Of a stretch of DNA of 64,000 nt, positions 1 through 64,000 are shown in pieces. Positions within the stretch are counted from its first letter, which is position 1; each line of letters starts with the position of its first letter. The position numbers and the translations under genes were made by a program. The stretch covers positions 1 through 64,000 of the forward strand of contig JAJRZA010000066.1 of assembly GCA_024275485.1 (NCBI GenBank), given 5' to 3'. The notes under the pieces were generated by a model. The model was not told where the DNA came from. It saw nothing but the letters and a program-made list of their open reading frames with translations, and ran no database searches. Source of the stretch: Candidatus Krumholzibacteriota bacterium (lineage in GTDB: Bacteria > Krumholzibacteriota > Krumholzibacteriia > LZORAL124-64-63).

Positions 1-99
1 ACCGGTTTTCAGCACGGATTATGGCGGGTTTATTCTACGTGTTCGGAAACGGTGCACGCAGTTTAACCCGCCAGTTCTTTTTGACAGATATATTGTGGA

Positions 100-627
100 T
101 TATTTTAGGTGGTTTTGGGAAGAATAATCTGACGCTCTACAACGCCCTGCATTAACTGGAATCCTTATTCTCGGAACCAACAAGTGAGAGGTTTTTGGCT
201 GGCGGAAATTAATCAATTTATGGAACCAAGACCTCTTAACGCATTGAAACAAAGTAATCCTGTTTTGGTGGGCCCCACAAGAAAGTTCACTTTGATCTTT
301 TGCCCACATATCGGGTTCAAGTGTCCTTAACACTGATACGACATAGGGCCGTTGGGGGTTCCAACGATAATCAAAAAACCTGACAACCCCGAGAGAAAGC
401 AAAGTAATTAAACCAATAAGCCCAAGGACCCAGAAATCAATTCCTAAAGCAAAATCAACCACTTTTATATTCAAAGACTTTTCGGCATTAATTGGCAAAA
501 CCGGTAGCGGAAAGGCAACCACTGTTGTATAGCCAGTTAAAAAAAGAGCCCCTACTGTTTCAAAAAGGATTAAAGTGCGTTTCCAGTTTCTCGGTAGTTC
601 ATGGTCTCTCCAGACGTGTCCTGACAT
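100..627 (-). CDS. hypothetical small membrane protein
   Basis: I do not recognise this 175-residue protein. It begins at an ATG preceded by GGGG about 6 nt upstream. Two hydrophobic stretches, around residues 18-44 and 58-84, look like membrane segments. The second half is polar, rich in Arg, His, Ser and Cys, and probably cytoplasmic. The DNA is clearly more AT-rich than the rest of the window, which suggests different ancestry or weak selection. It is separated from the tRNA-Ala gene by that gene's terminator, so it needs its own promoter; an AT-rich stretch (TTAAAATTAT) lies just upstream of the start. It could be a strain-specific or horizontally acquired gene, and I cannot exclude that it is not expressed. 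Confidence 0.5.
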   Translation of the reverse strand: MSGHVWRDHELPRNWKRTLILFETVGALFLTGYTTVVAFPLPVLPINAEKSLNIKVVDFALGIDFWVLGLIGLITLLSLGVVRFFDYRWNPQRPYVVSVLRTLEPDMWAKDQSELSCGAHQNRITLFQCVKRSWFHKLINFRQPKTSHLLVPRIRIPVNAGRCRASDYSSQNHLK

Positions 628-817
628 TGCATCCCCATAATTTTAAATTTGACCCTAAAAGATGAAAACATAAGACCAAAAATGCAGTCACCCGTCAACA
701 AACTTTCAGTCTAATATTTGAAAAGAACCAGGCAACAGTCTTATCTCGGCAACAATAAATCTTGCCAAAACCTTTAAAAAAAGCGAACCCATTGCGGACT
801 CGCCAATATTTTCACAT

Positions 818-852
818 AAAAAAAGAGGCCCGGCAAGCACCGTAACCTCTTT
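818..852 (-). terminator. intrinsic terminator after tRNA-Ala
   Basis: Read on the minus strand, AAAGAGG and CCTCTTT form the outer stem around an inner CGG/CCG pair, and a run of seven T follows. It lies about 10 nt beyond the tRNA-Ala CCA end, as expected for a monocistronic tRNA transcript. Confidence 0.8.
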
Positions 853-861
853 ATTATCAAT

Positions 862-937
862 TGGTGGAGCCAAGGGGGATCGAACCCCTGACCTCATGAC
901 TGCCAGTCATGCGCTCTCCCAGCTGAGCTATGGCCCC
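862..937 (-). tRNA. tRNA-Ala (GGC anticodon)
   Basis: A complete 76-nt cloverleaf can be folded by eye on the minus strand. The acceptor stem is GGGGCCA/TGGCTCC with one G-U pair. The D arm is GCTC/GAGC. The anticodon stem is CATGA/TCATG with loop CTGGCAG, giving anticodon GGC. The T arm is AGGGG/CCCCT with loop TTCGATC. Discriminator A is followed by an encoded CCA. It decodes GCC and GCU alanine codons. It is transcribed divergently from tRNA-Leu. Confidence 0.97.
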
Positions 938-957
938 ACCTGATTTGTCGATGGCCA

Positions 958-985
958 AATATAGTAGGATTTAAACCCGTGTCAA
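958..985 (-). promoter_or_regulatory. sigma70-type promoter of tRNA-Ala
   Basis: On the minus strand a perfect TTGACA (positions 980-985) is followed after 16 nt by TATATT (958-963). The predicted start is around 951, some 14 nt before the tRNA. The placement and match make it the obvious tRNA-Ala promoter. Confidence 0.7.
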
Positions 986-1010
986 TCTTTTCCCTAGTTC
1001 CAGGAGCGCC

Positions 1011-1039
1011 TTGACTTTCCCCTCTCCGCTGACTAAAAT
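1011..1039 (+). promoter_or_regulatory. sigma70-type promoter of tRNA-Leu
   Basis: TTGACT at 1011-1016 and TAAAAT at 1034-1039 are separated by exactly 17 nt on the plus strand. The predicted start, near 1046, leaves a leader of roughly 45 nt before tRNA-Leu. It sits back to back with the tRNA-Ala promoter in the same 154-bp spacer. Confidence 0.7.
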
Positions 1040-1091
1040 CCCGCCTGAGGTTCTCTCTATCCACTGTGTGGATTGAGGTTCCCACTCCGGT

Positions 1092-1178
1092 GCCGGAGTG
1101 GTGGAACTGGTAGACGCGCTGGACTCAAAATCCTGTGTACCTTGGTACGTGTGGGTTCAAATCCCACCTCCGGCACCA
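1092..1178 (+). tRNA. tRNA-Leu (CAA anticodon)
   Basis: This is an 87-nt class II tRNA. The acceptor stem is GCCGGAG/CTCCGGC, the T arm is GTGGG/CCCAC, and the long variable arm GTACC-TT-GGTAC is perfectly paired; this long arm is typical of Leu and Ser tRNAs. The anticodon loop CTCAAAA gives CAA, which reads UUG. The anticodon stem CTGGA/TCCTG contains one U-U mismatch at its second pair, where most leucine tRNAs are fully paired. The CCA end is encoded. Confidence 0.95.
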
Positions 1179-1218
1179 TCTTTCCTTCCTATCCCCCTCC
1201 CCTGATTCCAATTCCCTT

Positions 1219-1256
1219 TAAAAAAGCTGAGGGGCAACCCTAACGGTCACCCCTCA
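1219..1256 (-). terminator. intrinsic terminator after pruA
   Basis: On the minus strand TGAGGGG pairs with CCCCTCA around a 15-nt loop, followed by GC and a run of six T. It lies about 45 nt beyond the pruA stop. The same stem faces the end of tRNA-Leu from the other side but has no T run in that direction, so it may help stop both transcripts. Confidence 0.75.
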
Positions 1257-1299
1257 CCTCGTTTACCCGATCTGATAGAATTTGAATGTCTCCAAATAT

Positions 1300-2934
1300 C
1301 TACCGAGCGGACATATAGGGATACGGATAATCCCGCGGTGGATCAAAGGTCTCTTTGACCGTGCGCGGACTGGTCCAGCGCACCAGGTTCAGGTAGCTGC
1401 CGGCCTTGTCATTGGTGCCGCTGGCTCTGCTGCCTCCGAAGGGCTGCTGGCCAACCACCGCGCCGGTGGGCTTGTCGTTCAGGTAGAAGTTGCCGGCGGC
1501 TCCTTCCAGCTCGTCCTTCATCTTGATCAGGGCGGCCCTGTCCTGGGCCCAGATCGCGCCGGTCAGGGCGTAGGCGCTGCTGGTATCGCACAGACGCAAA
1601 GTCTTCAAGAGGTCTTTCTCCTCGTACACGTAAATGCTCAACACCGGACCAAAGATTTCCTCCACCATGCTCTCGTAGTGCGGATCCTGGGCCACGATAA
1701 CCGTGGGCTCGATGAAATAACCCTTGGAATCGTCGCAGCCGCCGCCAATGAGAATCCTGGCTTTGCCGCGGGCCTTCCTGGCCCGGTCGATGTAGCCCTT
1801 GATGCTGTCGAAGGCGTGCCTGTCGATGACCGCGCCCATGAAGTTGCGGAAATCCGTCACGTCGCCCTGCTTGATGGTGGACACCATTTCCATCAGTTCC
1901 TTCCTGACCTGGCGCCACAGGTTGGCCGGAATGTAGGCCCGACTGGCGGCGCTGCATTTCTGTCCCTGGTATTCGAAGGAACCACGCACCAGGGCGGTCA
2001 CCAAGGCGGTGACGTCGGCGCTAGGATGGGCAAAGACAAAATCCTTGCCGCCGGTTTCGCCCACGATGCGGGGATAACATCCATAGTTGTGGATGTTGGT
2101 GCCGATCTGCTTCCACATGTTCTGGAAAACAGCGGTGCTGCCGGTGAAATGCACCCCACCAAGATCGGGGCTGGCCATGGCCGGGTTGCCGATCTGGCCC
2201 CCACTGCCGGGCACGAAGTTGATCACGCCGTCGGGCATGCCCGCTTCCTTGAAAAGCTGCATCAGGTAATGACCGCTGAAAACGGAGCTGGACGCAGGCT
2301 TCCAGACAATGGTATTGCCCATCAGCGCCGGCGCAGTGGTCAGGTTGCCGGCAATGGCCGTGAAATTGAACGGTGTCACCGCAAAAACAAATCCATCCAG
2401 GGGACGTTGCTCAAGCTGGTTCCAAACCCCCGGCGAACTGGCGGGTTGCTCGGCCATTATCTGCTGGGCGTAGTGAACATTGAAACGCAGAAAATCGATG
2501 AGCTCGCAGGCGCTGTCGATTTCGGCCTGCATGGGGTTCTTGCCCTGGCCCAGCATGGTCGCCGCGTTGATGGCTTGACGATGGCGTCCGGCCAGCAATT
2601 CGGCAGCTTTCAGCATGATGGCCGCCCGGTGCTCGAAAGGCGTGGCTGCCCAGCCCTTTTTAGCTTTCTGGGCAGCTTTGATGGCCAATTTGACCTCTTT
2701 TTCCCCACCTTTGTGATACTGACCCAGCACATGCTTGTGGTTGTGGGGCATCACGCAATCGGCCAGGTCACCGGTGCGCACTTCCTTCCCGCCGATAACC
2801 ATGGGGATCTCGATTTTTTCGGCTGCCTGCTTCTTCAGGGCTGCCTTCAATTCCTGTTTTTCAGGGGAACCGTCCTCGTAACCCTTGACCGGTTCGTTGG
2901 TGGGCACGGGAACTTTGTAGATGGCGTTGGGCAT
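1300..2934 (-). CDS. pruA: L-glutamate gamma-semialdehyde (P5C) dehydrogenase
   Basis: This 544-residue NAD-dependent aldehyde dehydrogenase oxidises glutamate semialdehyde, in equilibrium with pyrroline-5-carboxylate, to glutamate. It is the last step of proline catabolism, in the cytosol. Visible family features are the coenzyme-binding segment FTGSTAVFQNMWKQ, the general-base motif GETGGKD, and the catalytic cysteine in YQGQKCSAASR. The sequence resembles the group 1 type (human ALDH4A1-like) rather than the bifunctional PutA C-terminal domain. I chose the ATG at 2934 because GAGGAG lies about 4-9 nt upstream; the frame is open further upstream but without homology. No proline dehydrogenase gene is adjacent, so putA/prodh must be elsewhere. 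A terminator follows the gene. Confidence 0.95.
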   Translation of the reverse strand: MPNAIYKVPVPTNEPVKGYEDGSPEKQELKAALKKQAAEKIEIPMVIGGKEVRTGDLADCVMPHNHKHVLGQYHKGGEKEVKLAIKAAQKAKKGWAATPFEHRAAIMLKAAELLAGRHRQAINAATMLGQGKNPMQAEIDSACELIDFLRFNVHYAQQIMAEQPASSPGVWNQLEQRPLDGFVFAVTPFNFTAIAGNLTTAPALMGNTIVWKPASSSVFSGHYLMQLFKEAGMPDGVINFVPGSGGQIGNPAMASPDLGGVHFTGSTAVFQNMWKQIGTNIHNYGCYPRIVGETGGKDFVFAHPSADVTALVTALVRGSFEYQGQKCSAASRAYIPANLWRQVRKELMEMVSTIKQGDVTDFRNFMGAVIDRHAFDSIKGYIDRARKARGKARILIGGGCDDSKGYFIEPTVIVAQDPHYESMVEEIFGPVLSIYVYEEKDLLKTLRLCDTSSAYALTGAIWAQDRAALIKMKDELEGAAGNFYLNDKPTGAVVGQQPFGGSRASGTNDKAGSYLNLVRWTSPRTVKETFDPPRDYPYPYMSAR

Positions 2935-3017
2935 GGGATCTCCTCGGCGGATGAACCGCGGATTGCTGAGGCACATGGTTGACTGCATCAGCTGGAAAAA
3001 ATCGCAGGATTTCGGCA

Positions 3018-3029
3018 GGTCAATTGACC
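3018..3029. promoter_or_regulatory. perfect 12-bp palindrome between pruA and fbp
   Basis: GGTCAATTGACC is an exact inverted repeat located 84 bp upstream of the pruA start in the 253-bp divergent spacer between pruA and fbp. Its size, symmetry and position suit an operator for a dimeric regulator of proline use or of the pruA/fbp switch. No regulator gene is adjacent. The assignment is inference only. Confidence 0.35.
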
Positions 3030-3081
3030 CCTTCTCATAGGGTGACGATGGCAAAGAATGCACGCTTTTGCAAGTAGATCG

Positions 3082-3109
3082 TTGTCCAAAGCCCAAATCC
3101 TGTTACATT
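3082..3109 (+). promoter_or_regulatory. candidate promoter of fbp
   Basis: TTGTCC (3082-3087) and TACATT (3104-3109) are spaced by 16 nt on the plus strand, about 80 nt before the fbp start. Each hexamer matches consensus at four of six positions, so this is only a plausible candidate. Confidence 0.35.
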
Positions 3110-3187
3110 TGGTGGGGCTAAAAAACATCCGAACAACCAGGACGATGTTTAACCCACTCGGAATATGAACCAACCAAGGTGCGAAAC

Positions 3188-4225
3188 ATGATCCAGGCTC
3201 CCAAAAACCTGAAAACAATCGAGGCCCACTTCCTCGAACTGCAAAGCATTCACCCTGCGGCCAGTGGCGATTTCACCGGCCTCCTGAGCGATATCACCTT
3301 TGCCTGCAAGGTCATCAGCCGCGAGGTCAACAAAGCCGGTCTGGTTGATATCATTGGTGCCACGGGAGATGAAAACATCCAGGGCGAGGTTGTCCAGAAA
3401 CTGGATGAATTCGCCAACAACGTCTTTTTGAAGTGCCTGGGCACACGCGACCAGGTTTGCATCCTGGGCAGTGAGGAACTGGACGAGCCGCTTTTCATCG
3501 ACGCCCATAGCGGCAGCGGCAATTACATCGTCGTTTTTGATCCTCTTGACGGCAGTTCCAACATCGACGCCAATGTTTCGGTGGGCACCATTTTTGGGAT
3601 TTGGAAAAGGAAGTCAAGGCTCAATAGGGTCGACCTCAGTGATTTGCTGCAGGCCGGTTGCCAGCAGGTGGCCGCCGGGTATGTCATTTACGGGTCCAGC
3701 ACCATGTTCGTCTACACGGCCGGCCACGGGGTTCATGGTTTCACCCTCGACCCCAGCCTGGGTGAATTCCTGCTCAGCCACGAAAACATCACCACGCCGT
3801 TCACCGGGGAAATCTATTCCGTGAATGAAGCCTATGAGCCCATGTGGGAGCCTGAGATTCGCGAGGTGGTTCGGCAGATCAAATATGGCCAGAACACCAC
3901 CAGCAAGCGCTCCGACGCCCCCACTTCCGGTGCCGGCAAATCCACGCGCTACATCGGTTCACTGGTGGCCGACTTTCACCGCAACCTGCTGTACGGCGGT
4001 ATCTACCTGTATCCGCCCACCAAGAACAAGCCCCAGGGCAAGCTGCGCCTCATGTGCGAAGCCGCGCCCCTGGCCATGATTGCCGAAGACGCCGGCGGTT
4101 ATGCCAGTGACGGAAAGCAGAATATCCTGGATATCATCCCGACGGAAATGCACATGCGGGTTCCCCTGTACATCGGAAGCCGCGGTGATGTGATGTGGAT
4201 CGAGCAGATGCTTTCCAAAAAGTAG
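3188..4225 (+). CDS. fbp: fructose-1,6-bisphosphatase class I
   Basis: This 345-residue enzyme hydrolyses fructose 1,6-bisphosphate to fructose 6-phosphate, the committed step of gluconeogenesis, in the cytosol with Mg2+. The metal and substrate signature DPLDGSSNID is present around residue 116. An upstream acidic loop ILGSEELDEP, the Tyr/Arg-rich sugar-phosphate region (STRYIGSLVADFHR, then YPPTKNKPQGKLR) and the C-terminal EDAGG motif follow in the usual order. The ATG at 3188 is preceded by AAGGTG with 7 nt spacing; a GTG three codons earlier lies inside that ribosome binding site and is less likely. The gene is one of only two protein genes on the plus strand here. Confidence 0.96.
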   Translation: MIQAPKNLKTIEAHFLELQSIHPAASGDFTGLLSDITFACKVISREVNKAGLVDIIGATGDENIQGEVVQKLDEFANNVFLKCLGTRDQVCILGSEELDEPLFIDAHSGSGNYIVVFDPLDGSSNIDANVSVGTIFGIWKRKSRLNRVDLSDLLQAGCQQVAAGYVIYGSSTMFVYTAGHGVHGFTLDPSLGEFLLSHENITTPFTGEIYSVNEAYEPMWEPEIREVVRQIKYGQNTTSKRSDAPTSGAGKSTRYIGSLVADFHRNLLYGGIYLYPPTKNKPQGKLRLMCEAAPLAMIAEDAGGYASDGKQNILDIIPTEMHMRVPLYIGSRGDVMWIEQMLSKK

Positions 4226-4227
4226 GA

Positions 4228-4557
4228 TCAGACCTGGGGATCCATCTGCTTCTGAACGCCCTTTTTCTCAATGACCAGCCCCAGAGCCATATTGCCGCAT
4301 TTTGGTTTGTGGACGCAACCGGCCGGAATGAGAATGGACTGTCCCTGCCGAACCTCGACAGTGCGTCCATCCATCTCCACCTCGATGGATCCTTCGAGGA
4401 TATGAATGAACTCGTCGCTTTCATGACTATGGGTGATGTAATCGCCACTGTATCGCACGATGAAGCTATGGTACTTGTCGTCGATGTCGGCGATCTCCAC
4501 CGGCCGGAAAACCTGATGCAATCCACGAGCCATTTTCAGTGTATCAAACTTGGGCAC
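4228..4557 (-). CDS. cupin-domain protein
   Basis: This single-domain cupin has 109 residues. The first cupin motif is visible as THSHESDEFIHILEG (metal-binding His, His and Glu) and the second as PAGCVHKPKC (third His). The fold is a small double-stranded beta barrel, usually a metal-dependent enzyme or a sugar/small-molecule binding sensor; the actual substrate cannot be read from sequence. The start is a GTG with AAGGAG about 9 nt upstream. It is the last gene downstream of ybgF with a 28-nt gap, so it may be co-transcribed with the tol-pal operon. Its stop faces the end of fbp, only 2 nt away. Confidence 0.8.
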   Translation of the reverse strand: MPKFDTLKMARGLHQVFRPVEIADIDDKYHSFIVRYSGDYITHSHESDEFIHILEGSIEVEMDGRTVEVRQGQSILIPAGCVHKPKCGNMALGLVIEKKGVQKQMDPQV

Positions 4558-4585
4558 GTTTCATTCTCCTTGTCGGAGCAGCGGT

Positions 4586-5374
4586 CTATTGTTCGGCTTC
4601 TTCCTTCAACAAAGCAGCTTCGTTGCTGTTGGGGAATTGGGTCATCAACTTGCCACCGACATCCCAGGCTTCTTCCTGCCGGTTCAATTCCAACAGGCAG
4701 ATGCGACTCTTGTACAGGGCCGCCGGTGCAAATTCAGCCGCCGGGTACGCAGTCAACATCTGCTGAAAATAACCCAGGGCTGCTTCATATTGGCCGTCTT
4801 TGTAAGACAGATCGCCCAACCAATACATCGCGTCGTCGGCCACTTCGCTGGTGGGATACTTTTCCAGAAATTCCTCGAAACCCTGGCGGGCCAACTCATC
4901 GTTCCCCCGGTCTTTGTCCAACAGGGCCATGTCGAAGGTGGCCTTGCCTTCTTCCAGCAAGGGCCCACCCGCTGCGGCCCCGCTTGTGGGGGGTTTGTAT
5001 TCACCCAAGGTAGGCAAACCCGAGCGGGTAGCCAAGAGGTCCACCCGGGCGGACAGGTCTCGCATGTATTCGGTGTTATCATCCAGTTTGTTCATCAACT
5101 GATCAATCTGGGTGGACAATTGGGACAGACTGCTCAATCGCATTGCGCTGGATTCGTCACCGGCATTGCGATCCATGCGAAGCAGTTGACCGAGGGCGGT
5201 CATCTCCTGCAAAAGGCGTTTGTTCTCGGCCTTGATCAGGGAAATTTCGTCATGGTTATCCTGAACAGCCACTTCAATGCGATCGAGCTGGGGTGCACAA
5301 CCGGTCCCAGCAAGCACCACTGCCCCAAACAGGGCAGTGGTCAGCAGGCTGGAAATCAGACGTGGGGCGATCAT
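4586..5374 (-). CDS. ybgF: Tol-Pal associated periplasmic TPR protein
   Basis: This 262-residue exported protein is of the YbgF/CpoB family, which links cell-wall synthesis with outer-membrane constriction through TolA. The N-terminus has a lipoprotein-like signal ending in LAGTGC at about residue 26. Residues 30-110 are predicted coiled coil (the trimerisation region of the family). The C-terminal half contains tetratricopeptide repeats, recognisable by segments such as EFLEKYPTSEVADDAMYWLG. In E. coli CpoB is a soluble periplasmic protein; here the cysteine after the signal suggests a membrane-anchored form. It starts 9 nt after the pal stop with AAGG in the ribosome site. Confidence 0.9.
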   Translation of the reverse strand: MIAPRLISSLLTTALFGAVVLAGTGCAPQLDRIEVAVQDNHDEISLIKAENKRLLQEMTALGQLLRMDRNAGDESSAMRLSSLSQLSTQIDQLMNKLDDNTEYMRDLSARVDLLATRSGLPTLGEYKPPTSGAAAGGPLLEEGKATFDMALLDKDRGNDELARQGFEEFLEKYPTSEVADDAMYWLGDLSYKDGQYEAALGYFQQMLTAYPAAEFAPAALYKSRICLLELNRQEEAWDVGGKLMTQFPNSNEAALLKEEAEQ

Positions 5375-5383
5375 GTTCTCACC

Positions 5384-5932
5384 TTAGGGGCGCTCGAAAT
5401 GAGTGCGCCGGTTCTTGGCCCAGGAGTCTTCGTCGTGACCATAGGCAAAAGGCTTGCTCTTGCCGTACGAGGTTGTCCGCAGGCTGCTGACCGAAACTCC
5501 GAGGCTGACCAGGTAATCCCGCACCACCAGGGCGCGTTTTTCGCCGAGTGCCATGTTGTACTCCACGGTTCCGCGCTCGTCGCAGTGACCCGAGAGCATG
5601 ACCGTAACTCCGGCTTCACGCAGGAGTCGGGCGTTGCTCGAGAGGATGCTCATGGCTTCGCGGTCCAGGTCGTACTGATCGAGGGCGAAGAAAACATCTT
5701 CGATACCAAAATCAGCAGGTTGCAGATTGGCGTAGTCGATGGCGGGTTCCGCAGGTACTTCCGGTTCGGGCACGGGCTCTACAGGAATTTCCTCCACCAC
5801 CTCACCAGAATCCGGTGCAGGGACTTCGGTCTCCACCTCGGCGTTCTTGCTGCAACCGACAAAAAGCATACTCACAACCATAATGGCCACCAAAGTGATC
5901 CAAGTGCTTTGGCTAATCCTACTGAAGTTCAT
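5384..5932 (-). CDS. pal: peptidoglycan-associated lipoprotein Pal
   Basis: This 182-residue outer-membrane lipoprotein non-covalently anchors the outer membrane to peptidoglycan and partners TolB. The signal peptide ends at a lipobox (LFVGC, Cys around residue 27). A Pro/Glu/Val-rich linker follows, then a C-terminal OmpA-like domain with the peptidoglycan-binding region LSGHCDERGTVEYNMALGEK and the conserved NRR near the end. AAGGAG lies 9 nt upstream of the ATG. It follows tolB by 39 nt and precedes ybgF by 9 nt, the standard order of a tol-pal operon. Confidence 0.95.
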   Translation of the reverse strand: MNFSRISQSTWITLVAIMVVSMLFVGCSKNAEVETEVPAPDSGEVVEEIPVEPVPEPEVPAEPAIDYANLQPADFGIEDVFFALDQYDLDREAMSILSSNARLLREAGVTVMLSGHCDERGTVEYNMALGEKRALVVRDYLVSLGVSVSSLRTTSYGKSKPFAYGHDEDSWAKNRRTHFERP

Positions 5933-5971
5933 GCCGATTTACTCCTTGTAGAGTGGGTTCTATCCGCGGTC

Positions 5972-7288
5972 CTAGTTGGACCAGTCGGGTGTGGTGTCCG
6001 GGTCGGGCCCGAACGTCAGTTGCCGAAAAGTATTCTCGACAACATCGAAAACGAAAAGCTTGAAGACCCCGGAACGATCCGAGGTGAAGACAATGTGCCG
6101 GCCATCGGGCGCCCAGCTGGGATCTTCGCAATTTCCCCAGCCGGCACCGGTCAGAACCCTGCGGTTCTCACCGGTGATGCTCATCAAAACGATTTGCGTG
6201 GTGTTGCCCTCCCGGGTGGCATAAACAATGTTTTGGCCGTCGGGAGACCAGTCCGCCGAATCGTTGTAGCGCCCCTCGTAAGTGCGACGCCTGCGTCCAG
6301 TACCTTCATCATCAATGATATATAACTGAGGAGTGCCTGTTCTGTCACTGGTAAAAATCAATTCTCGGCCATTGGGAGCCCAACTGGGGCTGATTTCAAT
6401 GCTTTTTGCCACTGTCAACCGTTTGATGATGCGGCCCTCAGGCGAAATCCGGTATATTTCCGGATTTCCTCCCCTGGACAGGGCCAAAAGTAACTCATGA
6501 CCATCAGGATGCCAGTCCGCACCGTAATTCAGGCCATCCAGCTCGATAATCGGCCGAACACTGCCGGTATGGGTGTTGAGGCTGAACAACCCCTGGGTAC
6601 CTTCCCGGTAGCTTGTGAAAGCAATTTCAGAGCGGTCCGGAGACCAGCTCGGACACAGATTGAGTGTGCGGTTGGCCGTGAGCTTCAACTCACCCGCCCC
6701 ATCGTAATCCACGGCATACAGATCAGTTCGAGCGTTGCTACCCCGGCAGAAGGCAATGCGCGTCATGGTGATGGGCGGAGACATGGAAATATACCCGATA
6801 ACCTGGGCGGAAAAGTGATGCGCGGTGGTGCGCAACTGGGTCGGCAAGGGGCGGTATCGCTTGCTGAAAAGAAGCTGCCGCGAAGGATAGAGCATAAAAT
6901 TGAGATTGATGGTGGTGGGGACATCTTCCCCCGTGAGTTCCGCATCGCGCAAAGGGCCTTCCACAGTGCCTTCGATGGTGAACTGAAAATCGAGACTGTC
7001 ACTTTGATCTTCGCTCAGGGCGGTGCGTATCAAGCCACTGAAAATCAGATCGTTGTTGATGACCGACTCAACAAGTTCGGCAGTCTTCACGGAAGCTGTT
7101 CCCCCGGAAAGCACATTCAGCATATTGACGAGGATGTCCGTTTTCTCATAAGCCGTTTTGGTTATATCGACGCCCACTTCAATTTGGCCATTGGCAGCCA
7201 AGGCTTGATCGACCATGGGCACCATCATGCAAAATGTCAGGCACAACGCCAGGCCGATCTTGACGAGTCCGGTAGGAAAAAATCTCAT
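5972..7288 (-). CDS. tolB: Tol-Pal translocation protein TolB
   Basis: This 438-residue periplasmic protein has an N-terminal signal peptide (about residues 1-32), an N-terminal alpha/beta domain and a six-bladed beta propeller. The propeller repeats are seen as recurrent PSWSPDRSEIAFTS, DWHPDGHELL, PSWAPNGRELIFTSDR and DWSPDGQNIVY strands ending in a closing strand. It exchanges between Pal and the Tol inner-membrane complex during cell constriction. Its ATG overlaps the upstream TonB-like gene stop as ATGA, so the two are translationally coupled. Confidence 0.96.
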   Translation of the reverse strand: MRFFPTGLVKIGLALCLTFCMMVPMVDQALAANGQIEVGVDITKTAYEKTDILVNMLNVLSGGTASVKTAELVESVINNDLIFSGLIRTALSEDQSDSLDFQFTIEGTVEGPLRDAELTGEDVPTTINLNFMLYPSRQLLFSKRYRPLPTQLRTTAHHFSAQVIGYISMSPPITMTRIAFCRGSNARTDLYAVDYDGAGELKLTANRTLNLCPSWSPDRSEIAFTSYREGTQGLFSLNTHTGSVRPIIELDGLNYGADWHPDGHELLLALSRGGNPEIYRISPEGRIIKRLTVAKSIEISPSWAPNGRELIFTSDRTGTPQLYIIDDEGTGRRRRTYEGRYNDSADWSPDGQNIVYATREGNTTQIVLMSITGENRRVLTGAGWGNCEDPSWAPDGRHIVFTSDRSGVFKLFVFDVVENTFRQLTFGPDPDTTPDWSN

Positions 7289-7965
7289 CTATCACCCGAT
7301 TCCAGGTTGAAAGTCATGGTCACGCCAAGGCTGTTGGCACCAAAATCGCCGGGCAACTGGGGCAAACGGGTTGATTGCACGGCCCGCAGGGCTTCACGAT
7401 CATAGACCCCTACTCCACTGCTGCGCACCAGTGTCATCTGCACCACCAACCCGCTGCGTTGAATGGTGAAATGCACCACGCAGGCAATGCCGGCATCGTT
7501 TCGAAATCCCATTTGACGGGGATTCCAGTTGCGGGCCACCTGTCCCTCCATGATGGCAAGGTACCAGGCAAATGGAAAATTGGCGTCGGTGCCGGCGATG
7601 GCTGCACCGGTAGTCGGGGGAATCGCCGCCGCCGGCTCGGAAACTTCATCGGGCTCGATTTCCTTCGGCTTTTCCTCCCTTGCTTCTTCCTTGGGAGGCT
7701 CCTTTTTGATTTCCTTCTTCGGTTCTGGAAGTTCCTTGGGCGGCAATTCATCTGGCTGTTTCGGCTGCGGTTTTGGTGGTTCCAATATTTTTATATCTTC
7801 GACGGGTTTTTCCTCCTTGGGTTGAGTCCGGGGCAACTCAACCAATCGCACGCCGATGGTCTTTGGCGTTTCGTAGGTTTTCTGCTGAACCATGTTGCCG
7901 AACATCAGCACCAGCCCTAGCGTCAGGGCGTGAATGATCATGGAGAGGGGCAACCCGCGGGTCAT
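7285..7965 (-). CDS. TonB/TolA-like energy-transducing protein
   Basis: This 226-residue protein occupies the TolA position of the operon. A single N-terminal membrane segment (about residues 7-24) is followed by a long Pro/Lys/Glu-rich periplasmic spacer (about residues 48-112). A C-terminal TonB-type domain (about 130-226) carries an RNWNPRQMG-like entry and the end signature SSGVGVYDREALRAVQ. By position it should couple TolQ/TolR proton flow to TolB/Pal. The C-terminal domain looks more like the TonB family than E. coli TolA. It starts 1 nt after the tolR stop and its stop overlaps tolB. Confidence 0.85.
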   Translation of the reverse strand: MTRGLPLSMIIHALTLGLVLMFGNMVQQKTYETPKTIGVRLVELPRTQPKEEKPVEDIKILEPPKPQPKQPDELPPKELPEPKKEIKKEPPKEEAREEKPKEIEPDEVSEPAAAIPPTTGAAIAGTDANFPFAWYLAIMEGQVARNWNPRQMGFRNDAGIACVVHFTIQRSGLVVQMTLVRSSGVGVYDREALRAVQSTRLPQLPGDFGANSLGVTMTFNLESGDR

Positions 7966-7966
7966 C

Positions 7967-8374
7967 TCAGTCTCCGTCCACCGGCAGGTCGGCCACCAGG
8001 CTGAGGTTCAAAAACCCCTCTTTCTCCACGGCCGCCATGACCCTCAGGACAAACCCATAAGGGACCTCTTCATCGCAGCGCAAATACACCGGGACGGTTT
8101 CCTTTTGCTCGGCAAACTCGGCCAACAGACCGGGCAACGATTGCAGGGATGCCGTATTTTCCTGAAAGAAAACCTGACGGTTCTTGGTGATGGAAATCAC
8201 CGGACCTTCCTTGACCAGGGTGTTGCGGGTATCGGCTTCGGGAAGATTGACCTCCACCCCGCCCTGGATGTAGGGCGCCGTGAGCATGAAGATAATCAGG
8301 AGACACAGGGTTACATCCACCAGGGAGGTTATGTTGATATCGGCCATGCTGCTGAAAGAACTGCGCCGTCTCAT
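7967..8374 (-). CDS. tolR: biopolymer transport protein TolR/ExbD
   Basis: This 135-residue protein has a short cytoplasmic N-terminus (MRRRSSF), one transmembrane helix at about residues 15-37 containing the conserved Asp (NITSLVDVTLCLLIIFML) that takes part in proton conduction, and a periplasmic ExbD domain. It forms the stator with TolQ. Its ATG shares one base with the tolQ stop (TGATGA). In this genomic setting TolR is the more likely name than ExbD. Confidence 0.92.
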   Translation of the reverse strand: MRRRSSFSSMADINITSLVDVTLCLLIIFMLTAPYIQGGVEVNLPEADTRNTLVKEGPVISITKNRQVFFQENTASLQSLPGLLAEFAEQKETVPVYLRCDEEVPYGFVLRVMAAVEKEGFLNLSLVADLPVDGD

Positions 8375-9123
8375 CAGATGGTCCCACTTCCGTGCACATC
8401 AGGATGCCGGTGCTGATCGCGTCCCGCGGAACCAACGGCACCGCTGCCGCCACCGGCTCCTTCTTCCAGAATCGTACGCAGACGATCCATTTCATTGCCC
8501 ACCAAATCGATCTTGCGTACCAGCATGTTGTAGAAAATCACTGCGGGAATGGCCGTGGCCAAACCGGCGATGGTGGTTATCAGGGCTTCGGCGATGCCGG
8601 GAGCAACCACGGCCAGATTGGCGCTCTGCATGGCCGACATTTCAAAAAAGGAACTCATGATTCCCCAGACGGTGCCCAACAAGCCCAGAAAAGGAGAGAT
8701 CGTCACCGCCGTCGAAAGCAAGATGAGGTACCGTTCCAGGTTTTCCAGCTCCAAGTAGGTGACCCGTTCACTGGCCCGCCTGATATCAGGCACTCTTTTC
8801 AGCTCATGTGTTTCGAGAATCTGGTTGGCCAAAGGCAGCTCGGTGTGCTCCTGGCACCACCGGACCAGATCCGCCTTGGTCTGTCCGTCGTCCAGCCAGA
8901 GGTCAAGTTGCGTCCAGAATAATGCATGACCGGAACGAATGGCCATCAAGGTGCGGGCTTTGTCGGTCAAAACAGCCCAGGACAGGACCGACAGAACCAA
9001 AAGGATCAGGAGGATCCCCTTGCCAAAGAAGGTTGAATCCATGACCAATCCCATCAATTCCCCGGGACCGAGCAGGGCAGGCAGCGGGACGAATGACATC
9101 CCGAAGAACATTCCTGAGAACAT
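8374..9123 (-). CDS. tolQ: MotA/TolQ/ExbB proton channel protein TolQ
   Basis: This 249-residue inner-membrane protein has three predicted membrane helices: about residues 34-53, 136-160 (SPFLGLLGTVWGIMSSF) and 170-195 (AEALITTIAGLATAIPAV). The last two carry the signature of the MotA/TolQ/ExbB channel. The C-terminal tail is Gly/Ser-rich and unusual. The ATG at 9123 has AAGGAG 6 nt upstream. The gene is the first tol gene. It is preceded by a 170-bp spacer with a CGGACC/GGTCCG hairpin (9189-9206) and no clear terminator, so it may be transcribed from the promoter in front of the Minf_1886 gene. Confidence 0.93.
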   Translation of the reverse strand: MFSGMFFGMSFVPLPALLGPGELMGLVMDSTFFGKGILLILLVLSVLSWAVLTDKARTLMAIRSGHALFWTQLDLWLDDGQTKADLVRWCQEHTELPLANQILETHELKRVPDIRRASERVTYLELENLERYLILLSTAVTISPFLGLLGTVWGIMSSFFEMSAMQSANLAVVAPGIAEALITTIAGLATAIPAVIFYNMLVRKIDLVGNEMDRLRTILEEGAGGGSGAVGSAGRDQHRHPDVHGSGTI

Positions 9124-9293
9124 GGCGCTCCTTGGATAGGCTGAGTTTAGTGGGGATTCGGCCGAGCTCCATCATGACCGCATCCATCCGGACCGTCCTT
9201 GGTCCGCTAGCGGATGGCAACACCCGCTGGAAATCTGATCTACCCGGGTCCGGGAAAGAAGTTCCCGCCCGCAGGAAAGAGGAATTCTGCTGT

Positions 9294-9671
9294 TTAGACT
9301 TGTCCCTTGAAAACTTTCAGGGAGAAGGCATCTTCAAAATCGAACTTGTCGAGGAAATCCGTCAGGGAGTCCTCCTCACGCTTGCGCAGCAGATCCCGAT
9401 CCACAAGATGAAAGACAATCCGACCAAAATCCAGGGTATTGTGAACGCCCCAGGAACTGAAAACATCCGGCGCCATTGGGCCGTACCGCTCACGCCCCAG
9501 AAGCACAATCCACTCCAGGAGATCCGTACCGGTAATATGCTCGGGTGTGGTTTGGGATTGCATGGCCTGCTCCAGAGCCTCAAGCGCGAACAGGTAGGCC
9601 TCGGGGCGGAAGACACCACGCTGATCAGCCAATTCGGTAACAATCCTTTTCAGGTCCGCGGCCTTATTCAT
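9294..9671 (-). CDS. Minf_1886 family protein
   Basis: This 125-residue soluble protein matches from memory the uncharacterised Minf_1886 family: the segments FRPEAYLFALEALE, GTDLLEWIVLLGRERYGPMA and SSWGVHNTLDFGRIVFHLV are its typical landmarks. No function is established. It is mostly found in FCB, PVC and related phyla, which agrees with the rest of the window. The ATG at 9671 is chosen over an ATG 11 codons upstream because GGGAGG lies just before it and the likely promoter start maps near 9704. It sits between bshA and tolQ. Confidence 0.75.
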   Translation of the reverse strand: MNKAADLKRIVTELADQRGVFRPEAYLFALEALEQAMQSQTTPEHITGTDLLEWIVLLGRERYGPMAPDVFSSWGVHNTLDFGRIVFHLVDRDLLRKREEDSLTDFLDKFDFEDAFSLKVFKGQV

Positions 9672-9710
9672 GGGCCCCTCCCGGTAGGTGTTCTGGAAAT
9701 TCATTAACTT

Positions 9711-9738
9711 ATCTTAGTTGCATTGATGAAACTGTCAA
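9711..9738 (-). promoter_or_regulatory. promoter of the Minf_1886/tol genes
   Basis: On the minus strand a perfect TTGACA (9733-9738) is followed after 16 nt by TAAGAT (9711-9716). The -35 hexamer lies just past the bshA stop (9748). The predicted start near 9704 precedes the Minf_1886 start by about 33 nt and could serve the whole tol-pal operon. Confidence 0.6.
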
Positions 9739-9747
9739 CAGCCGTCG

Positions 9748-10872
9748 TCAAATCAAATTTTCATAAAGATCCAGGTACTGCCGCATAATGCAGGAGGCAC
9801 CGAAGTCCATGGTGGCGTCCCGGCGGGCTTCTTCCGCCATATTTTGGTGCTGATTGTCGTGATTCAGGAGGTTACCGATAGCCTCGGCCATACCTGATAT
9901 GTCGTCAGGGTCACGCAAAAAACCATTGTGACCATCGATGATGAATTCTCCAGCCCCACCCACGGAGGTCATCACCGGGACAACGGCGCAGGCCATGGCT
10001 TCCAAGGCCACCAGTCCAAAGCTTTCGTGCAGGGATGGCAGCAGAAGAATGTCAGCCACCGGGAGGATATCTTCCAGATGATCCGCCTGACCCAGAAAAA
10101 TCACCTCTTTTTCAAGATCATACCGCTCGACCAAAGCTTTGACCTCCGACATTTCCGGGCCATCACCCACCATCAGCAGGCGCACCTGGTGGTCCTGGCG
10201 CAAAAGCTCGAATACCTCCACCACTGCAGAGACATTCTTGACCTTCCGGAAATTGCTGGCGTGCAGGATCAGCTTTTCGCCCTGGGGAGCCAGACGGTTG
10301 CGGAATTCATCGTCTTGACGGGGTCGAAAGACCCGTGAATCGACAAAATTTGGAATCACCTCTATGTCATCCCCCACTCCAAAAACCTTTTGGGTTTCTT
10401 TCTTGAGAAATCCGCTGACCGTGGTCACGGCATCGCTTTGCTCAATGAGAAAACGGGTGATGGGGAAAAAGGAAGGTTCCTGCCCCACCAGGGTGATGTC
10501 GGTTCCGTGCAAGGTGGTGATCACCTTCAGGGTGGTGGGCTTCATCATTTCCCGAGCCAGGAAAGCTGCCGCGGCATGCGGGATGGCGTAATGAACGTGC
10601 AGGATGTCCAGTTTGTGGTGCAGGGCAACATCGTGCATGGCCGTGGCCAGGCTCAAGGTGTAGGGCGAGTTGCGGAAAACCGGGTACTCGGGCATTTCTA
10701 CCTTGTGGAAGAAAATATTTTCGCCATAGGCCCGCAAACGAAAAGGCAAACTGCTGGTGATGAAGTGAACTTCACAGCCGTGACGAGCCAAGTTCAACCC
10801 CAACTCCGTGGCCACAACCCCACTGCCACCCTGGTCGGGATAACAGGTAATTCCGATGGCGGGCATTCTCAT
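9748..10872 (-). CDS. bshA: N-acetyl-alpha-D-glucosaminyl L-malate synthase
   Basis: This 374-residue GT-B fold glycosyltransferase (family 4) joins UDP-GlcNAc and L-malate, the first step of bacillithiol synthesis. Diagnostic segments are the N-terminal GITCYPDQGGSGVVATELG, the HVHYAIPHAAAAFLAREM stretch, TTLHGTDITLVG, and the donor-site ExxxxxxE loop in LPSLHESFGLVALEAMAC. The ATG at 10872 overlaps the bshB1 stop as ATGA, with GGAG about 8 nt upstream; a GTG three codons earlier is less likely. It is the last gene of the coupled nadB-methyltransferase-bshC-bshB1-bshA unit. Confidence 0.95.
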   Translation of the reverse strand: MRMPAIGITCYPDQGGSGVVATELGLNLARHGCEVHFITSSLPFRLRAYGENIFFHKVEMPEYPVFRNSPYTLSLATAMHDVALHHKLDILHVHYAIPHAAAAFLAREMMKPTTLKVITTLHGTDITLVGQEPSFFPITRFLIEQSDAVTTVSGFLKKETQKVFGVGDDIEVIPNFVDSRVFRPRQDDEFRNRLAPQGEKLILHASNFRKVKNVSAVVEVFELLRQDHQVRLLMVGDGPEMSEVKALVERYDLEKEVIFLGQADHLEDILPVADILLLPSLHESFGLVALEAMACAVVPVMTSVGGAGEFIIDGHNGFLRDPDDISGMAEAIGNLLNHDNQHQNMAEEARRDATMDFGASCIMRQYLDLYENLI

Positions 10873-11639
10873 GAGCGCCACTCCACATCCGGGAAATCAT
10901 GCAGGACGGGCACCGCGTCGGTGCAAAAGGCTTCGGCGTACTGGCAACCGGCTCGTCGTCCCCAGTTCCGGGCGCGTCGTTGAATGCGCTCCAGGAAGGA
11001 GCCGTCGTTGATCATGGTGGGACGCCTCAGGTTTGAGCGCTGGAATTGGCTGGCGTAGCACTGCAGGGAGTTTTCCTTGGTGGCCCATTGTTCAGTCACA
11101 TCAAACAGCAGTGACGGATTCCCATTGGTGGGGCAGACCGACAGAACTGTCGGAACGATCCACAAGTCGGCGGTGGCCGGAACATCAGCGCCATCTTGCC
11201 AACGCAGATATTCAGGCTCGTCTGCAGAAAGTTCCGTCAATCGGGCGAGGAAAGCGGCTCGCCGCACGAGTTCCGCGGTGGCCACATGATCAGGGTGCCG
11301 AACCGGATCCGGGGCCGACACCACCCACCGGGGCCGAAAAGTGCGCAGGGCCCAGATCACGGGAATGAGGTGTTCACGATCCGCTGCGTTGACAAAGCCA
11401 TCGGGCAAGGACAATTGCAGGCGGCCGGTCAGGCCCAGGGTTTGGGACGCCTGGGCGGCTTCAACCCAACGCTCATCAGCAGAGGCATTGGAGCCCAGTT
11501 CCCCCCGGGTCAAATCCACAACCCAGACCCGACGACCCTTCCTGGTCAACGTGGCGATGGTTCCACCCAGGCCAATTTCGGCGTCATCGGTGTGGGGGGA
11601 AATCACCAGCAGATCGCATCCAAAATCCTGAGCCATCAT
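10869..11639 (-). CDS. bshB1: GlcNAc-malate deacetylase BshB1
   Basis: This 256-residue zinc hydrolase of the PIG-L/LmbE family removes the acetyl group from GlcNAc-malate, the second bacillithiol step. The metal and catalytic motif near the N-terminus reads SPHTDDAEIGLGG (usual form HPDDxE), so the first His and both Asp are kept. The second metal motif HPDH is present at about residue 120, and a conserved His lies towards the C-terminus. The start overlaps the bshC stop as ATGA and the stop overlaps bshA in the same way. Confidence 0.93.
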   Translation of the reverse strand: MMAQDFGCDLLVISPHTDDAEIGLGGTIATLTRKGRRVWVVDLTRGELGSNASADERWVEAAQASQTLGLTGRLQLSLPDGFVNAADREHLIPVIWALRTFRPRWVVSAPDPVRHPDHVATAELVRRAAFLARLTELSADEPEYLRWQDGADVPATADLWIVPTVLSVCPTNGNPSLLFDVTEQWATKENSLQCYASQFQRSNLRRPTMINDGSFLERIQRRARNWGRRAGCQYAEAFCTDAVPVLHDFPDVEWRS

Positions 11640-13246
11640 GAATTTTCACCTTTCCCGGACCACCAGACAGGTTCCTGAACCTGCAAAACATACTCATTCC
11701 ACCAACCCTCAAGACCACCTTGCAAGTGCTGTTCGCACGCCTCCAGGAGGCAATCGACAAGCCCCTGGCCCCAGGTGGCGACGCAAGGAACCCAGGCCAG
11801 CTTTCTTTCCTGACGCCGACCGGCGGGAAAAACCCAGGCAGGTGAATTGGGCCTTTGCGCGTCCACCTGACGCTGGGATTCATTCTGCAACATGGTCTGC
11901 ACACCCTTGACCCAGCGGCGGGTTCTGCCTGATGCCAATGAGCGCGCCCTTTCGGGTGAAACACCCAGTCGCACCGAGAGCAAAGCCACCAACTCATCCT
12001 CGGCTTTGAGGCCAGCACCCAGGGCCCAACTGTGGGCCGCCTCCCAAGCCAGAGGGCGGCTGTGGCTGAAAATATTCAGAGCATCACCGTCCAGATCCGG
12101 TGGAACCAGCCAACCGAAAAACCTGGGCACGAGAGGGGCCCGGGGCAGGGCCAGAAGATCATAGGCTTCCGTGAGCTGGGACAAATAGGCCAATTCGCCA
12201 GGACCCACCACAACGGCGGCAGGCTTCAACAACCAGTCTTGCAACATGGAACGCAGAAGAACCCCACAGCGCCACTCCGACGAATCCTCCGGGGAAGTAA
12301 TTCCATCCCAGGGAATCCTGTGGTTTCCTTCCACCCGATATAGAGGACGACGCAGACTGTTGGACCCCAGGGGGGTAACCCCCATTTCATTTACCAAATG
12401 AGCAGCCCGCAAGCCGGTTACGCGCCCAAGTTCATCCAATAATGGAATAACACTGTTGTAGAAGTCGGCACAGTGATGGTGAAGACGTGGATCATTTCCC
12501 CGCAGGATAATCAGGCCGGAGCCCCGGAAAACCCTCCGGATAAGTAATTCATTCAGCTCAGACAGAGAAAAGTTTTCAACCTTGGCCCGCAGGTAGATTT
12601 CCTTGATGTTCCGACCCAAATCGTCGGCGGGATTAAGGGAGGCCAGAACCTCACCAACACGTTGTTCCAAACGATCAAACGGAAGCGTTCCGATCATCGG
12701 CTGCCGCTTGTTACCTTCTGGTACGGGACAATGGCTTGGGGCCAGGACGGCTTTCAAGCCATCCCAGATGACCGGGTCCAGGGCTTCGGCGAGATCGTCA
12801 TCATCATCTCCCAGCCAGAAAACGGGCACCGATGGCAATCCCCTGGCCGAACGAAGCCTGGCCAATGCCACCGTGGTGGCAACCTTGAACAACGAATATA
12901 GAGGCCCGCCGCCAAACCCGGGCTGCTGGCCGGTGACCACCGCCCTGGCGGCACCTGAAACCAGGGCAGCCAAATTATTGGCTATTAGTTCACCGTCGGC
13001 CGCGTCGACAGACAGGACCTGGGGATCTTGGGCCAATTGTTCGGCATAATATGGCGGAAAAAATTTCTTTGGGGCGTTCTCATCCTGATTCAGGACTTCC
13101 TTGAGCCCTGCGGTAGCCTGAAACGCCACCGGCAAATCCACCCCGGAATCATTGGTGGCACCCAGCCAATACTTCCACAATTGACGTTCGGGATACAGGT
13201 CCGCCAGTAAAGAACCGGAATTGATGGGAATTGGGAAGGAATTCAT
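11636..13246 (-). CDS. bshC: putative bacillithiol cysteine-adding enzyme BshC
   Basis: This 536-residue protein belongs to the BshC family, which adds cysteine to glucosaminyl-malate to complete bacillithiol. Recognisable stretches are VTGQQPGFGGGPLYSLFKVA with the ALARLRS helix, the VPVFWLGDDDDDLAE motif, and the C-terminal coiled-coil region. The ATG at 13246 forms an ATGA overlap with the methyltransferase stop; an upstream alternative lacks homology. The enzymatic mechanism of BshC is still poorly understood in the literature. Its presence with bshA and bshB1 makes the pathway complete in this one locus. Confidence 0.93.
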   Translation of the reverse strand: MNSFPIPINSGSLLADLYPERQLWKYWLGATNDSGVDLPVAFQATAGLKEVLNQDENAPKKFFPPYYAEQLAQDPQVLSVDAADGELIANNLAALVSGAARAVVTGQQPGFGGGPLYSLFKVATTVALARLRSARGLPSVPVFWLGDDDDDLAEALDPVIWDGLKAVLAPSHCPVPEGNKRQPMIGTLPFDRLEQRVGEVLASLNPADDLGRNIKEIYLRAKVENFSLSELNELLIRRVFRGSGLIILRGNDPRLHHHCADFYNSVIPLLDELGRVTGLRAAHLVNEMGVTPLGSNSLRRPLYRVEGNHRIPWDGITSPEDSSEWRCGVLLRSMLQDWLLKPAAVVVGPGELAYLSQLTEAYDLLALPRAPLVPRFFGWLVPPDLDGDALNIFSHSRPLAWEAAHSWALGAGLKAEDELVALLSVRLGVSPERARSLASGRTRRWVKGVQTMLQNESQRQVDAQRPNSPAWVFPAGRRQERKLAWVPCVATWGQGLVDCLLEACEQHLQGGLEGWWNEYVLQVQEPVWWSGKGENS

Positions 13247-14037
13247 TTTTGCGTCTTTGTTTTGCGGTAAACCAGAATCCAACGCTGGCCCTGGGCGAGG
13301 TCTGCACCTTCATAGCTGCCGGATGAGGCAACCCGTTCCAGGCCATGGGCCCGAGCCATTGCATCCATCTCCTCCAGAGAGAAGACAGCAACTTTTTCAG
13401 TGTATCGCAACCCTTCAAGAGGCAAAGGATTTTCCGCAGTGGATTCCGCTGTGGTTTCCAATGGAAGTAATTCAACATCTTTGCTGACCTGGGAGTCCTC
13501 GGTCGAGTAACGGCGGGTCTCGCGAATTCTCATGCCGGCTTCGACCCGCTCCCGGACAAACTCCTGTTCACCGCCAAGTTCCTGGACCACCCGTTCACAA
13601 TTGAAATAGTCCAAAAACCAATGACCGCCGGAACTGAGTATGCGGGAAACTTCCTGTACCACCACTGCATTGTCCCGCAGGGGACCGAAATAGCCGAAGG
13701 CTGTGAACAGCGAGAGCACCGAGTCAAAAGATTGGCCCAGAAAGCCCAGGTTTCTCATGTCACCCCTGACCAACGGTGCACAGCCAAGCCTCTGGCTGGC
13801 CAGTTCCAGCAAGGGAGCCGAAAGATCCAACCCCACGCAGGACAAACCGGCGTTCACCAGAAATTCAAGGTGCCGGCCGTCGCCACAGCCCAAATCCAAC
13901 ACGGGTTTTCCGTGAGGACTGAATGGAGCCAGCCTGGGCAACAACTCAAAACAAAGGGCTGCTTCCGCCCTGTCGCGGTGTGCGTAGAGCACAGGATAGT
14001 GCGCGCCAAAAGCGATTTCAAACCAGGCATCATTCAT
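13243..14037 (-). CDS. SAM-dependent methyltransferase, likely NmbA-type
   Basis: This 264-residue class I methyltransferase has motif I VLDLGCGDGRHLEFL at about residue 46, an acidic second motif (VGLDLSAPLLELA) and a FDSVLSLFTAFGYF motif. The N-terminal WFEIAFGAHYPVLYAHRD resembles the common Bacteroidetes/Chlorobi family that includes NmbA, the methyltransferase reported to make N-methyl-bacillithiol in Chlorobaculum tepidum. The ATGA overlap with bshC supports a role in bacillithiol modification. It begins 8 nt inside the end of nadB. The NmbA assignment is inference from family resemblance and context; another small-molecule substrate is possible. Confidence 0.7.
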   Translation of the reverse strand: MNDAWFEIAFGAHYPVLYAHRDRAEAALCFELLPRLAPFSPHGKPVLDLGCGDGRHLEFLVNAGLSCVGLDLSAPLLELASQRLGCAPLVRGDMRNLGFLGQSFDSVLSLFTAFGYFGPLRDNAVVVQEVSRILSSGGHWFLDYFNCERVVQELGGEQEFVRERVEAGMRIRETRRYSTEDSQVSKDVELLPLETTAESTAENPLPLEGLRYTEKVAVFSLEEMDAMARAHGLERVASSGSYEGADLAQGQRWILVYRKTKTQK

Positions 14038-15706
14038 GAAATTCCTGTCCCGGTTCGTGGGCCGTTTCACCGGCCAGGGCCTGATTACGCCGAATGATCG
14101 TATCGACGGCCTGGGAAAGTTTTCCTGGGAAATCGGGAGTGAAGTGCAGGCCGCGGCTTTCGCGTCGATCCCGGGCACAAAGAACAATGAGCTCCGCCAG
14201 GAGGCTGATGTTGCGCAGCTCCACAATATCCGGATTGACAACACTCTTGCGGAACAGCACCTCCACCGTATCGCGAATTTGACGCAGGCGACCCAGGGCA
14301 ATTTCCAGACGATCGCGATCCCTCACAATGCCCACGTAATCCCACATGATGCGCCGCACAGAGTCCCAGTCGTGCTCCAGGACCATGATCTGCGGACCCG
14401 ACGCCTTGCTCTCTGCCCCCAACACCGAAAGATCCAGTTGAAAGCTGTCGGCGCTGATGACGGGCTCCAGTTCCTCCATGGCGGCGCTGGCCCGATCCGC
14501 AAAAAACACAGCTTCCAAAAGGCTATTGCTGGCCAAGCGATTGGCTCCGTGAACCCCTGAGCAAGCCACTTCACCAATGGCGTACAAACCCGGCAGACTG
14601 GTGCGTGCAGCAAGATCGACGGATACGCCACCGCACATATAATGGGCAGCAGGCACCACGGGAACGGGTTTACCGGCCATGTCCAACCCGAACCTTGCAC
14701 ACTGTTTTACCAAATTGGGAAAACGCTTTTCAACCCTTTCCCGCCGCAGGTGTCGAAGGTCCAGAAAAACACAGGGGTCACCGCTGATTTTCAGCTCCCG
14801 GTCGATGCTTCGGGCCACCACATCCCTGGGCGCCAGGTCCTTCAGGGGATGATACCGCTCCATGAATTTTTCCTGGCGATCGTTGATCAGCACCGCACCC
14901 TCGCCACGGACGGCTTCACTGATCAAAAAACTTTTGGCCTTTGGATGATAGAGGCAAGTGGGATGAAACTGGACGAACTCCAGGTTGCGCAACTGGGCCC
15001 CCGCCCGGAAGGCCATGGCCAGACCATCGCCTGTGGCAATATCCGGATTGCTGGTGTAGCTGTATACCTTCCCGCAGCCACCGGTGGCCAGAACCACCGC
15101 GTCGGCCAGAAAAGCCCGCCGACGGTGGGTCTGTCGGTCCAGCACCACACAACCCACGATTCGCTCGGCGTATTCGTCCGACAGCCCCACCTTACTGCCG
15201 GTAAGCAGATCCAACCCCATGTGGTTTTCATCCACTCTGATATTTTGATTGGCCAGACAGGCTTCCAGCAATCGTCTTTCAATCTCCCGGCCCGTCAAAT
15301 CCTGGCAATGCAAAACCCGCCGGCGGGAATGCCCGCCTTCCCTGCCGAGGGCAAATTCATCTCCATCGGACCCCTCTTCCTTGCTGAATCGAACCCCGTA
15401 GGAGAGCAGTCGATCGATCAAACGTGGCCCGGAAGCCACCATTTTGCTGACGACCTCATCGTTGCACAGGCCATCGCCTGCGGTGAGGGTGTCGTTAATG
15501 TGGTGGGAAAAATCGTCCATGGGCGACACAGCGGCAGCGATTCCACCCTGAGCGTAATTTGTGTTGCTCTCCCTGCTTTCCTTTTTGGTTACAACATTAA
15601 CCGTGCCCTGCTCGGCCGCCAGAAGGGCAAATTGCAGGCCGGCAATACCGGAACCAATTACCAGGCAGCGGCTGATGAAGATGTCATTTCCGAATGGGGA
15701 CGGCAT
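14030..15706 (-). CDS. nadB: L-aspartate oxidase
   Basis: This 558-residue FAD enzyme oxidises L-aspartate to iminoaspartate, the first step of de novo NAD synthesis. The N-terminal dinucleotide motif is LVIGSGIAGLQFALLAAEQG. It is followed by the flavoprotein signature SNTNYAQGGIAAA, the GREGGHSRRRVLH active-site stretch, and HGANRLASNSLLEAV near the C-terminal part of the FAD domain, then a helical fumarate-reductase-type C-terminus. The ATG has GGAGG 6 nt upstream. A good sigma70-type promoter lies immediately before it, so nadB heads the bacillithiol operon. nadA and nadC are not nearby; nadD is at 38310. Confidence 0.95.
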   Translation of the reverse strand: MPSPFGNDIFISRCLVIGSGIAGLQFALLAAEQGTVNVVTKKESRESNTNYAQGGIAAAVSPMDDFSHHINDTLTAGDGLCNDEVVSKMVASGPRLIDRLLSYGVRFSKEEGSDGDEFALGREGGHSRRRVLHCQDLTGREIERRLLEACLANQNIRVDENHMGLDLLTGSKVGLSDEYAERIVGCVVLDRQTHRRRAFLADAVVLATGGCGKVYSYTSNPDIATGDGLAMAFRAGAQLRNLEFVQFHPTCLYHPKAKSFLISEAVRGEGAVLINDRQEKFMERYHPLKDLAPRDVVARSIDRELKISGDPCVFLDLRHLRRERVEKRFPNLVKQCARFGLDMAGKPVPVVPAAHYMCGGVSVDLAARTSLPGLYAIGEVACSGVHGANRLASNSLLEAVFFADRASAAMEELEPVISADSFQLDLSVLGAESKASGPQIMVLEHDWDSVRRIMWDYVGIVRDRDRLEIALGRLRQIRDTVEVLFRKSVVNPDIVELRNISLLAELIVLCARDRRESRGLHFTPDFPGKLSQAVDTIIRRNQALAGETAHEPGQEFHE

Positions 15707-15758
15707 CCATTTCCTCCAGGGTCAGCAATAACACGGGATTGCCACGTCTGATGGGCAG

Positions 15759-15787
15759 ATTAAAAACAAAATACGCTAAAGTGCCAA
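15759..15787 (-). promoter_or_regulatory. sigma70-type promoter of the nadB-bsh operon
   Basis: On the minus strand TTGGCA (15782-15787) and TTTAAT (15759-15764) are separated by 17 nt. The predicted start lies about 45 nt before the nadB ATG. It is the best promoter match in this part of the window and would drive nadB and all four genes coupled behind it. Confidence 0.6.
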
Positions 15788-15865
15788 GGCATTTGGGGCG
15801 ATAATACTCATGACAATAGAAAATTACCCTCACCCAGGACATATGTCCACCCGGAGGATTGTACC

Positions 15866-16462
15866 GTGAAGCGCCGAAACCTGATCTTTGCCCTGACCAT
15901 GACTGCCCTGGTGGCGGTCCTGGCCGGTTGTTCAAATCACGACGGAAACGAATGGAAACGTCTGGTTTGTGAAGTTGAAAACGTCAACAATGGTTTCCCC
16001 CTGATTTCGGCATACCTGGACGTTGGTGCCGACAGCGAGGCAGGTACGGCAGACGACATTTACACCATTGATTGGGTGCCGGTCACTTTTTACGCCAGAC
16101 CCTACAGCAGTGCCATTGTTCTGCCTGAAGACGGGGTCTCCAGCTGGTTCCATGTCACCAGTTACGACGTTATTTGGCACCCCGGGCCAGGAGCCCCGGT
16201 GGAATTGACGGATTTCAACATCACCAACGCCCTGGTCGAAGCCAGAATACCTGTGAATGATCGTGGTTCAGTCAATGTCCTGGTCGCAGACAGGGTCATG
16301 AAGGAACAACCCTGGTTCCGCGCTCTGTACGACAATCCGGGGACCAGTTTCACGGCCGCCTGTGAGCTGAGATTCCATGGCAATGAAACCGGGAATTCGG
16401 AAGTTGTGACCATTGAAGGTGGATTCATGGTGACTTTCTACGGGGCTGTCAAAATGGACTAA
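15866..16462 (+). CDS. hypothetical lipoprotein
   Basis: I do not recognise this 198-residue protein. It starts at a GTG with GGAGGA 7 nt upstream. The N-terminus is a clear lipoprotein signal ending in AVLAGC, with the modified Cys at about residue 22. The mature part is mostly predicted beta strand, contains the phrase DVGADSEAGTADDIYTIDW, and shows alternation typical of secreted beta-sandwich proteins; no enzyme motif is visible. It is one of two plus-strand protein genes. It converges on lpxK with the two stop codons overlapping at 16459-16462, and its terminator hairpin lies inside lpxK. Confidence 0.7.
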   Translation: MKRRNLIFALTMTALVAVLAGCSNHDGNEWKRLVCEVENVNNGFPLISAYLDVGADSEAGTADDIYTIDWVPVTFYARPYSSAIVLPEDGVSSWFHVTSYDVIWHPGPGAPVELTDFNITNALVEARIPVNDRGSVNVLVADRVMKEQPWFRALYDNPGTSFTAACELRFHGNETGNSEVVTIEGGFMVTFYGAVKMD

Positions 16463-17541
16463 TCCACTATTTGACCAGAATTTTCCAAGCGCTCAACCAA
16501 CCATTGGTTGAGCGCGTTTGATTTTTCCCAGACCAGATCCATGTCCAGCACCAGGACAGGCCGCGGATCGCGCCACAAGGTTGCTAGCTTGATCCAGTCT
16601 TTGACGGTGGTGACCAGGGCAGTGGCCCCGGTGGAATCCATTTCCCGGAGAATTTTTACCAGCAAGTTGTTGGAATAGACCGCGTGGTCCCTGCAACGCA
16701 GAGAGAGCACAATCGGCTGATTCAGGCATTGATGGGCCGAAGCCTCGAATCGATGGGGTCGGGCAATGCCGGAAACCAGAGCCCAGCGTTGCTCATCCTC
16801 CTCTTTGACCTGCCCCTGCACTTGTCGTAGTTCCACGGATCGGCTGAAAGAAAACACTGGTTGCCCGGACCTGCTCTTAACCGGTGGGCATGGCCCTCCT
16901 TCAATGATAAGGGCGGAGGCTCGCTTGGATCCCCGAGCCGTCTCCCTCCAGGGTCCCAAAGGGAAGACGGGACCGGTGACCGGCTCCAGCAGGTCTTCTC
17001 CATTTTCCCGACAAATATGCCAGGAATCCAAAATCAACAAATCAAGATGCCGGGCCAAGCCACCTGTTTGGTGGGCGTCCTCCAAAAGAATCAATTCCGG
17101 CTGGGCCGGAAGATGGCGGATAAAATCAAGTCCCAGGGGACGATTTCGGGCCTGGATCACCGGCCAGGATAGGTCCGCCAGACGGTCAGCCATCATGCGG
17201 GCTTCATCACCGGCCATGTGGTTCTGCGGTTGAACAATCAGGGGGCCGACAAGGGATGAACCGTAGCCCCTTGTAAGAACAGCGCCCTTGATGCCGGACG
17301 CGGCCAGATCCCTGGCCAAGGCCATCACGACGGGAGTTTTCCCAGTCCCCCCCAAAGCCAGATTCCCCACCGAGACCAGCAAAGGCCCCGCTCCCGCCCG
17401 GGGGCGACCCGATACCCGATGAGTCAAAATCCCATCGACCAGACTTCCAACCCAACCTCCCAAAAAACCGGGAGGCGTTGGTTGATGTTCAGGACGGGCA
17501 AAACGACGCACCAGCAAGGGTCGGTAATCAACGATTTTCAC
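16459..17541 (-). CDS. lpxK: tetraacyldisaccharide 4'-kinase
   Basis: This 360-residue kinase phosphorylates the 4' position of the lipid A disaccharide at the inner membrane. The P-loop SVGNLALGGTGKTPVV lies at about residue 51, and VLTRGYGS and GDEARMMA follow as expected. The family motif DDGFQH appears as EDAHQT, so the aspartate is kept but the following residues diverge. The GTG start at 17541 is chosen because AGGAGGG sits 5 nt upstream. It ends the outer-membrane biogenesis operon and overlaps the convergent lipoprotein gene by 4 nt. Function is likely, but the altered motif deserves note. Confidence 0.88.
   Translation of the reverse strand: MKIVDYRPLLVRRFARPEHQPTPPGFLGGWVGSLVDGILTHRVSGRPRAGAGPLLVSVGNLALGGTGKTPVVMALARDLAASGIKGAVLTRGYGSSLVGPLIVQPQNHMAGDEARMMADRLADLSWPVIQARNRPLGLDFIRHLPAQPELILLEDAHQTGGLARHLDLLILDSWHICRENGEDLLEPVTGPVFPLGPWRETARGSKRASALIIEGGPCPPVKSRSGQPVFSFSRSVELRQVQGQVKEEDEQRWALVSGIARPHRFEASAHQCLNQPIVLSLRCRDHAVYSNNLLVKILREMDSTGATALVTTVKDWIKLATLWRDPRPVLVLDMDLVWEKSNALNQWLVERLENSGQIVD
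16489..16526 (+). terminator. intrinsic terminator of the lipoprotein gene, inside lpxK
   Basis: A perfect 12-bp stem (GCGCTCAACCAA, 16489-16500, pairing with 16504-16515) encloses a 3-nt loop and is followed on the plus strand by GTTTGATTTTT. It lies about 27 nt beyond the lipoprotein stop. The DNA also codes for the C-terminal residues NALNQWLVERL of LpxK on the other strand. Confidence 0.75.
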
Positions 17542-17542
17542 A

Positions 17543-18178
17543 TCACCCTCCTGTCCCGAGTTGGAAGAAACCCTCGAGTTGCTGTTGCAGCGCCTGGAAC
17601 TCTTCATCACCGGCGTCGGCGGCAACCTTTATCACCGGTCCAGTATTCACATGAATCCTGCTGAAAAGATATGGGACTTCGGTTCGATCCCAGGTTCCTA
17701 GAACAATGGACGGCTGAACCACCGGGCGCAGGGGAACTATTGGCGCACCGGTTAGTTTTGCCAGTTGAAAAACTCCCGGATGAATTTCGCCAAAAGGCCC
17801 CTTGGGACCGTCCACCGCCAGACCGATGTGGTGGCCTGCCTGCAGGGCCCCCCTTAGATAAACCAGTGCCCGGCCCCCATTCTCGCCGGTGGCCCCCCTG
17901 ATAAAATTGTAATCTTTTTCACCCAGGGTTCGCACCAGAATCAGGCCGTCATCACTGTTTGAAACCAGCAGTGTCGGACGAGCCGGTCGCACATAGAGAA
18001 TGGAGCCAATGATGTCGCGGTGCAGACAGGCAAAGATCACAGGCCCATCGTTCAGGGGCAGGTCGGAACTTAGGGCCGGGACAGAAAGGGTGAAGCGCAA
18101 AAGGCGCCAGGCAAAGGATGCCAGCAGAAGCTTGATGTTTTGCCGACTCAACTCAGGAACCCTGGCCTGCAAGGGCAT
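17543..18178 (-). CDS. lysophospholipid acyltransferase family protein (DUF374)
   Basis: This protein of about 211 residues is from the DUF374 branch of the PlsC-like acyltransferase superfamily. Typical landmarks are the CLHRDIIGSI segment (the His-x4-Asp-like active-site region), FIRGATGENGGRALVYL and the AVDGPKGPFGEIHPGVFQLA motif, followed by PIVPLR. Located between lpxB and lpxK, it probably adds a secondary acyl chain to a lipid A precursor, replacing the LpxL/LpxM type. Its start is uncertain: the ATG at 18178 overlaps the lpxB end by 26 nt and has no clear ribosome site, and a TTG at about 18151 with AGGG upstream is an alternative. Confidence 0.82.
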   Translation of the reverse strand: MPLQARVPELSRQNIKLLLASFAWRLLRFTLSVPALSSDLPLNDGPVIFACLHRDIIGSILYVRPARPTLLVSNSDDGLILVRTLGEKDYNFIRGATGENGGRALVYLRGALQAGHHIGLAVDGPKGPFGEIHPGVFQLAKLTGAPIVPLRPVVQPSIVLGTWDRTEVPYLFSRIHVNTGPVIKVAADAGDEEFQALQQQLEGFFQLGTGG

Positions 18179-19328
18179 CGGTAGTCGGATTATCAAGGCC
18201 CAGCATGGCCCGCGCCGTCCTTTGCCAAACTCCTGCCTCACCACATTGCTTGCGCAATTTGCGCGCCGACCGATAGAACTGTTCTCGCTCGGAAGGGCGT
18301 GAGACCCAGCGCAACAAATCCCTGGCCATAGGAAGGGGAGCTGCATCCTCCTGGATGTGTTCCCTGACCATTTCTTCATTCAAGATGATGTTGCTCAGTC
18401 CAATAAATCTGGACCGGACCAATCTTCTGCCCAACCAATGGTTGAAACTGCCTGTCTTGTATACCAACTCATGCGGAACACCGGCCAGTGCTACCTCCAA
18501 ACTGGCGGTGCCACTGCATACCAGTGCCAAATCAATCTTGGGCAGAAGAACCTTCAAAGGAGCCTGGGATATATCGGCGGCAACATCGAATATCCCCGCC
18601 AAATCGATGGGATCAACACCGGGCGCGGCGCTGACCACGAACTTGGTCTCACGGTCAACCAGATGCCCGCCAAGGGCCTGACTGGTCACTTTCAGCACCG
18701 GTAAAAGGTGTTTGAGCTCCTGCTGGCGGCTACCGGGGAAAATCCCGATGGTCAGGACGGAGTCTCGGTTACTCAAGACTTTTTCCCGGCGTCCCATGTG
18801 TTTCTCAAAGGAAAAATCCGATCCGTAGTCTTCCATGAGAGGGTGCCCCATAGGAAAAACATCCAACCCGCGCGATCTGAAATACTCTGCTTCAAAAGGA
18901 AGGATCGTGCCCAAGCGGGATATCCGGGAGCGAAAATTCGAAGTGCGCCAGCCTCCCCAGGCCCAATGCTGGGGTGCAATCAGCCAGAAAACAGACAAGC
19001 CGCTGCGGCGAGCCTTTCGCCCCAGGTGCCCATTGAAACCAGGAAAATCGATGGGAACAAAGAGATCCACACCCTCTGATTTCATGTGCTTGACCAGTTT
19101 GCGGCGGATGCGAAAGATTTCCGGCAAGGCACCAAACACTTCACTGAACCCCATGACTGAAACATCGTCATAGGACTGAACGACTTCAGCCCCGGCCTTG
19201 ACCATCTCCGGTCCACCCATGGCAGTGATCCTGATGTCTGGGGAAAGAGACCGAAGAGCGGCTGTTAAAGCCGCTCCGTATCGGTCCCCGCTGGCTTCGC
19301 CGCAGGATATGAATACATGCTTAGGCAT
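18153..19328 (-). CDS. lpxB: lipid-A-disaccharide synthase
   Basis: This 391-residue GT19 glycosyltransferase condenses UDP-2,3-diacylglucosamine with lipid X to make the lipid A disaccharide. Expected motifs are present in order: FISCGEASGDRYGA at the N-terminus, AMGGPEMVKAG, VMGFSEVF, the IDFPGFNGHLGRKA loop, the APQHWAWGGWR segment and the nucleotide-binding PGSRQQELKHLLPV stretch. The C-terminal part contains CSGTASLEVALAGVPHELVYK. The ATG at 19328 fits the family start. It follows lpxA by 16 nt. Confidence 0.95.
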   Translation of the reverse strand: MPKHVFISCGEASGDRYGAALTAALRSLSPDIRITAMGGPEMVKAGAEVVQSYDDVSVMGFSEVFGALPEIFRIRRKLVKHMKSEGVDLFVPIDFPGFNGHLGRKARRSGLSVFWLIAPQHWAWGGWRTSNFRSRISRLGTILPFEAEYFRSRGLDVFPMGHPLMEDYGSDFSFEKHMGRREKVLSNRDSVLTIGIFPGSRQQELKHLLPVLKVTSQALGGHLVDRETKFVVSAAPGVDPIDLAGIFDVAADISQAPLKVLLPKIDLALVCSGTASLEVALAGVPHELVYKTGSFNHWLGRRLVRSRFIGLSNIILNEEMVREHIQEDAAPLPMARDLLRWVSRPSEREQFYRSARKLRKQCGEAGVWQRTARAMLGLDNPTTDALAGQGS

Positions 19329-19344
19329 GGTGCTCAAGTTAAAC

Positions 19345-20166
19345 CTACCGCACAATCCCTCGTTCGGAACGACGGATAAAAGCCATCAACTCTTCCAGGC
19401 GAGGTGTCAACTGACAATCCACGGCCATACGATCCATGGCCTGGGTAACGTTAAGCCCGGAGCGGTACAAAAGACGGTAGGCTTTTCTAAGATTGAGAAG
19501 CTCCTTCTCATCGAAGCCCTGCCTCTTCAGGCCGATGCTGTTGATTCCGGCAACTTCAATGGGATTTCCGGCAACCTTGATGAAAGGGGGAACATCCTGG
19601 GGCAGTCGGCTCGCGCCACCCACAAAAGAGAAGGTCCCCACGCGCACAAATTGGTGAACCGGGGTCATTCCCCCGATGATGGCGTTGTCACCTATTTCCA
19701 CGTGCCCGGCCAGATTAACGGCATTGGCCAAAACAATGTTGTCATGCAGATGGCAATTGTGGGCGATGTGCACATAGGCCATCAGCAGGTTGTTGCTGCC
19801 AATACGGGTTTGATCACCCTCACCGGTGGCCACATGAACGGTGACATATTCCCGGAAATCGTTGTTATCCCCGATTTCGACAAAAGTTTTTTCACCGGCG
19901 AATTTTTTGTCCTGGGGTTCGCTGCCGATGGCGGCTCCATGAAAGAACCGGTTCCCTCGACCAACGGTTGTATTGCCATCAATCAAAACGGATGAGCCGA
20001 TCACACAGTCCGGTCCGATGACCACGTCAGGACCAATGACTGAATGAGGCCCAACCTTGATGTTGTGGCCCAACCTGGCTGAAGGATGAACCACCGCAGT
20101 AGGATGGACATCCGGTTCACGAACAGGTCGAGGCCCAACAGCTCTTTTAATTTTAATGGGATCCAA
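19345..20166 (-). CDS. lpxA: acyl-ACP--UDP-N-acetylglucosamine O-acyltransferase
   Basis: This 273-residue left-handed beta-helix enzyme adds the first 3-hydroxyacyl chain to UDP-GlcNAc. The hexapeptide repeats run from about residue 20 to 200 (for example IGPDVVIGPDCVIGSSV). The catalytic histidine is in YVHIAHNCH, and the C-terminal helices begin near LNLRKAYRLLYRSG. The start codon is TTG, supported by AAGGAG 7 nt upstream. It follows the lpxC/fabZ fusion by 23 nt. The N-terminus is about 15 residues longer than in E. coli LpxA. Confidence 0.95.
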   Translation of the reverse strand: MDPIKIKRAVGPRPVREPDVHPTAVVHPSARLGHNIKVGPHSVIGPDVVIGPDCVIGSSVLIDGNTTVGRGNRFFHGAAIGSEPQDKKFAGEKTFVEIGDNNDFREYVTVHVATGEGDQTRIGSNNLLMAYVHIAHNCHLHDNIVLANAVNLAGHVEIGDNAIIGGMTPVHQFVRVGTFSFVGGASRLPQDVPPFIKVAGNPIEVAGINSIGLKRQGFDEKELLNLRKAYRLLYRSGLNVTQAMDRMAVDCQLTPRLEELMAFIRRSERGIVR

Positions 20167-20189
20167 AAGTTTACTCCTTGTGAGGACAG

Positions 20190-21512
20190 CTATCTGTCTA
20201 CAATGGTCGACATTAGATCAGCCTCGGCAACCAAAGTGCCGTCCACCCATGCCGTACCCCGCATTTTGCAAATCGGTCCGCGTAACTTGACCAATTCGAG
20301 TTCGAAACGCAACTGATCACCCGGGGTAACCGGGCGTCGAAAACGAGCTCGGTCGATCCCGCTGAAGTAAACAAGTTTACCTCGGGGATCGTCCACACTG
20401 CTCATGAGCAACACACCACCCACCTGGGCCATGGCTTCGGTGATCAAAACCGCAGGCATGATGGGGTGACCGGGAAAGTGCCCTTGAAAGAAGGGCTCAT
20501 TGATGGAAACGTTCTTAATACCCACAACAGTCTTGCCGGGTTTCAAATCAGTTATCCTGTCCACCAGGAGGAAAGGATATCGGTGAGGCATTATCTCCAT
20601 AATGGAGGCAATATCCCAGAAATCAGCATTTCGCGGTGGGTAAATGCGCGGCATGCGGCGTTCGGAATTGGCCAGCAAGCGGGTGAAACCGACATTGGTA
20701 GCGTGGCCGGAAAGCTTGGCCTTGATGTGCCCTTGAATCGGCATCCCCAGCAGGGCAAGGTCACCGACCAGGTCCAGGATTTTATGTCGCACACACTCGT
20801 CGGGAAATCGCAGCTTCAGCCCACCTGCGATGGTACCGTTGTCGAAAACCAGGGCGTTCTCCACCGAACCGCCCATAGCCAGGCCCATCTGGCGCAATTG
20901 GTCCACATCGGACATCATGGCAAAAGTTCGCGCAGGAGCGATTTCTTCCCTGAAAGTTTTGGAATTCAGGTCAATGGTAAGTTTCTGGAAACCAATCAAC
21001 GGGTCGTCGTACTGCACCTGAAAGGTGATGAGGAACCTTTCCGCCGGCTCACCAGTGATTTCAACATCTCCTTTACCCAACTTGATCGGTTGATTGATTT
21101 TATAGAACACGGCAGGCAGGCCCTGTGAACGAATCCCTGCTTCATCAATCATATCCACATAACTGAGAGAACTGCCACAGGCGGGAACCGGAGGTTCTCC
21201 CCCTTCAAGGGTGATTTCGCAGTTGGTGATGCCACAACCCGAAAGAGCAGCCAGCATGTGTTCAACGGTGTGGATTTGCACGCCATCCTTGGTCAGGGTT
21301 GTTGCCCTGACCAGATCTTCCTCGTTGGAAACATTTTCCACCACAGCCTTGATTTTCACCGGCTCATCATCGGGACCGGCCCCTGGAACAATAAATACAA
21401 TCCCAGTGTGGGGAGCTGCAGGAGCAATGGTCATACGAGAATATTGACCTGAATGCAGGCCAATACCTTCAATAGTAACACTACTGTCGACCGTTTTTTG
21501 CAACCAGAGCAC
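20190..21512 (-). CDS. lpxC/fabZ: bifunctional UDP-acyl-GlcNAc deacetylase / 3-hydroxyacyl-ACP dehydratase
   Basis: This 440-residue fusion has two domains. Residues 1-290 are LpxC, the zinc deacetylase that commits to lipid [27 protein letters not shown] and [11 protein letters not shown] supply the zinc and catalytic residues. Residues 300-440 are FabZ, the hotdog dehydratase of fatty-acid elongation: [13 protein letters not shown] has the catalytic His, and [19 protein letters not shown] has the Glu. The fusion is known from Bacteroidetes, Chlorobi and relatives. The usual DGS motif of LpxC (PIMDGS) appears here as PACGSS. The start is GTG with AAAGGAGG 6 nt upstream. Confidence 0.95.
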
Positions 21513-21524
21513 CGGTTGCCTCCT

Positions 21525-22562
21525 TTATTGGTCTTTTCCTAACTGGGTTTCTTCCAGTTTCCGGACCCGGCGGATCAGTTCGGGCAGTTTGCGCAAGGCG
21601 CTGAAAAGCCTAAACGATTCTTTAACATCAATAGCCGGCACACCGAATACGGTGGCTCCGGCTGGAACATCCTTGAACATACCTGATTTTCCGGCAATGC
21701 GGGCCCCGTCACCAATGGTAACGTGGTCTGAAACTCCTACGAGACCTCCAATGGACACACCATTTCCAATGACAGTGCTGCCACCAATGCCACAATGGGC
21801 ACTGATAACGCAATGATTACCCACTTTCACATTGTGTCCCACCTGGACCAGATTGTCCAGCTTGGTTCCCTGTCCCACGACTGTTTGCCCGGTGGTGGCA
21901 CGATCAACACAGGACCCGCTGCCGATCTCCACATCATCCTCAATAATGACGATGCCCACCTGGGGGACTTTCTTCAGTCCCGAACGACCCGGCAGAAAAC
22001 CAAATCCGTCGGTGCCGATGCATACTGCGGTGTGCAATATCACCCGATCTCCAATCCGGCACTTTTCCCTAATGGCTACCCGGGCATATAGTTGACAGTT
22101 CTTACCCACTTCAACATCCGGCCCCAGGGTCACATGGGAAGCCAGGCGGCTACCCTGTCCGACAATGCAATCGGCACCGATGACACAATAGGGTCCTATG
22201 CTGGTGGCCCGAGAAACATCGGCGGTGGGATCCACCACTGCTGTTTCGTGGACTCCAGGCGGGAACACCCGGTCCAGGGGAGCTTGAAACCGCTCCAAAA
22301 AAATAGCAAACCCTTCGTAAGGGTTTTCCAGTCGAATGGCGGGCAAGGAACACTCAAGACCTGGCGCGATGATAACCGCCGAAGCTTTGGTGATTTTCAG
22401 CTCCTTCAAAAAGGCCTTACCGGATACAAAAGTCAGATCTCCGGAATGCGCATCAGCCAATCCGGCGGCCCCGGTGATTTCAGGGTCAGCACTGCCTTGC
22501 AGTTCCCCCCCCAGCAACCCGGCAATTTCACTCAGCTTCATGGAGGCCATGCCATTTCCCAT
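21525..22562 (-). CDS. lpxD: UDP-3-O-acylglucosamine N-acyltransferase
   Basis: This left-handed beta-helix enzyme adds the second 3-hydroxyacyl chain to the glucosamine nitrogen in lipid A synthesis. The N-terminal uridine-binding domain (GLLGGELQGSADPEITG, then DLTFVSGKAFLKEL) precedes the hexapeptide repeats. The catalytic His is in LVQVGHNVKVGNHC, and GVSDHVTIGDGARIAGKSG is typical. A C-terminal helix ends the protein. Family alignment favours the ATG at 22541 (MKLSEIAG, 338 residues); ATGs at 22550 and 22562 also occur, and none has a strong ribosome site. A GCCCCTT/AAGGGGC stem-loop lies in the 105-bp spacer upstream. Confidence 0.94.
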   Translation of the reverse strand: MGNGMASMKLSEIAGLLGGELQGSADPEITGAAGLADAHSGDLTFVSGKAFLKELKITKASAVIIAPGLECSLPAIRLENPYEGFAIFLERFQAPLDRVFPPGVHETAVVDPTADVSRATSIGPYCVIGADCIVGQGSRLASHVTLGPDVEVGKNCQLYARVAIREKCRIGDRVILHTAVCIGTDGFGFLPGRSGLKKVPQVGIVIIEDDVEIGSGSCVDRATTGQTVVGQGTKLDNLVQVGHNVKVGNHCVISAHCGIGGSTVIGNGVSIGGLVGVSDHVTIGDGARIAGKSGMFKDVPAGATVFGVPAIDVKESFRLFSALRKLPELIRRVRKLEETQLGKDQ

Positions 22563-22667
22563 TTTTTAAGCAAGGCCCCTTACCTGAAGGCAAGGGGCTA
22601 ATGCTGAATTGGTGTTTCAACCCTAAATTTCGCTGGATTCGACCAACCTGTCAACCATAAATCACAT

Positions 22668-23210
22668 CTAGTCTTCACCCTTTGCCAGGGCACTCAGGAC
22701 ATCGTTGGTCAGGTCCTGGTCCGGATCGAGGTACATGACGTTGAGAGTGGCGGTATCAATGATCAGTCCATACCCCTTTTCCTTGCCCAACCGCTCAACG
22801 ATGGTTTTCACCTGGTCGGTGATCGGAGTTATCTTGGCGTTGAACTCGGCTTCGGCCCGTTGTTCGATGCCCTCCTGGAACTGGAAATACTCCGCCTTCT
22901 TCTGCTCAAAGGTCTGATATTTAGCCCGCAGGGCCTCTTCGCCAAGAAGCAACTTCTGGCTCTCGATTTCTTCCATCAGGTTGGTCAGTTCCTTTTCCTT
23001 GTCGGCAACTTCCAACTCGAGTTCCCGCAGAAATTTCTGGTACTGGGCCTGGGCATCCTTGGCCGCTTCATATTCTTCAATGATCCGGCGGGAGTCGATA
23101 ACCCCAAAAGGCTTGTCATCGGCCACAGCAAGTCCCGTGATCATTGTTGAGCTGACAAAGACCAAGGCCAACGCCATCCAGATCAACTTTAACTTATTGG
23201 GGTGCAACAT
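22668..23210 (-). CDS. ompH: OmpH/Skp family periplasmic chaperone
   Basis: This 180-residue secreted protein has a signal peptide (about residues 1-29, ending in LAVADD) and a long helical hairpin rich in Glu, Lys and Gln, as in the trimeric chaperone Skp. Skp holds unfolded outer-membrane proteins on the way to the Bam complex. The ATG at 23210 has GGAGG 4 nt upstream. It sits between bamA and lpxD, a classic arrangement. Confidence 0.9.
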   Translation of the reverse strand: MLHPNKLKLIWMALALVFVSSTMITGLAVADDKPFGVIDSRRIIEEYEAAKDAQAQYQKFLRELELEVADKEKELTNLMEEIESQKLLLGEEALRAKYQTFEQKKAEYFQFQEGIEQRAEAEFNAKITPITDQVKTIVERLGKEKGYGLIIDTATLNVMYLDPDQDLTNDVLSALAKGED

Positions 23211-23261
23211 TTTATCCTCCGGCCTGTAATTGGCCATTTCCGGCTGGCAATGTCCCTGCAT

Positions 23262-25571
23262 CTAGAACATGCTGCCAATGGTGAAGTGAGGCTCCCAGGC
23301 GGGGCCTCCCAGCCTATCAAATCCGTAACCGTAATCAAAACCAATGGTTCCCATCATGGGAACCTCGACCCGGATACCGAAACCCGCTCCCTTGCGCATG
23401 TTGGCAAAGTCGGCTTCCTGGAAACTGTTCCAAACATCACCCATATCCAGGAAAGATAACAGCTGGATGGATTTGGTCACAGGGTAAAGCAACTCGGTGT
23501 TGAAAATAGTGAAGTAACGGCCCCCGATAAAGCTGGGATTGCCCCGAGGCACTACTTCCAGATCCTTGTAGCCACGCAAAGGGTACCGACGGTTGCCGCC
23601 GAGGCGGTAACGTTCCCAATCGGGAACTATATCTGCAGAATTCAAACCGTGCAAAAGGCCGAAGAAACCCCGCAGATGAAGGGCAAAACCGGCCGGCATT
23701 TTCTGATACAGGCTGTGCGAAAGAACATGCTCCTGAAAATCTATCTCCCCTCCAAGGGGGCCGCCGGCCAATTCAAAACTGTAACTCGTTTTGGAACCCC
23801 GGGTGGGAAAGAAGGGACTATCAGTGCTGTTCCGGTTCAGGCTTATGCGGATGCTGCTCTTGGCTTGAGGCCAATTGATACGGTCCAGACGCTGAAATGG
23901 CAAGTCACTGGTGCCCAAGCTTTGTTCCAGGTCATCAAGATAGGCCACATAACTGGGGCTGAAATTGGACAGCCTGGTTTCACTCAGCTCGTAGCGCAGG
24001 CCGATCCGGCTGAAACGGGTGCCGGGAATTCGCCGTCCCAGGCGGAAACTGATTCCCCGGATACGACTCTCATAGAAATCATTAAAATTGTATTGGTAGC
24101 GATCAAAAATGTCGCCCCCGACAAGGGTGGGCGTACCCATGAACCAAGGCTCGGTGAAACTGAGGTCAACGTAGCGACGACGACTGCCGAATTGCCAGGT
24201 TAGCCCAATATTCTGGCCCTTGCCCCGGAAGTTGGTTTCAGCCACCTGGATGAAACCGCTGGCGCTGGTTTCGGCGCTGTAGGCCATACCAAACATGAAC
24301 TGGCCGGTCTGCTTTTCCTTGACCTTGAGAATCATGTCGACGTCACCATTCTTGGTGGGGCGAATATCAGGTTGAATGTCCTCAAAGAAACCGGTCTGGA
24401 AAATGTCGCGGATGGTGGCCTGGATGCGCCTATTACTGAATTTCTCCCCGGGAAAGATGCGCATTTCCCGCAGGATGACCTTGTCGTAGGTTTTCACGTT
24501 GCCGCTGATCTGAATATCGTGAATACGAGCCGGCTGGCCTTCGATAAAAGTGAAGTTCACATTCACCGTGTGGTCGACAATGTCCCGGTTGGGCTCGACG
24601 GTGATGTAGATGTAACCCTCGTTGGCATAAAGCTGCTGGAGGTTGTCCAAGGTCAGGAGGTATTCATCCTCTTTGAAAACCCTGTCTTTGTTGATCCAGA
24701 TCTGTTCGGCGATGAGAAGATCGTTGAACACCGAATTGCCCTGCCAACTGACATCCCCGGTGGTGTACAGAGGCCCCTCATTGAGGTGAACCACAATGTC
24801 CAGTTTTTCCGGATCTTCAGTTTGAAAGTTGAGCTCAGTCTTCTCGATAAAGGCATCCAGATAACCTTCATTCCGACACTTGTTGATGATTCGATCCTTG
24901 TCACCCTCGAAGTCATTCTTCTTGAATGTGCCACTGCGTAGAAACCCGCGGGTGCCCTGTTCCATTGCGTCGCGCAAATCCCCCTCGGAAATATTGTGGT
25001 TGCCCACAAAGGTGATGGTCTGGACCTTCACCTTTTTACCCTCGATGATGGTCACCATCAGGTCTTCCATGTTGTTGGTGTCAACCTGGGTGCTGTCGGT
25101 GTGCATGGCCACGTTGTAGTAGCCCTTTTCGTAATACAATTCCTTCAGGGGTTGCAGGTCGCGGTTGATGGCGGCGGGGTTGGCAAATTGTCCCACATGA
25201 ACGGGGAAGGCCTCGCGCAGGTCGCTGACCTTGACCTTATCATTGCCCTCGAAGTGTATGCTGCGAATGCGGGGAAACTCAACCAGGTTGATGGTCAAGC
25301 GAATTCCCCCGGGAACATCCTGGGCGTAGACATAAACATCGGAGAACTTTTTGGTAGCAAAAAGAGCCCTGATACCCTGAGCCGTCAGATCCCGGGTCAG
25401 CAGTTTACCCTCCTCAAAACCAGACCAGGCCAACACCTGTCGGTCCCCCACGGTCAGGGCGCCGACAACTTTAATCTCCTGGATGGTAGGGGGGCTGGCG
25501 GTTTGGGCCTGGGCACCGAAGGCGATGGCCAAAACACAGACGACCACGCATAGTCGCAGGAAGGGCTTCAT
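23262..25571 (-). CDS. bamA: outer membrane protein assembly factor BamA
   Basis: This 769-residue outer-membrane protein inserts beta-barrel proteins. The signal peptide covers about residues 1-22 (ending GAQAQ). Five POTRA domains follow to about residue 425 (for example IKVVGALTVGDRQ, IHFEGNDKVKVSDL, ITFVGNHNISEGDL, IQISGNVKTYDKV). The C-terminal 16-strand barrel contains the RGYKDLE segment of the lid-lock loop and ends in a C-terminal Phe, the outer-membrane insertion signal. The ATG at 25571 starts at the signal peptide; GGGAG is about 13 nt upstream, rather far. It heads the operon through lpxK. Confidence 0.95.
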   Translation of the reverse strand: MKPFLRLCVVVCVLAIAFGAQAQTASPPTIQEIKVVGALTVGDRQVLAWSGFEEGKLLTRDLTAQGIRALFATKKFSDVYVYAQDVPGGIRLTINLVEFPRIRSIHFEGNDKVKVSDLREAFPVHVGQFANPAAINRDLQPLKELYYEKGYYNVAMHTDSTQVDTNNMEDLMVTIIEGKKVKVQTITFVGNHNISEGDLRDAMEQGTRGFLRSGTFKKNDFEGDKDRIINKCRNEGYLDAFIEKTELNFQTEDPEKLDIVVHLNEGPLYTTGDVSWQGNSVFNDLLIAEQIWINKDRVFKEDEYLLTLDNLQQLYANEGYIYITVEPNRDIVDHTVNVNFTFIEGQPARIHDIQISGNVKTYDKVILREMRIFPGEKFSNRRIQATIRDIFQTGFFEDIQPDIRPTKNGDVDMILKVKEKQTGQFMFGMAYSAETSASGFIQVAETNFRGKGQNIGLTWQFGSRRRYVDLSFTEPWFMGTPTLVGGDIFDRYQYNFNDFYESRIRGISFRLGRRIPGTRFSRIGLRYELSETRLSNFSPSYVAYLDDLEQSLGTSDLPFQRLDRINWPQAKSSIRISLNRNSTDSPFFPTRGSKTSYSFELAGGPLGGEIDFQEHVLSHSLYQKMPAGFALHLRGFFGLLHGLNSADIVPDWERYRLGGNRRYPLRGYKDLEVVPRGNPSFIGGRYFTIFNTELLYPVTKSIQLLSFLDMGDVWNSFQEADFANMRKGAGFGIRVEVPMMGTIGFDYGYGFDRLGGPAWEPHFTIGSMF

Positions 25572-25682
25572 GTGAAGAAAGAAACTCCCAGAGTCCACTT
25601 GATGGGTTAAAATTTGAGGCAAACCAAAAATCCTTATCGGGCATTCTTGTCAGACATCCGTGTCAGGCCGCGACATCGAAAT

Positions 25683-25710
25683 TCCAACCCCGATAGGATT
25701 GTGAAGTTCC
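25683..25710 (-). promoter_or_regulatory. possible sigmaE-like (ECF) promoter of bamA
   Basis: The minus strand has GGAACTT (25704-25710), a full match to the E. coli sigmaE -35 consensus, followed after 16 nt by TTGGA (25683-25687), a weak -10. bamA belongs to the sigmaE regulon in E. coli. The same leader also holds an imperfect inverted repeat (CCTATCGGG / CCCGATAAGG) that could fold in the RNA. The call is tentative. Confidence 0.3.
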
Positions 25711-25782
25711 GGTGGTGGAGACAATAATTAATTAGCCCCCAAAATAGGAAAAAGAAAGGGAATTGGGAAGATTAAGTTGTAT

Positions 25783-25819
25783 TGAGAACAGGATAAGGGC
25801 CGCCCCATGGGCGACCCTT
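25783..25819 (-). terminator. terminator after clpC
   Basis: An 11-bp stem with a 3-nt loop (25795-25805 against 25809-25819, one G-U pair) lies 26 nt after the clpC stop. On the minus strand it is followed by ATCCTGTTCTC, only moderately T-rich. It separates the clpC transcript from bamA. Confidence 0.6.
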
Positions 25820-25845
25820 GCACTATCCGTCGATAAAGTGAAAGA

Positions 25846-28311
25846 TCATGTCCCTGGATTCAGGGACTTGATTTCTTCCTTGGGAATGGACAAAAAGGTC
25901 AGCTCGCCCCCTTTGACACCGACAAGCAGGCTGCTTTTACTTTTGATCTTTCCACGCAGCAACTGCTCGCTGAGAGGATCCTCCACATACTTCTGGATGG
26001 CACGACGCAATGGCCGCGCTCCCATCAGCGGATCAAAACCAACATCGCAGAGCATATCCTTGCAGTCCTGGGTGAATTCAAATTCGATCTCCAGGTTGCG
26101 AAGACGGTGACTGACATCTGCCAAGAGGATATCAACGATCTGGTCGATTTCCTCCCTGCCCAGAGAATTGAAGGTGATGATTTCATCGATCCGGTTCAGG
26201 AATTCGGGGCTGAACGTCTTGCGCAAATCGGCATCGATGTTGCCCTGGATGCGCTGATTCTTGTGCCCGTTCTCATCACTGCCGAAACCGACACCGCGCA
26301 CGCCGTGGGTTTTGCGGGACCCGACGTTGCTGGTCATGATCAACACCGCATTGCGAAAATCCACCGTGCGGCCGAAGCTGTCCGTCAGCACGCCATCGTC
26401 CAGAACCTGCAGCAGGATGTTGTACACGTCCGGGTGGGCCTTTTCGATTTCATCCAGCAAGATGACGCAGTAGGGTTTCCGGCGAACCTTTTCGGTAAGC
26501 ATCCCGCCCTCGTCGTACCCCACATAGCCGGGAGGCGCTCCCACCAAACGGCTCACCGAGTGTTTCTCCATATACTCGGACATATCCACGCGAAGCAGGG
26601 CAGACTGATCACCAAAAAGAAATTCGGTAAGGCGGCGAGCAACTTCTGTTTTCCCCACGCCACTGGGACCAAGGAAAATGAACGATCCAATGGGGCGTTT
26701 GGGGTCGCGCAAACCGGCTCGGTTGCGGCGAATGGCTTTGGAGACGGCTTCGAGGGCCGGCCCCTGACCAATGACCCACTTGCCCAACTCCTCCTCCATA
26801 CGAAGTAATTTTTCGGTTTCCTCTTCTTGAACTTCGGAAACCGGAATACCCGTAATTTCGGCGATCACGGTGCAGATAAGGCTTTCGGTCACGGTGGTGG
26901 TGGGATCGCTTTGTTCTGAATTCCAGTTCTTCTTGAGATCCTGGAGTTTCTTCTTGAGACCTTTTTCTTCATCCCTGAAAGAGGCCGCTTTCTCAAACTC
27001 CTGGGCCTGGATGCTGCTCTCTTTTTCGGTGACCACTTCGGCAATGCGCATCTCCAGTTCCCGCAGGTCCGGCGGCACAATGGTCATGGAGAGTCGGGCG
27101 CGACTGCCTGCCTCATCCATGATGTCGATGGCCTTGTCAGGCAGACTGCGCGAGGAAATGTAACGATTGCTCAGAAAGACGGCAGCCCGAATGGCGTCGT
27201 CGTCGAATTTCACACGGTGGTGGGCTTCGTATTTGTCTCGCAAACCAAAGAGGATCTCAACACTGTCCTCTTCGCTGGGGGCATTCACCGTCACCACCTG
27301 GAACCGGCGTTCGAGGGCGCCGTCTTTTTCAATAAATTTCCGGTACTCATCCATGGTGGTGGCGCCAATACATTGGATTTCACCCCGACTGAGGGCGGGC
27401 TTCAGCATGTTGGAAGCATCGATGGCACCTTCGGCACCGCCGGCACCCACAATGGTGTGCAGCTCATCAATGAAAAGTATGATTTCTGGATTCTCCCTTA
27501 TTTCGGCCATGATCTGTTTGAGGCGTTCCTCAAACTGGCCGCGGTATTTGGTACCCGCCACAACACTGGCAAGATCGAGAGTCACGATTTCCTTGTCACG
27601 CAACAGGGCAGGAACGTTGCCCTCGACGATCTTGGTGGCAAAACCCTCGACGATGGCGGTTTTTCCCACACCAGGTTCTCCAATGAGCACAGGATTGTTC
27701 TTTTTGCGACGACTGAGGATTTGAATGCAGCGATCGATTTCCATGGTCCGGCCAATAGTGGGATCCAGTTTACCCTCTCGCGCCATATCGGTCATGTTCC
27801 GACCAAACTGCTCAAGCACGCTGTTTTCTTTCTTCTCTTTTCGCTTGCGACGCTTTTGCATCTTCGGCGCATCATCGCCACCAAGGCTTTTCATGACCTC
27901 GCGTTTGACTTGTTCATGGTCGGCCCCCATCTCACCGAGGACCCTGGCAGCGACGCCTTCACCTTCACGGATCAGGGCCAAGAGCAGATGCTCGGTGCCC
28001 ACGTAGTTGTGGTTGTGAAGCCGGGCTTCGTCAATGCTCAATTCAAGAACTTTTTTGGCACGGGGAGTGAAGGGGATTTCCCCAATGCTGACAGGACCAT
28101 TGGGAGCTGTAACACTGCTCTCCACAGCCTTTTGAATCCTGTCAAAGTCAATGTTCAGATGACGCAAAACATTGGCTGCCACGCCATCGCCCTCGCGGAC
28201 GATGCCCAGCAACAGATGCTCGGTACCGATATAATCATGTTGAAGACGACCCGCTTCGTCCCGGGCCAGAAACAGTACTTTTCGCACGCGCTGTGTGAAT
28301 CGGTCATTCAT
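25846..28311 (-). CDS. clpC: ATP-dependent Clp protease ATP-binding subunit ClpC
   Basis: This 821-residue class I Hsp100 unfoldase feeds substrates to ClpP. Two N-terminal Clp repeats (about residues 5-145; [10 protein letters not shown] and [10 protein letters not shown]) are followed by the first AAA+ module (Walker A GEPGVGKT, Walker B ILFIDELH). A middle domain carries a UVR-type segment ([17 protein letters not shown]), and the second AAA+ module has Walker A GPSGVGKT. The middle UVR segment separates ClpC from ClpA and ClpB. The ATG at 28311 has GGAGG 9 nt upstream. It lies downstream of mcsA and mcsB, the usual partner genes, after a 237-bp spacer. Confidence 0.95.
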
Positions 28312-28368
28312 TCGATTGCGCCTCCAGTTGCATTTCAGGTCGCTTTCCTGCTCGACCGCTCGGGTAGA

Positions 28369-28386
28369 TTCCGGATAATCCCGGAA
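28369..28386. promoter_or_regulatory. inverted repeat upstream of clpC
   Basis: TTCCGG and CCGGAA flank 6 nt (28369-28374 and 28381-28386) some 58 nt before the clpC start, in the 237-bp mcsB-clpC spacer. The symmetry suits a repressor site, but it does not match the direct-heptamer operator of CtsR. The rest of this spacer holds no gene that I can see. Confidence 0.3.
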
Positions 28387-28548
28387 CCTTCGAATCCCCG
28401 TCAATGAAAATATACTTTAGCCAAGGCACGGACGCCACACCCACGGGTCCACCTCGCGAAGGGCTCCGTTGATTTCTATGTTTCGCGCATTTTCAAGGGT
28501 ACTTGATGGCAATATCCACCCTAAATCAGCAAGTGTTGGGCCAGAGAG

Positions 28549-29607
28549 CTAAAATTCGGAAAAAATGTCCCTAAGGAGATTGGCACGAGCTTCGATTCTT
28601 TCGACATTGGCCAACCGGCGACCGGCCTGGGCTTCAAGATGAGCTGCTTGGTACTGGATCATGGCACGATTCAAGATGGCAAAATCAATACCCGGCAACA
28701 TGCCCAGACCGATGCCCAGACGAAGGTGATTGAAGCGATCGGCACCCTCCTGTGACGTCATCAGGCGCGCGTGCTGCAAAACAGCAAGACTGCGCCGGGC
28801 AATATCTTCCAGTCCCAGGGAATCATTGGCAAAAAGTTGCTGACGCGCCGTGCGCTCATGAAGTAGCACTTTTCCCAGGTGGAAATCAAAATTACTGGCA
28901 ATTTCGGCCTCATCCCGCCCCATGGTCACCAAATTGTAAATCAGGAAAATGGCCCCCCGCACTGCCGCCCCACTGCCGAAAAGTCCCCGAACACCAAAGC
29001 GCAATTGCCGCAAGGCGTTAAGAATCTTGTCAATTTCGCCGCCAATCACCAGGCCCGGCAAGTGAACCATCACCGAAAGACGCAATCCGGTGCCGGCGTT
29101 GCTGGGGCTGGCCGTCAAATAGCCGAAATCATCCTGGAAAGCAAAATCCTGGGAAATCTCGAGCTTTTCTTCAACCTGCAGAAGGTCTGACAACACCTCC
29201 TGTGGTTGGAATCCCGACTTGCAAACATGAAGCCGCAAGTGATCTTCGCCATTTATCACGGCGTTGGCATAGCCCGAGGAGGAAACCACCAGATGCCGAT
29301 GATCAGCCTCGGCCGAGGATCTCGTCCCCGTCAAGTGCTTCTCGCGCAGCAGGGCCTGTTCTCCAGGTTCCAAGGCGGCCAGTTCCAGGGACCACCCCGG
29401 CTCCAGGATTGAAGAGGCATTGATAGCGGCCAACAATTCTTCACTCACGGTTTTCCGCACGGAGACCGTAGCCTGATGAGGAAATTCATAGGCTGATAGA
29501 TTGCGCGCCAGGCGTCCGCGAGTGCTGATCACCATATCGGCAGCCGGACCGGTGGCATCCAGCCAGGACAGGGTATCGGAAAATGGCTGACTGAAAAAAG
29601 AGTTCAC
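28549..29607 (-). CDS. mcsB: McsB-like protein arginine kinase homologue with altered active site
   Basis: This 352-residue member of the ATP:guanido phosphotransferase family lies between mcsA and clpC as McsB does in Firmicutes. McsB phosphorylates protein arginines and marks them for ClpC. Family landmarks are kept: VISTRGRLARN near residue 26, REKHL, EDHLRLH, GTGLRLSVMVHLP and RLGIGLGM. However, the usual CPTN active-site motif reads SPSN, so the reactive Cys is Ser. The GEG(S/T)EA motif reads GSGAAV, losing both glutamates, and NEED reads NGED. The catalytic role is therefore doubtful; binding of phosphoarginine or regulation of ClpC may remain. GTG start overlaps the mcsA stop (GTGA). 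Confidence 0.85.
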   Translation of the reverse strand: MNSFFSQPFSDTLSWLDATGPAADMVISTRGRLARNLSAYEFPHQATVSVRKTVSEELLAAINASSILEPGWSLELAALEPGEQALLREKHLTGTRSSAEADHRHLVVSSSGYANAVINGEDHLRLHVCKSGFQPQEVLSDLLQVEEKLEISQDFAFQDDFGYLTASPSNAGTGLRLSVMVHLPGLVIGGEIDKILNALRQLRFGVRGLFGSGAAVRGAIFLIYNLVTMGRDEAEIASNFDFHLGKVLLHERTARQQLFANDSLGLEDIARRSLAVLQHARLMTSQEGADRFNHLRLGIGLGMLPGIDFAILNRAMIQYQAAHLEAQAGRRLANVERIEARANLLRDIFSEF

Positions 29608-30137
29608 GATGCTCCTGTCCTTCCCAACTTCAGATTCCGGAGCAAATCCCGTTGGCGGGCGGCTTCTTCAAAATCTTCCCGGGCCACGGCCTTTTCCAGA
29701 ACAATGCGAACCTTCTTGATGGCTGCCAGCTGGTCTCCATCTGGGGAACGGTGCAGGGGTGATTTTCCCAGATGCAAAGCATGACCATGAAAACGGGCCA
29801 AATGAGGCATGAGAGCTGAGCTGAATGCCCGGTAGCACCGGGGACACCCCAGCAGGTTGGTCTCGCGCCAGCGATTCAGGGCGTAGTCGCAGGAGGGGCA
29901 AGCCGTTACCGGAAATACAGAAGTTGATTCATCGGGTTGCTGAAAATCGTCCCCCAGGAAGGAAGCCAGGCTTTCGGAATCCGTCTGGCTGGATAAATCG
30001 GCAGGAAACGAATCCGGACCATGGGTTTGCCGCCTCAGGGAACAGCGGGAACAAATCCAGAGGTTGCGAACTTCTCCATCGACAATTTCGGAAAGGTGAA
30101 CAAAAGCTTCACTGGAGCCGCAATCCTGGCATTTCAT
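29604..30137 (-). CDS. mcsA: UVR-domain zinc protein McsA
   Basis: This 177-residue protein has two zinc-finger-like CXXC pairs: CQDC...CSRC (about residues 3-32) and CPSC...CPRC (about 79-101). A C-terminal UVR motif (REDFEEAARQRDLLRNLK) follows. McsA activates the McsB kinase and helps target substrates to ClpC; it also responds to metals and oxidation in Bacillus. GGGAGG lies 4 nt before the ATG. It directly precedes mcsB with a 4-nt overlap. Confidence 0.88.
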   Translation of the reverse strand: MKCQDCGSSEAFVHLSEIVDGEVRNLWICSRCSLRRQTHGPDSFPADLSSQTDSESLASFLGDDFQQPDESTSVFPVTACPSCDYALNRWRETNLLGCPRCYRAFSSALMPHLARFHGHALHLGKSPLHRSPDGDQLAAIKKVRIVLEKAVAREDFEEAARQRDLLRNLKLGRTGAS

Positions 30138-30167
30138 TTTGCCTCCCTTGCAAAAGCAGTGGAAAAG

Positions 30168-30881
30168 TTACCTCAAGGATTCGGACTCAACAGGATTCAG
30201 CTTGCCATCGACCAGCTCCAGCACAAGATCGGCTATTGCGGCAAGGCGTGGGTCATGGGTGACGATGACCAGGCTGGTGCCCTCGCTATCCCTCAAACCA
30301 AACAACATTTCGCCCAGGCGGCCACCGATTTCCCTGTCGAGGTTGCCAAAAGGTTCGTCCGCCAAAACAATGGCCGGTGTATTCATGAAAGCCCGTGCCA
30401 CGGCAATGCGTTGCTGTTCTCCCCCAGAGAGTTCTCCTGGTAAATGGGCTGCCCGGTCAATCAAGCCGGTTGTTTCCAGAAAATACTCGGCACGCTGCCG
30501 GATTTCGTGAGTGATGGGTCCGAGACGCCGGGCCGGCAACAGGAGGTTTTCAAAAGCCGTAAAATCAGGCAACAGCATGTGGTTCTGAAAAACGAAACCG
30601 ATGCGCCTGCTCCGCCAGTGATCCACCACCGACCGTTTGCCAAAATCCAGGACTTCGCCCCGGTAACGAAAATGCCCGGTGCTGGGATGATCCAGGGAAC
30701 CCAGGATGTTGAGCAAGGTGCTTTTTCCCGAACCGGAAGCGCCCATCACCGCCACGGCCTGCTCCTGCTGCAAAACAAAATCAAGCCCATCCAGAACCTT
30801 CAGGGGGCCGGTGGGGCGGAAAAATACCTTGCTTATTTCCAAGGCTTCAAGCAAGGGTTCCGTACCGCAAGAACTACTCAT
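30168..30881 (-). CDS. lolD: lipoprotein-releasing ABC transporter ATPase LolD
   Basis: This 237-residue ABC ATPase has Walker A GASGSGKST (about residue 43), a Q-loop (FVFQNHMLLPDFTAFENLLLP), signature LSGGEQQR and Walker B IVLADEPFGNLD, with a switch His in VTHD. It powers lipoprotein release from the inner membrane for the Lol pathway. The ATG at 30881 overlaps the permease gene end by 8 nt. The LolD name rests on the coupled LolC/E-type permease; a related MacB-type exporter cannot be excluded on sequence alone. Confidence 0.88.
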   Translation of the reverse strand: MSSSCGTEPLLEALEISKVFFRPTGPLKVLDGLDFVLQQEQAVAVMGASGSGKSTLLNILGSLDHPSTGHFRYRGEVLDFGKRSVVDHWRSRRIGFVFQNHMLLPDFTAFENLLLPARRLGPITHEIRQRAEYFLETTGLIDRAAHLPGELSGGEQQRIAVARAFMNTPAIVLADEPFGNLDREIGGRLGEMLFGLRDSEGTSLVIVTHDPRLAAIADLVLELVDGKLNPVESESLR

Positions 30882-32118
30882 AACGAATAATCTCCACCGG
30901 TTTGAGCCGGCTGGCTTCATAACTGGGCCACAAACCGGTCACCACTGAAATAATCAGGGTCATGACCACCACCGCTGTGAAATCCGTCCATTGAAACAAC
31001 ACTGGAACAGTATCGAGAAAATAGACATTCCCGGGAATCGGCAGCCCGAATTTTTTCAACCCGCCAATCCCCAACAGCCCAATGGTGCTGCCGACGATGC
31101 CACCCATAACCCCCAGAAAAATGCTGTTGACAAGGAATATGCCCAGGATTTGGCTTCGGCTGGTGCCCATGGACATGAGGATGCCAATTTCCCGCCGGCG
31201 CTCACCCACCATCATGGTCAAAATGCCGACGATGTTGAAACCAGCAATGAGGATGATCAGCGTGAGCAAAATGAACATCACACCTTTCTCCATCTTGATC
31301 CACTTGAAAAGATCCTTGTTGAGGACCATCCAGCTGCTGGTGTAGTGATGGGAAGGCAGAGTTTCTTCGATGCGATCGGCAATGATATTGGCCTGCATCA
31401 AATCCGTCACCTGCACTCCCAGCAGAGAGGCACCGCCATGGCCGTAGTCGAAAAAGTCCCTGGCAACACCAATATCAATGTAGGTGAATTGGCTGTCGAA
31501 TTCGTACATGCCGGTTTCAAAAAACCCAATGACGACGAATTTGCGGCTTTCAGCTTCGATACGGTCCGCTTTGAATTCACCTTTGGCCGTTGTCAGTACC
31601 ACGGTGTCGCCGATGGCCGCGTAGAGATAGTTGGCCAGGGCACTGCCCAGAATAACCCGCGGCACCCGCCCGCCTTTCAGTCCGGCCAGGATTTGCGGCA
31701 CCGGCAAGAGGTATTTACTCAGCGGTTGCACCGAGTCGACCAGGTCAGGTTCGATTCCCCAGACCACGGCCCCCTTGTTGCGGGTATCACCAAAGCGTTG
31801 CCCTCCAGTGACGATGGCTTCCTTGCGGATAAAGGGGGCCACCCCCAAAACATCCGGATCTTCGCCGACCAGATCCATCAGGGCCCCAAGATTGGTAAAA
31901 CCTTCCGGAGCCGAACTGTGCACCGTCACCATGGGCATATTTTCCACAAAGGTGCGGCGCATTTCGGCTTCGAAACCGTTCATCACCGCCAAAACGATGT
32001 GCAGAACCGCCACTCCTATGGTGATGCCGATAATGGCCAAAATGGCGCTGCGGTTGAGAAAACCGCTGCGATTCCGACTGAGGAGATACCGCCGGGCTAT
32101 GTAATAGGCGAATTTCAT
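30874..32118 (-). CDS. lipoprotein-releasing system permease LolC/LolE
   Basis: This 414-residue inner-membrane protein has four membrane segments (about residues 22-44, 270-295, 318-345 and 378-400) and a large periplasmic domain between the first two, the MacB/FtsX topology. The N-terminus AYYIARRYLLSRNRSGFLNRS is typical of LolC/E. It extracts outer-membrane lipoproteins with LolD. Only one permease gene is present, so the transporter is likely a homodimer (LolF-like). It begins directly at the lysS stop and has a weak ribosome site. Confidence 0.9.
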   Translation of the reverse strand: MKFAYYIARRYLLSRNRSGFLNRSAILAIIGITIGVAVLHIVLAVMNGFEAEMRRTFVENMPMVTVHSSAPEGFTNLGALMDLVGEDPDVLGVAPFIRKEAIVTGGQRFGDTRNKGAVVWGIEPDLVDSVQPLSKYLLPVPQILAGLKGGRVPRVILGSALANYLYAAIGDTVVLTTAKGEFKADRIEAESRKFVVIGFFETGMYEFDSQFTYIDIGVARDFFDYGHGGASLLGVQVTDLMQANIIADRIEETLPSHHYTSSWMVLNKDLFKWIKMEKGVMFILLTLIILIAGFNIVGILTMMVGERRREIGILMSMGTSRSQILGIFLVNSIFLGVMGGIVGSTIGLLGIGGLKKFGLPIPGNVYFLDTVPVLFQWTDFTAVVVMTLIISVVTGLWPSYEASRLKPVEIIRYE

Positions 32119-32119
32119 C

Positions 32120-33619
32120 CTACTTGTGGCCGCCTTCAGGTCGCATGTGCGGGAAAAGCAATACGTCGCGAATGTTGTTGCTGTCAGTCAAAAGCATCAC
32201 CAACCGATCAATGCCCATGCCCATGCCCCCGGTCGGTGGCATGCCCTGCTCCAGGGCCTCTAGGAAATCTTCATCGATGGGCTGAGCCTCTTCATCCCCC
32301 GCCTCGATAAGAGCTTTCTGGTCCATGAAACGACTGCGTTGTTCGCGAGGGTCGTTCAATTCACTGAAACTGTTGGCCAGCTCAAAACCAGCCACAAAGA
32401 GTTCGAACCGTTCCACCAGGCCTTCAGACTCGCGATGGGCTTTGGCCAGAGGCGACAGTTCCTTGGGATGATCCATGACGAAGGTGGGCTGTATGAGGCC
32501 GGGTTCCACCAGTTCGCTGAAAAGCTCGTCCAGGATTTTGTCCCTTCCCATGGTCTTGTTCAGGGAGATGCCCTTGCTCTTGGCCAGTTCGGCAACTGCT
32601 TCGTCCGATAGCGTCATCAAATCCTGGCCGGTTTTGTCCTGCAGGGCATCCATGAATCGAAGGCGGACAAACGGTTGGTTGAAATCAATCTCCAAATCAC
32701 CGTAAGTCAGCTTGCCTTCATCGCCGAAACGGACCGCCAGGCGACGGATCATGCGCTCGGTCAGATCCATCATGTCCTGGTAATCCCAGTAGGCGGCGTA
32801 ACATTCGAGCATGGTGAACTCGGGGTTGTGGGTGCGGTCCATGCCCTCGTTGCGAAAATCCTTGGCGATTTCGTAGACCTTTTCGAGGCCACCGACAATC
32901 AGACGCTTGAGGTACAGCTCATCGGCGATGCGCATGTACAGGGTCATGTCCAGAGCGTTGTGATGGGTCACGAAGGGTCGGGCGGTGGCTCCGCCATACA
33001 GTGGCTGAAGCACCGGCGTTTCCACCTCAAGGTAGTCCTCGTCGTTGAAGAAGGAACGAATATCACCAATTATGGCGCTGCGCATCTTATACCGTTCACG
33101 ACTCTCCAGATTCATGGCCAGATCCAAATGACGCCGCCGGCTCTTGTTCTCCAGACTCATATCATGGAATTTCTCGGGCAGGGGACGAATGGCTTTGGCC
33201 AGAAATGTAAAGTCCTCCACCTTCACCGTCAGTTCATCGGTGCGGGTACGGAACAGGGTACCTTCGACGCCGATCCAATCACCGATATCAATCAGGCGCT
33301 TGATCATATCGAAGCGCTCTTCTCCGAGGTCGTCCTTGCGGAAATAAGCCTGCAGCGTTCCCCATTCATCACTGATGGGAGCGAAGATGGTCTTCCCGGT
33401 GCCCCGTTTGGCCATGATGCGGCCCGGAAAACGGACTTTGGCTTCGGATTCCACCAACTGGGGCTCGGCCGCCCTGGCTTGCACACTGTTGTGGGTCCGG
33501 TCGTAGCTGTAGGGATACAGCTCAACCTTTTTGCCCAGTTCAGCCATTTTTTCCAGACGACCTTCGATCAGGTGATGGGGACTTTCCGGTTGGTTTTCAT
33601 TGCTCGGTGTGCTGGCCAC
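32120..33619 (-). CDS. lysS: lysyl-tRNA synthetase class II
   Basis: This 499-residue enzyme charges tRNA-Lys. An N-terminal OB-fold anticodon-binding domain (about residues 60-150, with VRFPGRIMAKRGTGK) precedes the class II catalytic core. Motif 2 is seen as FRNEGMDRTHNPEFTMLE and motif 3 as GMGMGIDRLVMLLT near the end. The GTG start at 33619 is supported by AAGGAG 7 nt upstream. It lies between prfB (58 nt) and the lol genes. Confidence 0.96.
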   Translation of the reverse strand: MASTPSNENQPESPHHLIEGRLEKMAELGKKVELYPYSYDRTHNSVQARAAEPQLVESEAKVRFPGRIMAKRGTGKTIFAPISDEWGTLQAYFRKDDLGEERFDMIKRLIDIGDWIGVEGTLFRTRTDELTVKVEDFTFLAKAIRPLPEKFHDMSLENKSRRRHLDLAMNLESRERYKMRSAIIGDIRSFFNDEDYLEVETPVLQPLYGGATARPFVTHHNALDMTLYMRIADELYLKRLIVGGLEKVYEIAKDFRNEGMDRTHNPEFTMLECYAAYWDYQDMMDLTERMIRRLAVRFGDEGKLTYGDLEIDFNQPFVRLRFMDALQDKTGQDLMTLSDEAVAELAKSKGISLNKTMGRDKILDELFSELVEPGLIQPTFVMDHPKELSPLAKAHRESEGLVERFELFVAGFELANSFSELNDPREQRSRFMDQKALIEAGDEEAQPIDEDFLEALEQGMPPTGGMGMGIDRLVMLLTDSNNIRDVLLFPHMRPEGGHK

Positions 33620-33677
33620 AACACTTCTCCTTGTTGACGGATTCAAAGGACTGTTCGATTTCCTGGTCAATTGTTGA

Positions 33678-34782
33678 TCAACGTGATCGGGCACCCATCC
33701 AACGCAGGTAGGCGTCGATGAAACCCTCAAGGTCGCCGTCCAGAACGGCGGTGGAGTTGCCTGTTTCGTGCTCGGTGCGGTGATCCTTCACCTTGGTGTA
33801 GGGTTGCAATACATAAGATCGGATCTGGCTGCCCCAGGCATTTTCCATTTTTTCCGCTTCAATGACGTCGCGTTCCCTTTGCCGTTCATCCATGATTTTC
33901 TTGTAGAGCTTGGCGCGCAGCATGGTCATAGCGCTCTCGCGGTTACGCAGCTGGCTGCGTTCGCTCTGGCACTGCACCACGATACCGGATGGTTCGTGGG
34001 TCAGACGCACGGCGCTGTCGGTTTTGTTCACATGCTGGCCGCCGGCTCCCTGGGCGCGATAGGTATCGACCCGAACTTCGCTCATGTCGATTTCCACTTC
34101 CACGTCGTCGTCCGCCAGGGGGTAGACAAAGACCGAAGCAAAAGAAGTATGACGACGACTCTGGGAATCAAAAGGACTGATGCGCACCAGGCGATGCACC
34201 CCGGATTCACTTTTGAGATAGCCATAGGCAAATGCGGCGTCCACTTCCAGAACAGCACTCTTGATACCTGCCTCATCTCCGGATTGCAGATCCAGGGTTT
34301 TGAACTTGAAATCCTGCCGCTCAAAATAACGGGTGTACATGCGAAGGAGCATCTGGGCCCAATCCTGGCTTTCGGTGCCGCCGGCTCCGGGATGGATCTC
34401 CACTACCGCGCCCCGACTGTCATCTTCCCCGCTGAGCAGAAACTGGAAGTCCAACTTTTCCAGCCGTTTTTCCAATTTCAGAACGCCATCCTGGACCTCG
34501 GCTGCTGTCTCCGGGTCGTTTTCTTCCTGAGCCATTTCAGCCAGAAGTTCCAGTTCTTCTATTTGCTCTCCTGTCTCTGTCAAAGGCACAATCCATTGTT
34601 TGAGAATCGTTGCCTTGCGCAAAATGCGCGTTGCGTTCTCCTGGTTGTTCCAGAATTCAGGCTCGGCTTGTTGTTCTTCCAGTTTCTTCAGATCCTTGCA
34701 CTGGCCTGGATAGTCAAAGACCCTCCTTGAGGGCTTCAAGACGTACCTTGGCTTATGAGATGCGCTCCAACCATTCCTTCAC
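33678..34782 (-). CDS. prfB: peptide chain release factor 2 with programmed frameshift and an extra in-frame stop
   Basis: RF2 ends translation at UGA and UAA. The body (from about 34713 down) has the codon-recognition tripeptide SPF in RISPFDSQSRRHTSF and the catalytic loop GGQHVNKTDSAVR. The likely start is the GTG at 34782, with AAGGAG 9 nt upstream. The classic +1 shift site CTT TGA C is kept at 34713-34719 behind an AGGAGG. But a TAA (34753-34755) interrupts the leader after nine codons, with no start codon between it and the shift site in that frame. A TTG at 34739 in the downstream frame, with AAGG 6 nt before it, could bypass both. Either the TAA is an error or RF2 expression is unusual here. 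Confidence 0.88.
34713..34728 (-). promoter_or_regulatory. RF2 programmed +1 frameshift site
   Basis: The minus strand reads AAGGAGGGTCTTTGAC: a Shine-Dalgarno-like stimulator directly before the slippery CTT, then UGA followed by C, the poor-termination context. Slippage joins the leader frame ...EALKEGL to DYPGQCKDL of the RF2 body, aligning with E. coli LRGYLDYD. Confidence 0.85.
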
Positions 34783-34814
34783 GATACTCTGCTCCTTGTC
34801 CACCGGTGCGGACT

Positions 34815-35417
34815 TTATAGGTTTTCATCCTTCAACAATTCATCAACCGCCCGCCTCAAGGCATCCCGATCGTTGTTGTTATCCAGGATCACGTCAGCAG
34901 TCGGCCAAAAAACTTCCAGATATTCCTGGGAGCCCATTCGATCATCGACCTGTCGAGCATTCAGATCTCGCTGGCTCATCAGTCGCTGCCGCCGCAGATC
35001 ATGATCGGCAACCACGGAAATCACAAGATCAACAACATCCATGGGCGGCCACAAAAAATACACGGCGGCCTCCAGTACGGCAAGGTTATGCTTTCCATGG
35101 CGGGAAAGATCCTTGAGGCGGGATAGTGCCAAGGCCACCAGCGGCGGATGAGTCAGGGCATTGAGGCGTTTCATCGCCGTAGGGTCGCCAAAAACCAGGC
35201 CACCTAGTTTACCACGATCAACAACGGTATCCTGCCCCTGCTGCCGGACAAATTTTTGGCCAAATTCCCGGGCGACTGCCTCAATGATGGCCGGGGCTTC
35301 CAGCACTTCATGTCCCAATCGATCGGCATCAACAATAGCGGCACCCCGTTCGGCCAACAAACGGGTAACCGATGATTTTCCAGCCCCGATGGGCCCCGTC
35401 ACCACCCAGGTTTTCAT
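34815..35417 (-). CDS. coaE: dephospho-CoA kinase
   Basis: This 200-residue P-loop kinase phosphorylates the ribose 3' hydroxyl of dephospho-CoA, the last step of CoA synthesis. Walker A is TGPIGAGKSSV near residue 8, followed by IVDADRLGHEVL, the LTHPPLV segment and LLEA/AVYFLW-type lid elements. Its start overlaps the polA stop as ATGA. The coaE-polA pairing is common in bacteria. Confidence 0.95.
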   Translation of the reverse strand: MKTWVVTGPIGAGKSSVTRLLAERGAAIVDADRLGHEVLEAPAIIEAVAREFGQKFVRQQGQDTVVDRGKLGGLVFGDPTAMKRLNALTHPPLVALALSRLKDLSRHGKHNLAVLEAAVYFLWPPMDVVDLVISVVADHDLRRQRLMSQRDLNARQVDDRMGSQEYLEVFWPTADVILDNNNDRDALRRAVDELLKDENL

Positions 35418-38254
35418 CCGTGGGCCTCCGACCAGTTGGCGCCCTGGTGCATGTCAACCACCAGGGGAACATCGAGCTCCAAGGCCCCTTCCATACCCTC
35501 CCGCACCATGTTGGAAACTTCTTCCAGATGATCGCGGGGTACTTCAAACACCAACTCATCGTGAACCTGCAACAGGAGCAGGGCTCCCAGGTCGGCCTCA
35601 TCAAGGTTCTTCTGGATGCGAAGCATGGCCAGCTTGATCAAATCCGCGGCCGTTCCCTGGATGGGAGTATTGACCGCCACTCTCTCTTGAAAACTACGGA
35701 TGCGTGGATTGTCCGAAGTGATTTCCGGGAGCAGCCGGCGGCGCCCCAACAGGGTCTCTACACAACCATCGGCAATGGCCTGCTTCTTGGTCCTGTCGAT
35801 GAAGGTCCGCACCCCCGGGTAGGTTTTGAAATAGGTTTCGATAAAGGCGGACGCTTCTTTGGTGCTGACTTTGATCTGCCTGGCCAGGGCCCGTGCACCC
35901 ATGCCGTAGATAACGCCAAAGTTGATGGCCTTGGCTCGACTGCGCTGTTCCGGGGTGACTTCCACTTCGGGGAGCCCTTCGATGAGGGCCGCCGTCCTGC
36001 GGTGCACATCAACCCCATCGGCAAAAGCTCCCAGCAAACCAGGATCCTGAGCCAAATGGGCCAACAGGCGCAGTTCAACCTGACTGTAATCCGCACTCAG
36101 AAAAACACTGTCCGGATCACGGGGTATGAATGCCTGCCGAATGAGCCGACCCAGTTCAGTGCGAATGGGAATATTCTGCAGATTCGGATCGCTGCTGGAC
36201 AAGCGACCCGTAGCAGCCACTGCCTGGTTGTAGGAGGTATGAATCAGGCCCGTTTTTGGATTGGCCAGGCCCGGCAAAACTTCCACGTAGGTGTTCTGAA
36301 GTTTGGCCACCTGCCGGTATTCCAGAATCAAGGCCGGCAAATCGTGGATATCCGCCAGGGCGGTAAGGACCGATACATCCGTGCTCCAGCCGGTGGTGGT
36401 TTTCTTGATTGGCTTTAGACCAAGTTTTTCAAAAAGAATCACCGCCAGTTGCTTGGGGCTTTGTATGTTGAACTCCTCACCGGCCAGTTCATGAATCTGT
36501 TGCTGCAAATGGGCCAGCTCTTTTTCAAACCTGGTTTTCAAACCGGAGAGGAAGGGTTTGTCGATGAGAATGCCGTTGCGTTCCATCTTCAACAAGACGC
36601 TGGAAACGGGCATCTCCAAGTCATGGAAAAGCCCATGCAAGCCGGCCTCTTTCAATTGAGGACCCAGAATCTCGTAAAGTTGCAAGGTGTAATCCGCATC
36701 TTCGGCGGCATAGAGCGTCAGACGATCAGGATCCACACCCAGAATATCCTTGAGTCGGTCACCGGAGGGAAACAGCTCCTTGAAAGGCATCATGCGGTGG
36801 TGCAGGTGGTCCATGACCAGGTCATCGAGACCATGGCCGCGTCGACCAGGATCCAGGACGTAGGAGGCCAGCATGGTATCAAACCGGGGTCCACCCAGCG
36901 GCATGTCGGCACCCAGCAGAATCCATTCATCGTATTTGAGATTTTGCCCGACTTTCAGGTTTTTTGGACTCGCCAGGACCGGAGCCAAGATTTTTCGCAC
37001 TTCATCGACACGGTCGACCTCCGCTCCCAGGGGGAAAAGGGTGTCCATGCCACCCATATCGCCAGTCTCATCGGCTTCACGCCACCGCACCGGAATATAG
37101 GCGGGAGCAACCTTCTCACCTCTGGTGTTGAAACCCGCCAGACACAACCCGACCAGCCGGGCGGTGTCGGTGCGCAGACTGTCGGTTTCGGTATCCACGG
37201 CCAGGGCAGCGGCCGGATCCAGCAGGGCCAGCCAATGTTCGATTTTATTCGTGGTATCCAGCAGGCGGTACCCTCGGTTTTTCCTTTTTTCCAACCAGGA
37301 GAGTTCTTCAACTACAGCCTCAACCGGAGAATTACCGGGATCGGCATTCTGCGTGTCCCCTCCAGAAAATTGAGGGAATTTTCTGGACAGTTTGCCGGCG
37401 AATTCGATAACCCGTCGCAAGCCCAATTCCCGGAGCAAACTGGTGACTTCGGAGCTCATCGGCAGGGTGGTTTTGAGAGCCTCCCAATCGAGGTCAACAT
37501 CCAGATCCTTTTTGATGATGAAAAGATCCCGCGAGAGATAAACCTGTTCACGGTTTTCCCCCAAAACCCGTTTGAGTCTTGGAGTCAACTTGCTGGACTC
37601 CAGCTTTTCGTAGAGGTGGTCCAGGGAACCAAATTCGCGAATCAGTTTCAAGGCGGTTTTTTCACCCACTCCCGGAGCGCCGGGGATGTTGTCCGCAGAA
37701 TCTCCGGAGAGAGCGAACACATCGATCATGTCTGTGGGCGTCAGGGCGAATTTCTTTTTGATATCTTCTTCGGTCATGGCGGTGACCTGGTCGCCGCGAT
37801 GGCCGGGCTTCAGCATGCCGATCCGGTGGTCCAGCAACTGCATGAAATCCTTGTCACCCGTGAAAAACCAAACCCGGTCCGTTTGGGCGACGGATTGTTT
37901 GGCCACCGACCCCATCACATCATCGGCCTCCACCCCCTGCTGCTCCAAAACAGACACCCCCCACTTGGAGAGCACCTCCCGCAGACGAGGCAACTGGGCA
38001 GCCAGTTCTTCAGGCATGGGTTTGCGGTTTGCTTTGTAGTCGGGATACATCTCGTGCCGGAAGTTCTTGCCCTTCATGTCGAAGACCACTGCCAAGTACT
38101 CCGGTTGATGTTGCTCCACAAGACGCAAAATTCCATTGAGGAAACCAAAAACCACCGAAGTGTGCTCTCCATTGGGAGCCGTCAGGGGGCGTCTGGAAAA
38201 AGCATAATGGGATCGGTAAAAGAGGGCGGAGCCGTCCACAAGTATCAGCGACAC
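35414..38254 (-). CDS. polA: DNA polymerase I
   Basis: This 946-residue enzyme has three domains. The 5' nuclease (about residues 1-290) shows LILVDGSALFYRSHYAF, GVEADDV and GDSADNIPG. The 3'-5' exonuclease (about 370-560) keeps its first metal motif as AVDTETDSLR, so proofreading may be active. The family A polymerase has motif A DYSQVELRLLAHLA, motif B (RSRAKAINFGVIYGM) and motif C VHDELVFEV. It acts in Okazaki-fragment processing and repair. The GTG start at 38254 has AAAGGA about 8 nt upstream. Confidence 0.96.
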   Translation of the reverse strand: MSLILVDGSALFYRSHYAFSRRPLTAPNGEHTSVVFGFLNGILRLVEQHQPEYLAVVFDMKGKNFRHEMYPDYKANRKPMPEELAAQLPRLREVLSKWGVSVLEQQGVEADDVMGSVAKQSVAQTDRVWFFTGDKDFMQLLDHRIGMLKPGHRGDQVTAMTEEDIKKKFALTPTDMIDVFALSGDSADNIPGAPGVGEKTALKLIREFGSLDHLYEKLESSKLTPRLKRVLGENREQVYLSRDLFIIKKDLDVDLDWEALKTTLPMSSEVTSLLRELGLRRVIEFAGKLSRKFPQFSGGDTQNADPGNSPVEAVVEELSWLEKRKNRGYRLLDTTNKIEHWLALLDPAAALAVDTETDSLRTDTARLVGLCLAGFNTRGEKVAPAYIPVRWREADETGDMGGMDTLFPLGAEVDRVDEVRKILAPVLASPKNLKVGQNLKYDEWILLGADMPLGGPRFDTMLASYVLDPGRRGHGLDDLVMDHLHHRMMPFKELFPSGDRLKDILGVDPDRLTLYAAEDADYTLQLYEILGPQLKEAGLHGLFHDLEMPVSSVLLKMERNGILIDKPFLSGLKTRFEKELAHLQQQIHELAGEEFNIQSPKQLAVILFEKLGLKPIKKTTTGWSTDVSVLTALADIHDLPALILEYRQVAKLQNTYVEVLPGLANPKTGLIHTSYNQAVAATGRLSSSDPNLQNIPIRTELGRLIRQAFIPRDPDSVFLSADYSQVELRLLAHLAQDPGLLGAFADGVDVHRRTAALIEGLPEVEVTPEQRSRAKAINFGVIYGMGARALARQIKVSTKEASAFIETYFKTYPGVRTFIDRTKKQAIADGCVETLLGRRRLLPEITSDNPRIRSFQERVAVNTPIQGTAADLIKLAMLRIQKNLDEADLGALLLLQVHDELVFEVPRDHLEEVSNMVREGMEGALELDVPLVVDMHQGANWSEAHG

Positions 38255-38309
38255 GGTAGTTCCTTTCCCGAACAAACGGCTAATGAGTGCAAGACAACAT
38301 ATGGTCGCT

Positions 38310-38882
38310 TTAGAGGTAAAGGCCGTTGGCTTGGATATAATTGGCCACCGCCGGTGGCAAAAAATCACCAACGGGATCACCGGCAGCCAACATAACACGG
38401 ATTTCAGTGGATGACATCCTCTGGTCGAAATCCGGATACAGAAGAAACGAGTCGCGGTGCCGGGGCGGAATCTTCATGGAATGACCGTGCCGGCCCAGGA
38501 CCAGGATTTTGGCCAGGGAGAGAATTTTTTCAGGCTTTTCCCATTGAAAAAAATCGTCCACGTTGTCTGCACCAAAAATCAGACGCAAGCAAGATTGCGG
38601 ATTCAGGCGATGCAGCTCTTCGAGGGTTTCCACCATATAGGATGAACCACCCCTCCGTATTTCCAGGTCATCAACCCGGACTTGCCCGCAATGGGCAAAG
38701 GCCAGGTTGGCCATCTTCATTCTGTCCAGGGATGATGCAGCACTTTCAGGCTTGAACGGCGATCGGAAGGCGGGAATAACCAGGACCTTCGACGCCAAAT
38801 CATTTTCCAGGACATATTGCGCCATGGCCACATGTCCGTTGTGAACCGGGTCAAAGGATCCACCAAGAACCGCCAGTTCCAT
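38310..38882 (-). CDS. nadD: nicotinate-nucleotide adenylyltransferase
   Basis: This 190-residue enzyme adenylates nicotinate mononucleotide in NAD synthesis. The nucleotidyltransferase motif GGSFDPVHNGHVAMAQ is at the N-terminus, and the second motif RMSSTEIRVMLAAGDPV (the ISSTxIR type) is near the C-terminus. With nadB at 14030 it shows the de novo NAD route. It starts 2 nt after the end of the bamD remnant, so the two are co-transcribed. The stop codon is TAA. Confidence 0.93.
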   Translation of the reverse strand: MELAVLGGSFDPVHNGHVAMAQYVLENDLASKVLVIPAFRSPFKPESAASSLDRMKMANLAFAHCGQVRVDDLEIRRGGSSYMVETLEELHRLNPQSCLRLIFGADNVDDFFQWEKPEKILSLAKILVLGRHGHSMKIPPRHRDSFLLYPDFDQRMSSTEIRVMLAAGDPVGDFLPPAVANYIQANGLYL

Positions 38883-38884
38883 GA

Positions 38885-39073
38885 TCAGTCTTCACCGTCG
38901 GCTAGATCCTCGTTCAACTTGCGCAGGGCACTGCGGGCAGACTCGTTGTACTCGCTGTCAGGATAATCCTGGATCAATCGTTCGAACATTTCCTCAGCGA
39001 GGTCATACTCTTCGGTTTTGAGGGCACCTTGTCCCCGCTCCCAGAGCACTCGATCCAGAAGGCGGCTGTTGGC
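38885..39073 (-). pseudogene. C-terminal remainder of bamD after an in-frame TAA
   Basis: The frame continues open for 62 codons beyond the bamD TAA, in the same register, and reads as a further TPR helix pair (for example YDLAEEMFERLIQDYPDS) before a TGA at 38885. It has no ribosome site or start codon close to the TAA; the first in-frame GTG is several codons in. The stop takes the place of a Tyr expected in LEDYANSRL-type sequence. It is most simply the separated 3' part of bamD. Confidence 0.65.
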
Positions 39074-39673
39074 TTAATCCTCCAAAACCATTCCCAAGGT
39101 CATGACGACAGCTTCGTATCTTTTCAATTGATGGAAGACATGAACCTGTTTCAGGCGCTTCAGCACCATCAGATCACTGATATCGCGCATGGTGGAAATC
39201 ACATCATCCATGTGTTTGGATTGGGGATAGGTTTGACTGAATTTCAGAAATTGCAGGCGGGCCTCGTGAGCGCCGGTGATGTCCCGTTCAACCCCGCCAA
39301 CCTGCCGGTAGTAGGCATTGCCCTCTTGAAACATGGCGTCTTCCACGCGGTCACTGGTGGGGTAGTCCTTGGCCAGAATCTGAAATTCCACCACGGCCAG
39401 AGGATACTCCTCCATGTTCATGTAGGTCATGCCTTTTTGATACTGGGCTTCGGCTGCCAGGGTGTCGGTGGGGCTGTGCCGGACAAAAGCCTCGAGGGAG
39501 CTGATGGCTTCCGGGTATTTTTCCTGCTCTACGAAAAGCATTCCCCGCTCATAGGAACCGGCTGGATAAGGATTGCCGGCACCACAACCGGACAAAACCA
39601 GGACGGCCAGAACTGAAACAAAAGCCATCAAGAAAATGACCAAACAGCGGCCCTTAGCCAATTTGATTTTCAC
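39074..39673 (-). CDS. bamD: outer membrane assembly lipoprotein BamD, truncated
   Basis: BamD is the essential TPR lipoprotein partner of BamA. This 199-residue product starts at a GTG with GGAGG 5 nt upstream and has a lipoprotein signal ending in VLSGC at about residue 30. Repeats follow, such as YERGMLFVEQEKYPEAISSL, SPTDTLAAEAQYQKGMTYMN and YPTSDRVEDAMFQEG. BamD proteins are usually 240-280 residues; with the downstream open frame the total here would be 262. The TAA at 39074 therefore cuts off the last repeat unless it is a sequencing error or is read through. Confidence 0.85.
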   Translation of the reverse strand: MKIKLAKGRCLVIFLMAFVSVLAVLVLSGCGAGNPYPAGSYERGMLFVEQEKYPEAISSLEAFVRHSPTDTLAAEAQYQKGMTYMNMEEYPLAVVEFQILAKDYPTSDRVEDAMFQEGNAYYRQVGGVERDITGAHEARLQFLKFSQTYPQSKHMDDVISTMRDISDLMVLKRLKQVHVFHQLKRYEAVVMTLGMVLED

Positions 39674-39709
39674 TGAATCCTCCCCGGGACAAAGCCCGGT
39701 TGATTTGAA

Positions 39710-40465
39710 CTAATCGCCGGTGTTGGAAAAATAGACAGCCACCAGGCCAGCCAGCGTCCCCAAAACAATGAGCTCTTCCATACGACCTTTCCAGCCGCTT
39801 TCTGATATTTCGGCCGTGGTGAATTCATAGAGTTCGGAATCCACCATTTCGAAATGATCCGAGGAAATCCGGTCACTGAATTGTCTCTGGATCCTTTCAC
39901 TCACCAGAACCCTTCCGGAATTGGCCATGACCAAATCAACCCGAACAGTAACTTTCAGTTCGCGGTCAACCCAGCGCCGCCACAAACCAAGGGTGCGGCC
40001 GACTTCAGGGTACTCCAGCTCCACCCCATGCACGTTGAAAGAATAAATGCAATCCACGGCGGCTTGCCGGGCGGGGTCTTCATCTTCCAGATATATTTCA
40101 TAGCCCAGCCCCCCCAACACACGCACCAGAGCGGATTTGAACAGCGTGTCCTCGGTCTTGGTGCCATTCTGAACCAACTGCACGGCGGCAGGTGGCGCTG
40201 GTAAAACGCGGGCAGTAGAAGCGACGATTTCCGCCATGAGAGCTTCGGTGAGCCAGATATTGGATCGAACCGTATCCGGTTCGGCAATCGAGGGCAAGCC
40301 CAGGGGGCCGGCACCGGTGGTCGTCTTCTCAAATTCATCGGGTTCCCCGGCCAAGACCGACCACGGAGCAGCCACCATCAAGAGGAGGAGAAATAACAAG
40401 GCAGGCATGTTAGCCCTGAATATTTTTGTTTCCCAATCGGATTTCTCGGTGAAAAGACGGTTCAT
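39710..40465 (-). CDS. hypothetical membrane-anchored protein
   Basis: I do not recognise this protein of about 251 residues. A hydrophobic N-terminal segment (about residues 20-39, ending SVLAGEP) acts as signal or anchor, and a second at the very C-terminus (ELIVLGTLAGLVAVYF) could be a membrane helix. Between them is an alpha/beta region with DCIYSFNVHGVELEYPEVG and a conserved-looking VTVRVDLVMANSGRVLVSERI, resembling small-lipoprotein assembly domains but without a clear family. It overlaps the rimO stop as ATGA and precedes bamD by 36 nt, so an envelope role is plausible. Confidence 0.65.
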   Translation of the reverse strand: MNRLFTEKSDWETKIFRANMPALLFLLLLMVAAPWSVLAGEPDEFEKTTTGAGPLGLPSIAEPDTVRSNIWLTEALMAEIVASTARVLPAPPAAVQLVQNGTKTEDTLFKSALVRVLGGLGYEIYLEDEDPARQAAVDCIYSFNVHGVELEYPEVGRTLGLWRRWVDRELKVTVRVDLVMANSGRVLVSERIQRQFSDRISSDHFEMVDSELYEFTTAEISESGWKGRMEELIVLGTLAGLVAVYFSNTGD

Positions 40466-42003
40466 CTTTCCCCTGACCCTTCGCTGCTGCGGGAACTGCT
40501 CACTGGCAGGGCCCAAGTGTCGTAGGAGGTGGCAGCCCGGAATTCTGCTGATAGCCACTGGCCCGGTTTCAGGCTTTTCCCGGGCAACATAACCACTCCA
40601 TCAAGATCATAACCGTAATGATAACTCCGCCCGATAGCCACTGGATCGGAGTATTGCACCAAGTCCCAGGCTTGCCTGTTTTGTGAGGGATCCAACCAGT
40701 GGGCCTCGTCCAGCGAACGCAATATTTCCAATTCAGCCGCGAAGTCCGCATTCGAGGGATCAAAAACCGTATCGACCACCACGTCGAAAACACTTCCCAG
40801 GCGAGAGCTCTGCCGCCGCTGGGAAATCTCGGATTGCAGATCCATTATCAAGGCTTCGCGATCATAAATCAATTCCATCGGAACCATGTCCGGCATTTCC
40901 GCCGCCGGGGTCCCCTTCTCGGGAGAGTAACGGTAGGTCCCGAGGTGGTCAAATTCCACTTCCGCCAAAAAATCGGCCAGGATTTCTACGTCCTCGTCTT
41001 CTTCGCCAGGAAAGCCCAACAGGGCAGTGGACCGCAGAACCAGCTCCGGATGGTGTTGGCGAAGAGTGGTGAAAAATCCAGGGGAAGATTTGCTCCCGCC
41101 GGGTCGTTTCATGGCTTTCAGAATGCGTGGCGAGGCGTGCTGAATGGGCAGCTCCAAATATGGTGCCACTTTTTCCAGATCCAGCAGACGCAACAGGTCA
41201 TCGGTGGTAACCAAACCTGAATACAAGTACAGCAGGCGGATGTTCCGCAAACCTTCAACATCATTCAGGGCGCTGACCAGACCCAGCAGATTTTCCTCGG
41301 TATCGCGCCCGAAGTCGCTGGTATTCTGGCTGACCAGCTGGATCTCGGTTACACCACGGTCCACCAACCCTTGCACCTCTCTAACCAATTCATTCACCGG
41401 GCGGCTCATTTGACGTCCCCGAATCAAGGGGATGCGACAGAAAGTGCAGTTGCAGTTGCATCCTTCGCCGATCTTGACAAATGCCAAATGCCCAGGTGTC
41501 AGCAGGGGACGATCCAGCATGCCGGTGTAATTGGCATCCATGGGATCCGAGACGATGGGTTTGTGCGCCATGGGGAAAGCATCGATGTTGTCTTTGGGGA
41601 ATTTGATTGCCACGCCAGAATCATCCGACCTTTCGGGTTCACCAATACAGGCCGCCACAACCCGATCGAACTGCCCAACACCGGCCACCACGTCAACACC
41701 GGGAAATTTTTTCTGAATCAGGTCGCCGCTTTCCTGGTACCAACAACCGCACACCACCAGGGTTTGATTTGTTTTGTAGTCGATGAGAGCCTGCAGGGTT
41801 TCTTCACTGTCACTGCGGGCGGCCTCGATAAAGCCACAGCTATTCAAGACCCATATATCGGCCTCATCAAGGTCATTAACCGCCTGGACCCCGTGCAAGG
41901 CAAAACGACCCAACAGGGCTTCCGAATCCACCAGGTTCTTATCGCAGCCGAGGGTTGCGCAATAAACTTTCAGTGGAGATGCGGGTTGGATTTCCCGGCT
42001 CAT
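40462..42003 (-). CDS. rimO: ribosomal protein S12 methylthiotransferase RimO
   Basis: This 513-residue radical-SAM enzyme adds a methylthio group to the conserved Asp of ribosomal protein S12. The N-terminal UPF0004 domain (YCATLGCDKNLVDSEALLG, with its [4Fe-4S] cysteines in LNSCGF and VCGCWYQ) is followed by the radical-SAM motif GCNCNCTFCRIP (CxxxCxxC) and a C-terminal TRAM domain. Absence of the MiaB signature and presence of GEGCNCNCTF point to RimO. The C-terminus is longer than usual, with a Ser-rich tail. The start overlaps the ftsK stop as ATGA. Confidence 0.93.
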   Translation of the reverse strand: MSREIQPASPLKVYCATLGCDKNLVDSEALLGRFALHGVQAVNDLDEADIWVLNSCGFIEAARSDSEETLQALIDYKTNQTLVVCGCWYQESGDLIQKKFPGVDVVAGVGQFDRVVAACIGEPERSDDSGVAIKFPKDNIDAFPMAHKPIVSDPMDANYTGMLDRPLLTPGHLAFVKIGEGCNCNCTFCRIPLIRGRQMSRPVNELVREVQGLVDRGVTEIQLVSQNTSDFGRDTEENLLGLVSALNDVEGLRNIRLLYLYSGLVTTDDLLRLLDLEKVAPYLELPIQHASPRILKAMKRPGGSKSSPGFFTTLRQHHPELVLRSTALLGFPGEEDEDVEILADFLAEVEFDHLGTYRYSPEKGTPAAEMPDMVPMELIYDREALIMDLQSEISQRRQSSRLGSVFDVVVDTVFDPSNADFAAELEILRSLDEAHWLDPSQNRQAWDLVQYSDPVAIGRSYHYGYDLDGVVMLPGKSLKPGQWLSAEFRAATSYDTWALPVSSSRSSEGSGER

Positions 42004-44456
42004 CCCTGTCCCTCCCGGGCCTCGGGAAGGTCTTCGGGCCCAATCAGGACATCACGCGCCTTGCTGCCGGTAAAGGGCCCCACCACTGCGGCTTCTTCAA
42101 GCATATCCATCAACCGGCCCGCCCTGGTGTATCCAATGCGCAAACGACGTTGCAGCAGGGAGGTGGAGCCACTCTGGTGCTGAACCACAATGCGCATGGC
42201 ATCTTCATAGAGGTCATCATCACCGGTATGCATCAAACCGCCTTCAGGCTTTTCGTTCAGGCTGATTTCATCGGTGGAACCTGAATATTGCATCCAGTGC
42301 CGGACGATGGCTTCGCACTCGTCCACGTCTATGAATGAACCGTGCACCCGCACGGGCAAAGCCCGGCCAGGCTGCAAATAAAGCATATCTCCGTGGCCCA
42401 ACAGCTGCTCGGCGCCCTTGGTATCCAAGATGGTGCGGGAATCATTCATCTGAATCACCCTGAAGGCGATGCGACAAGGAATGTTGGCCTTGATAACACC
42501 GGTCAGAACATCCACGCTGGGACGTTGGGTGGCCAAAATCAGATGGATGCCCACGGCCCGGGCTTTCTGGGCCAGGCGGGTGATCAGGTCTTCCAGATCC
42601 TTGCCAAGCTGCAGCATGAGGTCAGCCAACTCGTCGACAATGGTCAGGAAGTAAGGCATGGGTTCGGTTACTTTTTCGCCGTCGTCACCCACGACTTCGC
42701 CCCGGGACACCTTGTCGTTGTACTGCTGAATGTTGCGCACGGAGCACTTGGACAGCGTGCGGTAACGATATTCCATCTGGGCCACCATCCACTGCAAAGC
42801 CTTGAGGGATTCCTTTGGGTCAGTGACCACCGGCAACAGCAGATGCGGAATGCCGTTGTAGACATTCATCTCCAACATCTTCGGGTCAATCATCACCATG
42901 CGCAGGGTGCTCGGGTCGTTGGTCAGCAATAAATGGCAGATCAAGGCATTCAGGCATACGGACTTGCCGCTACCGGTGCTGCCGGCCACCAAAAGGTGGG
43001 GCAGGCTGGCGATGTCGATGGAAACAGGTCGTCCAACCACATCCTTGCCCAGAACCACCTGAAGGGGTTTGCGTTGGTCATTGCCCACCAACTCGATGAC
43101 TTCCCGCAGGCGCACCATTTTGGCCACGTGATTGGGAATTTCAATGCCGACGGCAGCTTTGCCGGGGATGGGCGCTTCCATGCGGATGGTACGCGCCCGC
43201 ATGGCAAGGGCAAGATCGTCCGTGCGCTGCACAATTTGGTTGACCCGGATACCATGACCCGGTTGGAATTCAAACGTAGTGACCACCGGACCAGGTCGGA
43301 CATCCTTGACTTCGCCTTCGACCCCAAAGCTGCCCAAGGTCCTCTCAAGCAGATCAGCGGCAACATCCATTTCAGCAGTGGAGATGGTCGAGTTGTCCGG
43401 ATCCGCAGGAGTCAGCAGGTTCACCGATGGCAGAACAATGGGGCCTCGGGCCTTGCGGGGCTTTTTCCTTTTCCTGACCGAAGGCGCCGTCTCGGACTCC
43501 CCACTGGGCAAAGGAGCTTCGCCCTCTCCCATGTATTCTCCTGATGCCCCGGCAAGGACCAACTCTTCAGTGTCCAGACCGGGGTTTGTCTCCGCAGGTA
43601 CTACGGGGGCATAAATCACCGGAGTAGAATGATGGCGCCGGGGTTCTCTGGTCAGTTCGTCGTCATGATCGGCAGCCGGCTGATCTTCCGAAGAGCTCTG
43701 CCGAACCAATTCCTGTTGTTCGCGGTCTTTTTGACGGTTGATTTTATCTTCGGCCCTTGAGGCCTTGCGGTTTTCAATCCACAGGCCAAGGTCCTCTAAA
43801 CCGTCCTGCGCAAAATGATACAATGCTGCCATGGGCCAAACCAGGACTTTGACAAGTCCCAGACCCGCAGCCATCAACCCGCGCCCTAGATTTCCCAGGA
43901 CGGGAATCAACCAGCCAAGCCAGGGTTTGAAAGCAAAAACCAGGGTGACAACCAGGAGCAGACTGAGGAAGATAAGGCTACCGATGGTACCGAAAAGCGA
44001 TTCAAAGCCCTTGGCCACGTAAAAACCAACAGCCCCACCGAGACGCGCCCCGTGGTCCTTTAAAAAACTGACTCCCGGTTGGGCCAGCCAGCTGGAAGTG
44101 ACCACCCACAAGGGTAGGGCCCGCAGGATCCAGGGACGCAAAATACCGGGTCGGCCAATTAGAAAGGTCAGGCCCGCGGCTCCCAGAAAAACAGGAAATG
44201 CCCAGCACCAGATATCACCAAAGACGATATGCAGGGCAATTCCCAGAAAAGAGCCGACAATACCACCAGGATGATCCGCTTTGGACAGCGGGACAGGTTC
44301 ACCGCCAGTGAGAATTTGCCACCAGGGCCCAACGCCACCCACCACGGACAATCCCAGAAATGCTGCAATGGCCAACAACAACAATCCACTGAGCCAGTCG
44401 GCCTGATACCAGGGTCGGCCTTTTCCGTTACGCTTTTTCGCTTTTCGCCCGGACAC
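42000..44456 (-). CDS. ftsK: DNA translocase FtsK
   Basis: This 818-residue septal DNA pump helps segregate chromosome termini during division. Four membrane segments lie within about residues 20-185. A charged linker (about 220-380) follows, rich in Arg/Glu and Pro. The motor has Walker A AGSTGSGKSV and Walker B TIVDELADLM, and ends in a C-terminal gamma winged-helix domain (SGSTSLLQRRLRIGYTRAG) for orienting sequences. The GTG at 44456 lies inside the end of accC, with AGGAGGG 5 nt before it; the 29-nt overlap suggests coupling to accC. rimO follows with a 4-nt overlap. Confidence 0.94.
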   Translation of the reverse strand: MSGRKAKKRNGKGRPWYQADWLSGLLLLAIAAFLGLSVVGGVGPWWQILTGGEPVPLSKADHPGGIVGSFLGIALHIVFGDIWCWAFPVFLGAAGLTFLIGRPGILRPWILRALPLWVVTSSWLAQPGVSFLKDHGARLGGAVGFYVAKGFESLFGTIGSLIFLSLLLVVTLVFAFKPWLGWLIPVLGNLGRGLMAAGLGLVKVLVWPMAALYHFAQDGLEDLGLWIENRKASRAEDKINRQKDREQQELVRQSSSEDQPAADHDDELTREPRRHHSTPVIYAPVVPAETNPGLDTEELVLAGASGEYMGEGEAPLPSGESETAPSVRKRKKPRKARGPIVLPSVNLLTPADPDNSTISTAEMDVAADLLERTLGSFGVEGEVKDVRPGPVVTTFEFQPGHGIRVNQIVQRTDDLALAMRARTIRMEAPIPGKAAVGIEIPNHVAKMVRLREVIELVGNDQRKPLQVVLGKDVVGRPVSIDIASLPHLLVAGSTGSGKSVCLNALICHLLLTNDPSTLRMVMIDPKMLEMNVYNGIPHLLLPVVTDPKESLKALQWMVAQMEYRYRTLSKCSVRNIQQYNDKVSRGEVVGDDGEKVTEPMPYFLTIVDELADLMLQLGKDLEDLITRLAQKARAVGIHLILATQRPSVDVLTGVIKANIPCRIAFRVIQMNDSRTILDTKGAEQLLGHGDMLYLQPGRALPVRVHGSFIDVDECEAIVRHWMQYSGSTDEISLNEKPEGGLMHTGDDDLYEDAMRIVVQHQSGSTSLLQRRLRIGYTRAGRLMDMLEEAAVVGPFTGSKARDVLIGPEDLPEAREGQG

Positions 44457-45810
44457 GCAAGCCCTCCTGCAGATGGGATAATTCCTCTTCCAGGAAACTT
44501 GTCGTCGCCTTCCCCTCCAGGAAGACCGGATTGTCCAGCACCTCGAGGTGGAACGGCGTGCTGGTGGGCAGACCTTCGAACACACACTCGGTCAGGGCCC
44601 TTCGCATCCTTGCGACAGCTTCCTCACGATCTTTGCCATGGGTGATGATTTTGGCCAACAGCGAATCATAATAGGGAGGCACCATGTAGTCGGAATACAC
44701 GTGGGTGTCCACGCGGACTCCCGGTCCTCCCGGGGCATGATAGTAAAAAACCCGGCCGGGGCAGGGCATAAAGTTTCTTTCGGGGTTTTCAGCGTTGATC
44801 CGGCATTCGATGGCGTGGCCCTGAACCTTGATGTCATCTTGGGTAAAATCGAAGGCCTCACCGGCAGCCACCCGGATCATCCACTTCATCAGATCCACCC
44901 CGGTGACCATCTCGGTGACGGGGTGCTCCACCTGGATTCGGGTGTTCATCTCCATGAAGTAGAAACTGCCGTCTTCATGCAGCAGAAACTCCACGGTACC
45001 GGCGCTACGATAGCCGACAGCTTTGGCCAGCCGCACGGCTGCATCCCCCATGCGTTGGCGCAAATCATCGTCCACCGCAGGTGAAGGCGCCTCTTCCAGA
45101 AGTTTTTGATGACGTCGCTGAACAGAGCAATCCCGCTCACCGAAATGCAGCATGTGGCCGTGACTGTCACCCATCAACTGCACTTCCACGTGCCGGGGAT
45201 TGACCAGGTATTTTTCGATATAGACGGCATCGCTCACAAAAGAGGCCCCCGCTTCGGTGCGGGCTGCCACATAATTGACGCGCAGTTCATCTTCGTCCCG
45301 GGCAACGCGCATGCCTTTGCCTCCACCCCCGGCGGTGGCTTTGATGATGATCGGGTAGCCAAATTGTTCGGCAGCCAAAGCAGCCTCTTCCACAGTATCG
45401 ACCAAGCCGGTACCGGGCACTACCGGCACATTGGCGGCAATGGCCATGCTCTTGGCGGTGGCCTTATCCCCCATTTGACGAATTACGCCAGCCGAGGGGC
45501 CGATCCAGGTGAACTGGTCCTCCTCGCAGATTTGAGCAAATTCGGCATTTTCGGCCAGGAAGCCATAACCGGGATGGATGGCTTCGGCTCCGGTGATCTC
45601 CGCCGCAGCAATGATGTTGGGAATATTCAGGTAACTTTCAGCACTGGTATTTTTCCCCACACAGACGGATTCATCCGCATATTTCACATGCAGGCTGTCG
45701 GCATCGGCGCTGCTGTGAATGGCCACACTTTGCACACCGAGTTCACGGCAGGCACGCATGATGCGAAGAGCGATTTCGCCCCGGTTGGCAATGAGGATTT
45801 TATTGAACAT
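44428..45810 (-). CDS. accC: acetyl-CoA carboxylase biotin carboxylase subunit
   Basis: This 460-residue ATP-grasp enzyme carboxylates biotin on AccB. It shows FNKILIANRGEIALRIMRA at the N-terminus, IHPGYGFLAENAEFA, the ATP-grasp loop ATAGGGGKGMRVA, the metal-binding MEMNTRIQVEHPVTE and the C-terminal biotin-carboxylase domain. AGGAAG precedes the ATG by 5 nt. It is separated from accB by pilT and a terminator, which is unusual; a 29-residue small ORF lies just upstream. Confidence 0.95.
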   Translation of the reverse strand: MFNKILIANRGEIALRIMRACRELGVQSVAIHSSADADSLHVKYADESVCVGKNTSAESYLNIPNIIAAAEITGAEAIHPGYGFLAENAEFAQICEEDQFTWIGPSAGVIRQMGDKATAKSMAIAANVPVVPGTGLVDTVEEAALAAEQFGYPIIIKATAGGGGKGMRVARDEDELRVNYVAARTEAGASFVSDAVYIEKYLVNPRHVEVQLMGDSHGHMLHFGERDCSVQRRHQKLLEEAPSPAVDDDLRQRMGDAAVRLAKAVGYRSAGTVEFLLHEDGSFYFMEMNTRIQVEHPVTEMVTGVDLMKWMIRVAAGEAFDFTQDDIKVQGHAIECRINAENPERNFMPCPGRVFYYHAPGGPGVRVDTHVYSDYMVPPYYDSLLAKIITHGKDREEAVARMRRALTECVFEGLPTSTPFHLEVLDNPVFLEGKATTSFLEEELSHLQEGLRVRAKSEKA

Positions 45811-45846
45811 GCAGACTTCCTGTCCATTTAACGAAACAAGATACCG

Positions 45847-45936
45847 TCAGGTCGGCAGCCCCACAGCGACCGCATTCCCGGCACATGAAAATTCGATTTC
45901 ATGCTCGCTTTGTAGAACATCAAAACGAGAAGCCAT
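45847..45936 (-). CDS. possible small ORF upstream of accC
   Basis: This is a 29-residue frame with an ATG preceded by GGGAGG at good spacing. It begins MASRFDVLQSEHEIEF and ends in TGA 36 nt before accC. Within it, CATGAAA/TTTCATG (45884-45903) form a 7-bp inverted repeat around 6 nt. It might be a leader peptide or a small gene, or simply carry a regulatory hairpin for accC. The remainder of the 211-bp pilT-accC spacer shows no other feature. Confidence 0.35.
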   Translation of the reverse strand: MASRFDVLQSEHEIEFSCAGNAVAVGLPT

Positions 45937-46021
45937 ATTTTGGCCTCCCTGAGTGACAATATCAAGTGAAATTGGTCACCGAGACGACCATTTTCATCTT
46001 CCTGGTAAATTGTCTGCAGGA

Positions 46022-47161
46022 TCAGATACTGGAGATTTCCTGATTTGAATCGCTGGTAGGTTTTTCAAAGCGTTCCCAGGTGGTATCGCTGCTGGCTTGA
46101 ATCCCCTTCACCCGAAGAGCAAATTCATGCGGATTCGAACTCGCGTGGGTGGCCCCATCCAAATTGATTTTACCTTCTTTGTAGAGCTGCATCAGGGACT
46201 GGTCAAAGGTTTGCATCTGGTACTGGACAAAACCCTCCTGAATGGCCTGCCGAATCATGACAGTCTTTTCCGGTTCCCGGATATATTCGCGAATGGTTCC
46301 AGTAGCAATCAGGATTTCCGCAGCCACGAATCGATTCAAACCGTCGGCATCTGCCACCAGCCGCTGGGAGACAACCGCCTGCAGGGTCGAAGCCAACAGG
46401 AAGCGAATTTCTTGATGCTGGTGCGGGGGAAAGAACGAAATGATGCGACTGATGGTTTGTGTTGCATCAATGGTATGCATGGTGCTCAGCACCAGATGCC
46501 CGGTGTCGGCTGCCGTCAGTGCAATTTTCATGCTCTCGGCATCACGGATCTCTCCGATGAGAATAACATCAGGATCCTGTCTCAGGACATGCTTTAATGC
46601 GTCGGCGTAACTACCTGTATCACAACCTATTTCCCGTTGACTGATGATGCTCTTGCGATCCCTGTGCAAAAACTCGATAGGATCTTCGATGGTGATGACA
46701 TGGCGTGCAGATTCACGATTGATGATGTCAACGATGGACGCCAGGGTTGTCGATTTGCCACTGCCCACGGTCCCGGTTACCAAAACCATCCCACGAGGCT
46801 TCATGGCCAATGTTTTGACCACCGATGGCAAACCGAGTTCCTCGGTGGTTTTGATTTCCACTGGCACATGCCTGAAGACCATGGCAACGCTGCCCCTCTG
46901 AACGTAGAAATTGGCACGGAAGCGAGCCACTCCGGGCACCCCGAAGGCAAAATCGATTTCACGCGTATTTTCGAAGACTTCCCGTTGGGCGGGAGTCAGG
47001 ATTTGCTGGGCCACCGCGACCATGTCCTGAACCGAAGGCGGGCCGTATTGGGCGTGAATCAGGGTTCCGTTGATGCGCATCACTGGTGGCGTAGCCACTT
47101 TCAAATGCAAATCACTTGCTCCACGGCTGATCATTTCCTTCAGGATTTTCTTGATATCCAT
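46022..47161 (-). CDS. pilT: type IV pilus retraction ATPase PilT
   Basis: This hexameric AAA-type ATPase of about 379 residues drives pilus retraction. Motifs are GASDLHLK at the N-terminus, Walker A TGTVGSGKSTTLA, the Asp box ITIEDPIEFLH, Walker B DVILIGEIRDAE and the His box VLSTMHTIDA. The C-terminal retraction helix of PilT (AIRNLI) is represented by IRQAIQEG. The ATG at 47161 has GGAG 7 nt upstream; another ATG two codons earlier is possible. It lies alone between accB and accC, with no other pilus genes visible. Confidence 0.92.
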   Translation of the reverse strand: MDIKKILKEMISRGASDLHLKVATPPVMRINGTLIHAQYGPPSVQDMVAVAQQILTPAQREVFENTREIDFAFGVPGVARFRANFYVQRGSVAMVFRHVPVEIKTTEELGLPSVVKTLAMKPRGMVLVTGTVGSGKSTTLASIVDIINRESARHVITIEDPIEFLHRDRKSIISQREIGCDTGSYADALKHVLRQDPDVILIGEIRDAESMKIALTAADTGHLVLSTMHTIDATQTISRIISFFPPHQHQEIRFLLASTLQAVVSQRLVADADGLNRFVAAEILIATGTIREYIREPEKTVMIRQAIQEGFVQYQMQTFDQSLMQLYKEGKINLDGATHASSNPHEFALRVKGIQASSDTTWERFEKPTSDSNQEISSI

Positions 47162-47246
47162 CGTCATGCTCCGGGTTGGACAGTTGGGACATCATGTCCC
47201 GGGTATTCCTCTCTTCCTACTCTTCGGCACCAGCATTAACACCTTG

Positions 47247-47281
47247 AAAGAAAAACCCTGGGATCCCCATGGGTCCCAGGG
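47247..47281 (-). terminator. intrinsic terminator after accB
   Basis: On the minus strand CCCTGGGA and TCCCAGGG form an 8-bp stem with a small inner stem (CCCATGGG), followed by TTTTTCTTTC. It lies 48 nt after the accB stop and should end the efp-accB transcript before pilT. Confidence 0.85.
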
Positions 47282-47328
47282 CCTATTGCTTTCCGAAAAA
47301 GCAGCTTCCGGGCTGCAGTTGGGCAGGA

Positions 47329-47814
47329 TCAGTCGGGTTCCACCAGGAACAAAACCGCTTCGGCTTCCACCGGACTTCCGTTTTCAACCAGAATCTCCCG
47401 AATGGTGCCGGCAAATTCGGCATCGATCTCGTTCATCACCTTCATGGCCTCGATGATGCACAGGGTCTGCCCCACGGCGACATGGTCACCCACATCCACA
47501 AAAGGACCGTCTTCGGGTGAAGGAGCTCTATACAAAGTACCTACGATAGGTGAGCGTACATCCTTGAACTTGGCCCTGGCCGCTTCGGCGGCGGTCTCGG
47601 CAGGAGCAGCCGCTGCAGCAACAGGCGCCGGTACGGCAATCGGGGCAGGAGCAGGTGCAGTCATGAACATGGGCGCCGGAGCAAGAGCCGCCCCTGGAAC
47701 CGAATGAGCCGATTTTTGAATCCGAATGGTGGTGTCCTTGTGGATCACTTCCAGCTCTTCGATGCCACTATCTTCCACCATTTTTACCAATTCGCGAACC
47801 TTGCTGATATCCAT
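47329..47814 (-). CDS. accB: biotin carboxyl carrier protein of acetyl-CoA carboxylase
   Basis: This 161-residue carrier holds the biotin that shuttles CO2 between AccC and AccAD. The N-terminus [18 protein letters not shown] is standard. An Ala/Pro linker spans about residues 42-82, and the biotinyl domain has the lysine motif EAMKVMNEI with the thumb region [21 protein letters not shown]. The ATG at 47814 has AGAGG before it; an ATG 11 codons upstream (overlapping the efp stop by one base) is an alternative. It follows efp directly. Confidence 0.93.
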
Positions 47815-47846
47815 GTCAACCTCTCCGGAGGTTTCGGGTGAACTCA

Positions 47847-48404
47847 TCAGACTCTACCCAGGTATTTGCCTGTGCGGGAATCGATTTTTAGAACCTGGCC
47901 TTCTTCAATAAACAGGGGCACCTGGACCACTAGCCCGGACTCCATGGTGGCGGGTTTGCTCCCGCCCTGGGCTGTGTCGCCCCGCAGGCCGGGGGCTGTC
48001 TCCTTGACGGCCAGTTCCACGGTCTGGGGCGGTTCAACGGTCAGGGGATTGTCTTCCATCAGCAGAACACTGCAAATATCGCTTTCCTTGATGTAAGGAA
48101 TGACATCACCAAGCCCGTCCTTGTGCAACTGAATTTGTTCATAGGTTTCCGTATTCATGAAAACCAGAAAATCCCCATCGGGATACAGATACTGGTAAGG
48201 GCGTTTCTCAAGACGGACTTCCTCCACCTTTTCCCCTGCCCGGAAGGTGTGATCCACAACCTTGCCGTTTTCAATATTTTTCAACTTGGTACGAACAAAA
48301 GCGGGCCCTTTACCGGGCTTGACATGCTGGAACTCAACGATGGTCCACAGTCCGTTCTTGTGCCGCATTGTAAAGCCGTTGCGGAAATTGCTTGTATCTG
48401 CCAA
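47847..48404 (-). CDS. efp: elongation factor P
   Basis: EF-P rescues ribosomes stalled on polyproline. The body from TTG at 48404 gives 185 residues, the usual length: [29 protein letters not shown] (the tip loop, with Lys at the modifiable position) and the C-terminal [22 protein letters not shown] domain. The TTG is supported by AGAGG 8 nt upstream and by family length. An ATG at 48467 would add 21 residues (MRITVTGLVDPAQESKREALP), with GAGG before it. A Lys tip suggests EpmA-type lysylation or no modification, not the rhamnosyl-Arg type. Confidence 0.93.
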
Positions 48405-48591
48405 GGGAAGGGCCTCTCTTTTGCTTTCCTGAGCCGGATCCACTAGTCCGGTTACTGTAATTCTCATCCAATCCTCAACCGAATCTCCACATTTTCTTCA
48501 CAATTTACTCAAGAAGGTTCCGGATGGACCGCCTATTGATAACACGAAGGGGCCACAATGGCAATCCTGGATCAATACCGGCAACCCTTCA

Positions 48592-49047
48592 CTACACAGA
48601 CAGAAGCTGGGCCATCCCCTCAAGAGCCAGCCGGTATCCATGGACACCAAACCCAAACACTCCGGAATCGACCACTCCAGCCAGAAGATTGGTTTGACGA
48701 AACTCCTCGCGAGCCGTTGGATTCGTCAAGTGAATTTCAATGACCGGGACCTCCACAGCCGCCACCGCATCGCGCAAGGCAACCGAGGTATGGGTGTAGG
48801 CCGCGGCATTGATGATGATGCCGTCAGCCTGATCACTGGCCTGATGAACAAGGCGAACCAAGGAGCCTTCTCCGTCCTCCTGGACAAAGTCGATTTCAAG
48901 GTCAAGATCCTGCCCCCAGCTGCGGCAAAGATCACCCAGCTCCTGCCAGGTTGTCAGGCCATAGATACCCGGCTCACGCAGACCCAGCCGCCCAAGGTTG
49001 GGGCCACCCAGAATCATCACCTGTTTTTTGGCAGATGCAGCGTTCAT
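48592..49047 (-). CDS. aroQ: type II 3-dehydroquinate dehydratase
   Basis: This 151-residue dodecameric enzyme dehydrates 3-dehydroquinate in the shikimate route. Family landmarks are GGPNLGRLGLREPGIYG (the catalytic Tyr on its loop), INAAAYTHTSVALRDA, and EIHLTNPTAREEFR with the catalytic His. The N-terminal GPN motif is slightly divergent. Its ATG overlaps the TPR gene stop (ATGA). aroQ upstream of efp-accB is a common gene order. Confidence 0.9.
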   Translation of the reverse strand: MNAASAKKQVMILGGPNLGRLGLREPGIYGLTTWQELGDLCRSWGQDLDLEIDFVQEDGEGSLVRLVHQASDQADGIIINAAAYTHTSVALRDAVAAVEVPVIEIHLTNPTAREEFRQTNLLAGVVDSGVFGFGVHGYRLALEGMAQLLSV

Positions 49048-49811
49048 GACGCATGGTCCTCATCTGATTTCAATTTATTGATCCACTCACCAAACTGTTT
49101 CTTCTGGGATTCTCTCATTTTAACCCGAGTTTCACCGGTGGGAAGTTCGAATTTTCCTGGATTCCCGCAAACGCCACCTGGTTCCTCAGGTCGCCCCAGC
49201 CCAGCCTTGAGTTGATCCATGCGCTGCTTAACATCCTGTCGATCGGGGTTATTTTCATGCATGCGTTGCAGAGCCGTCAAGGCTTTGTCCACATACCCCT
49301 GTGCCACCATGATGTCCACAAGGGTCATGGTGGCCAGACCATCACCGTTGGCGTCATCAGGAGCGACCTCCTCGGCAGGAGGCTGTTTGTCGGCATCTGA
49401 AGCCAGTCTATCACGAGCATCAGCCAGCAGTTTGGGCCATTCCAGCTGCTCCGGTTCAATTTCAACCAAATGTTCCAACAGGGGCAGCGCGTGAGTAAAG
49501 GCATCACGATGCAGAAAATTCTCCGCGAGGGTACGCAAAACAACAAAGTTGTCGGGACTCAGGTCCAAAACCCGTTGCAAAACCTTGACTCCATGGTTCT
49601 GACGACCCGCCTGAAGAAGTGTTTGGCCCAGAACCACCATGGCTGCCTGATGTCCCGGATTGCGGGACAGCCCATCCTCGAGCAGAATCAGGGCCTCCTC
49701 CAATTCACCATTTTTCAACAACAGATCCGCCAGGGGCACATATATCCTGGATTGGGGATCTTCCAACAGGATTTCCCGGTAACGAGCAATTCTATCGGCC
49801 ATTTCAACCAC
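49044..49811 (-). CDS. TPR-repeat protein
   Basis: This protein of about 255 residues has tetratricopeptide repeats across roughly residues 10-150 and 160-205, visible as YREILLEDPQSRIYVPLADLL, LLEDGLSRNPGHQAAMVVLG and VLQRVLDLSPDNFVVLRTLA. An Asp/Glu/Ala-rich stretch breaks the repeat array, and the C-terminus is charged. There is no signal peptide, so it is probably cytosolic. The GTG at 49811 has GGGAG 6 nt upstream; an ATG three codons later (49802) is an alternative. The function is unknown; it may scaffold a complex. Confidence 0.75.
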   Translation of the reverse strand: MVEMADRIARYREILLEDPQSRIYVPLADLLLKNGELEEALILLEDGLSRNPGHQAAMVVLGQTLLQAGRQNHGVKVLQRVLDLSPDNFVVLRTLAENFLHRDAFTHALPLLEHLVEIEPEQLEWPKLLADARDRLASDADKQPPAEEVAPDDANGDGLATMTLVDIMVAQGYVDKALTALQRMHENNPDRQDVKQRMDQLKAGLGRPEEPGGVCGNPGKFELPTGETRVKMRESQKKQFGEWINKLKSDEDHAS

Positions 49812-49822
49812 GAAAAACTCCC

Positions 49823-51481
49823 TCAATCCATCTTGCCCAGGGTTTCCCCCACGGCTTCCATGTCCCGCCAAAGGCCTACAGTCAATTCCAGAGGCAGATT
49901 CGCTTGCAATTCCTTCAGTAAGGCCGATTCGGTAGCTATGGCCTCTTCGTCGTCATCGGCAGTGAAACCACCGAAACAACGGTTGCCACCGTCGAGCACG
50001 GCACTGGCTGCCTTGCGGGCAAAAACCCGGCTCATGTCGGAAAAATGCCTGGCCTGGCCATCGCCTTGGTCGGTCAAACGGGCAGCCTTGGTGCTCAAAG
50101 CCATGGCCACTTCGCAAATGGTCATCATGTCGGCCATGGCAAACATGACGATCTGGTTGCGGGTCAGCCGCCCCTTGTGCAGATGCTGCACAACGGAGTT
50201 CAGCCCTCGCACGGCCGCGGCCAGAATCTTCCCACCAACCTGGGAATTTTTTTCATGCAGTTCGTCCATGGCAACAGCCAGATCTTCGTAGAACTGCCCC
50301 TTGGACCGTACCGTTTGTTTCCAGCGGAACATGCCGATAATGCTTTGCTGAATTTCACTGGTTCCCTCGTAGATGGTTGTGATGCGCACATCGCGATACA
50401 TCTTCTCAACCATGTACTCACGGGTATAACCGTATCCACCAAGAGCCTGGATGGAATCGCCGGCCGCTTTCAACCCCGCTTCGGTGCACCAGAATTTTGC
50501 AATGCTACCTTCGGTGGCCAAATCGTGGTTGCCGTTGTCGATGGTCAACGATGACTGCTCGCAATAGGCCCGGCCCGCTTCCAGGTCAATCCAGTTTTCC
50601 ACCAGCAATTTGAAGCGGTATCCCTGTTTTTCGAAAATCGGGGCCCCAAACTGTTCCCGGGTCTTGGCATAAGCCAGGGCACGCTCAAGAGGAGCCTGTC
50701 CACCACCAAGGCCAAAGGCCCCCACCATCAAGCGGGTGTAGCCAAAGACCGCGTTGGCCTGCTTGAGGCCCTGTCCTTCTACCATCCCGATCAGATTTTC
50801 CGCCGGGACTTCAACGTCTTCCAGCACAACGCCGGTGGTATTGCTGGCACGGATACCGTGTTTGTCTTCATGGCGCCCAGTCTCCAAACCGGGCGTATCC
50901 CGTTCCACCACAAAAAAACTGAGGCCTCCAGGCGTTTTGGCCAAAACCGTGTAAAGCTGGGCAACACCACCATTGGTGATGAACTGTTTGGTCCCATTCA
51001 GACGGTACCCGGTTAAATTGCCTTCAGGATCAAGAATCTGGTCCGCAGTAGTTTGCACGCCGGCGACATTGCTGCCCGCTGAAGGCTCGGTGACGGCGTA
51101 GGCAACAATCATCCCTTCGGCAGCAATGCGACACAGCCATTTCTGCTTTTGGGTATCAGTGCCCCCTACCAGAATGGGATCGGTGCCCAGGCAGATGGCC
51201 AGAAAGGCCGTGGCCACACCCAAATCAATTTTGGCCATTTCTTCACTGACCTTGCAGATGTCACGGGCACCGCCACCCAGCCCTCCGACATCTTCGGGCA
51301 GAAACACCAAATGCAGCCCAACATCGGGCGACAGCAATTTTTTTATGACATCTTCAGGAAATTCATCTTTTTCATCCAGTTCAAGAATGTATTCATCGGG
51401 CAGCTCGCGGGCAGTGACCTGCTTAAGGGTTTGCACGACCATGTCGCACATTTCGGCAGACAATCCAGCGGGGACGTTCAT
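49823..51481 (-). CDS. acyl-CoA dehydrogenase family protein
   Basis: This 552-residue FAD-dependent dehydrogenase oxidises acyl-CoA or a related thioester. The signature VTEPSAGSNVAGVQTTA is near residue 140, and KQFITNGG binds FAD. The C-terminal domain has QALGGYGYTREYMVEK and the catalytic base in TIYEGTSEIQ. The protein is longer than the usual 380-400 residues, with an extra helical C-terminal domain as in the very-long-chain and some bacterial subtypes. The substrate is unknown. AGAGG lies 9 nt before the ATG. Confidence 0.88.
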   Translation of the reverse strand: MNVPAGLSAEMCDMVVQTLKQVTARELPDEYILELDEKDEFPEDVIKKLLSPDVGLHLVFLPEDVGGLGGGARDICKVSEEMAKIDLGVATAFLAICLGTDPILVGGTDTQKQKWLCRIAAEGMIVAYAVTEPSAGSNVAGVQTTADQILDPEGNLTGYRLNGTKQFITNGGVAQLYTVLAKTPGGLSFFVVERDTPGLETGRHEDKHGIRASNTTGVVLEDVEVPAENLIGMVEGQGLKQANAVFGYTRLMVGAFGLGGGQAPLERALAYAKTREQFGAPIFEKQGYRFKLLVENWIDLEAGRAYCEQSSLTIDNGNHDLATEGSIAKFWCTEAGLKAAGDSIQALGGYGYTREYMVEKMYRDVRITTIYEGTSEIQQSIIGMFRWKQTVRSKGQFYEDLAVAMDELHEKNSQVGGKILAAAVRGLNSVVQHLHKGRLTRNQIVMFAMADMMTICEVAMALSTKAARLTDQGDGQARHFSDMSRVFARKAASAVLDGGNRCFGGFTADDDEEAIATESALLKELQANLPLELTVGLWRDMEAVGETLGKMD

Positions 51482-51555
51482 GAACTTTTCCTCTCCATGT
51501 GACAGAAGGCGACTCCGTGAGCCCCCAATTCAGTTTCATTTCAGATGAGCTGCGC

Positions 51556-52467
51556 TCAGGGGATTGTGATGCTGCCAGTACCTACCAGAACACAGCCACC
51601 ACCTACGGTGATGTTGCGCGCCTTGCCGTCGACAACCTCGGCTTCTACAATAATTTTGCTGGGACGCCCCATCTCAAAACCCTGCTCGCAGATGATGGTG
51701 ATTTTCGGCGCCAACTTCACCAGACGATGTTTCACCAGGTAGGCCACCAGCGCACCAGCAGCCGATCCACTGGCCGGATCCTCGGGGATGCCGAAATGTG
51801 GGGCGAACATTCGGCAATGCACAGTGCTCTCGTCAAGAGTAGTTTCGCAGGTGAAAACAAAAAGATCACCAAATCCAAGGTCCGCGGCGATGGCATCGGC
51901 ATCCCGCCTCCGCAGTTTTATTCTCTCCATGGTTTCCAAACTGCCCACTGGTACAATGTGAATGGGCAATCCCGTAGAGATCACTTCGCAGGGAAGTCCT
52001 GTGATGGCAATTTCCTCTTCAGCCAACCCCAGGGTAGAGGCAACTTTTCTGCGATGGTAATATTGCCCCAGAAAATCAGGGGAATCCTGCTGCAGACTGT
52101 AAATCCGGCCTTCTTCATCATCCCGAGAATATACAAAAAAATTCCCGGCTTCCAGTTCCCAGATAAAACTGTCCGGGGTGCCATCCGCATCCCGTTTACC
52201 CAAGTAATCCATGGCAAAGGTCGCGCCCAAAACCGAGTGGCCGGCAAAGGGGATCTCCGCCGCAGGGGTAAATACACGCAACCCCGCCCGGTCAGCCCCT
52301 CCACTGCGGGCAGGAAGGACAAAAGCAGTTTCTCCACAACCCATCTCCAGAGCCAGCTTTTGCATGAGCTTTTCGGGGACCAGATCACCTCTTGTGAATA
52401 GGTTTAAGCGACTGCCGCCAAACGGTTCCGAGGTGAAAACATCAACGATCAGATAATCCAGGTTCAT
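51556..52467 (-). CDS. PhzF family isomerase
   Basis: This 303-residue protein has the PhzF/diaminopimelate-epimerase-like fold. The catalytic Glu is in GCGETAFVLP, the AGHSVLGA motif follows, and EDPASGSAAGALVAYL is the second conserved loop. PhzF proper isomerises a phenazine precursor, but most family members act on other small molecules. No phenazine genes are near. The ribosome site is weak. The 170-bp spacer upstream (52468-52637) holds a TTGGTTG/CAACCAA stem-loop and no gene. Confidence 0.85.
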   Translation of the reverse strand: MNLDYLIVDVFTSEPFGGSRLNLFTRGDLVPEKLMQKLALEMGCGETAFVLPARSGGADRAGLRVFTPAAEIPFAGHSVLGATFAMDYLGKRDADGTPDSFIWELEAGNFFVYSRDDEEGRIYSLQQDSPDFLGQYYHRRKVASTLGLAEEEIAITGLPCEVISTGLPIHIVPVGSLETMERIKLRRRDADAIAADLGFGDLFVFTCETTLDESTVHCRMFAPHFGIPEDPASGSAAGALVAYLVKHRLVKLAPKITIICEQGFEMGRPSKIIVEAEVVDGKARNITVGGGCVLVGTGSITIP

Positions 52468-52637
52468 TTTCTGGTTGGGCCTTGGTATTGGTGATAATTA
52501 AAGGGGCAGACTTTATGCATGCCCAGAGGGAGGAATCTAGCACAACCCGCCCCAGCAACCAAGTCCTTTGGTTGGTCCCAAAAATTGTTTTCAGGCTTCT
52601 GGAGTTGAAGTTCCAGGGTTTCTTGGCTTTCGGAAGA

Positions 52638-53039
52638 TCAGGAACATTCTCTGGGGCCCGGTTTTTGGATCAACACCGTGGCAGTGGCAAAATCTTTTTC
52701 GTGGCTGATGGAGACAAGGCACTCCCCTCCCCCAATTCTAGCCAGCCCTTCTGCCGCACGTCCATGCAACCGAAGCGACACCGGACCTTCGGCAGAACGA
52801 ATCACTTCTATATCCCCATAAGGGATATGTCCAACAGGTCCACCCAAAGCCTTTAGGAAAGCCTCTTTGGCTGCCCAGCGCCCGGCCAGGGATGCTGCCT
52901 GACCCAGGCCGCGAGTGGCAGCCCAAGCGACTTCTCCAGGTTGAAAGCAACGCTTCAGGAATCGGTCACCGTGCCGGGCAATCAAATCAGCGATGCGGGA
53001 CACCGAAACTATGTCCGTGCCCAGGCCTGAAATTTTCAA
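52638..53039 (-). CDS. acpS: holo-[acyl-carrier-protein] synthase
   Basis: This 133-residue enzyme transfers the phosphopantetheine arm of CoA to ACP. Key motifs are GTDIVSVSRI with the Mg2+-binding Asp, and RWAAKEAFLKALGG with the catalytic Glu-Lys. The C-terminus reads VSISHEKDFATATV. The TTG start overlaps the sugar-transferase stop (TTGA) and has AGGAAGGG upstream. CoaE at 34815 makes its CoA donor. Confidence 0.88.
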   Translation of the reverse strand: MKISGLGTDIVSVSRIADLIARHGDRFLKRCFQPGEVAWAATRGLGQAASLAGRWAAKEAFLKALGGPVGHIPYGDIEVIRSAEGPVSLRLHGRAAEGLARIGGGECLVSISHEKDFATATVLIQKPGPRECS

Positions 53040-53725
53040 TAGGCACCCTTCCTCTCGATCACGGCCGGCAGGGTGCGGGCCAAAATTTTTAGATCCAAGA
53101 TAATGCTGCGGTTTTTGACATATTCGAGATCCAGTTCCATCCACTCCAAAAAATCAAGATGGCTGCGTCCGGATACCTGCCACAAACAGGTCAGCCCCGG
53201 TTTGACCAGCAGTCGTTGGGCCTGTTTCGGGGTGTAGTCGGCCACCTCTGAGGGAATCTGGGGTCGAGGACCGATAACGCTCATGTCGCCTATTAGGATG
53301 TTGAACAGTTGAGGGAATTCATCCAGGCTGCTGCGTCTCAGGAATCGCCCCACGCCCGTAATGCGAGGGTCATCTTTGATTTTAAAAGCAGCACCCGTGG
53401 CTTCATTGAGGTGGGCCAATTCCGTTTTCAAAGCCTCGGCATCCACCAGCATGGACCGGAATTTGTAGCATCCAAATAATTTTCCCCGATGCCCCACACG
53501 TTGCTGTTTGAAGAGAATTGGCCCTTTGCTCTCGAGTTTGATCAGCAGCACGATGAATGGGAAAAGTGGCATCAACAAAACCAGCCCACCAAAAGCGGCC
53601 GCCAGATCAAAAAGGCGCTTGATAAGACGGTACACAAAGGGATCTCTGCCCGAAAGCAGACCACCGTCGCCCTGGACAAATGCCTGAAATTTCTGGTGAT
53701 CCCCGTAATAATTATCAGCGCTCAT
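53036..53725 (-). CDS. undecaprenyl-phosphate sugar-phosphate transferase
   Basis: This protein of about 229 residues from the bacterial sugar transferase (WbaP/WcaJ C-terminal) family primes O-antigen or exopolysaccharide repeat units on undecaprenyl phosphate. It has a re-entrant hydrophobic segment (about residues 30-60), FGCYKFRSMLVDAEAL, the catalytic DDPRITGVGRFLRRSSLDE region, and the C-terminal GDMSVIGPRPQIPSE and KPGLTCLWQVSGRS. The start overlaps the GT39 gene end by about 11 nt. It likely starts the glycan made by this cluster. Confidence 0.9.
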   Translation of the reverse strand: MSADNYYGDHQKFQAFVQGDGGLLSGRDPFVYRLIKRLFDLAAAFGGLVLLMPLFPFIVLLIKLESKGPILFKQQRVGHRGKLFGCYKFRSMLVDAEALKTELAHLNEATGAAFKIKDDPRITGVGRFLRRSSLDEFPQLFNILIGDMSVIGPRPQIPSEVADYTPKQAQRLLVKPGLTCLWQVSGRSHLDFLEWMELDLEYVKNRSIILDLKILARTLPAVIERKGAY

Positions 53726-55286
53726 GGCTGTTCCCATTATTGGACTGTGATTCCCAGTGATAAATTTTCACACCAGGCAGCGAATCCTCCAGACGCAAAT
53801 GGCCGTTTCGGCTCAAAACCACCGGTAGATGCCCGTTGGGGTCCAAATACCATTCCCGACAAGAAACAAACCAAAACTTGTCGAAGCGGGCAAGTCTGTT
53901 TTTGAAGAAATTCCGGGCATCCTCATCAGATTTCAAAGGGGAATGCTGATAACTGTCGACCAGATTTTGTTCATTTCCGGAGTAAAAACGATAAACTCCG
54001 GTTACAACGGGAACAAATATCACATCGGCAGAGTTGTTGTGCTCCTGCACATATTCAACCGCACCCCGAATATCGGCCTTGAGGTAGCGATCATTCCAGA
54101 AATAACCTGACAGGGACCAGAATGACAAGACAATCATCAGCACGGCCACGGTCCGGCTCCAGGAGCCCGGCAATCGAGTCAGCCCCAATGATAAAAGGAC
54201 TAGGAGAAACGGGAAGATCACGGCCACATACCGGGGGTTCCACGGCTTGATGTTCCTGACAGCCAGGGCCACCAGGATTGCAAGGGGCACCGCCGCAAAA
54301 ATAAGCAAAAACAGGCGACGTCGACCCAGGTGTCGTAGAGCGGAGACCAAACCCAGCGCCACTGGAATGGCTCCAACAAGCAGCCAGGGAAGATTCGCTT
54401 TCAAGACTGCAAGCCGGTCGGGCTGGTGCAACTCCCTCAAGGAAGGCCCAAAGCTGTGGCCAAAAAATAATGTAAAAATGGAATAGGGTATGGCCATTGG
54501 CGAAAAAGTAGTCTGTCCACGAAGTGAAAGACCGGTATCGGCCCCTGGAAGGATGCGATCAACCGCCCAAATGCCGCTGGCCTTCAAAATCCAGGGGGAC
54601 GACAAAGCCACAGCCCCCATGATGGCCAACACCCACAAACCCCATTGCCGGGCCCCTTGAGGTCGATGGAGAATCAAAACAGCCAGCCCCATTGCACACA
54701 ATAGAAAGAGTGCGGACATGTTGCTCAACACCGCGGCGGCCCCCGCCAGGGCAAAGCCAATGGCGGTTGCGACACGGGGATCTTTCTCTACCATGTCCAA
54801 ATAGGCCAGGGCCATCAGGATTACAAAGAAAATCAAAAAGGAATAGCCCCGGGCCTCTTGGCTGTACCATACGTGAAAAGGGCTGATGGCCAGCAGGAGA
54901 GTACCCAATCGGGCAGCTCGATGATCCAGAAGACGCCCCAGGAAAGAGCCAAACAATGGTATGGTCAGGATGCCCGCCACTGCTGCGGGGAGTCGAAGAA
55001 TCCACTCGTTTTCCTGGATGCGAACCAGGGGCCAAACAACCAGGAGGTAAAGTGGAGCCTGGATGGAATCCCAAACCTGGGTCAGAAGATTCATCTCATG
55101 GCCTGGACGTATCATGTTCCAGGTCAGAATTTCATCAACCCAGAGTGATGCTCCATCCAATCGATAAAATCGCAGGGCCGCAGCCAGCAAGGTGGCGGCA
55201 AACAAAAACCCGACACCCAGCGGGGCGTTGTCGGTGTCTTCGTCCTGCAACCAATCGTTTGGCGGGGCCAATGCCCTGCTGTTCAT
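53715..55286 (-). CDS. glycosyltransferase family 39 membrane protein
   Basis: This 523-residue GT-C fold enzyme has roughly ten membrane helices and a long periplasmic C-terminal domain (about residues 410-523). The first loop carries the acidic WVDEILTWNMIR segment that serves as the catalytic site in the ArnT/PMT superfamily. Such enzymes transfer a sugar from a polyprenyl donor to lipid A or a protein at the periplasmic face. Its place in an LPS cluster suggests lipid A or core modification. The ATG has AGGTAGGA directly upstream. Confidence 0.85.
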   Translation of the reverse strand: MNSRALAPPNDWLQDEDTDNAPLGVGFLFAATLLAAALRFYRLDGASLWVDEILTWNMIRPGHEMNLLTQVWDSIQAPLYLLVVWPLVRIQENEWILRLPAAVAGILTIPLFGSFLGRLLDHRAARLGTLLLAISPFHVWYSQEARGYSFLIFFVILMALAYLDMVEKDPRVATAIGFALAGAAAVLSNMSALFLLCAMGLAVLILHRPQGARQWGLWVLAIMGAVALSSPWILKASGIWAVDRILPGADTGLSLRGQTTFSPMAIPYSIFTLFFGHSFGPSLRELHQPDRLAVLKANLPWLLVGAIPVALGLVSALRHLGRRRLFLLIFAAVPLAILVALAVRNIKPWNPRYVAVIFPFLLVLLSLGLTRLPGSWSRTVAVLMIVLSFWSLSGYFWNDRYLKADIRGAVEYVQEHNNSADVIFVPVVTGVYRFYSGNEQNLVDSYQHSPLKSDEDARNFFKNRLARFDKFWFVSCREWYLDPNGHLPVVLSRNGHLRLEDSLPGVKIYHWESQSNNGNSHER

Positions 55287-55306
55287 TCCTACCTGCTTTA
55301 ATTTAT

Positions 55307-56104
55307 TCAGTCGTTCTGTTGAATCGGACGTCCCGGATAAAATTCCTTCAGTTCCACTTTGATGGACCCTACCGGAACTTTGGCCTTCACCAGAACCGGC
55401 ACCCGGTATTGATCATCGGACAGATAAATGGTTAGTTTACCTTCATGCTTGAAAAGACCTTCGCCCTGCATTATGGGCTCCACCACAAAACAGTCAAAAG
55501 TACCGGCCTCAACCTTCACTGTTTTTTTCCCTCGAATGTAAACCTTGAGATTGTAGGTTTTACGCGAGCTGTGTGTAGGCAGGTCATAAACACTGCCTTC
55601 CACCAAATCAAGGGTACGCAGAAAATAACCTGCCGCCAGAACATCCAGCACTCCGCGGCTGATGGGATAGTCGGTGCCATTGGCGTAATGGGCCACTTCA
55701 TTTTCGTGGTCAAAACTGATTTCCACCGTTTTTCGGTAGTCGCCTTCACGCAAACGCTTGTAGAAATAGCGGCTGAAAAGGTCCTCCACATCCATATAGC
55801 TAACAATCTTATCTCGGACCTTGTAGATGGAAGAAAAAAACTGGTTACTGTTGGCTTTGCTCTGAATGTGGTAACAGGTCCGTCCCTGGTACTCTGTCAA
55901 GCCGATGATTTGAACCACAGCCTCTCCAGCAGTCACCATGCCGTAGCCAAGGGAAAAAACCATTTTTTCACCAGGTCCAAAAACGACATTAGGCTGCTTG
56001 TTCTGGGACTTGGAATTTTGGGCAACAGCAACATTGGGCACCAAAAGAAACAACAGGCCAAAGACCATGGTAAACAATAAACTCAAAAAACTTTTTTGTT
56101 TCAA
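55307..56104 (-). CDS. DUF3108 domain protein
   Basis: This 265-residue secreted protein has a signal peptide (about residues 1-28, ending AVAQ) and a DUF3108 beta-strand domain (landmarks GPGEKMVFSLGYGMVTAG, KANSNQFFSSIY, FYPGRP). The family lies near LPS and polysaccharide genes but has no known activity. The TTG start overlaps the upstream glycosyltransferase stop (TTGA). It probably acts in the periplasm on the cell surface glycan. Confidence 0.78.
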   Translation of the reverse strand: MKQKSFLSLLFTMVFGLLFLLVPNVAVAQNSKSQNKQPNVVFGPGEKMVFSLGYGMVTAGEAVVQIIGLTEYQGRTCYHIQSKANSNQFFSSIYKVRDKIVSYMDVEDLFSRYFYKRLREGDYRKTVEISFDHENEVAHYANGTDYPISRGVLDVLAAGYFLRTLDLVEGSVYDLPTHSSRKTYNLKVYIRGKKTVKVEAGTFDCFVVEPIMQGEGLFKHEGKLTIYLSDDQYRVPVLVKAKVPVGSIKVELKEFYPGRPIQQND

Positions 56105-57189
56105 GGGGCCACTCCCGGTGGTTTTTTCAATACTCTCGACAAACCTGCCATAACCTCTGAAGCAGGCAATTGGTCGAGGCAGGGATGCCCCGGCAAAGGG
56201 CAATATTTGAAGTCGCAGCCCAGGCAATCCAAATCCTGCCTGATTGATACATGACGAGGGTTGCTGGGGTTCCATCCCTCCGGGTTGGTGGGCCCGAAGA
56301 CAGTCACGGTGGGCAACCCCACCGCGGCAGCCAAATGTCGCCCGCCGCAATCGGTTCCGGCAAACGCAGAGCAACGGGATAGCAAGTCACCCAATTCGGG
56401 CAAATTCGTATTCGGGGCAAAGACATCATCCGGAAGCTCTCGGCGCAGCACCTTTTCCATTTCCTGATCGCCAGGACCTGGAATAAAGATAGGCGATTCT
56501 CCCTGCCCCATCAATTCCTGTACCAATTCCACGATATGACGGTTGGGCCAGGCTTTAGTAGGCCAAGTGGCACTCATCATCAGGGCGATATTCCTGCCAG
56601 TGCCTCGCTGCCAACTCTCCCGCCACAGGAGATAGGACGAGCCCAGGTATTCTTCAGGAATAATGGTCCTGCCCCGTTCCACTGGACCAGGGTTCCAGGG
56701 GGACGGGTTCAATCCCAGGGCGCGCAACGGGTCAAGAAAAGCTTCACCCGCAAATCCCCGCAGGTTGGTCCTGGAATGTCGATTGCGGGGAACGGCAATA
56801 TTGTAGGCCCAGCGCCGACGCGGTAGATCGTACCCCACTCTCAGGGAAGCTCCAGTAGCCGCGGTCCACAGGGCTGTGCGCGGGTTTCCCAACCAGTCGA
56901 TAACCAAATCGTATTTTTTTGACCATAGCCGACGATACCAACCCAAACCCGATTCCGAAGCCATCGAGCCAGCTGACCAGGGAATAACTTGAACCCCTGG
57001 CACCAGCAAGGAAATCAAACTGGCAAATGGCCGGTCAATTATCAGGTCCAGTTCCGCTTGGGGAAAGGCCAACCCCAGCTCCCGCACGGCGGGTAAAGTA
57101 ACCAGGCAGTCGCCAAGGGCTTTGCGCCGGATCATGAGGACCCGTCGTATGCTTTTTTCGTGGCCATTCAGGCAAAAAATATTATTCAC
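56101..57189 (-). CDS. glycosyltransferase family 9 (heptosyltransferase-like)
   Basis: This 362-residue GT-B enzyme of the ADP-heptose:LPS heptosyltransferase family has RRKALGDCLVTLPAVRELG at the N-terminus, the KYDLVIDWLGNPRTAL segment, and the nucleotide-binding GPTNPEGWNPSNPRH region. A GTG start overlaps the neighbouring heptosyltransferase stop (GTGA) with a strong GGAGGGGA ribosome site. It extends the inner core of LPS. A C-terminal cysteine cluster (CLGCDFKYCPLPGHPC) could bind metal. Confidence 0.88.
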   Translation of the reverse strand: MNNIFCLNGHEKSIRRVLMIRRKALGDCLVTLPAVRELGLAFPQAELDLIIDRPFASLISLLVPGVQVIPWSAGSMASESGLGWYRRLWSKKYDLVIDWLGNPRTALWTAATGASLRVGYDLPRRRWAYNIAVPRNRHSRTNLRGFAGEAFLDPLRALGLNPSPWNPGPVERGRTIIPEEYLGSSYLLWRESWQRGTGRNIALMMSATWPTKAWPNRHIVELVQELMGQGESPIFIPGPGDQEMEKVLRRELPDDVFAPNTNLPELGDLLSRCSAFAGTDCGGRHLAAAVGLPTVTVFGPTNPEGWNPSNPRHVSIRQDLDCLGCDFKYCPLPGHPCLDQLPASEVMAGLSRVLKKPPGVAP

Positions 57190-58343
57190 TCCCCTCCTCT
57201 GCCAAGAAGCTCAAGACATTGACCCAGCACCCGAGCTGGAAGGAGTTCAGGCAGACAGATGAATTGATCACATTCATGCAGGTCGCAGGGCGCGCAATGT
57301 GGTTTGGAGGTCATCACCCGATAAGGTCCCGCATTTTCATAGGGGAACCACAGGGCTGGATCAGTAGGCCCAAAAACACCAAGGGTTGGAATCCCCAAGC
57401 CAACTCCCGAATGCATGATACCACCATCGACACTCACCAGCAAAGCACTGTTGCTGATAACCCCCAGGACCTGTGGCAGATTCAAAACTGGCAATACCCG
57501 CCCCCGACCTGCGGGAATACTCGTTTCCAGGGCCGACCAGGAGGTCCCCCCGATTGGAGGTTGAAGCACGAACAGTGGGCAGTCAGTGGCATCAACCAAC
57601 TCCTCGATAAGTTTTTGCCAGTGCTCCAATGGCCATTGTTTAGCCTGCCAGGTCGCCCCCGGTGCCAAAATGATGGGTGCTGATTTTGAGTTCCCTGCAC
57701 TGCCCAGCAAGTCGGATCCTATTTTTTCCGACCAATGTTTGCCTGGCAAATGAGGGGAAATGGCCTGTCCTCCGTACTGCTGTTCAAACCAATCCAGAAA
57801 AGGAAGATTACTTTCCTTGTGAACCAGAGGAGACAACCGCGCCAGGTGCTCTCCCATTCCTCCAGGTGCGACCTTGAACAAATCAGCGAAACGACTTCGG
57901 TTTTCAGATGGAACAATCGTGTGGGTAAAAAGCCAACGCCGGCTTCCCCTGGTACCACCGATTCGATGCCGAACCCCGGCCAACCTCAAGATCCAGGCGC
58001 TACGGGGGTTGAAGAAGAGATCCACGGCCAAGTCATAGCGGGAATTGATAAGGTTGGGCACCATGGCCCATGCTCCGAGGGCTCCACTGGCAATGCTTTC
58101 ACTCTCGCGGGCCCTGGCATCAGCACCGTGTCTGTCAATATCCAAGAGATGGAGCTGGTCGAGGTGAGGATGGCCCTGCAAAACCTGACCATGATTTTTT
58201 TCGGCCAGAAAGCCAAGACGGAGTTCGGGATCACCCTGGCGCAGCACCTCCAGTAATGGAGTGGCCATCACCACATCGCCCAAATAGCGCAGACGGGATA
58301 CAAGAATGGAATGCAAGGGACGACCCTCAAGCAACCAACTCAC
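57186..58343 (-). CDS. glycosyltransferase family 9 (heptosyltransferase-like)
   Basis: This 385-residue paralogue has SRLRYLGDVVMATPLLEVLRQ, APGATWQAKQWPLEHWQKL and VSVDGGIMHSGVGLGIPTLGVFGPTDP, with a Cys-rich tail (HCAPCDLHECDQFICLPE). It is probably the second heptosyltransferase of the core. The GTG start overlaps gmhB (GTGA), and its stop overlaps the next gene. Confidence 0.9.
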   Translation of the reverse strand: MSWLLEGRPLHSILVSRLRYLGDVVMATPLLEVLRQGDPELRLGFLAEKNHGQVLQGHPHLDQLHLLDIDRHGADARARESESIASGALGAWAMVPNLINSRYDLAVDLFFNPRSAWILRLAGVRHRIGGTRGSRRWLFTHTIVPSENRSRFADLFKVAPGGMGEHLARLSPLVHKESNLPFLDWFEQQYGGQAISPHLPGKHWSEKIGSDLLGSAGNSKSAPIILAPGATWQAKQWPLEHWQKLIEELVDATDCPLFVLQPPIGGTSWSALETSIPAGRGRVLPVLNLPQVLGVISNSALLVSVDGGIMHSGVGLGIPTLGVFGPTDPALWFPYENAGPYRVMTSKPHCAPCDLHECDQFICLPELLPARVLGQCLELLGRGGE

Positions 58344-58951
58344 AATGGTTCCCCAGGGGCGGAATTTTTCAGGATATGGTCCACGGCATCGGATAGATCG
58401 GCAAAGATACCTACCAGGGGATCATCCGGCCAACTTTCAAGAACCTTGGCTTGCTGTTCCAGTCCGTAGCCGGTCAAGACCAACGCTCCTGCCAGGCCGG
58501 CGTCCCGGCCCAGGGCGACGTCACTTTCCTTGTCGCCAATAACCCACGAGCCGTCTCGATGCCAATTCACTATCTCACCGGCCTCGTTGAGCATTCCAGG
58601 CAGCGGCTTCCGGCAACCACAGTTTTCATCGGGAGCATGGGGACAGTAGAAGAAAGCATCCAATGCAGAACCTTCTTTTTCCAGGAGAAAATCAAACCGC
58701 TCCATCACCGCCTTGAATTCCTCGGGTCCAAAAAAGCCCCGCCCAATTCCGGATTGGTTCGATACTCCGATCAACAAAAAGCCTGCCTGCCTCGCCCGTA
58801 CCATGGCTTCGGCAACCCCCGGTAAAATTTCCACCTGCGCAGGATCCGCCAGATAGTTCCGATCGGAGATGATCACTCCATCACGATCCAGAAACAGGGC
58901 GGGACGCGGCGGGCCGTCAAAAATTCCGGGCCCAGATTTCCAAAGCGGCAT
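58340..58951 (-). CDS. gmhB: D-glycero-D-manno-heptose 1,7-bisphosphate 7-phosphatase
   Basis: This 203-residue HAD phosphatase makes heptose 1-phosphate for ADP-heptose, the donor for the adjacent heptosyltransferases. The nucleophile motif FLDRDGVI, SNQSGIGRG, the zinc loop CPHAPDENCGCRKP, and GDKESDVALG in the third motif are all present. It is placed among glycosyltransferase-9 genes, which fits heptose supply. Other heptose genes are elsewhere. Confidence 0.93.
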   Translation of the reverse strand: MPLWKSGPGIFDGPPRPALFLDRDGVIISDRNYLADPAQVEILPGVAEAMVRARQAGFLLIGVSNQSGIGRGFFGPEEFKAVMERFDFLLEKEGSALDAFFYCPHAPDENCGCRKPLPGMLNEAGEIVNWHRDGSWVIGDKESDVALGRDAGLAGALVLTGYGLEQQAKVLESWPDDPLVGIFADLSDAVDHILKNSAPGEPL

Positions 58952-59000
58952 ACTTGTCTCTCTCTTGTATTCCGGAGATCCGGATTCTGATTGGCAGAAA

Positions 59001-60104
59001 CTATTGTTCCCCTACAATCAGAAGTTCGTCAACGGCTGCCATTATCTGCTCGGCTTCTAGGGTGTCGAGGCAGAACTCCTTTTGGTTGCAGGTCTTCAGA
59101 TAGCAGGGACGACAATCGAAACCATCGGCTGCCACAACCCTCGTCCGAGGACCAAGAGGGCTGGTCCACCGGGGATTTGATGAGCCAAAAATCCCAACCG
59201 TGGCAACTCCCAGCGCGCCAGCCAGGTGCATAAGGCCACTGTCGTTACCAACAAAAACTTCGCAGGACTTCAAAAGGGCCGCCACTTGCTGCAAATCGGT
59301 TTTCCCCGTGAGATCAACAAGTCCTGCCTTCCCGGGCAAATCCGATTCAGGAGTCTTCGACAAGGCCAGGGCCAATTCTCCAGCATACTCGGAAGCCTCC
59401 GCATCCCCCACCACGACCAGGCGTACCTTCCTTTGATCAATGGCTTCGGCGGCAAAATCCACCGCGCGGCCAAGGGGCCAGCTCTTAGCCGAGCCGTAGG
59501 TTGCACCTGGAGCAAAAATCCACAGGGGTGATGGTGAATTGGTGCACACCGGCGCAAATTTCCGGCAACCGGGTAGGGTCGGCAAGACATCTCCCACCTG
59601 GTTCTCTGCAGCATCACAGCCCAGGACCCTCAATAGATCTTTCCCCAACTGCACGAGTTCCTGGCTGTGGTGTTGTTCGCCCCTTGCAGGAACCTTGGTT
59701 CCGTGGGTCAGCAAGGCCTTGCGGCCATCTCCGGCATAACCGATGCGCAATTTGGCCCCCGAGCAAAAAGCGGCCAGGCCTGCGCGAAAGGAAGGTGGGC
59801 CCAAGATGACGGCATCAGGTGAATGAGTACGAATATCCATCCCCAGGCGGGGCCCGCCCAGCAATCCGGCATGACGCCCAGGCCGAAGCACGGGCAGCAG
59901 AAAATCCAGGCGGGGGTCATCCTGAAATAGAGGAGCCCAAGCGGGCCTGACAGCCAACCCAAAAACCAGATTGCGTTTTTCGGGAAGTTTCCGCGCCTGG
60001 TGCAGGAATTCGATCAGGGCCGAGAACATGACCACGTCACCCAACCAGTTGGGTGCCACCAGCACGACCCTGAATTCCAAACCGGAGAACCTTGGGTCAG
60101 TCAT
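59001..60104 (-). CDS. glycosyltransferase family 9 (heptosyltransferase-like)
   Basis: This 367-residue paralogue has VLVAPNWLGDVVMFSALIEFL, APGATYGSAKSWPLGRAVDFA and GNDSGLMHLAGALGVATVGIFG, plus a C-terminal cluster CRPCYLKTC. It is of the WaaF-like group. Its ATG at 60104 overlaps the previous glycosyltransferase end by 8 nt. Confidence 0.9.
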   Translation of the reverse strand: MTDPRFSGLEFRVVLVAPNWLGDVVMFSALIEFLHQARKLPEKRNLVFGLAVRPAWAPLFQDDPRLDFLLPVLRPGRHAGLLGGPRLGMDIRTHSPDAVILGPPSFRAGLAAFCSGAKLRIGYAGDGRKALLTHGTKVPARGEQHHSQELVQLGKDLLRVLGCDAAENQVGDVLPTLPGCRKFAPVCTNSPSPLWIFAPGATYGSAKSWPLGRAVDFAAEAIDQRKVRLVVVGDAEASEYAGELALALSKTPESDLPGKAGLVDLTGKTDLQQVAALLKSCEVFVGNDSGLMHLAGALGVATVGIFGSSNPRWTSPLGPRTRVVAADGFDCRPCYLKTCNQKEFCLDTLEAEQIMAAVDELLIVGEQ

Positions 60105-61251
60105 GAGATGGAAGAGACGGGGAACTTCCCAGGTCGGGATTTGGATTGGCAATGGTCGGAGCAATAATCCTGGCTGCCTTGGTTGTTCGTCCTTCGGTGA
60201 CGAATTCCACGGCCTCCATGAGGGTTTCCAGATCAACCTTTCCGGCTTTGTCCAGGCGCAAAACCTTGACCCTTTTGCGATCCCGGGGAACCCAGCATTC
60301 AGCAACATCAGGGGAGAACAAACCAACGGTGGGCAAACCCAGGGCCACAGAAAAATGAAAAAAGTCGGTATTGCCGGCCAGGAAGAGATCACATTGGGAC
60401 AGCAACAAAACCATATCCAGGAGCGATCCCCGAGGTAGTCCCAGTGGAACATCGGTCAGCTTGGTCTCAAATTTTTGCAACAAATCACCTTCCTGCGGTT
60501 GCCCAAGAGGGACCACCCGGCAGACGAAGTGAGTGGACAGTTGCCGAACCAGAAAGTGAAGATCTTCGAGCTCCATGCGCCGGCCCGATTTGCTGGCTCC
60601 CGGCTCCACACCGATCAGCATCTGGTCGGGATTGGGTTTGTGGAAGTGAACCTGCTGGGCCATCTGCCTGACCAGTTCCATGGGCAATGGCCAACGGGAA
60701 TTCATGTCCCGAGGGCTCAACCCGAGAAAAGGGCCTGCCGCCATAATGCGATCACCAAAGTACTGGTTCTGATTTTCAGGAGGCCGAATTTCAAAATTGA
60801 TGGCCGGCCAGGAATCGCTATGTGATGGGCCCATGCGCAAGCTGGCACCACTGGCAAGAGCTGCCAACTCCAGGCGTGGCGAGGGCTTCTGGGTCATGAC
60901 CACCGCCATATCGTATTTTCCCTTGCCCAGCTGACGCAACAAAGAGGCAAAAGCCGGGCGCCAGGGGTTCAGTTGCCCTTCCTTGTAAACCATGCACTGT
61001 TTGACCAGGCCGCTGGGCACCATCAGGGGCTCATGTTTTTCCGGTAGAAGAAAATCAATGCGGGCGGCAGGGAAATTCTTCCGGATGGCCTTGATCAACG
61101 GCACATGAAAGACCAGTTCGGAGAGATCACCAGAGTCGATGCAAAGCACACGGCTGGTTTCGTTCAGAACTCCCGGCAGAGTGAACGGAACCGACTGGCC
61201 CTTGTGATAAAAGGGCCGCATCAAGGAAGTGATCAAACGATGTTCCAACAC
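60097..61251 (-). CDS. divergent glycosyltransferase family 9 protein
   Basis: This 384-residue protein is related to heptosyltransferases but diverged. The N-terminal nucleotide region reads IDSGDLSELVFHVPLIKAIRK, lacking the usual RxxxLGD, while later parts such as GVEPGASKSGRRMELEDLHF and AGNTDFFHFSVALGLPTVGLFSPD are kept. It may use a different sugar donor, or be a regulatory paralogue. GTG start, with AGAGAGG 8 nt upstream lying in the lon stop region. Confidence 0.8.
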   Translation of the reverse strand: MLEHRLITSLMRPFYHKGQSVPFTLPGVLNETSRVLCIDSGDLSELVFHVPLIKAIRKNFPAARIDFLLPEKHEPLMVPSGLVKQCMVYKEGQLNPWRPAFASLLRQLGKGKYDMAVVMTQKPSPRLELAALASGASLRMGPSHSDSWPAINFEIRPPENQNQYFGDRIMAAGPFLGLSPRDMNSRWPLPMELVRQMAQQVHFHKPNPDQMLIGVEPGASKSGRRMELEDLHFLVRQLSTHFVCRVVPLGQPQEGDLLQKFETKLTDVPLGLPRGSLLDMVLLLSQCDLFLAGNTDFFHFSVALGLPTVGLFSPDVAECWVPRDRKRVKVLRLDKAGKVDLETLMEAVEFVTEGRTTKAARIIAPTIANPNPDLGSSPSLPSHD

Positions 61252-61265
61252 AAAACCGACCTCTC

Positions 61266-63656
61266 TCAGAATGTTCCATCGGCGATTTCAGGAAAGATGG
61301 TTTCCCATACCTCGTCCACGTGACCGACAGGAACAAACTCGATATCCTCTCGGACTTCATCGGGGATTTCATCCAGATCCACTTCATTGGCAGCCGGGAT
61401 AATGACCTGCCGAATACCAACCCGGTGAGCGGCCAGGACTTTCTCCAGCAAGCCACCGATGGGCAATACGGCCCCAGTTAGAGTGATCTCGCCAGTCATG
61501 GCAGTGCGGCGATTCAGGGGTTTCTTGATCAGCAAGGACAACAGCACCGAAGCCATGGCAATACCCGCACTGGGTCCATCTTTAGGAATGGCACCAGCTG
61601 GCAAGTGTATATGAATATCCCTTTTGGCGAAAAAATCCGCATAATCTTCACGGGCGGCAAAGCGGTGGCGCAAATAGCTGTAAGCTGCGCTGGCCGACTC
61701 CTGCATCACACTGCCAATCTGGCCTGTGAGTTTCAGGACACCGCGTCCCCCAGGCAAACTGAGCCCTTCGATATAAAGAATCTTTCCGCCGACCTGGGTC
61801 CAAGCCAGGCCGGTGACTACTCCCACTTTCAGGTGGCTGCGCAAACGATCGCCGGAATAACTGGGTGGCCCCAGGTAGTCTTCCAGATTCTTGGCGCCGA
61901 TGCTTTGCTTTTTCCGTTTCCCCTTGGCGACGGCGGTGGCCACCTTGCGGCACACACCACCGATTTCTCGCTCGAGTTGCCGCACTCCCGCTTCGCGGGT
62001 ATGGTCTTCAATGATGCTCATCAAGCCGGCATCCGTGAACCGGATGTGTTTGCTGGTGAGGCCGTTCTCATCGATTTGCCGGGGCACGAGATAGCGTTTT
62101 GCAATCTGTTGTTTTTCAAGATTGGTGTACCCAGCCAGTTGGATCATCTCCATGCGATCCAGAAGGGGACGCGGAATGGTGTCCAGCATGTTGGCCGTGG
62201 TGATGAACATGACCTTGGACAGGTCAAACGGCAAAGTCAGGTAGTGGTCCGTGAAATCGCAGTTCTGTTCCGGATCAAGAACTTCCAAAAGAGCACTGGC
62301 GGGATCGCCTCGGAAATCGTTGCCCAGTTTGTCGATTTCATCCAGCATGATCAGCGGGTTGTTGGTTCCACAATCTTTCAGACCGGCAATGATGCGGCCC
62401 GGCATGGACCCGACGTAGGTCCGGCGGTGACCACGAATCTCCGCTTCATCGCGCATCCCACCGAGGCTGAACCGGAAAAATTTCCGTCCCACCGCTTCGG
62501 CGATGCTGCGCCCGAGGCTGGTCTTACCTACCCCGGGAGGTCCCGACAGGCAAAGAATGGGCCCACGGTGATTGTCTTTCAGCTTGCGCACGGCAAGATA
62601 TTCAATGATGCGTTCTTTGACATCTTCCAGGCCAAAATGATCCCGGTCCAGGATATTCTGGGCTCGTTTCAGGTCCAGTTTGTCCTCGCTGCTGACATTC
62701 CAGGGCAATTCCAGCAACCAATCCACATAGGTTTTGCTGACAGTGTACTCGCTGGCGCCGGGAGACATGCGGCTCAGACGATCGTATTCCTTCTCGGCGG
62801 CAGCCGCCACTTTTTCCGGAAGATCAGCTTCGGCGATGCTTTCAGCCAATTCATCAAGTTCGACGGAGCCTTCGTCCGCCTCCCCCAACTCCCGTTGAAT
62901 CGCTTTCAGTTGCTGACGCAAATAGTACTCACGCTGGTCCTTGTCGATGCTTTTACGAACCCGCGTTTGAAGTTTTTGTCCCAGTTCCAGCACATCCAAT
63001 TCCCTGAGGACGATTTTGGAGAGCACCTTCAAACGTTTGCGCGGGGATTTTTCTTCCAGACAACCCTGCTTCTCCGCCACATCGATTTCCAGGTTGGTGG
63101 CGATCAGGTCGGCCAGGCGACCGGGATCGTCAATGTTCATGACGACAACCTTCAACTCCTCGGAGAGAGTCTCATTGGCGTCGATGATTTTCAGGAAATT
63201 GTTGGCGACTCCCCGCATATAAGCCAGGGTGCGGGAATCTTCCTGGACATCTTCTTCTATCAGTTCAATGCGTGCCTTCATGTAAGGCTCGCCATCCACA
63301 AATTCCTTGATGCGGCAACGAGCCACACCCTGGCCCAGCAAACGTATGCTGCCATCGGGAAAGCGCAGCATTTTTTGAATTTTCACTGCGGTTCCGACAT
63401 GGTAGATGAGGTCTTTCTCATCTATCTCTTCTTCATCGTCGGGCACCAGATCTCGCTGGGCGAAGGTTCCGAGGATTTTATCACCAGCCAGACAGTCGTC
63501 GGCCAAGCGTACCAGATTGGCGTCGCTCAAAACCAGTGGAACCATCATAGCCGGAAAGATAACTGCCTCGCTGATGGGCAGGATGGGCATCTCTTCGGGG
63601 AGATAAACTTCATCAACATGATCATCTTCCATGAGAATCCGGTCATTGTCCGGCAT
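61266..63656 (-). CDS. lon: ATP-dependent protease Lon
   Basis: This 796-residue protease degrades misfolded proteins. An N-terminal substrate domain (about residues 20-230) precedes the AAA+ domain (Walker A GPPGVGKTSLGR, Walker B IMLDEIDKL) and the C-terminal Ser-Lys protease (catalytic Ser in PKDGPSAGIAMAS, Lys in GGLLEKVLAAHRVG). The ATG has AAGGAG some 11 nt upstream. A small heat-shock gene lies upstream, which fits a heat-shock locus. Confidence 0.96.
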   Translation of the reverse strand: MPDNDRILMEDDHVDEVYLPEEMPILPISEAVIFPAMMVPLVLSDANLVRLADDCLAGDKILGTFAQRDLVPDDEEEIDEKDLIYHVGTAVKIQKMLRFPDGSIRLLGQGVARCRIKEFVDGEPYMKARIELIEEDVQEDSRTLAYMRGVANNFLKIIDANETLSEELKVVVMNIDDPGRLADLIATNLEIDVAEKQGCLEEKSPRKRLKVLSKIVLRELDVLELGQKLQTRVRKSIDKDQREYYLRQQLKAIQRELGEADEGSVELDELAESIAEADLPEKVAAAAEKEYDRLSRMSPGASEYTVSKTYVDWLLELPWNVSSEDKLDLKRAQNILDRDHFGLEDVKERIIEYLAVRKLKDNHRGPILCLSGPPGVGKTSLGRSIAEAVGRKFFRFSLGGMRDEAEIRGHRRTYVGSMPGRIIAGLKDCGTNNPLIMLDEIDKLGNDFRGDPASALLEVLDPEQNCDFTDHYLTLPFDLSKVMFITTANMLDTIPRPLLDRMEMIQLAGYTNLEKQQIAKRYLVPRQIDENGLTSKHIRFTDAGLMSIIEDHTREAGVRQLEREIGGVCRKVATAVAKGKRKKQSIGAKNLEDYLGPPSYSGDRLRSHLKVGVVTGLAWTQVGGKILYIEGLSLPGGRGVLKLTGQIGSVMQESASAAYSYLRHRFAAREDYADFFAKRDIHIHLPAGAIPKDGPSAGIAMASVLLSLLIKKPLNRRTAMTGEITLTGAVLPIGGLLEKVLAAHRVGIRQVIIPAANEVDLDEIPDEVREDIEFVPVGHVDEVWETIFPEIADGTF

Positions 63657-63766
63657 GGCTCACTGCTCCTTCGATTGTGTGAACATGACTCCTGGCCAGG
63701 GACCAATGGAGTGCCTGTTGAATTTCAAACTGAGATCCGAAGATTTCAGGCGTATTGACTCATCAT

Positions 63767-64000
63767 TCAACGCTTAATTCTGATATTTCTCTTTTGGCCG
63801 TTACCGGCAGCCCCTCGCTTGAAGGTGATGACAAGAAAACCATTGCGATAGACTGCGGTGGCGCTGTTGGGATCCACCTCCACCGAAAGTGGGACCCGAC
63901 GTGAAAAGGGGCCAATGCTGATTTCCATCTTGTGGTAGTGCTTTTTTCCGGGAGCTGGAGTCTCCGGTCGCATGCCCCGCACCAGCAAACTATGCTCATC
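63767..64000 (-). CDS. small heat shock protein Hsp20 (partial, cut by window edge)
   Basis: The frame continues past the right edge, so the N-terminus is missing. The visible 77 residues show the alpha-crystallin domain: YHKMEISIGPFSRRVPL, then VDPNSATAVYRNGFLVITF and the Arg/Lys-rich end, in the usual order. Hsp20 proteins hold unfolded proteins during heat stress. It precedes lon by 110 nt on the same strand. Confidence 0.85.
   Translation of the reverse strand, partial: DEHSLLVRGMRPETPAPGKKHYHKMEISIGPFSRRVPLSVEVDPNSATAVYRNGFLVITFKRGAAGNGQKRNIRIKR

Follow-up and report, generated by a model that had tools for sequence, protein, structure and literature searches.

The locus described here raises the question whether a gene that descends from mcsB and lies between mcsA and clpC still encodes a protein arginine kinase and, if not, what the protein is kept for. 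The gene was found in a stretch of 64,000 nucleotides (the window) of a bacterium of the class Candidatus Krumholzibacteriia.

In arginine kinase, Cys271, Glu225 and Glu314 bind and polarise the guanidinium group, and R229, R309 and N274 are also named among the contacts (PMC11075012). In Bacillus subtilis the mcsB C167S allele is the standard kinase-inactive allele, and the half-life of MgsR was 12.3 min in this mutant compared to 17.7 min in the mcsB deletion mutant, a difference that the authors attribute to an adaptor function independent of the kinase; what remained of the effect involved MgsR and perhaps ClpX rather than ClpC (PMC7235348).

The window gene and its active site

The reading frame is uninterrupted, and its GTG start shares four base pairs (GTGA) with the stop codon of mcsA and is preceded by an AGGAG Shine–Dalgarno-like stretch (Table 1). 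The protein matches PF00217 (5e-41), the NCBIfam protein arginine kinase models (1e-80) and solved McsB structures (8e-57); its 271 bits lie below the curated NCBIfam cut-off of 385 bits for protein arginine kinase. Both the ATP:guanido phosphotransferase domain and the McsB dimerisation domain are present, and by these domains and the operon with mcsA and clpC the protein is McsB by descent. It belongs to a known family and is no new kind of system. As it is the sole PF00217 gene of the host genome, a draft assembly of 106 contigs, there is no active copy which could compensate.

Table 1. Features of the window and of related loci discussed in the text (residue numbers as in Geobacillus McsB)
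Feature	Position	Strand	Remark
mcsB-like gene	28549..29607	(-)	352 aa, GTG start; predicted pseudokinase
mcsA, McsB partner/activator	29604..30137	(-)	four CxxC pairs and UVR motif intact; 4-bp overlap with mcsB
clpC, Hsp100 unfoldase	25846..28311	(-)	likely ATG start 28309-28311
Promoter-like element GTGGCG-N17-GTATATT	28409..28438	(-)	upstream of clpC, conserved in the window family
R-G-R, two N-terminal ATP-binding arginines (R28, R30)	29512..29520	(-)	kept
Gly at Glu120 (NEED to NGED)	29248..29250	(-)	GGC, codon check
Glu121 (arginine kinase E225 position)	29245..29247	(-)	kept, GAA, codon check
Arg125, ATP-phosphate arginine	29233..29235	(-)	kept
Ser at catalytic Cys167	29107..29109	(-)	AGC, codon check
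Arg176, ATP-phosphate arginine	29080..29082	(-)	kept
Arg207, ATP-phosphate arginine	28987..28989	(-)	kept
Ser at catalytic Glu212 (arginine kinase E314 position)	28972..28974	(-)	AGT, codon check
Leu at conserved Gln222	28942..28944	(-)	CTG, codon check
Tyr at conserved Ser224	28936..28938	(-)	TAC, codon check
mcsA and mcsB cleanly absent between lolD and clpC	L172 (G009), L173 (G033), L174 (G027)
mcsA and mcsB cleanly absent between lolD and clpC	L175 (G018), L177 (G025), L178 (G020)

The residue numbers of the window protein coincide with those of Geobacillus McsB from residue 119 onward, and residue roles were taken from the literature (PMC7235348, PMC11075012, PMC12467219) and the alignment. 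A preliminary description of this DNA had noticed a serine codon in place of the catalytic cysteine, and the codon check bears this out. It had also read NGED for NEED and GSGAAV for GEG(S/T)EA as losses of active-site glutamates. The first Glu of each motif (E120 and the catalytic E212) is indeed lost, but the second Glu of NEED, E121, the base of this motif, is kept, and the second Glu of the other motif (E215) is not a fixed residue: Ala214 and Ala215 are confirmed by the codons, and we rejected E215 as a catalytic position, as otherwise intact McsBs carry E, D, A, Q, G, K or R there. Of the catalytic residues Cys167, Glu121 and Glu212 only Glu121 is thus left. None of the five ATP-phosphate arginines (Geobacillus R28, R30, R125, R176, R207) is lost, a point which, like the retention of Glu121, the preliminary description did not contain. 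In 97 reference McsBs C167, E120, E212 and the five arginines are conserved to 100% (rounded) and E121 to 99%, so that the losses at C167, E120 and E212 are not due to chance. Leu222 and Tyr224 would, judged from the alignment with arginine kinase, fall in the region of the nucleotide pocket. The window McsB very likely has no kinase activity.

A role as phosphoarginine reader, as had also been proposed, finds no support, because the allosteric phosphoarginine motif R337-D338 reads R-I in the window protein and no member of the window family has kept the Asp. This Asp also varies in intact McsBs, including those of other phyla, and we therefore rejected its loss as a diagnostic feature.

Active-site loss within the class

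Our survey covered 80 genomes of the class, 69 of which contain PF00217. In families f2, f3 and f5–f8 the nine positions R28, R30, E120, E121, R125, C167, R176, R207 and E212 are kept with nearly no exception. The same nine are kept almost without exception in 63 relatives from many other phyla; the named outgroups were retrieved with patterns including TR.RLARN, and conservation of R28 and R30 there is partly selected, that of C167, E121 and E212 not. Within the window family (f1), an intact catalytic Cys is confined to genera g13 and g4 and to a single member of g7, which has lost the N-terminal ATP arginines. Active-site loss is a property of the whole window family and not of one copy, and the look at related genomes that the preliminary description had recommended finds the same changes family-wide. 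Congeners of the host, one of them bacterium DOLZORAL124_64_63, carry E121Q and lose ATP arginines too (R28W, R125Q, R176K/H, R207C/K).

The serine codon at position 167 is AGY in g1, g2, g8, g9 and g10 and TCG in g11, and members of g7 have C, H, R or Y. The two codon classes and the variety in g7 suggest repeated losses of the cysteine once constraint was relaxed; one Cys-to-Ser change in a common ancestor is not a secure assumption. In a species tree computed from clpC, lolE, lysS, prfB and lolD by a quick search under a simple model, the intact genera g13 and g4 branch before a 24-genome clade which carries the Cys losses or the mcsAB deletion, and a further branch comprises g3 and the other genera without mcsAB. 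The McsB of family f4 is eroded as well (L044, L046, L047, L024), with mcsA-mcsB-clpC kept, and has decayed in parallel and independently of f1.

Some loci stand apart. The f4 locus L024 retains the catalytic Cys. In g3 (L048, G007) Glu is found at the Cys position of the most eroded McsB of f1. The McsB frame of L041 (G006, 133–300) differs from that of the family in its C-terminal part and L049 (G022) has a run of N inside mcsB; each is either an assembly error or a real break.

Constraint and predicted fold

We examined 23 eroded f1 proteins at the 51 positions that show a conservation of 97% or more among 97 intact McsBs. Twenty positions are released (S26, R28, R30, A32, E120, E121, R125, C167, T169, N170, R176, S178, R207, G211, E212, G213, Q222, S224, L277, A342), nearly all of them in the active site, and the 31 others are kept. 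All nine literature-defined ligand contacts (ATP-phosphate, guanidinium, Asn, Cys) are among the released positions, with a chance of ∼5e-5 (hypergeometric); besides the equivalents of R229 and R309, the nine include the other ATP-contact arginines of the family. In the control groups all nine contacts are kept, and one (f3 and f7), seven (f5 with the intact f1 members) and one (40 outgroups) of the positions are released, whereas f4 alone releases all nine contacts.

Pairwise dN/dS of eroded pairs is about 0.04–0.19, like that of intact pairs, the values being approximate as dS is near saturation in several. The mean pairwise identity of the McsBs of the eroded clade is 0.52, and frames are open in nearly all members. 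The predicted structure of the window McsB (pLDDT 95) superimposes over its full length with B. subtilis and Geobacillus McsB at a TM of 0.92, and the alignment, as earlier recommended, places Ser167, Ser212 and Gly120 at C167, E212 and E120. The McsA-docking loop (A156, F157, G162, L164, T165) is kept to 100% in the eroded set. The site-focused release, the low dN/dS and the fold match together argue that specifically the active site was released and the protein as a whole maintained: catalytic residues are gone, and fold and frame are under purifying selection, as is characteristic of a pseudokinase.

Two further measures were discarded. Faster overall evolution of McsB is no usable sign of decay, as the ratio of McsB to ClpC distances overlaps (eroded 3.4–5.7, intact 2.5–5.3), and family-specific newly conserved residues, considered as an adaptor surface, are mostly common to the intact sister genera.

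Neighbouring genes and the region upstream of clpC

Across f1 the genes follow one another as polA-coaE-prfB-lysS-lolE-lolD-mcsA-mcsB-clpC-bamA. The remark of the preliminary description that the fold landmarks and the mcsA-mcsB-clpC context remain holds on both counts. In genera g5, g6, g12 and g14 clpC is kept and directly follows lolD, and neither mcsA nor mcsB was found anywhere in these genomes; as the pair is deleted in four related genera, its job must be dispensable there. Wherever mcsB persists in f1, mcsA persists, and no f1 genome with mcsA but without mcsB was seen. The CxxC pairs and the UVR motif of McsA are kept in the eroded lineages except g3, where the McsA beside the most eroded McsB (L048, about 6125–6433) has no N-terminal zinc finger. 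ClpP is present in the host genome. The GTEH residues in the N-terminal part of ClpC were uninformative as a marker of phosphoarginine use, as they are unchanged even in genomes without mcsAB.

At 46–132 nt upstream of the clpC ATG, GTATATT is found in 30 of the 36 f1 genomes, in many of them with GTRGCG 17 nt before it. The element is also present in f1 genera that lost mcsAB and in the intact genus g4. The intact genus g13 lacks it, as do all 38 genomes outside f1; in families other than f1 the mcsB-clpC gap is short. Within the window family clpC has gained this element, and we infer that it provides clpC with its own promoter.

A probable partner of ClpC

We suggest that the window gene encodes a pseudokinase kept as a McsA-bound partner or adaptor of ClpCP and regard this reading as fairly probable. 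Given the intact frame, the selection and the adjoining partner genes despite the lost catalytic residues, the McsB of f1 probably serves the ClpC protease as a partner without enzymatic activity. Phosphotransfer would have been lost through replacement of Cys167, Glu212 and Glu120 and the changes at positions 222 and 224, with the fold, the dimerisation domain, the McsA-docking loop and the gene order all retained. McsA-bound McsB would then most likely be a stoichiometric partner that holds substrates or regulates ClpC without arginine phosphorylation, in a mode which can be likened to the kinase-dead but still partly functional C167S McsB of B. subtilis. With a promoter of its own, clpC would no longer depend on the mcsAB operon, and this independence may have allowed decay and deletions of mcsAB.

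The preliminary description had called the protein a possible pseudokinase, which the lineage-wide release of the active site and the published kinase-dead phenotype of C167S support well (PMC7235348). Its proposal of a ClpC adaptor is made plausible by the context, the fold, the kept McsA, the co-loss of mcsA and mcsB and the residual function of C167S; the role itself is deduced from these, and a retained adaptor or scaffold role of McsB toward ClpC is rather likely. The broader proposition, for which we see the balance as even, would be that one bacterial lineage gave up marking proteins for degradation by arginine phosphorylation. McsA-McsB would have stayed on to regulate ClpCP, or to serve it as adaptor, by protein binding only; such a natural pseudokinase with the guanidino-kinase fold would have evolved at least twice in one class, in f1 together with a separate clpC promoter.

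The main rival to this pseudokinase partner is a relic drifting to deletion: the kinase was abandoned, the protein is now without important function and mcsAB is on its way out of the genome. The clean deletions in g5, g6, g12 and g14 and the highly eroded McsB with truncated McsA in g3 fit such a course, as does the own promoter-like element of clpC, by which the operon may have become unneeded for clpC expression. We nevertheless consider it unlikely, because dN/dS is low (0.04–0.19), frames are open in nearly all of a clade whose McsBs differ at about half of their residues, losses are concentrated in the active site with the structural invariants kept, and mcsA stays wherever mcsB stays.

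Creatine kinase, like the window McsB, is without a Glu equivalent to E314, and is active. Together with the five ATP arginines and E121 of the window copy and a YwlE-like phosphatase with a CTGNTCRS loop in the host genome, this might point to a weak or altered kinase that binds ATP and slowly phosphorylates arginine or another guanidino or protein substrate through Ser167. Such activity seems quite improbable, given that C167S is kinase-inactive in B. subtilis (PMC7235348), that no replacement chemistry is conserved among five relatives of the same genus (E121Q, R207C/K, R176K/H, R28W), that S224 and Q222 have become Tyr and Leu, and that the phosphatase is present also in genomes without McsB. 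The chance that the McsB is in truth intact and its erosion an artefact of sequencing or assembly is negligible. The genome is a draft (106 contigs) and two relatives have local breaks (G006 C-terminus, G022 gap), but independent assemblies of some twenty other species share the Cys loss, with two Ser codon classes and low dN/dS, and refute such an error.

Comparison with known systems

With McsB of B. subtilis, Geobacillus and S. aureus (PDB 6fh1, 6tv6, 8gqd, 8wtb) the window protein shares the full-length two-domain fold (TM 0.92), the McsA-docking loop, the mcsA-mcsB-clpC order and about 33% identity. It differs from them in lacking Cys167, Glu212 and Glu120 and in having Ile for Asp338 of the phosphoarginine site, and no CtsR was detected in the host genome. 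The laboratory C167S protein of B. subtilis has the identical Cys-to-Ser change and lost the kinase activity but kept some kinase-independent function (PMC7235348). Unlike this mutation, the change in the window is natural, is fixed across much of f1 and comes with further active-site losses, and the window clpC carries its own promoter-like element. Like arginine and creatine kinases the window protein has the phosphotransferase domain and the five ATP arginines; unlike these phosphagen kinases it has neither the catalytic Cys nor the small N-terminal domain and carries the McsB dimerisation domain. The bacterial pseudokinases covered by one review likewise have a kinase fold without catalytic residues, but these are Ser/Thr protein-kinase folds, and the review mentions McsB in its list of references alone (PMC12599244). 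Searches of open-access literature, also for inactive McsB homologues and for a Krumholzibacteriota arginine kinase, brought up no description of a natural McsB pseudokinase.

In the cited papers a kinase-independent job of McsB has rested on a laboratory mutant; in f1 the same kinase-dead change is fixed naturally across much of the family in a protein under selection. Eroded, intact and mcsAB-deleted genera occur side by side and offer a comparison by which the kinase and the adaptor role of McsA-McsB in ClpCP proteolysis could be separated. A protein annotated as 'protein arginine kinase' need not phosphorylate arginine.

The YwlE-like phosphatase that persists in the host genome, considered as a marker, belongs to a CTGN(T/I/S)CRS type found in many members, genomes without mcsAB included; the variable loop residue is the YwlE-type Thr in the window genome (L230, G000), Ile in g9 (L231) and Ser in g11 (L232, L233).
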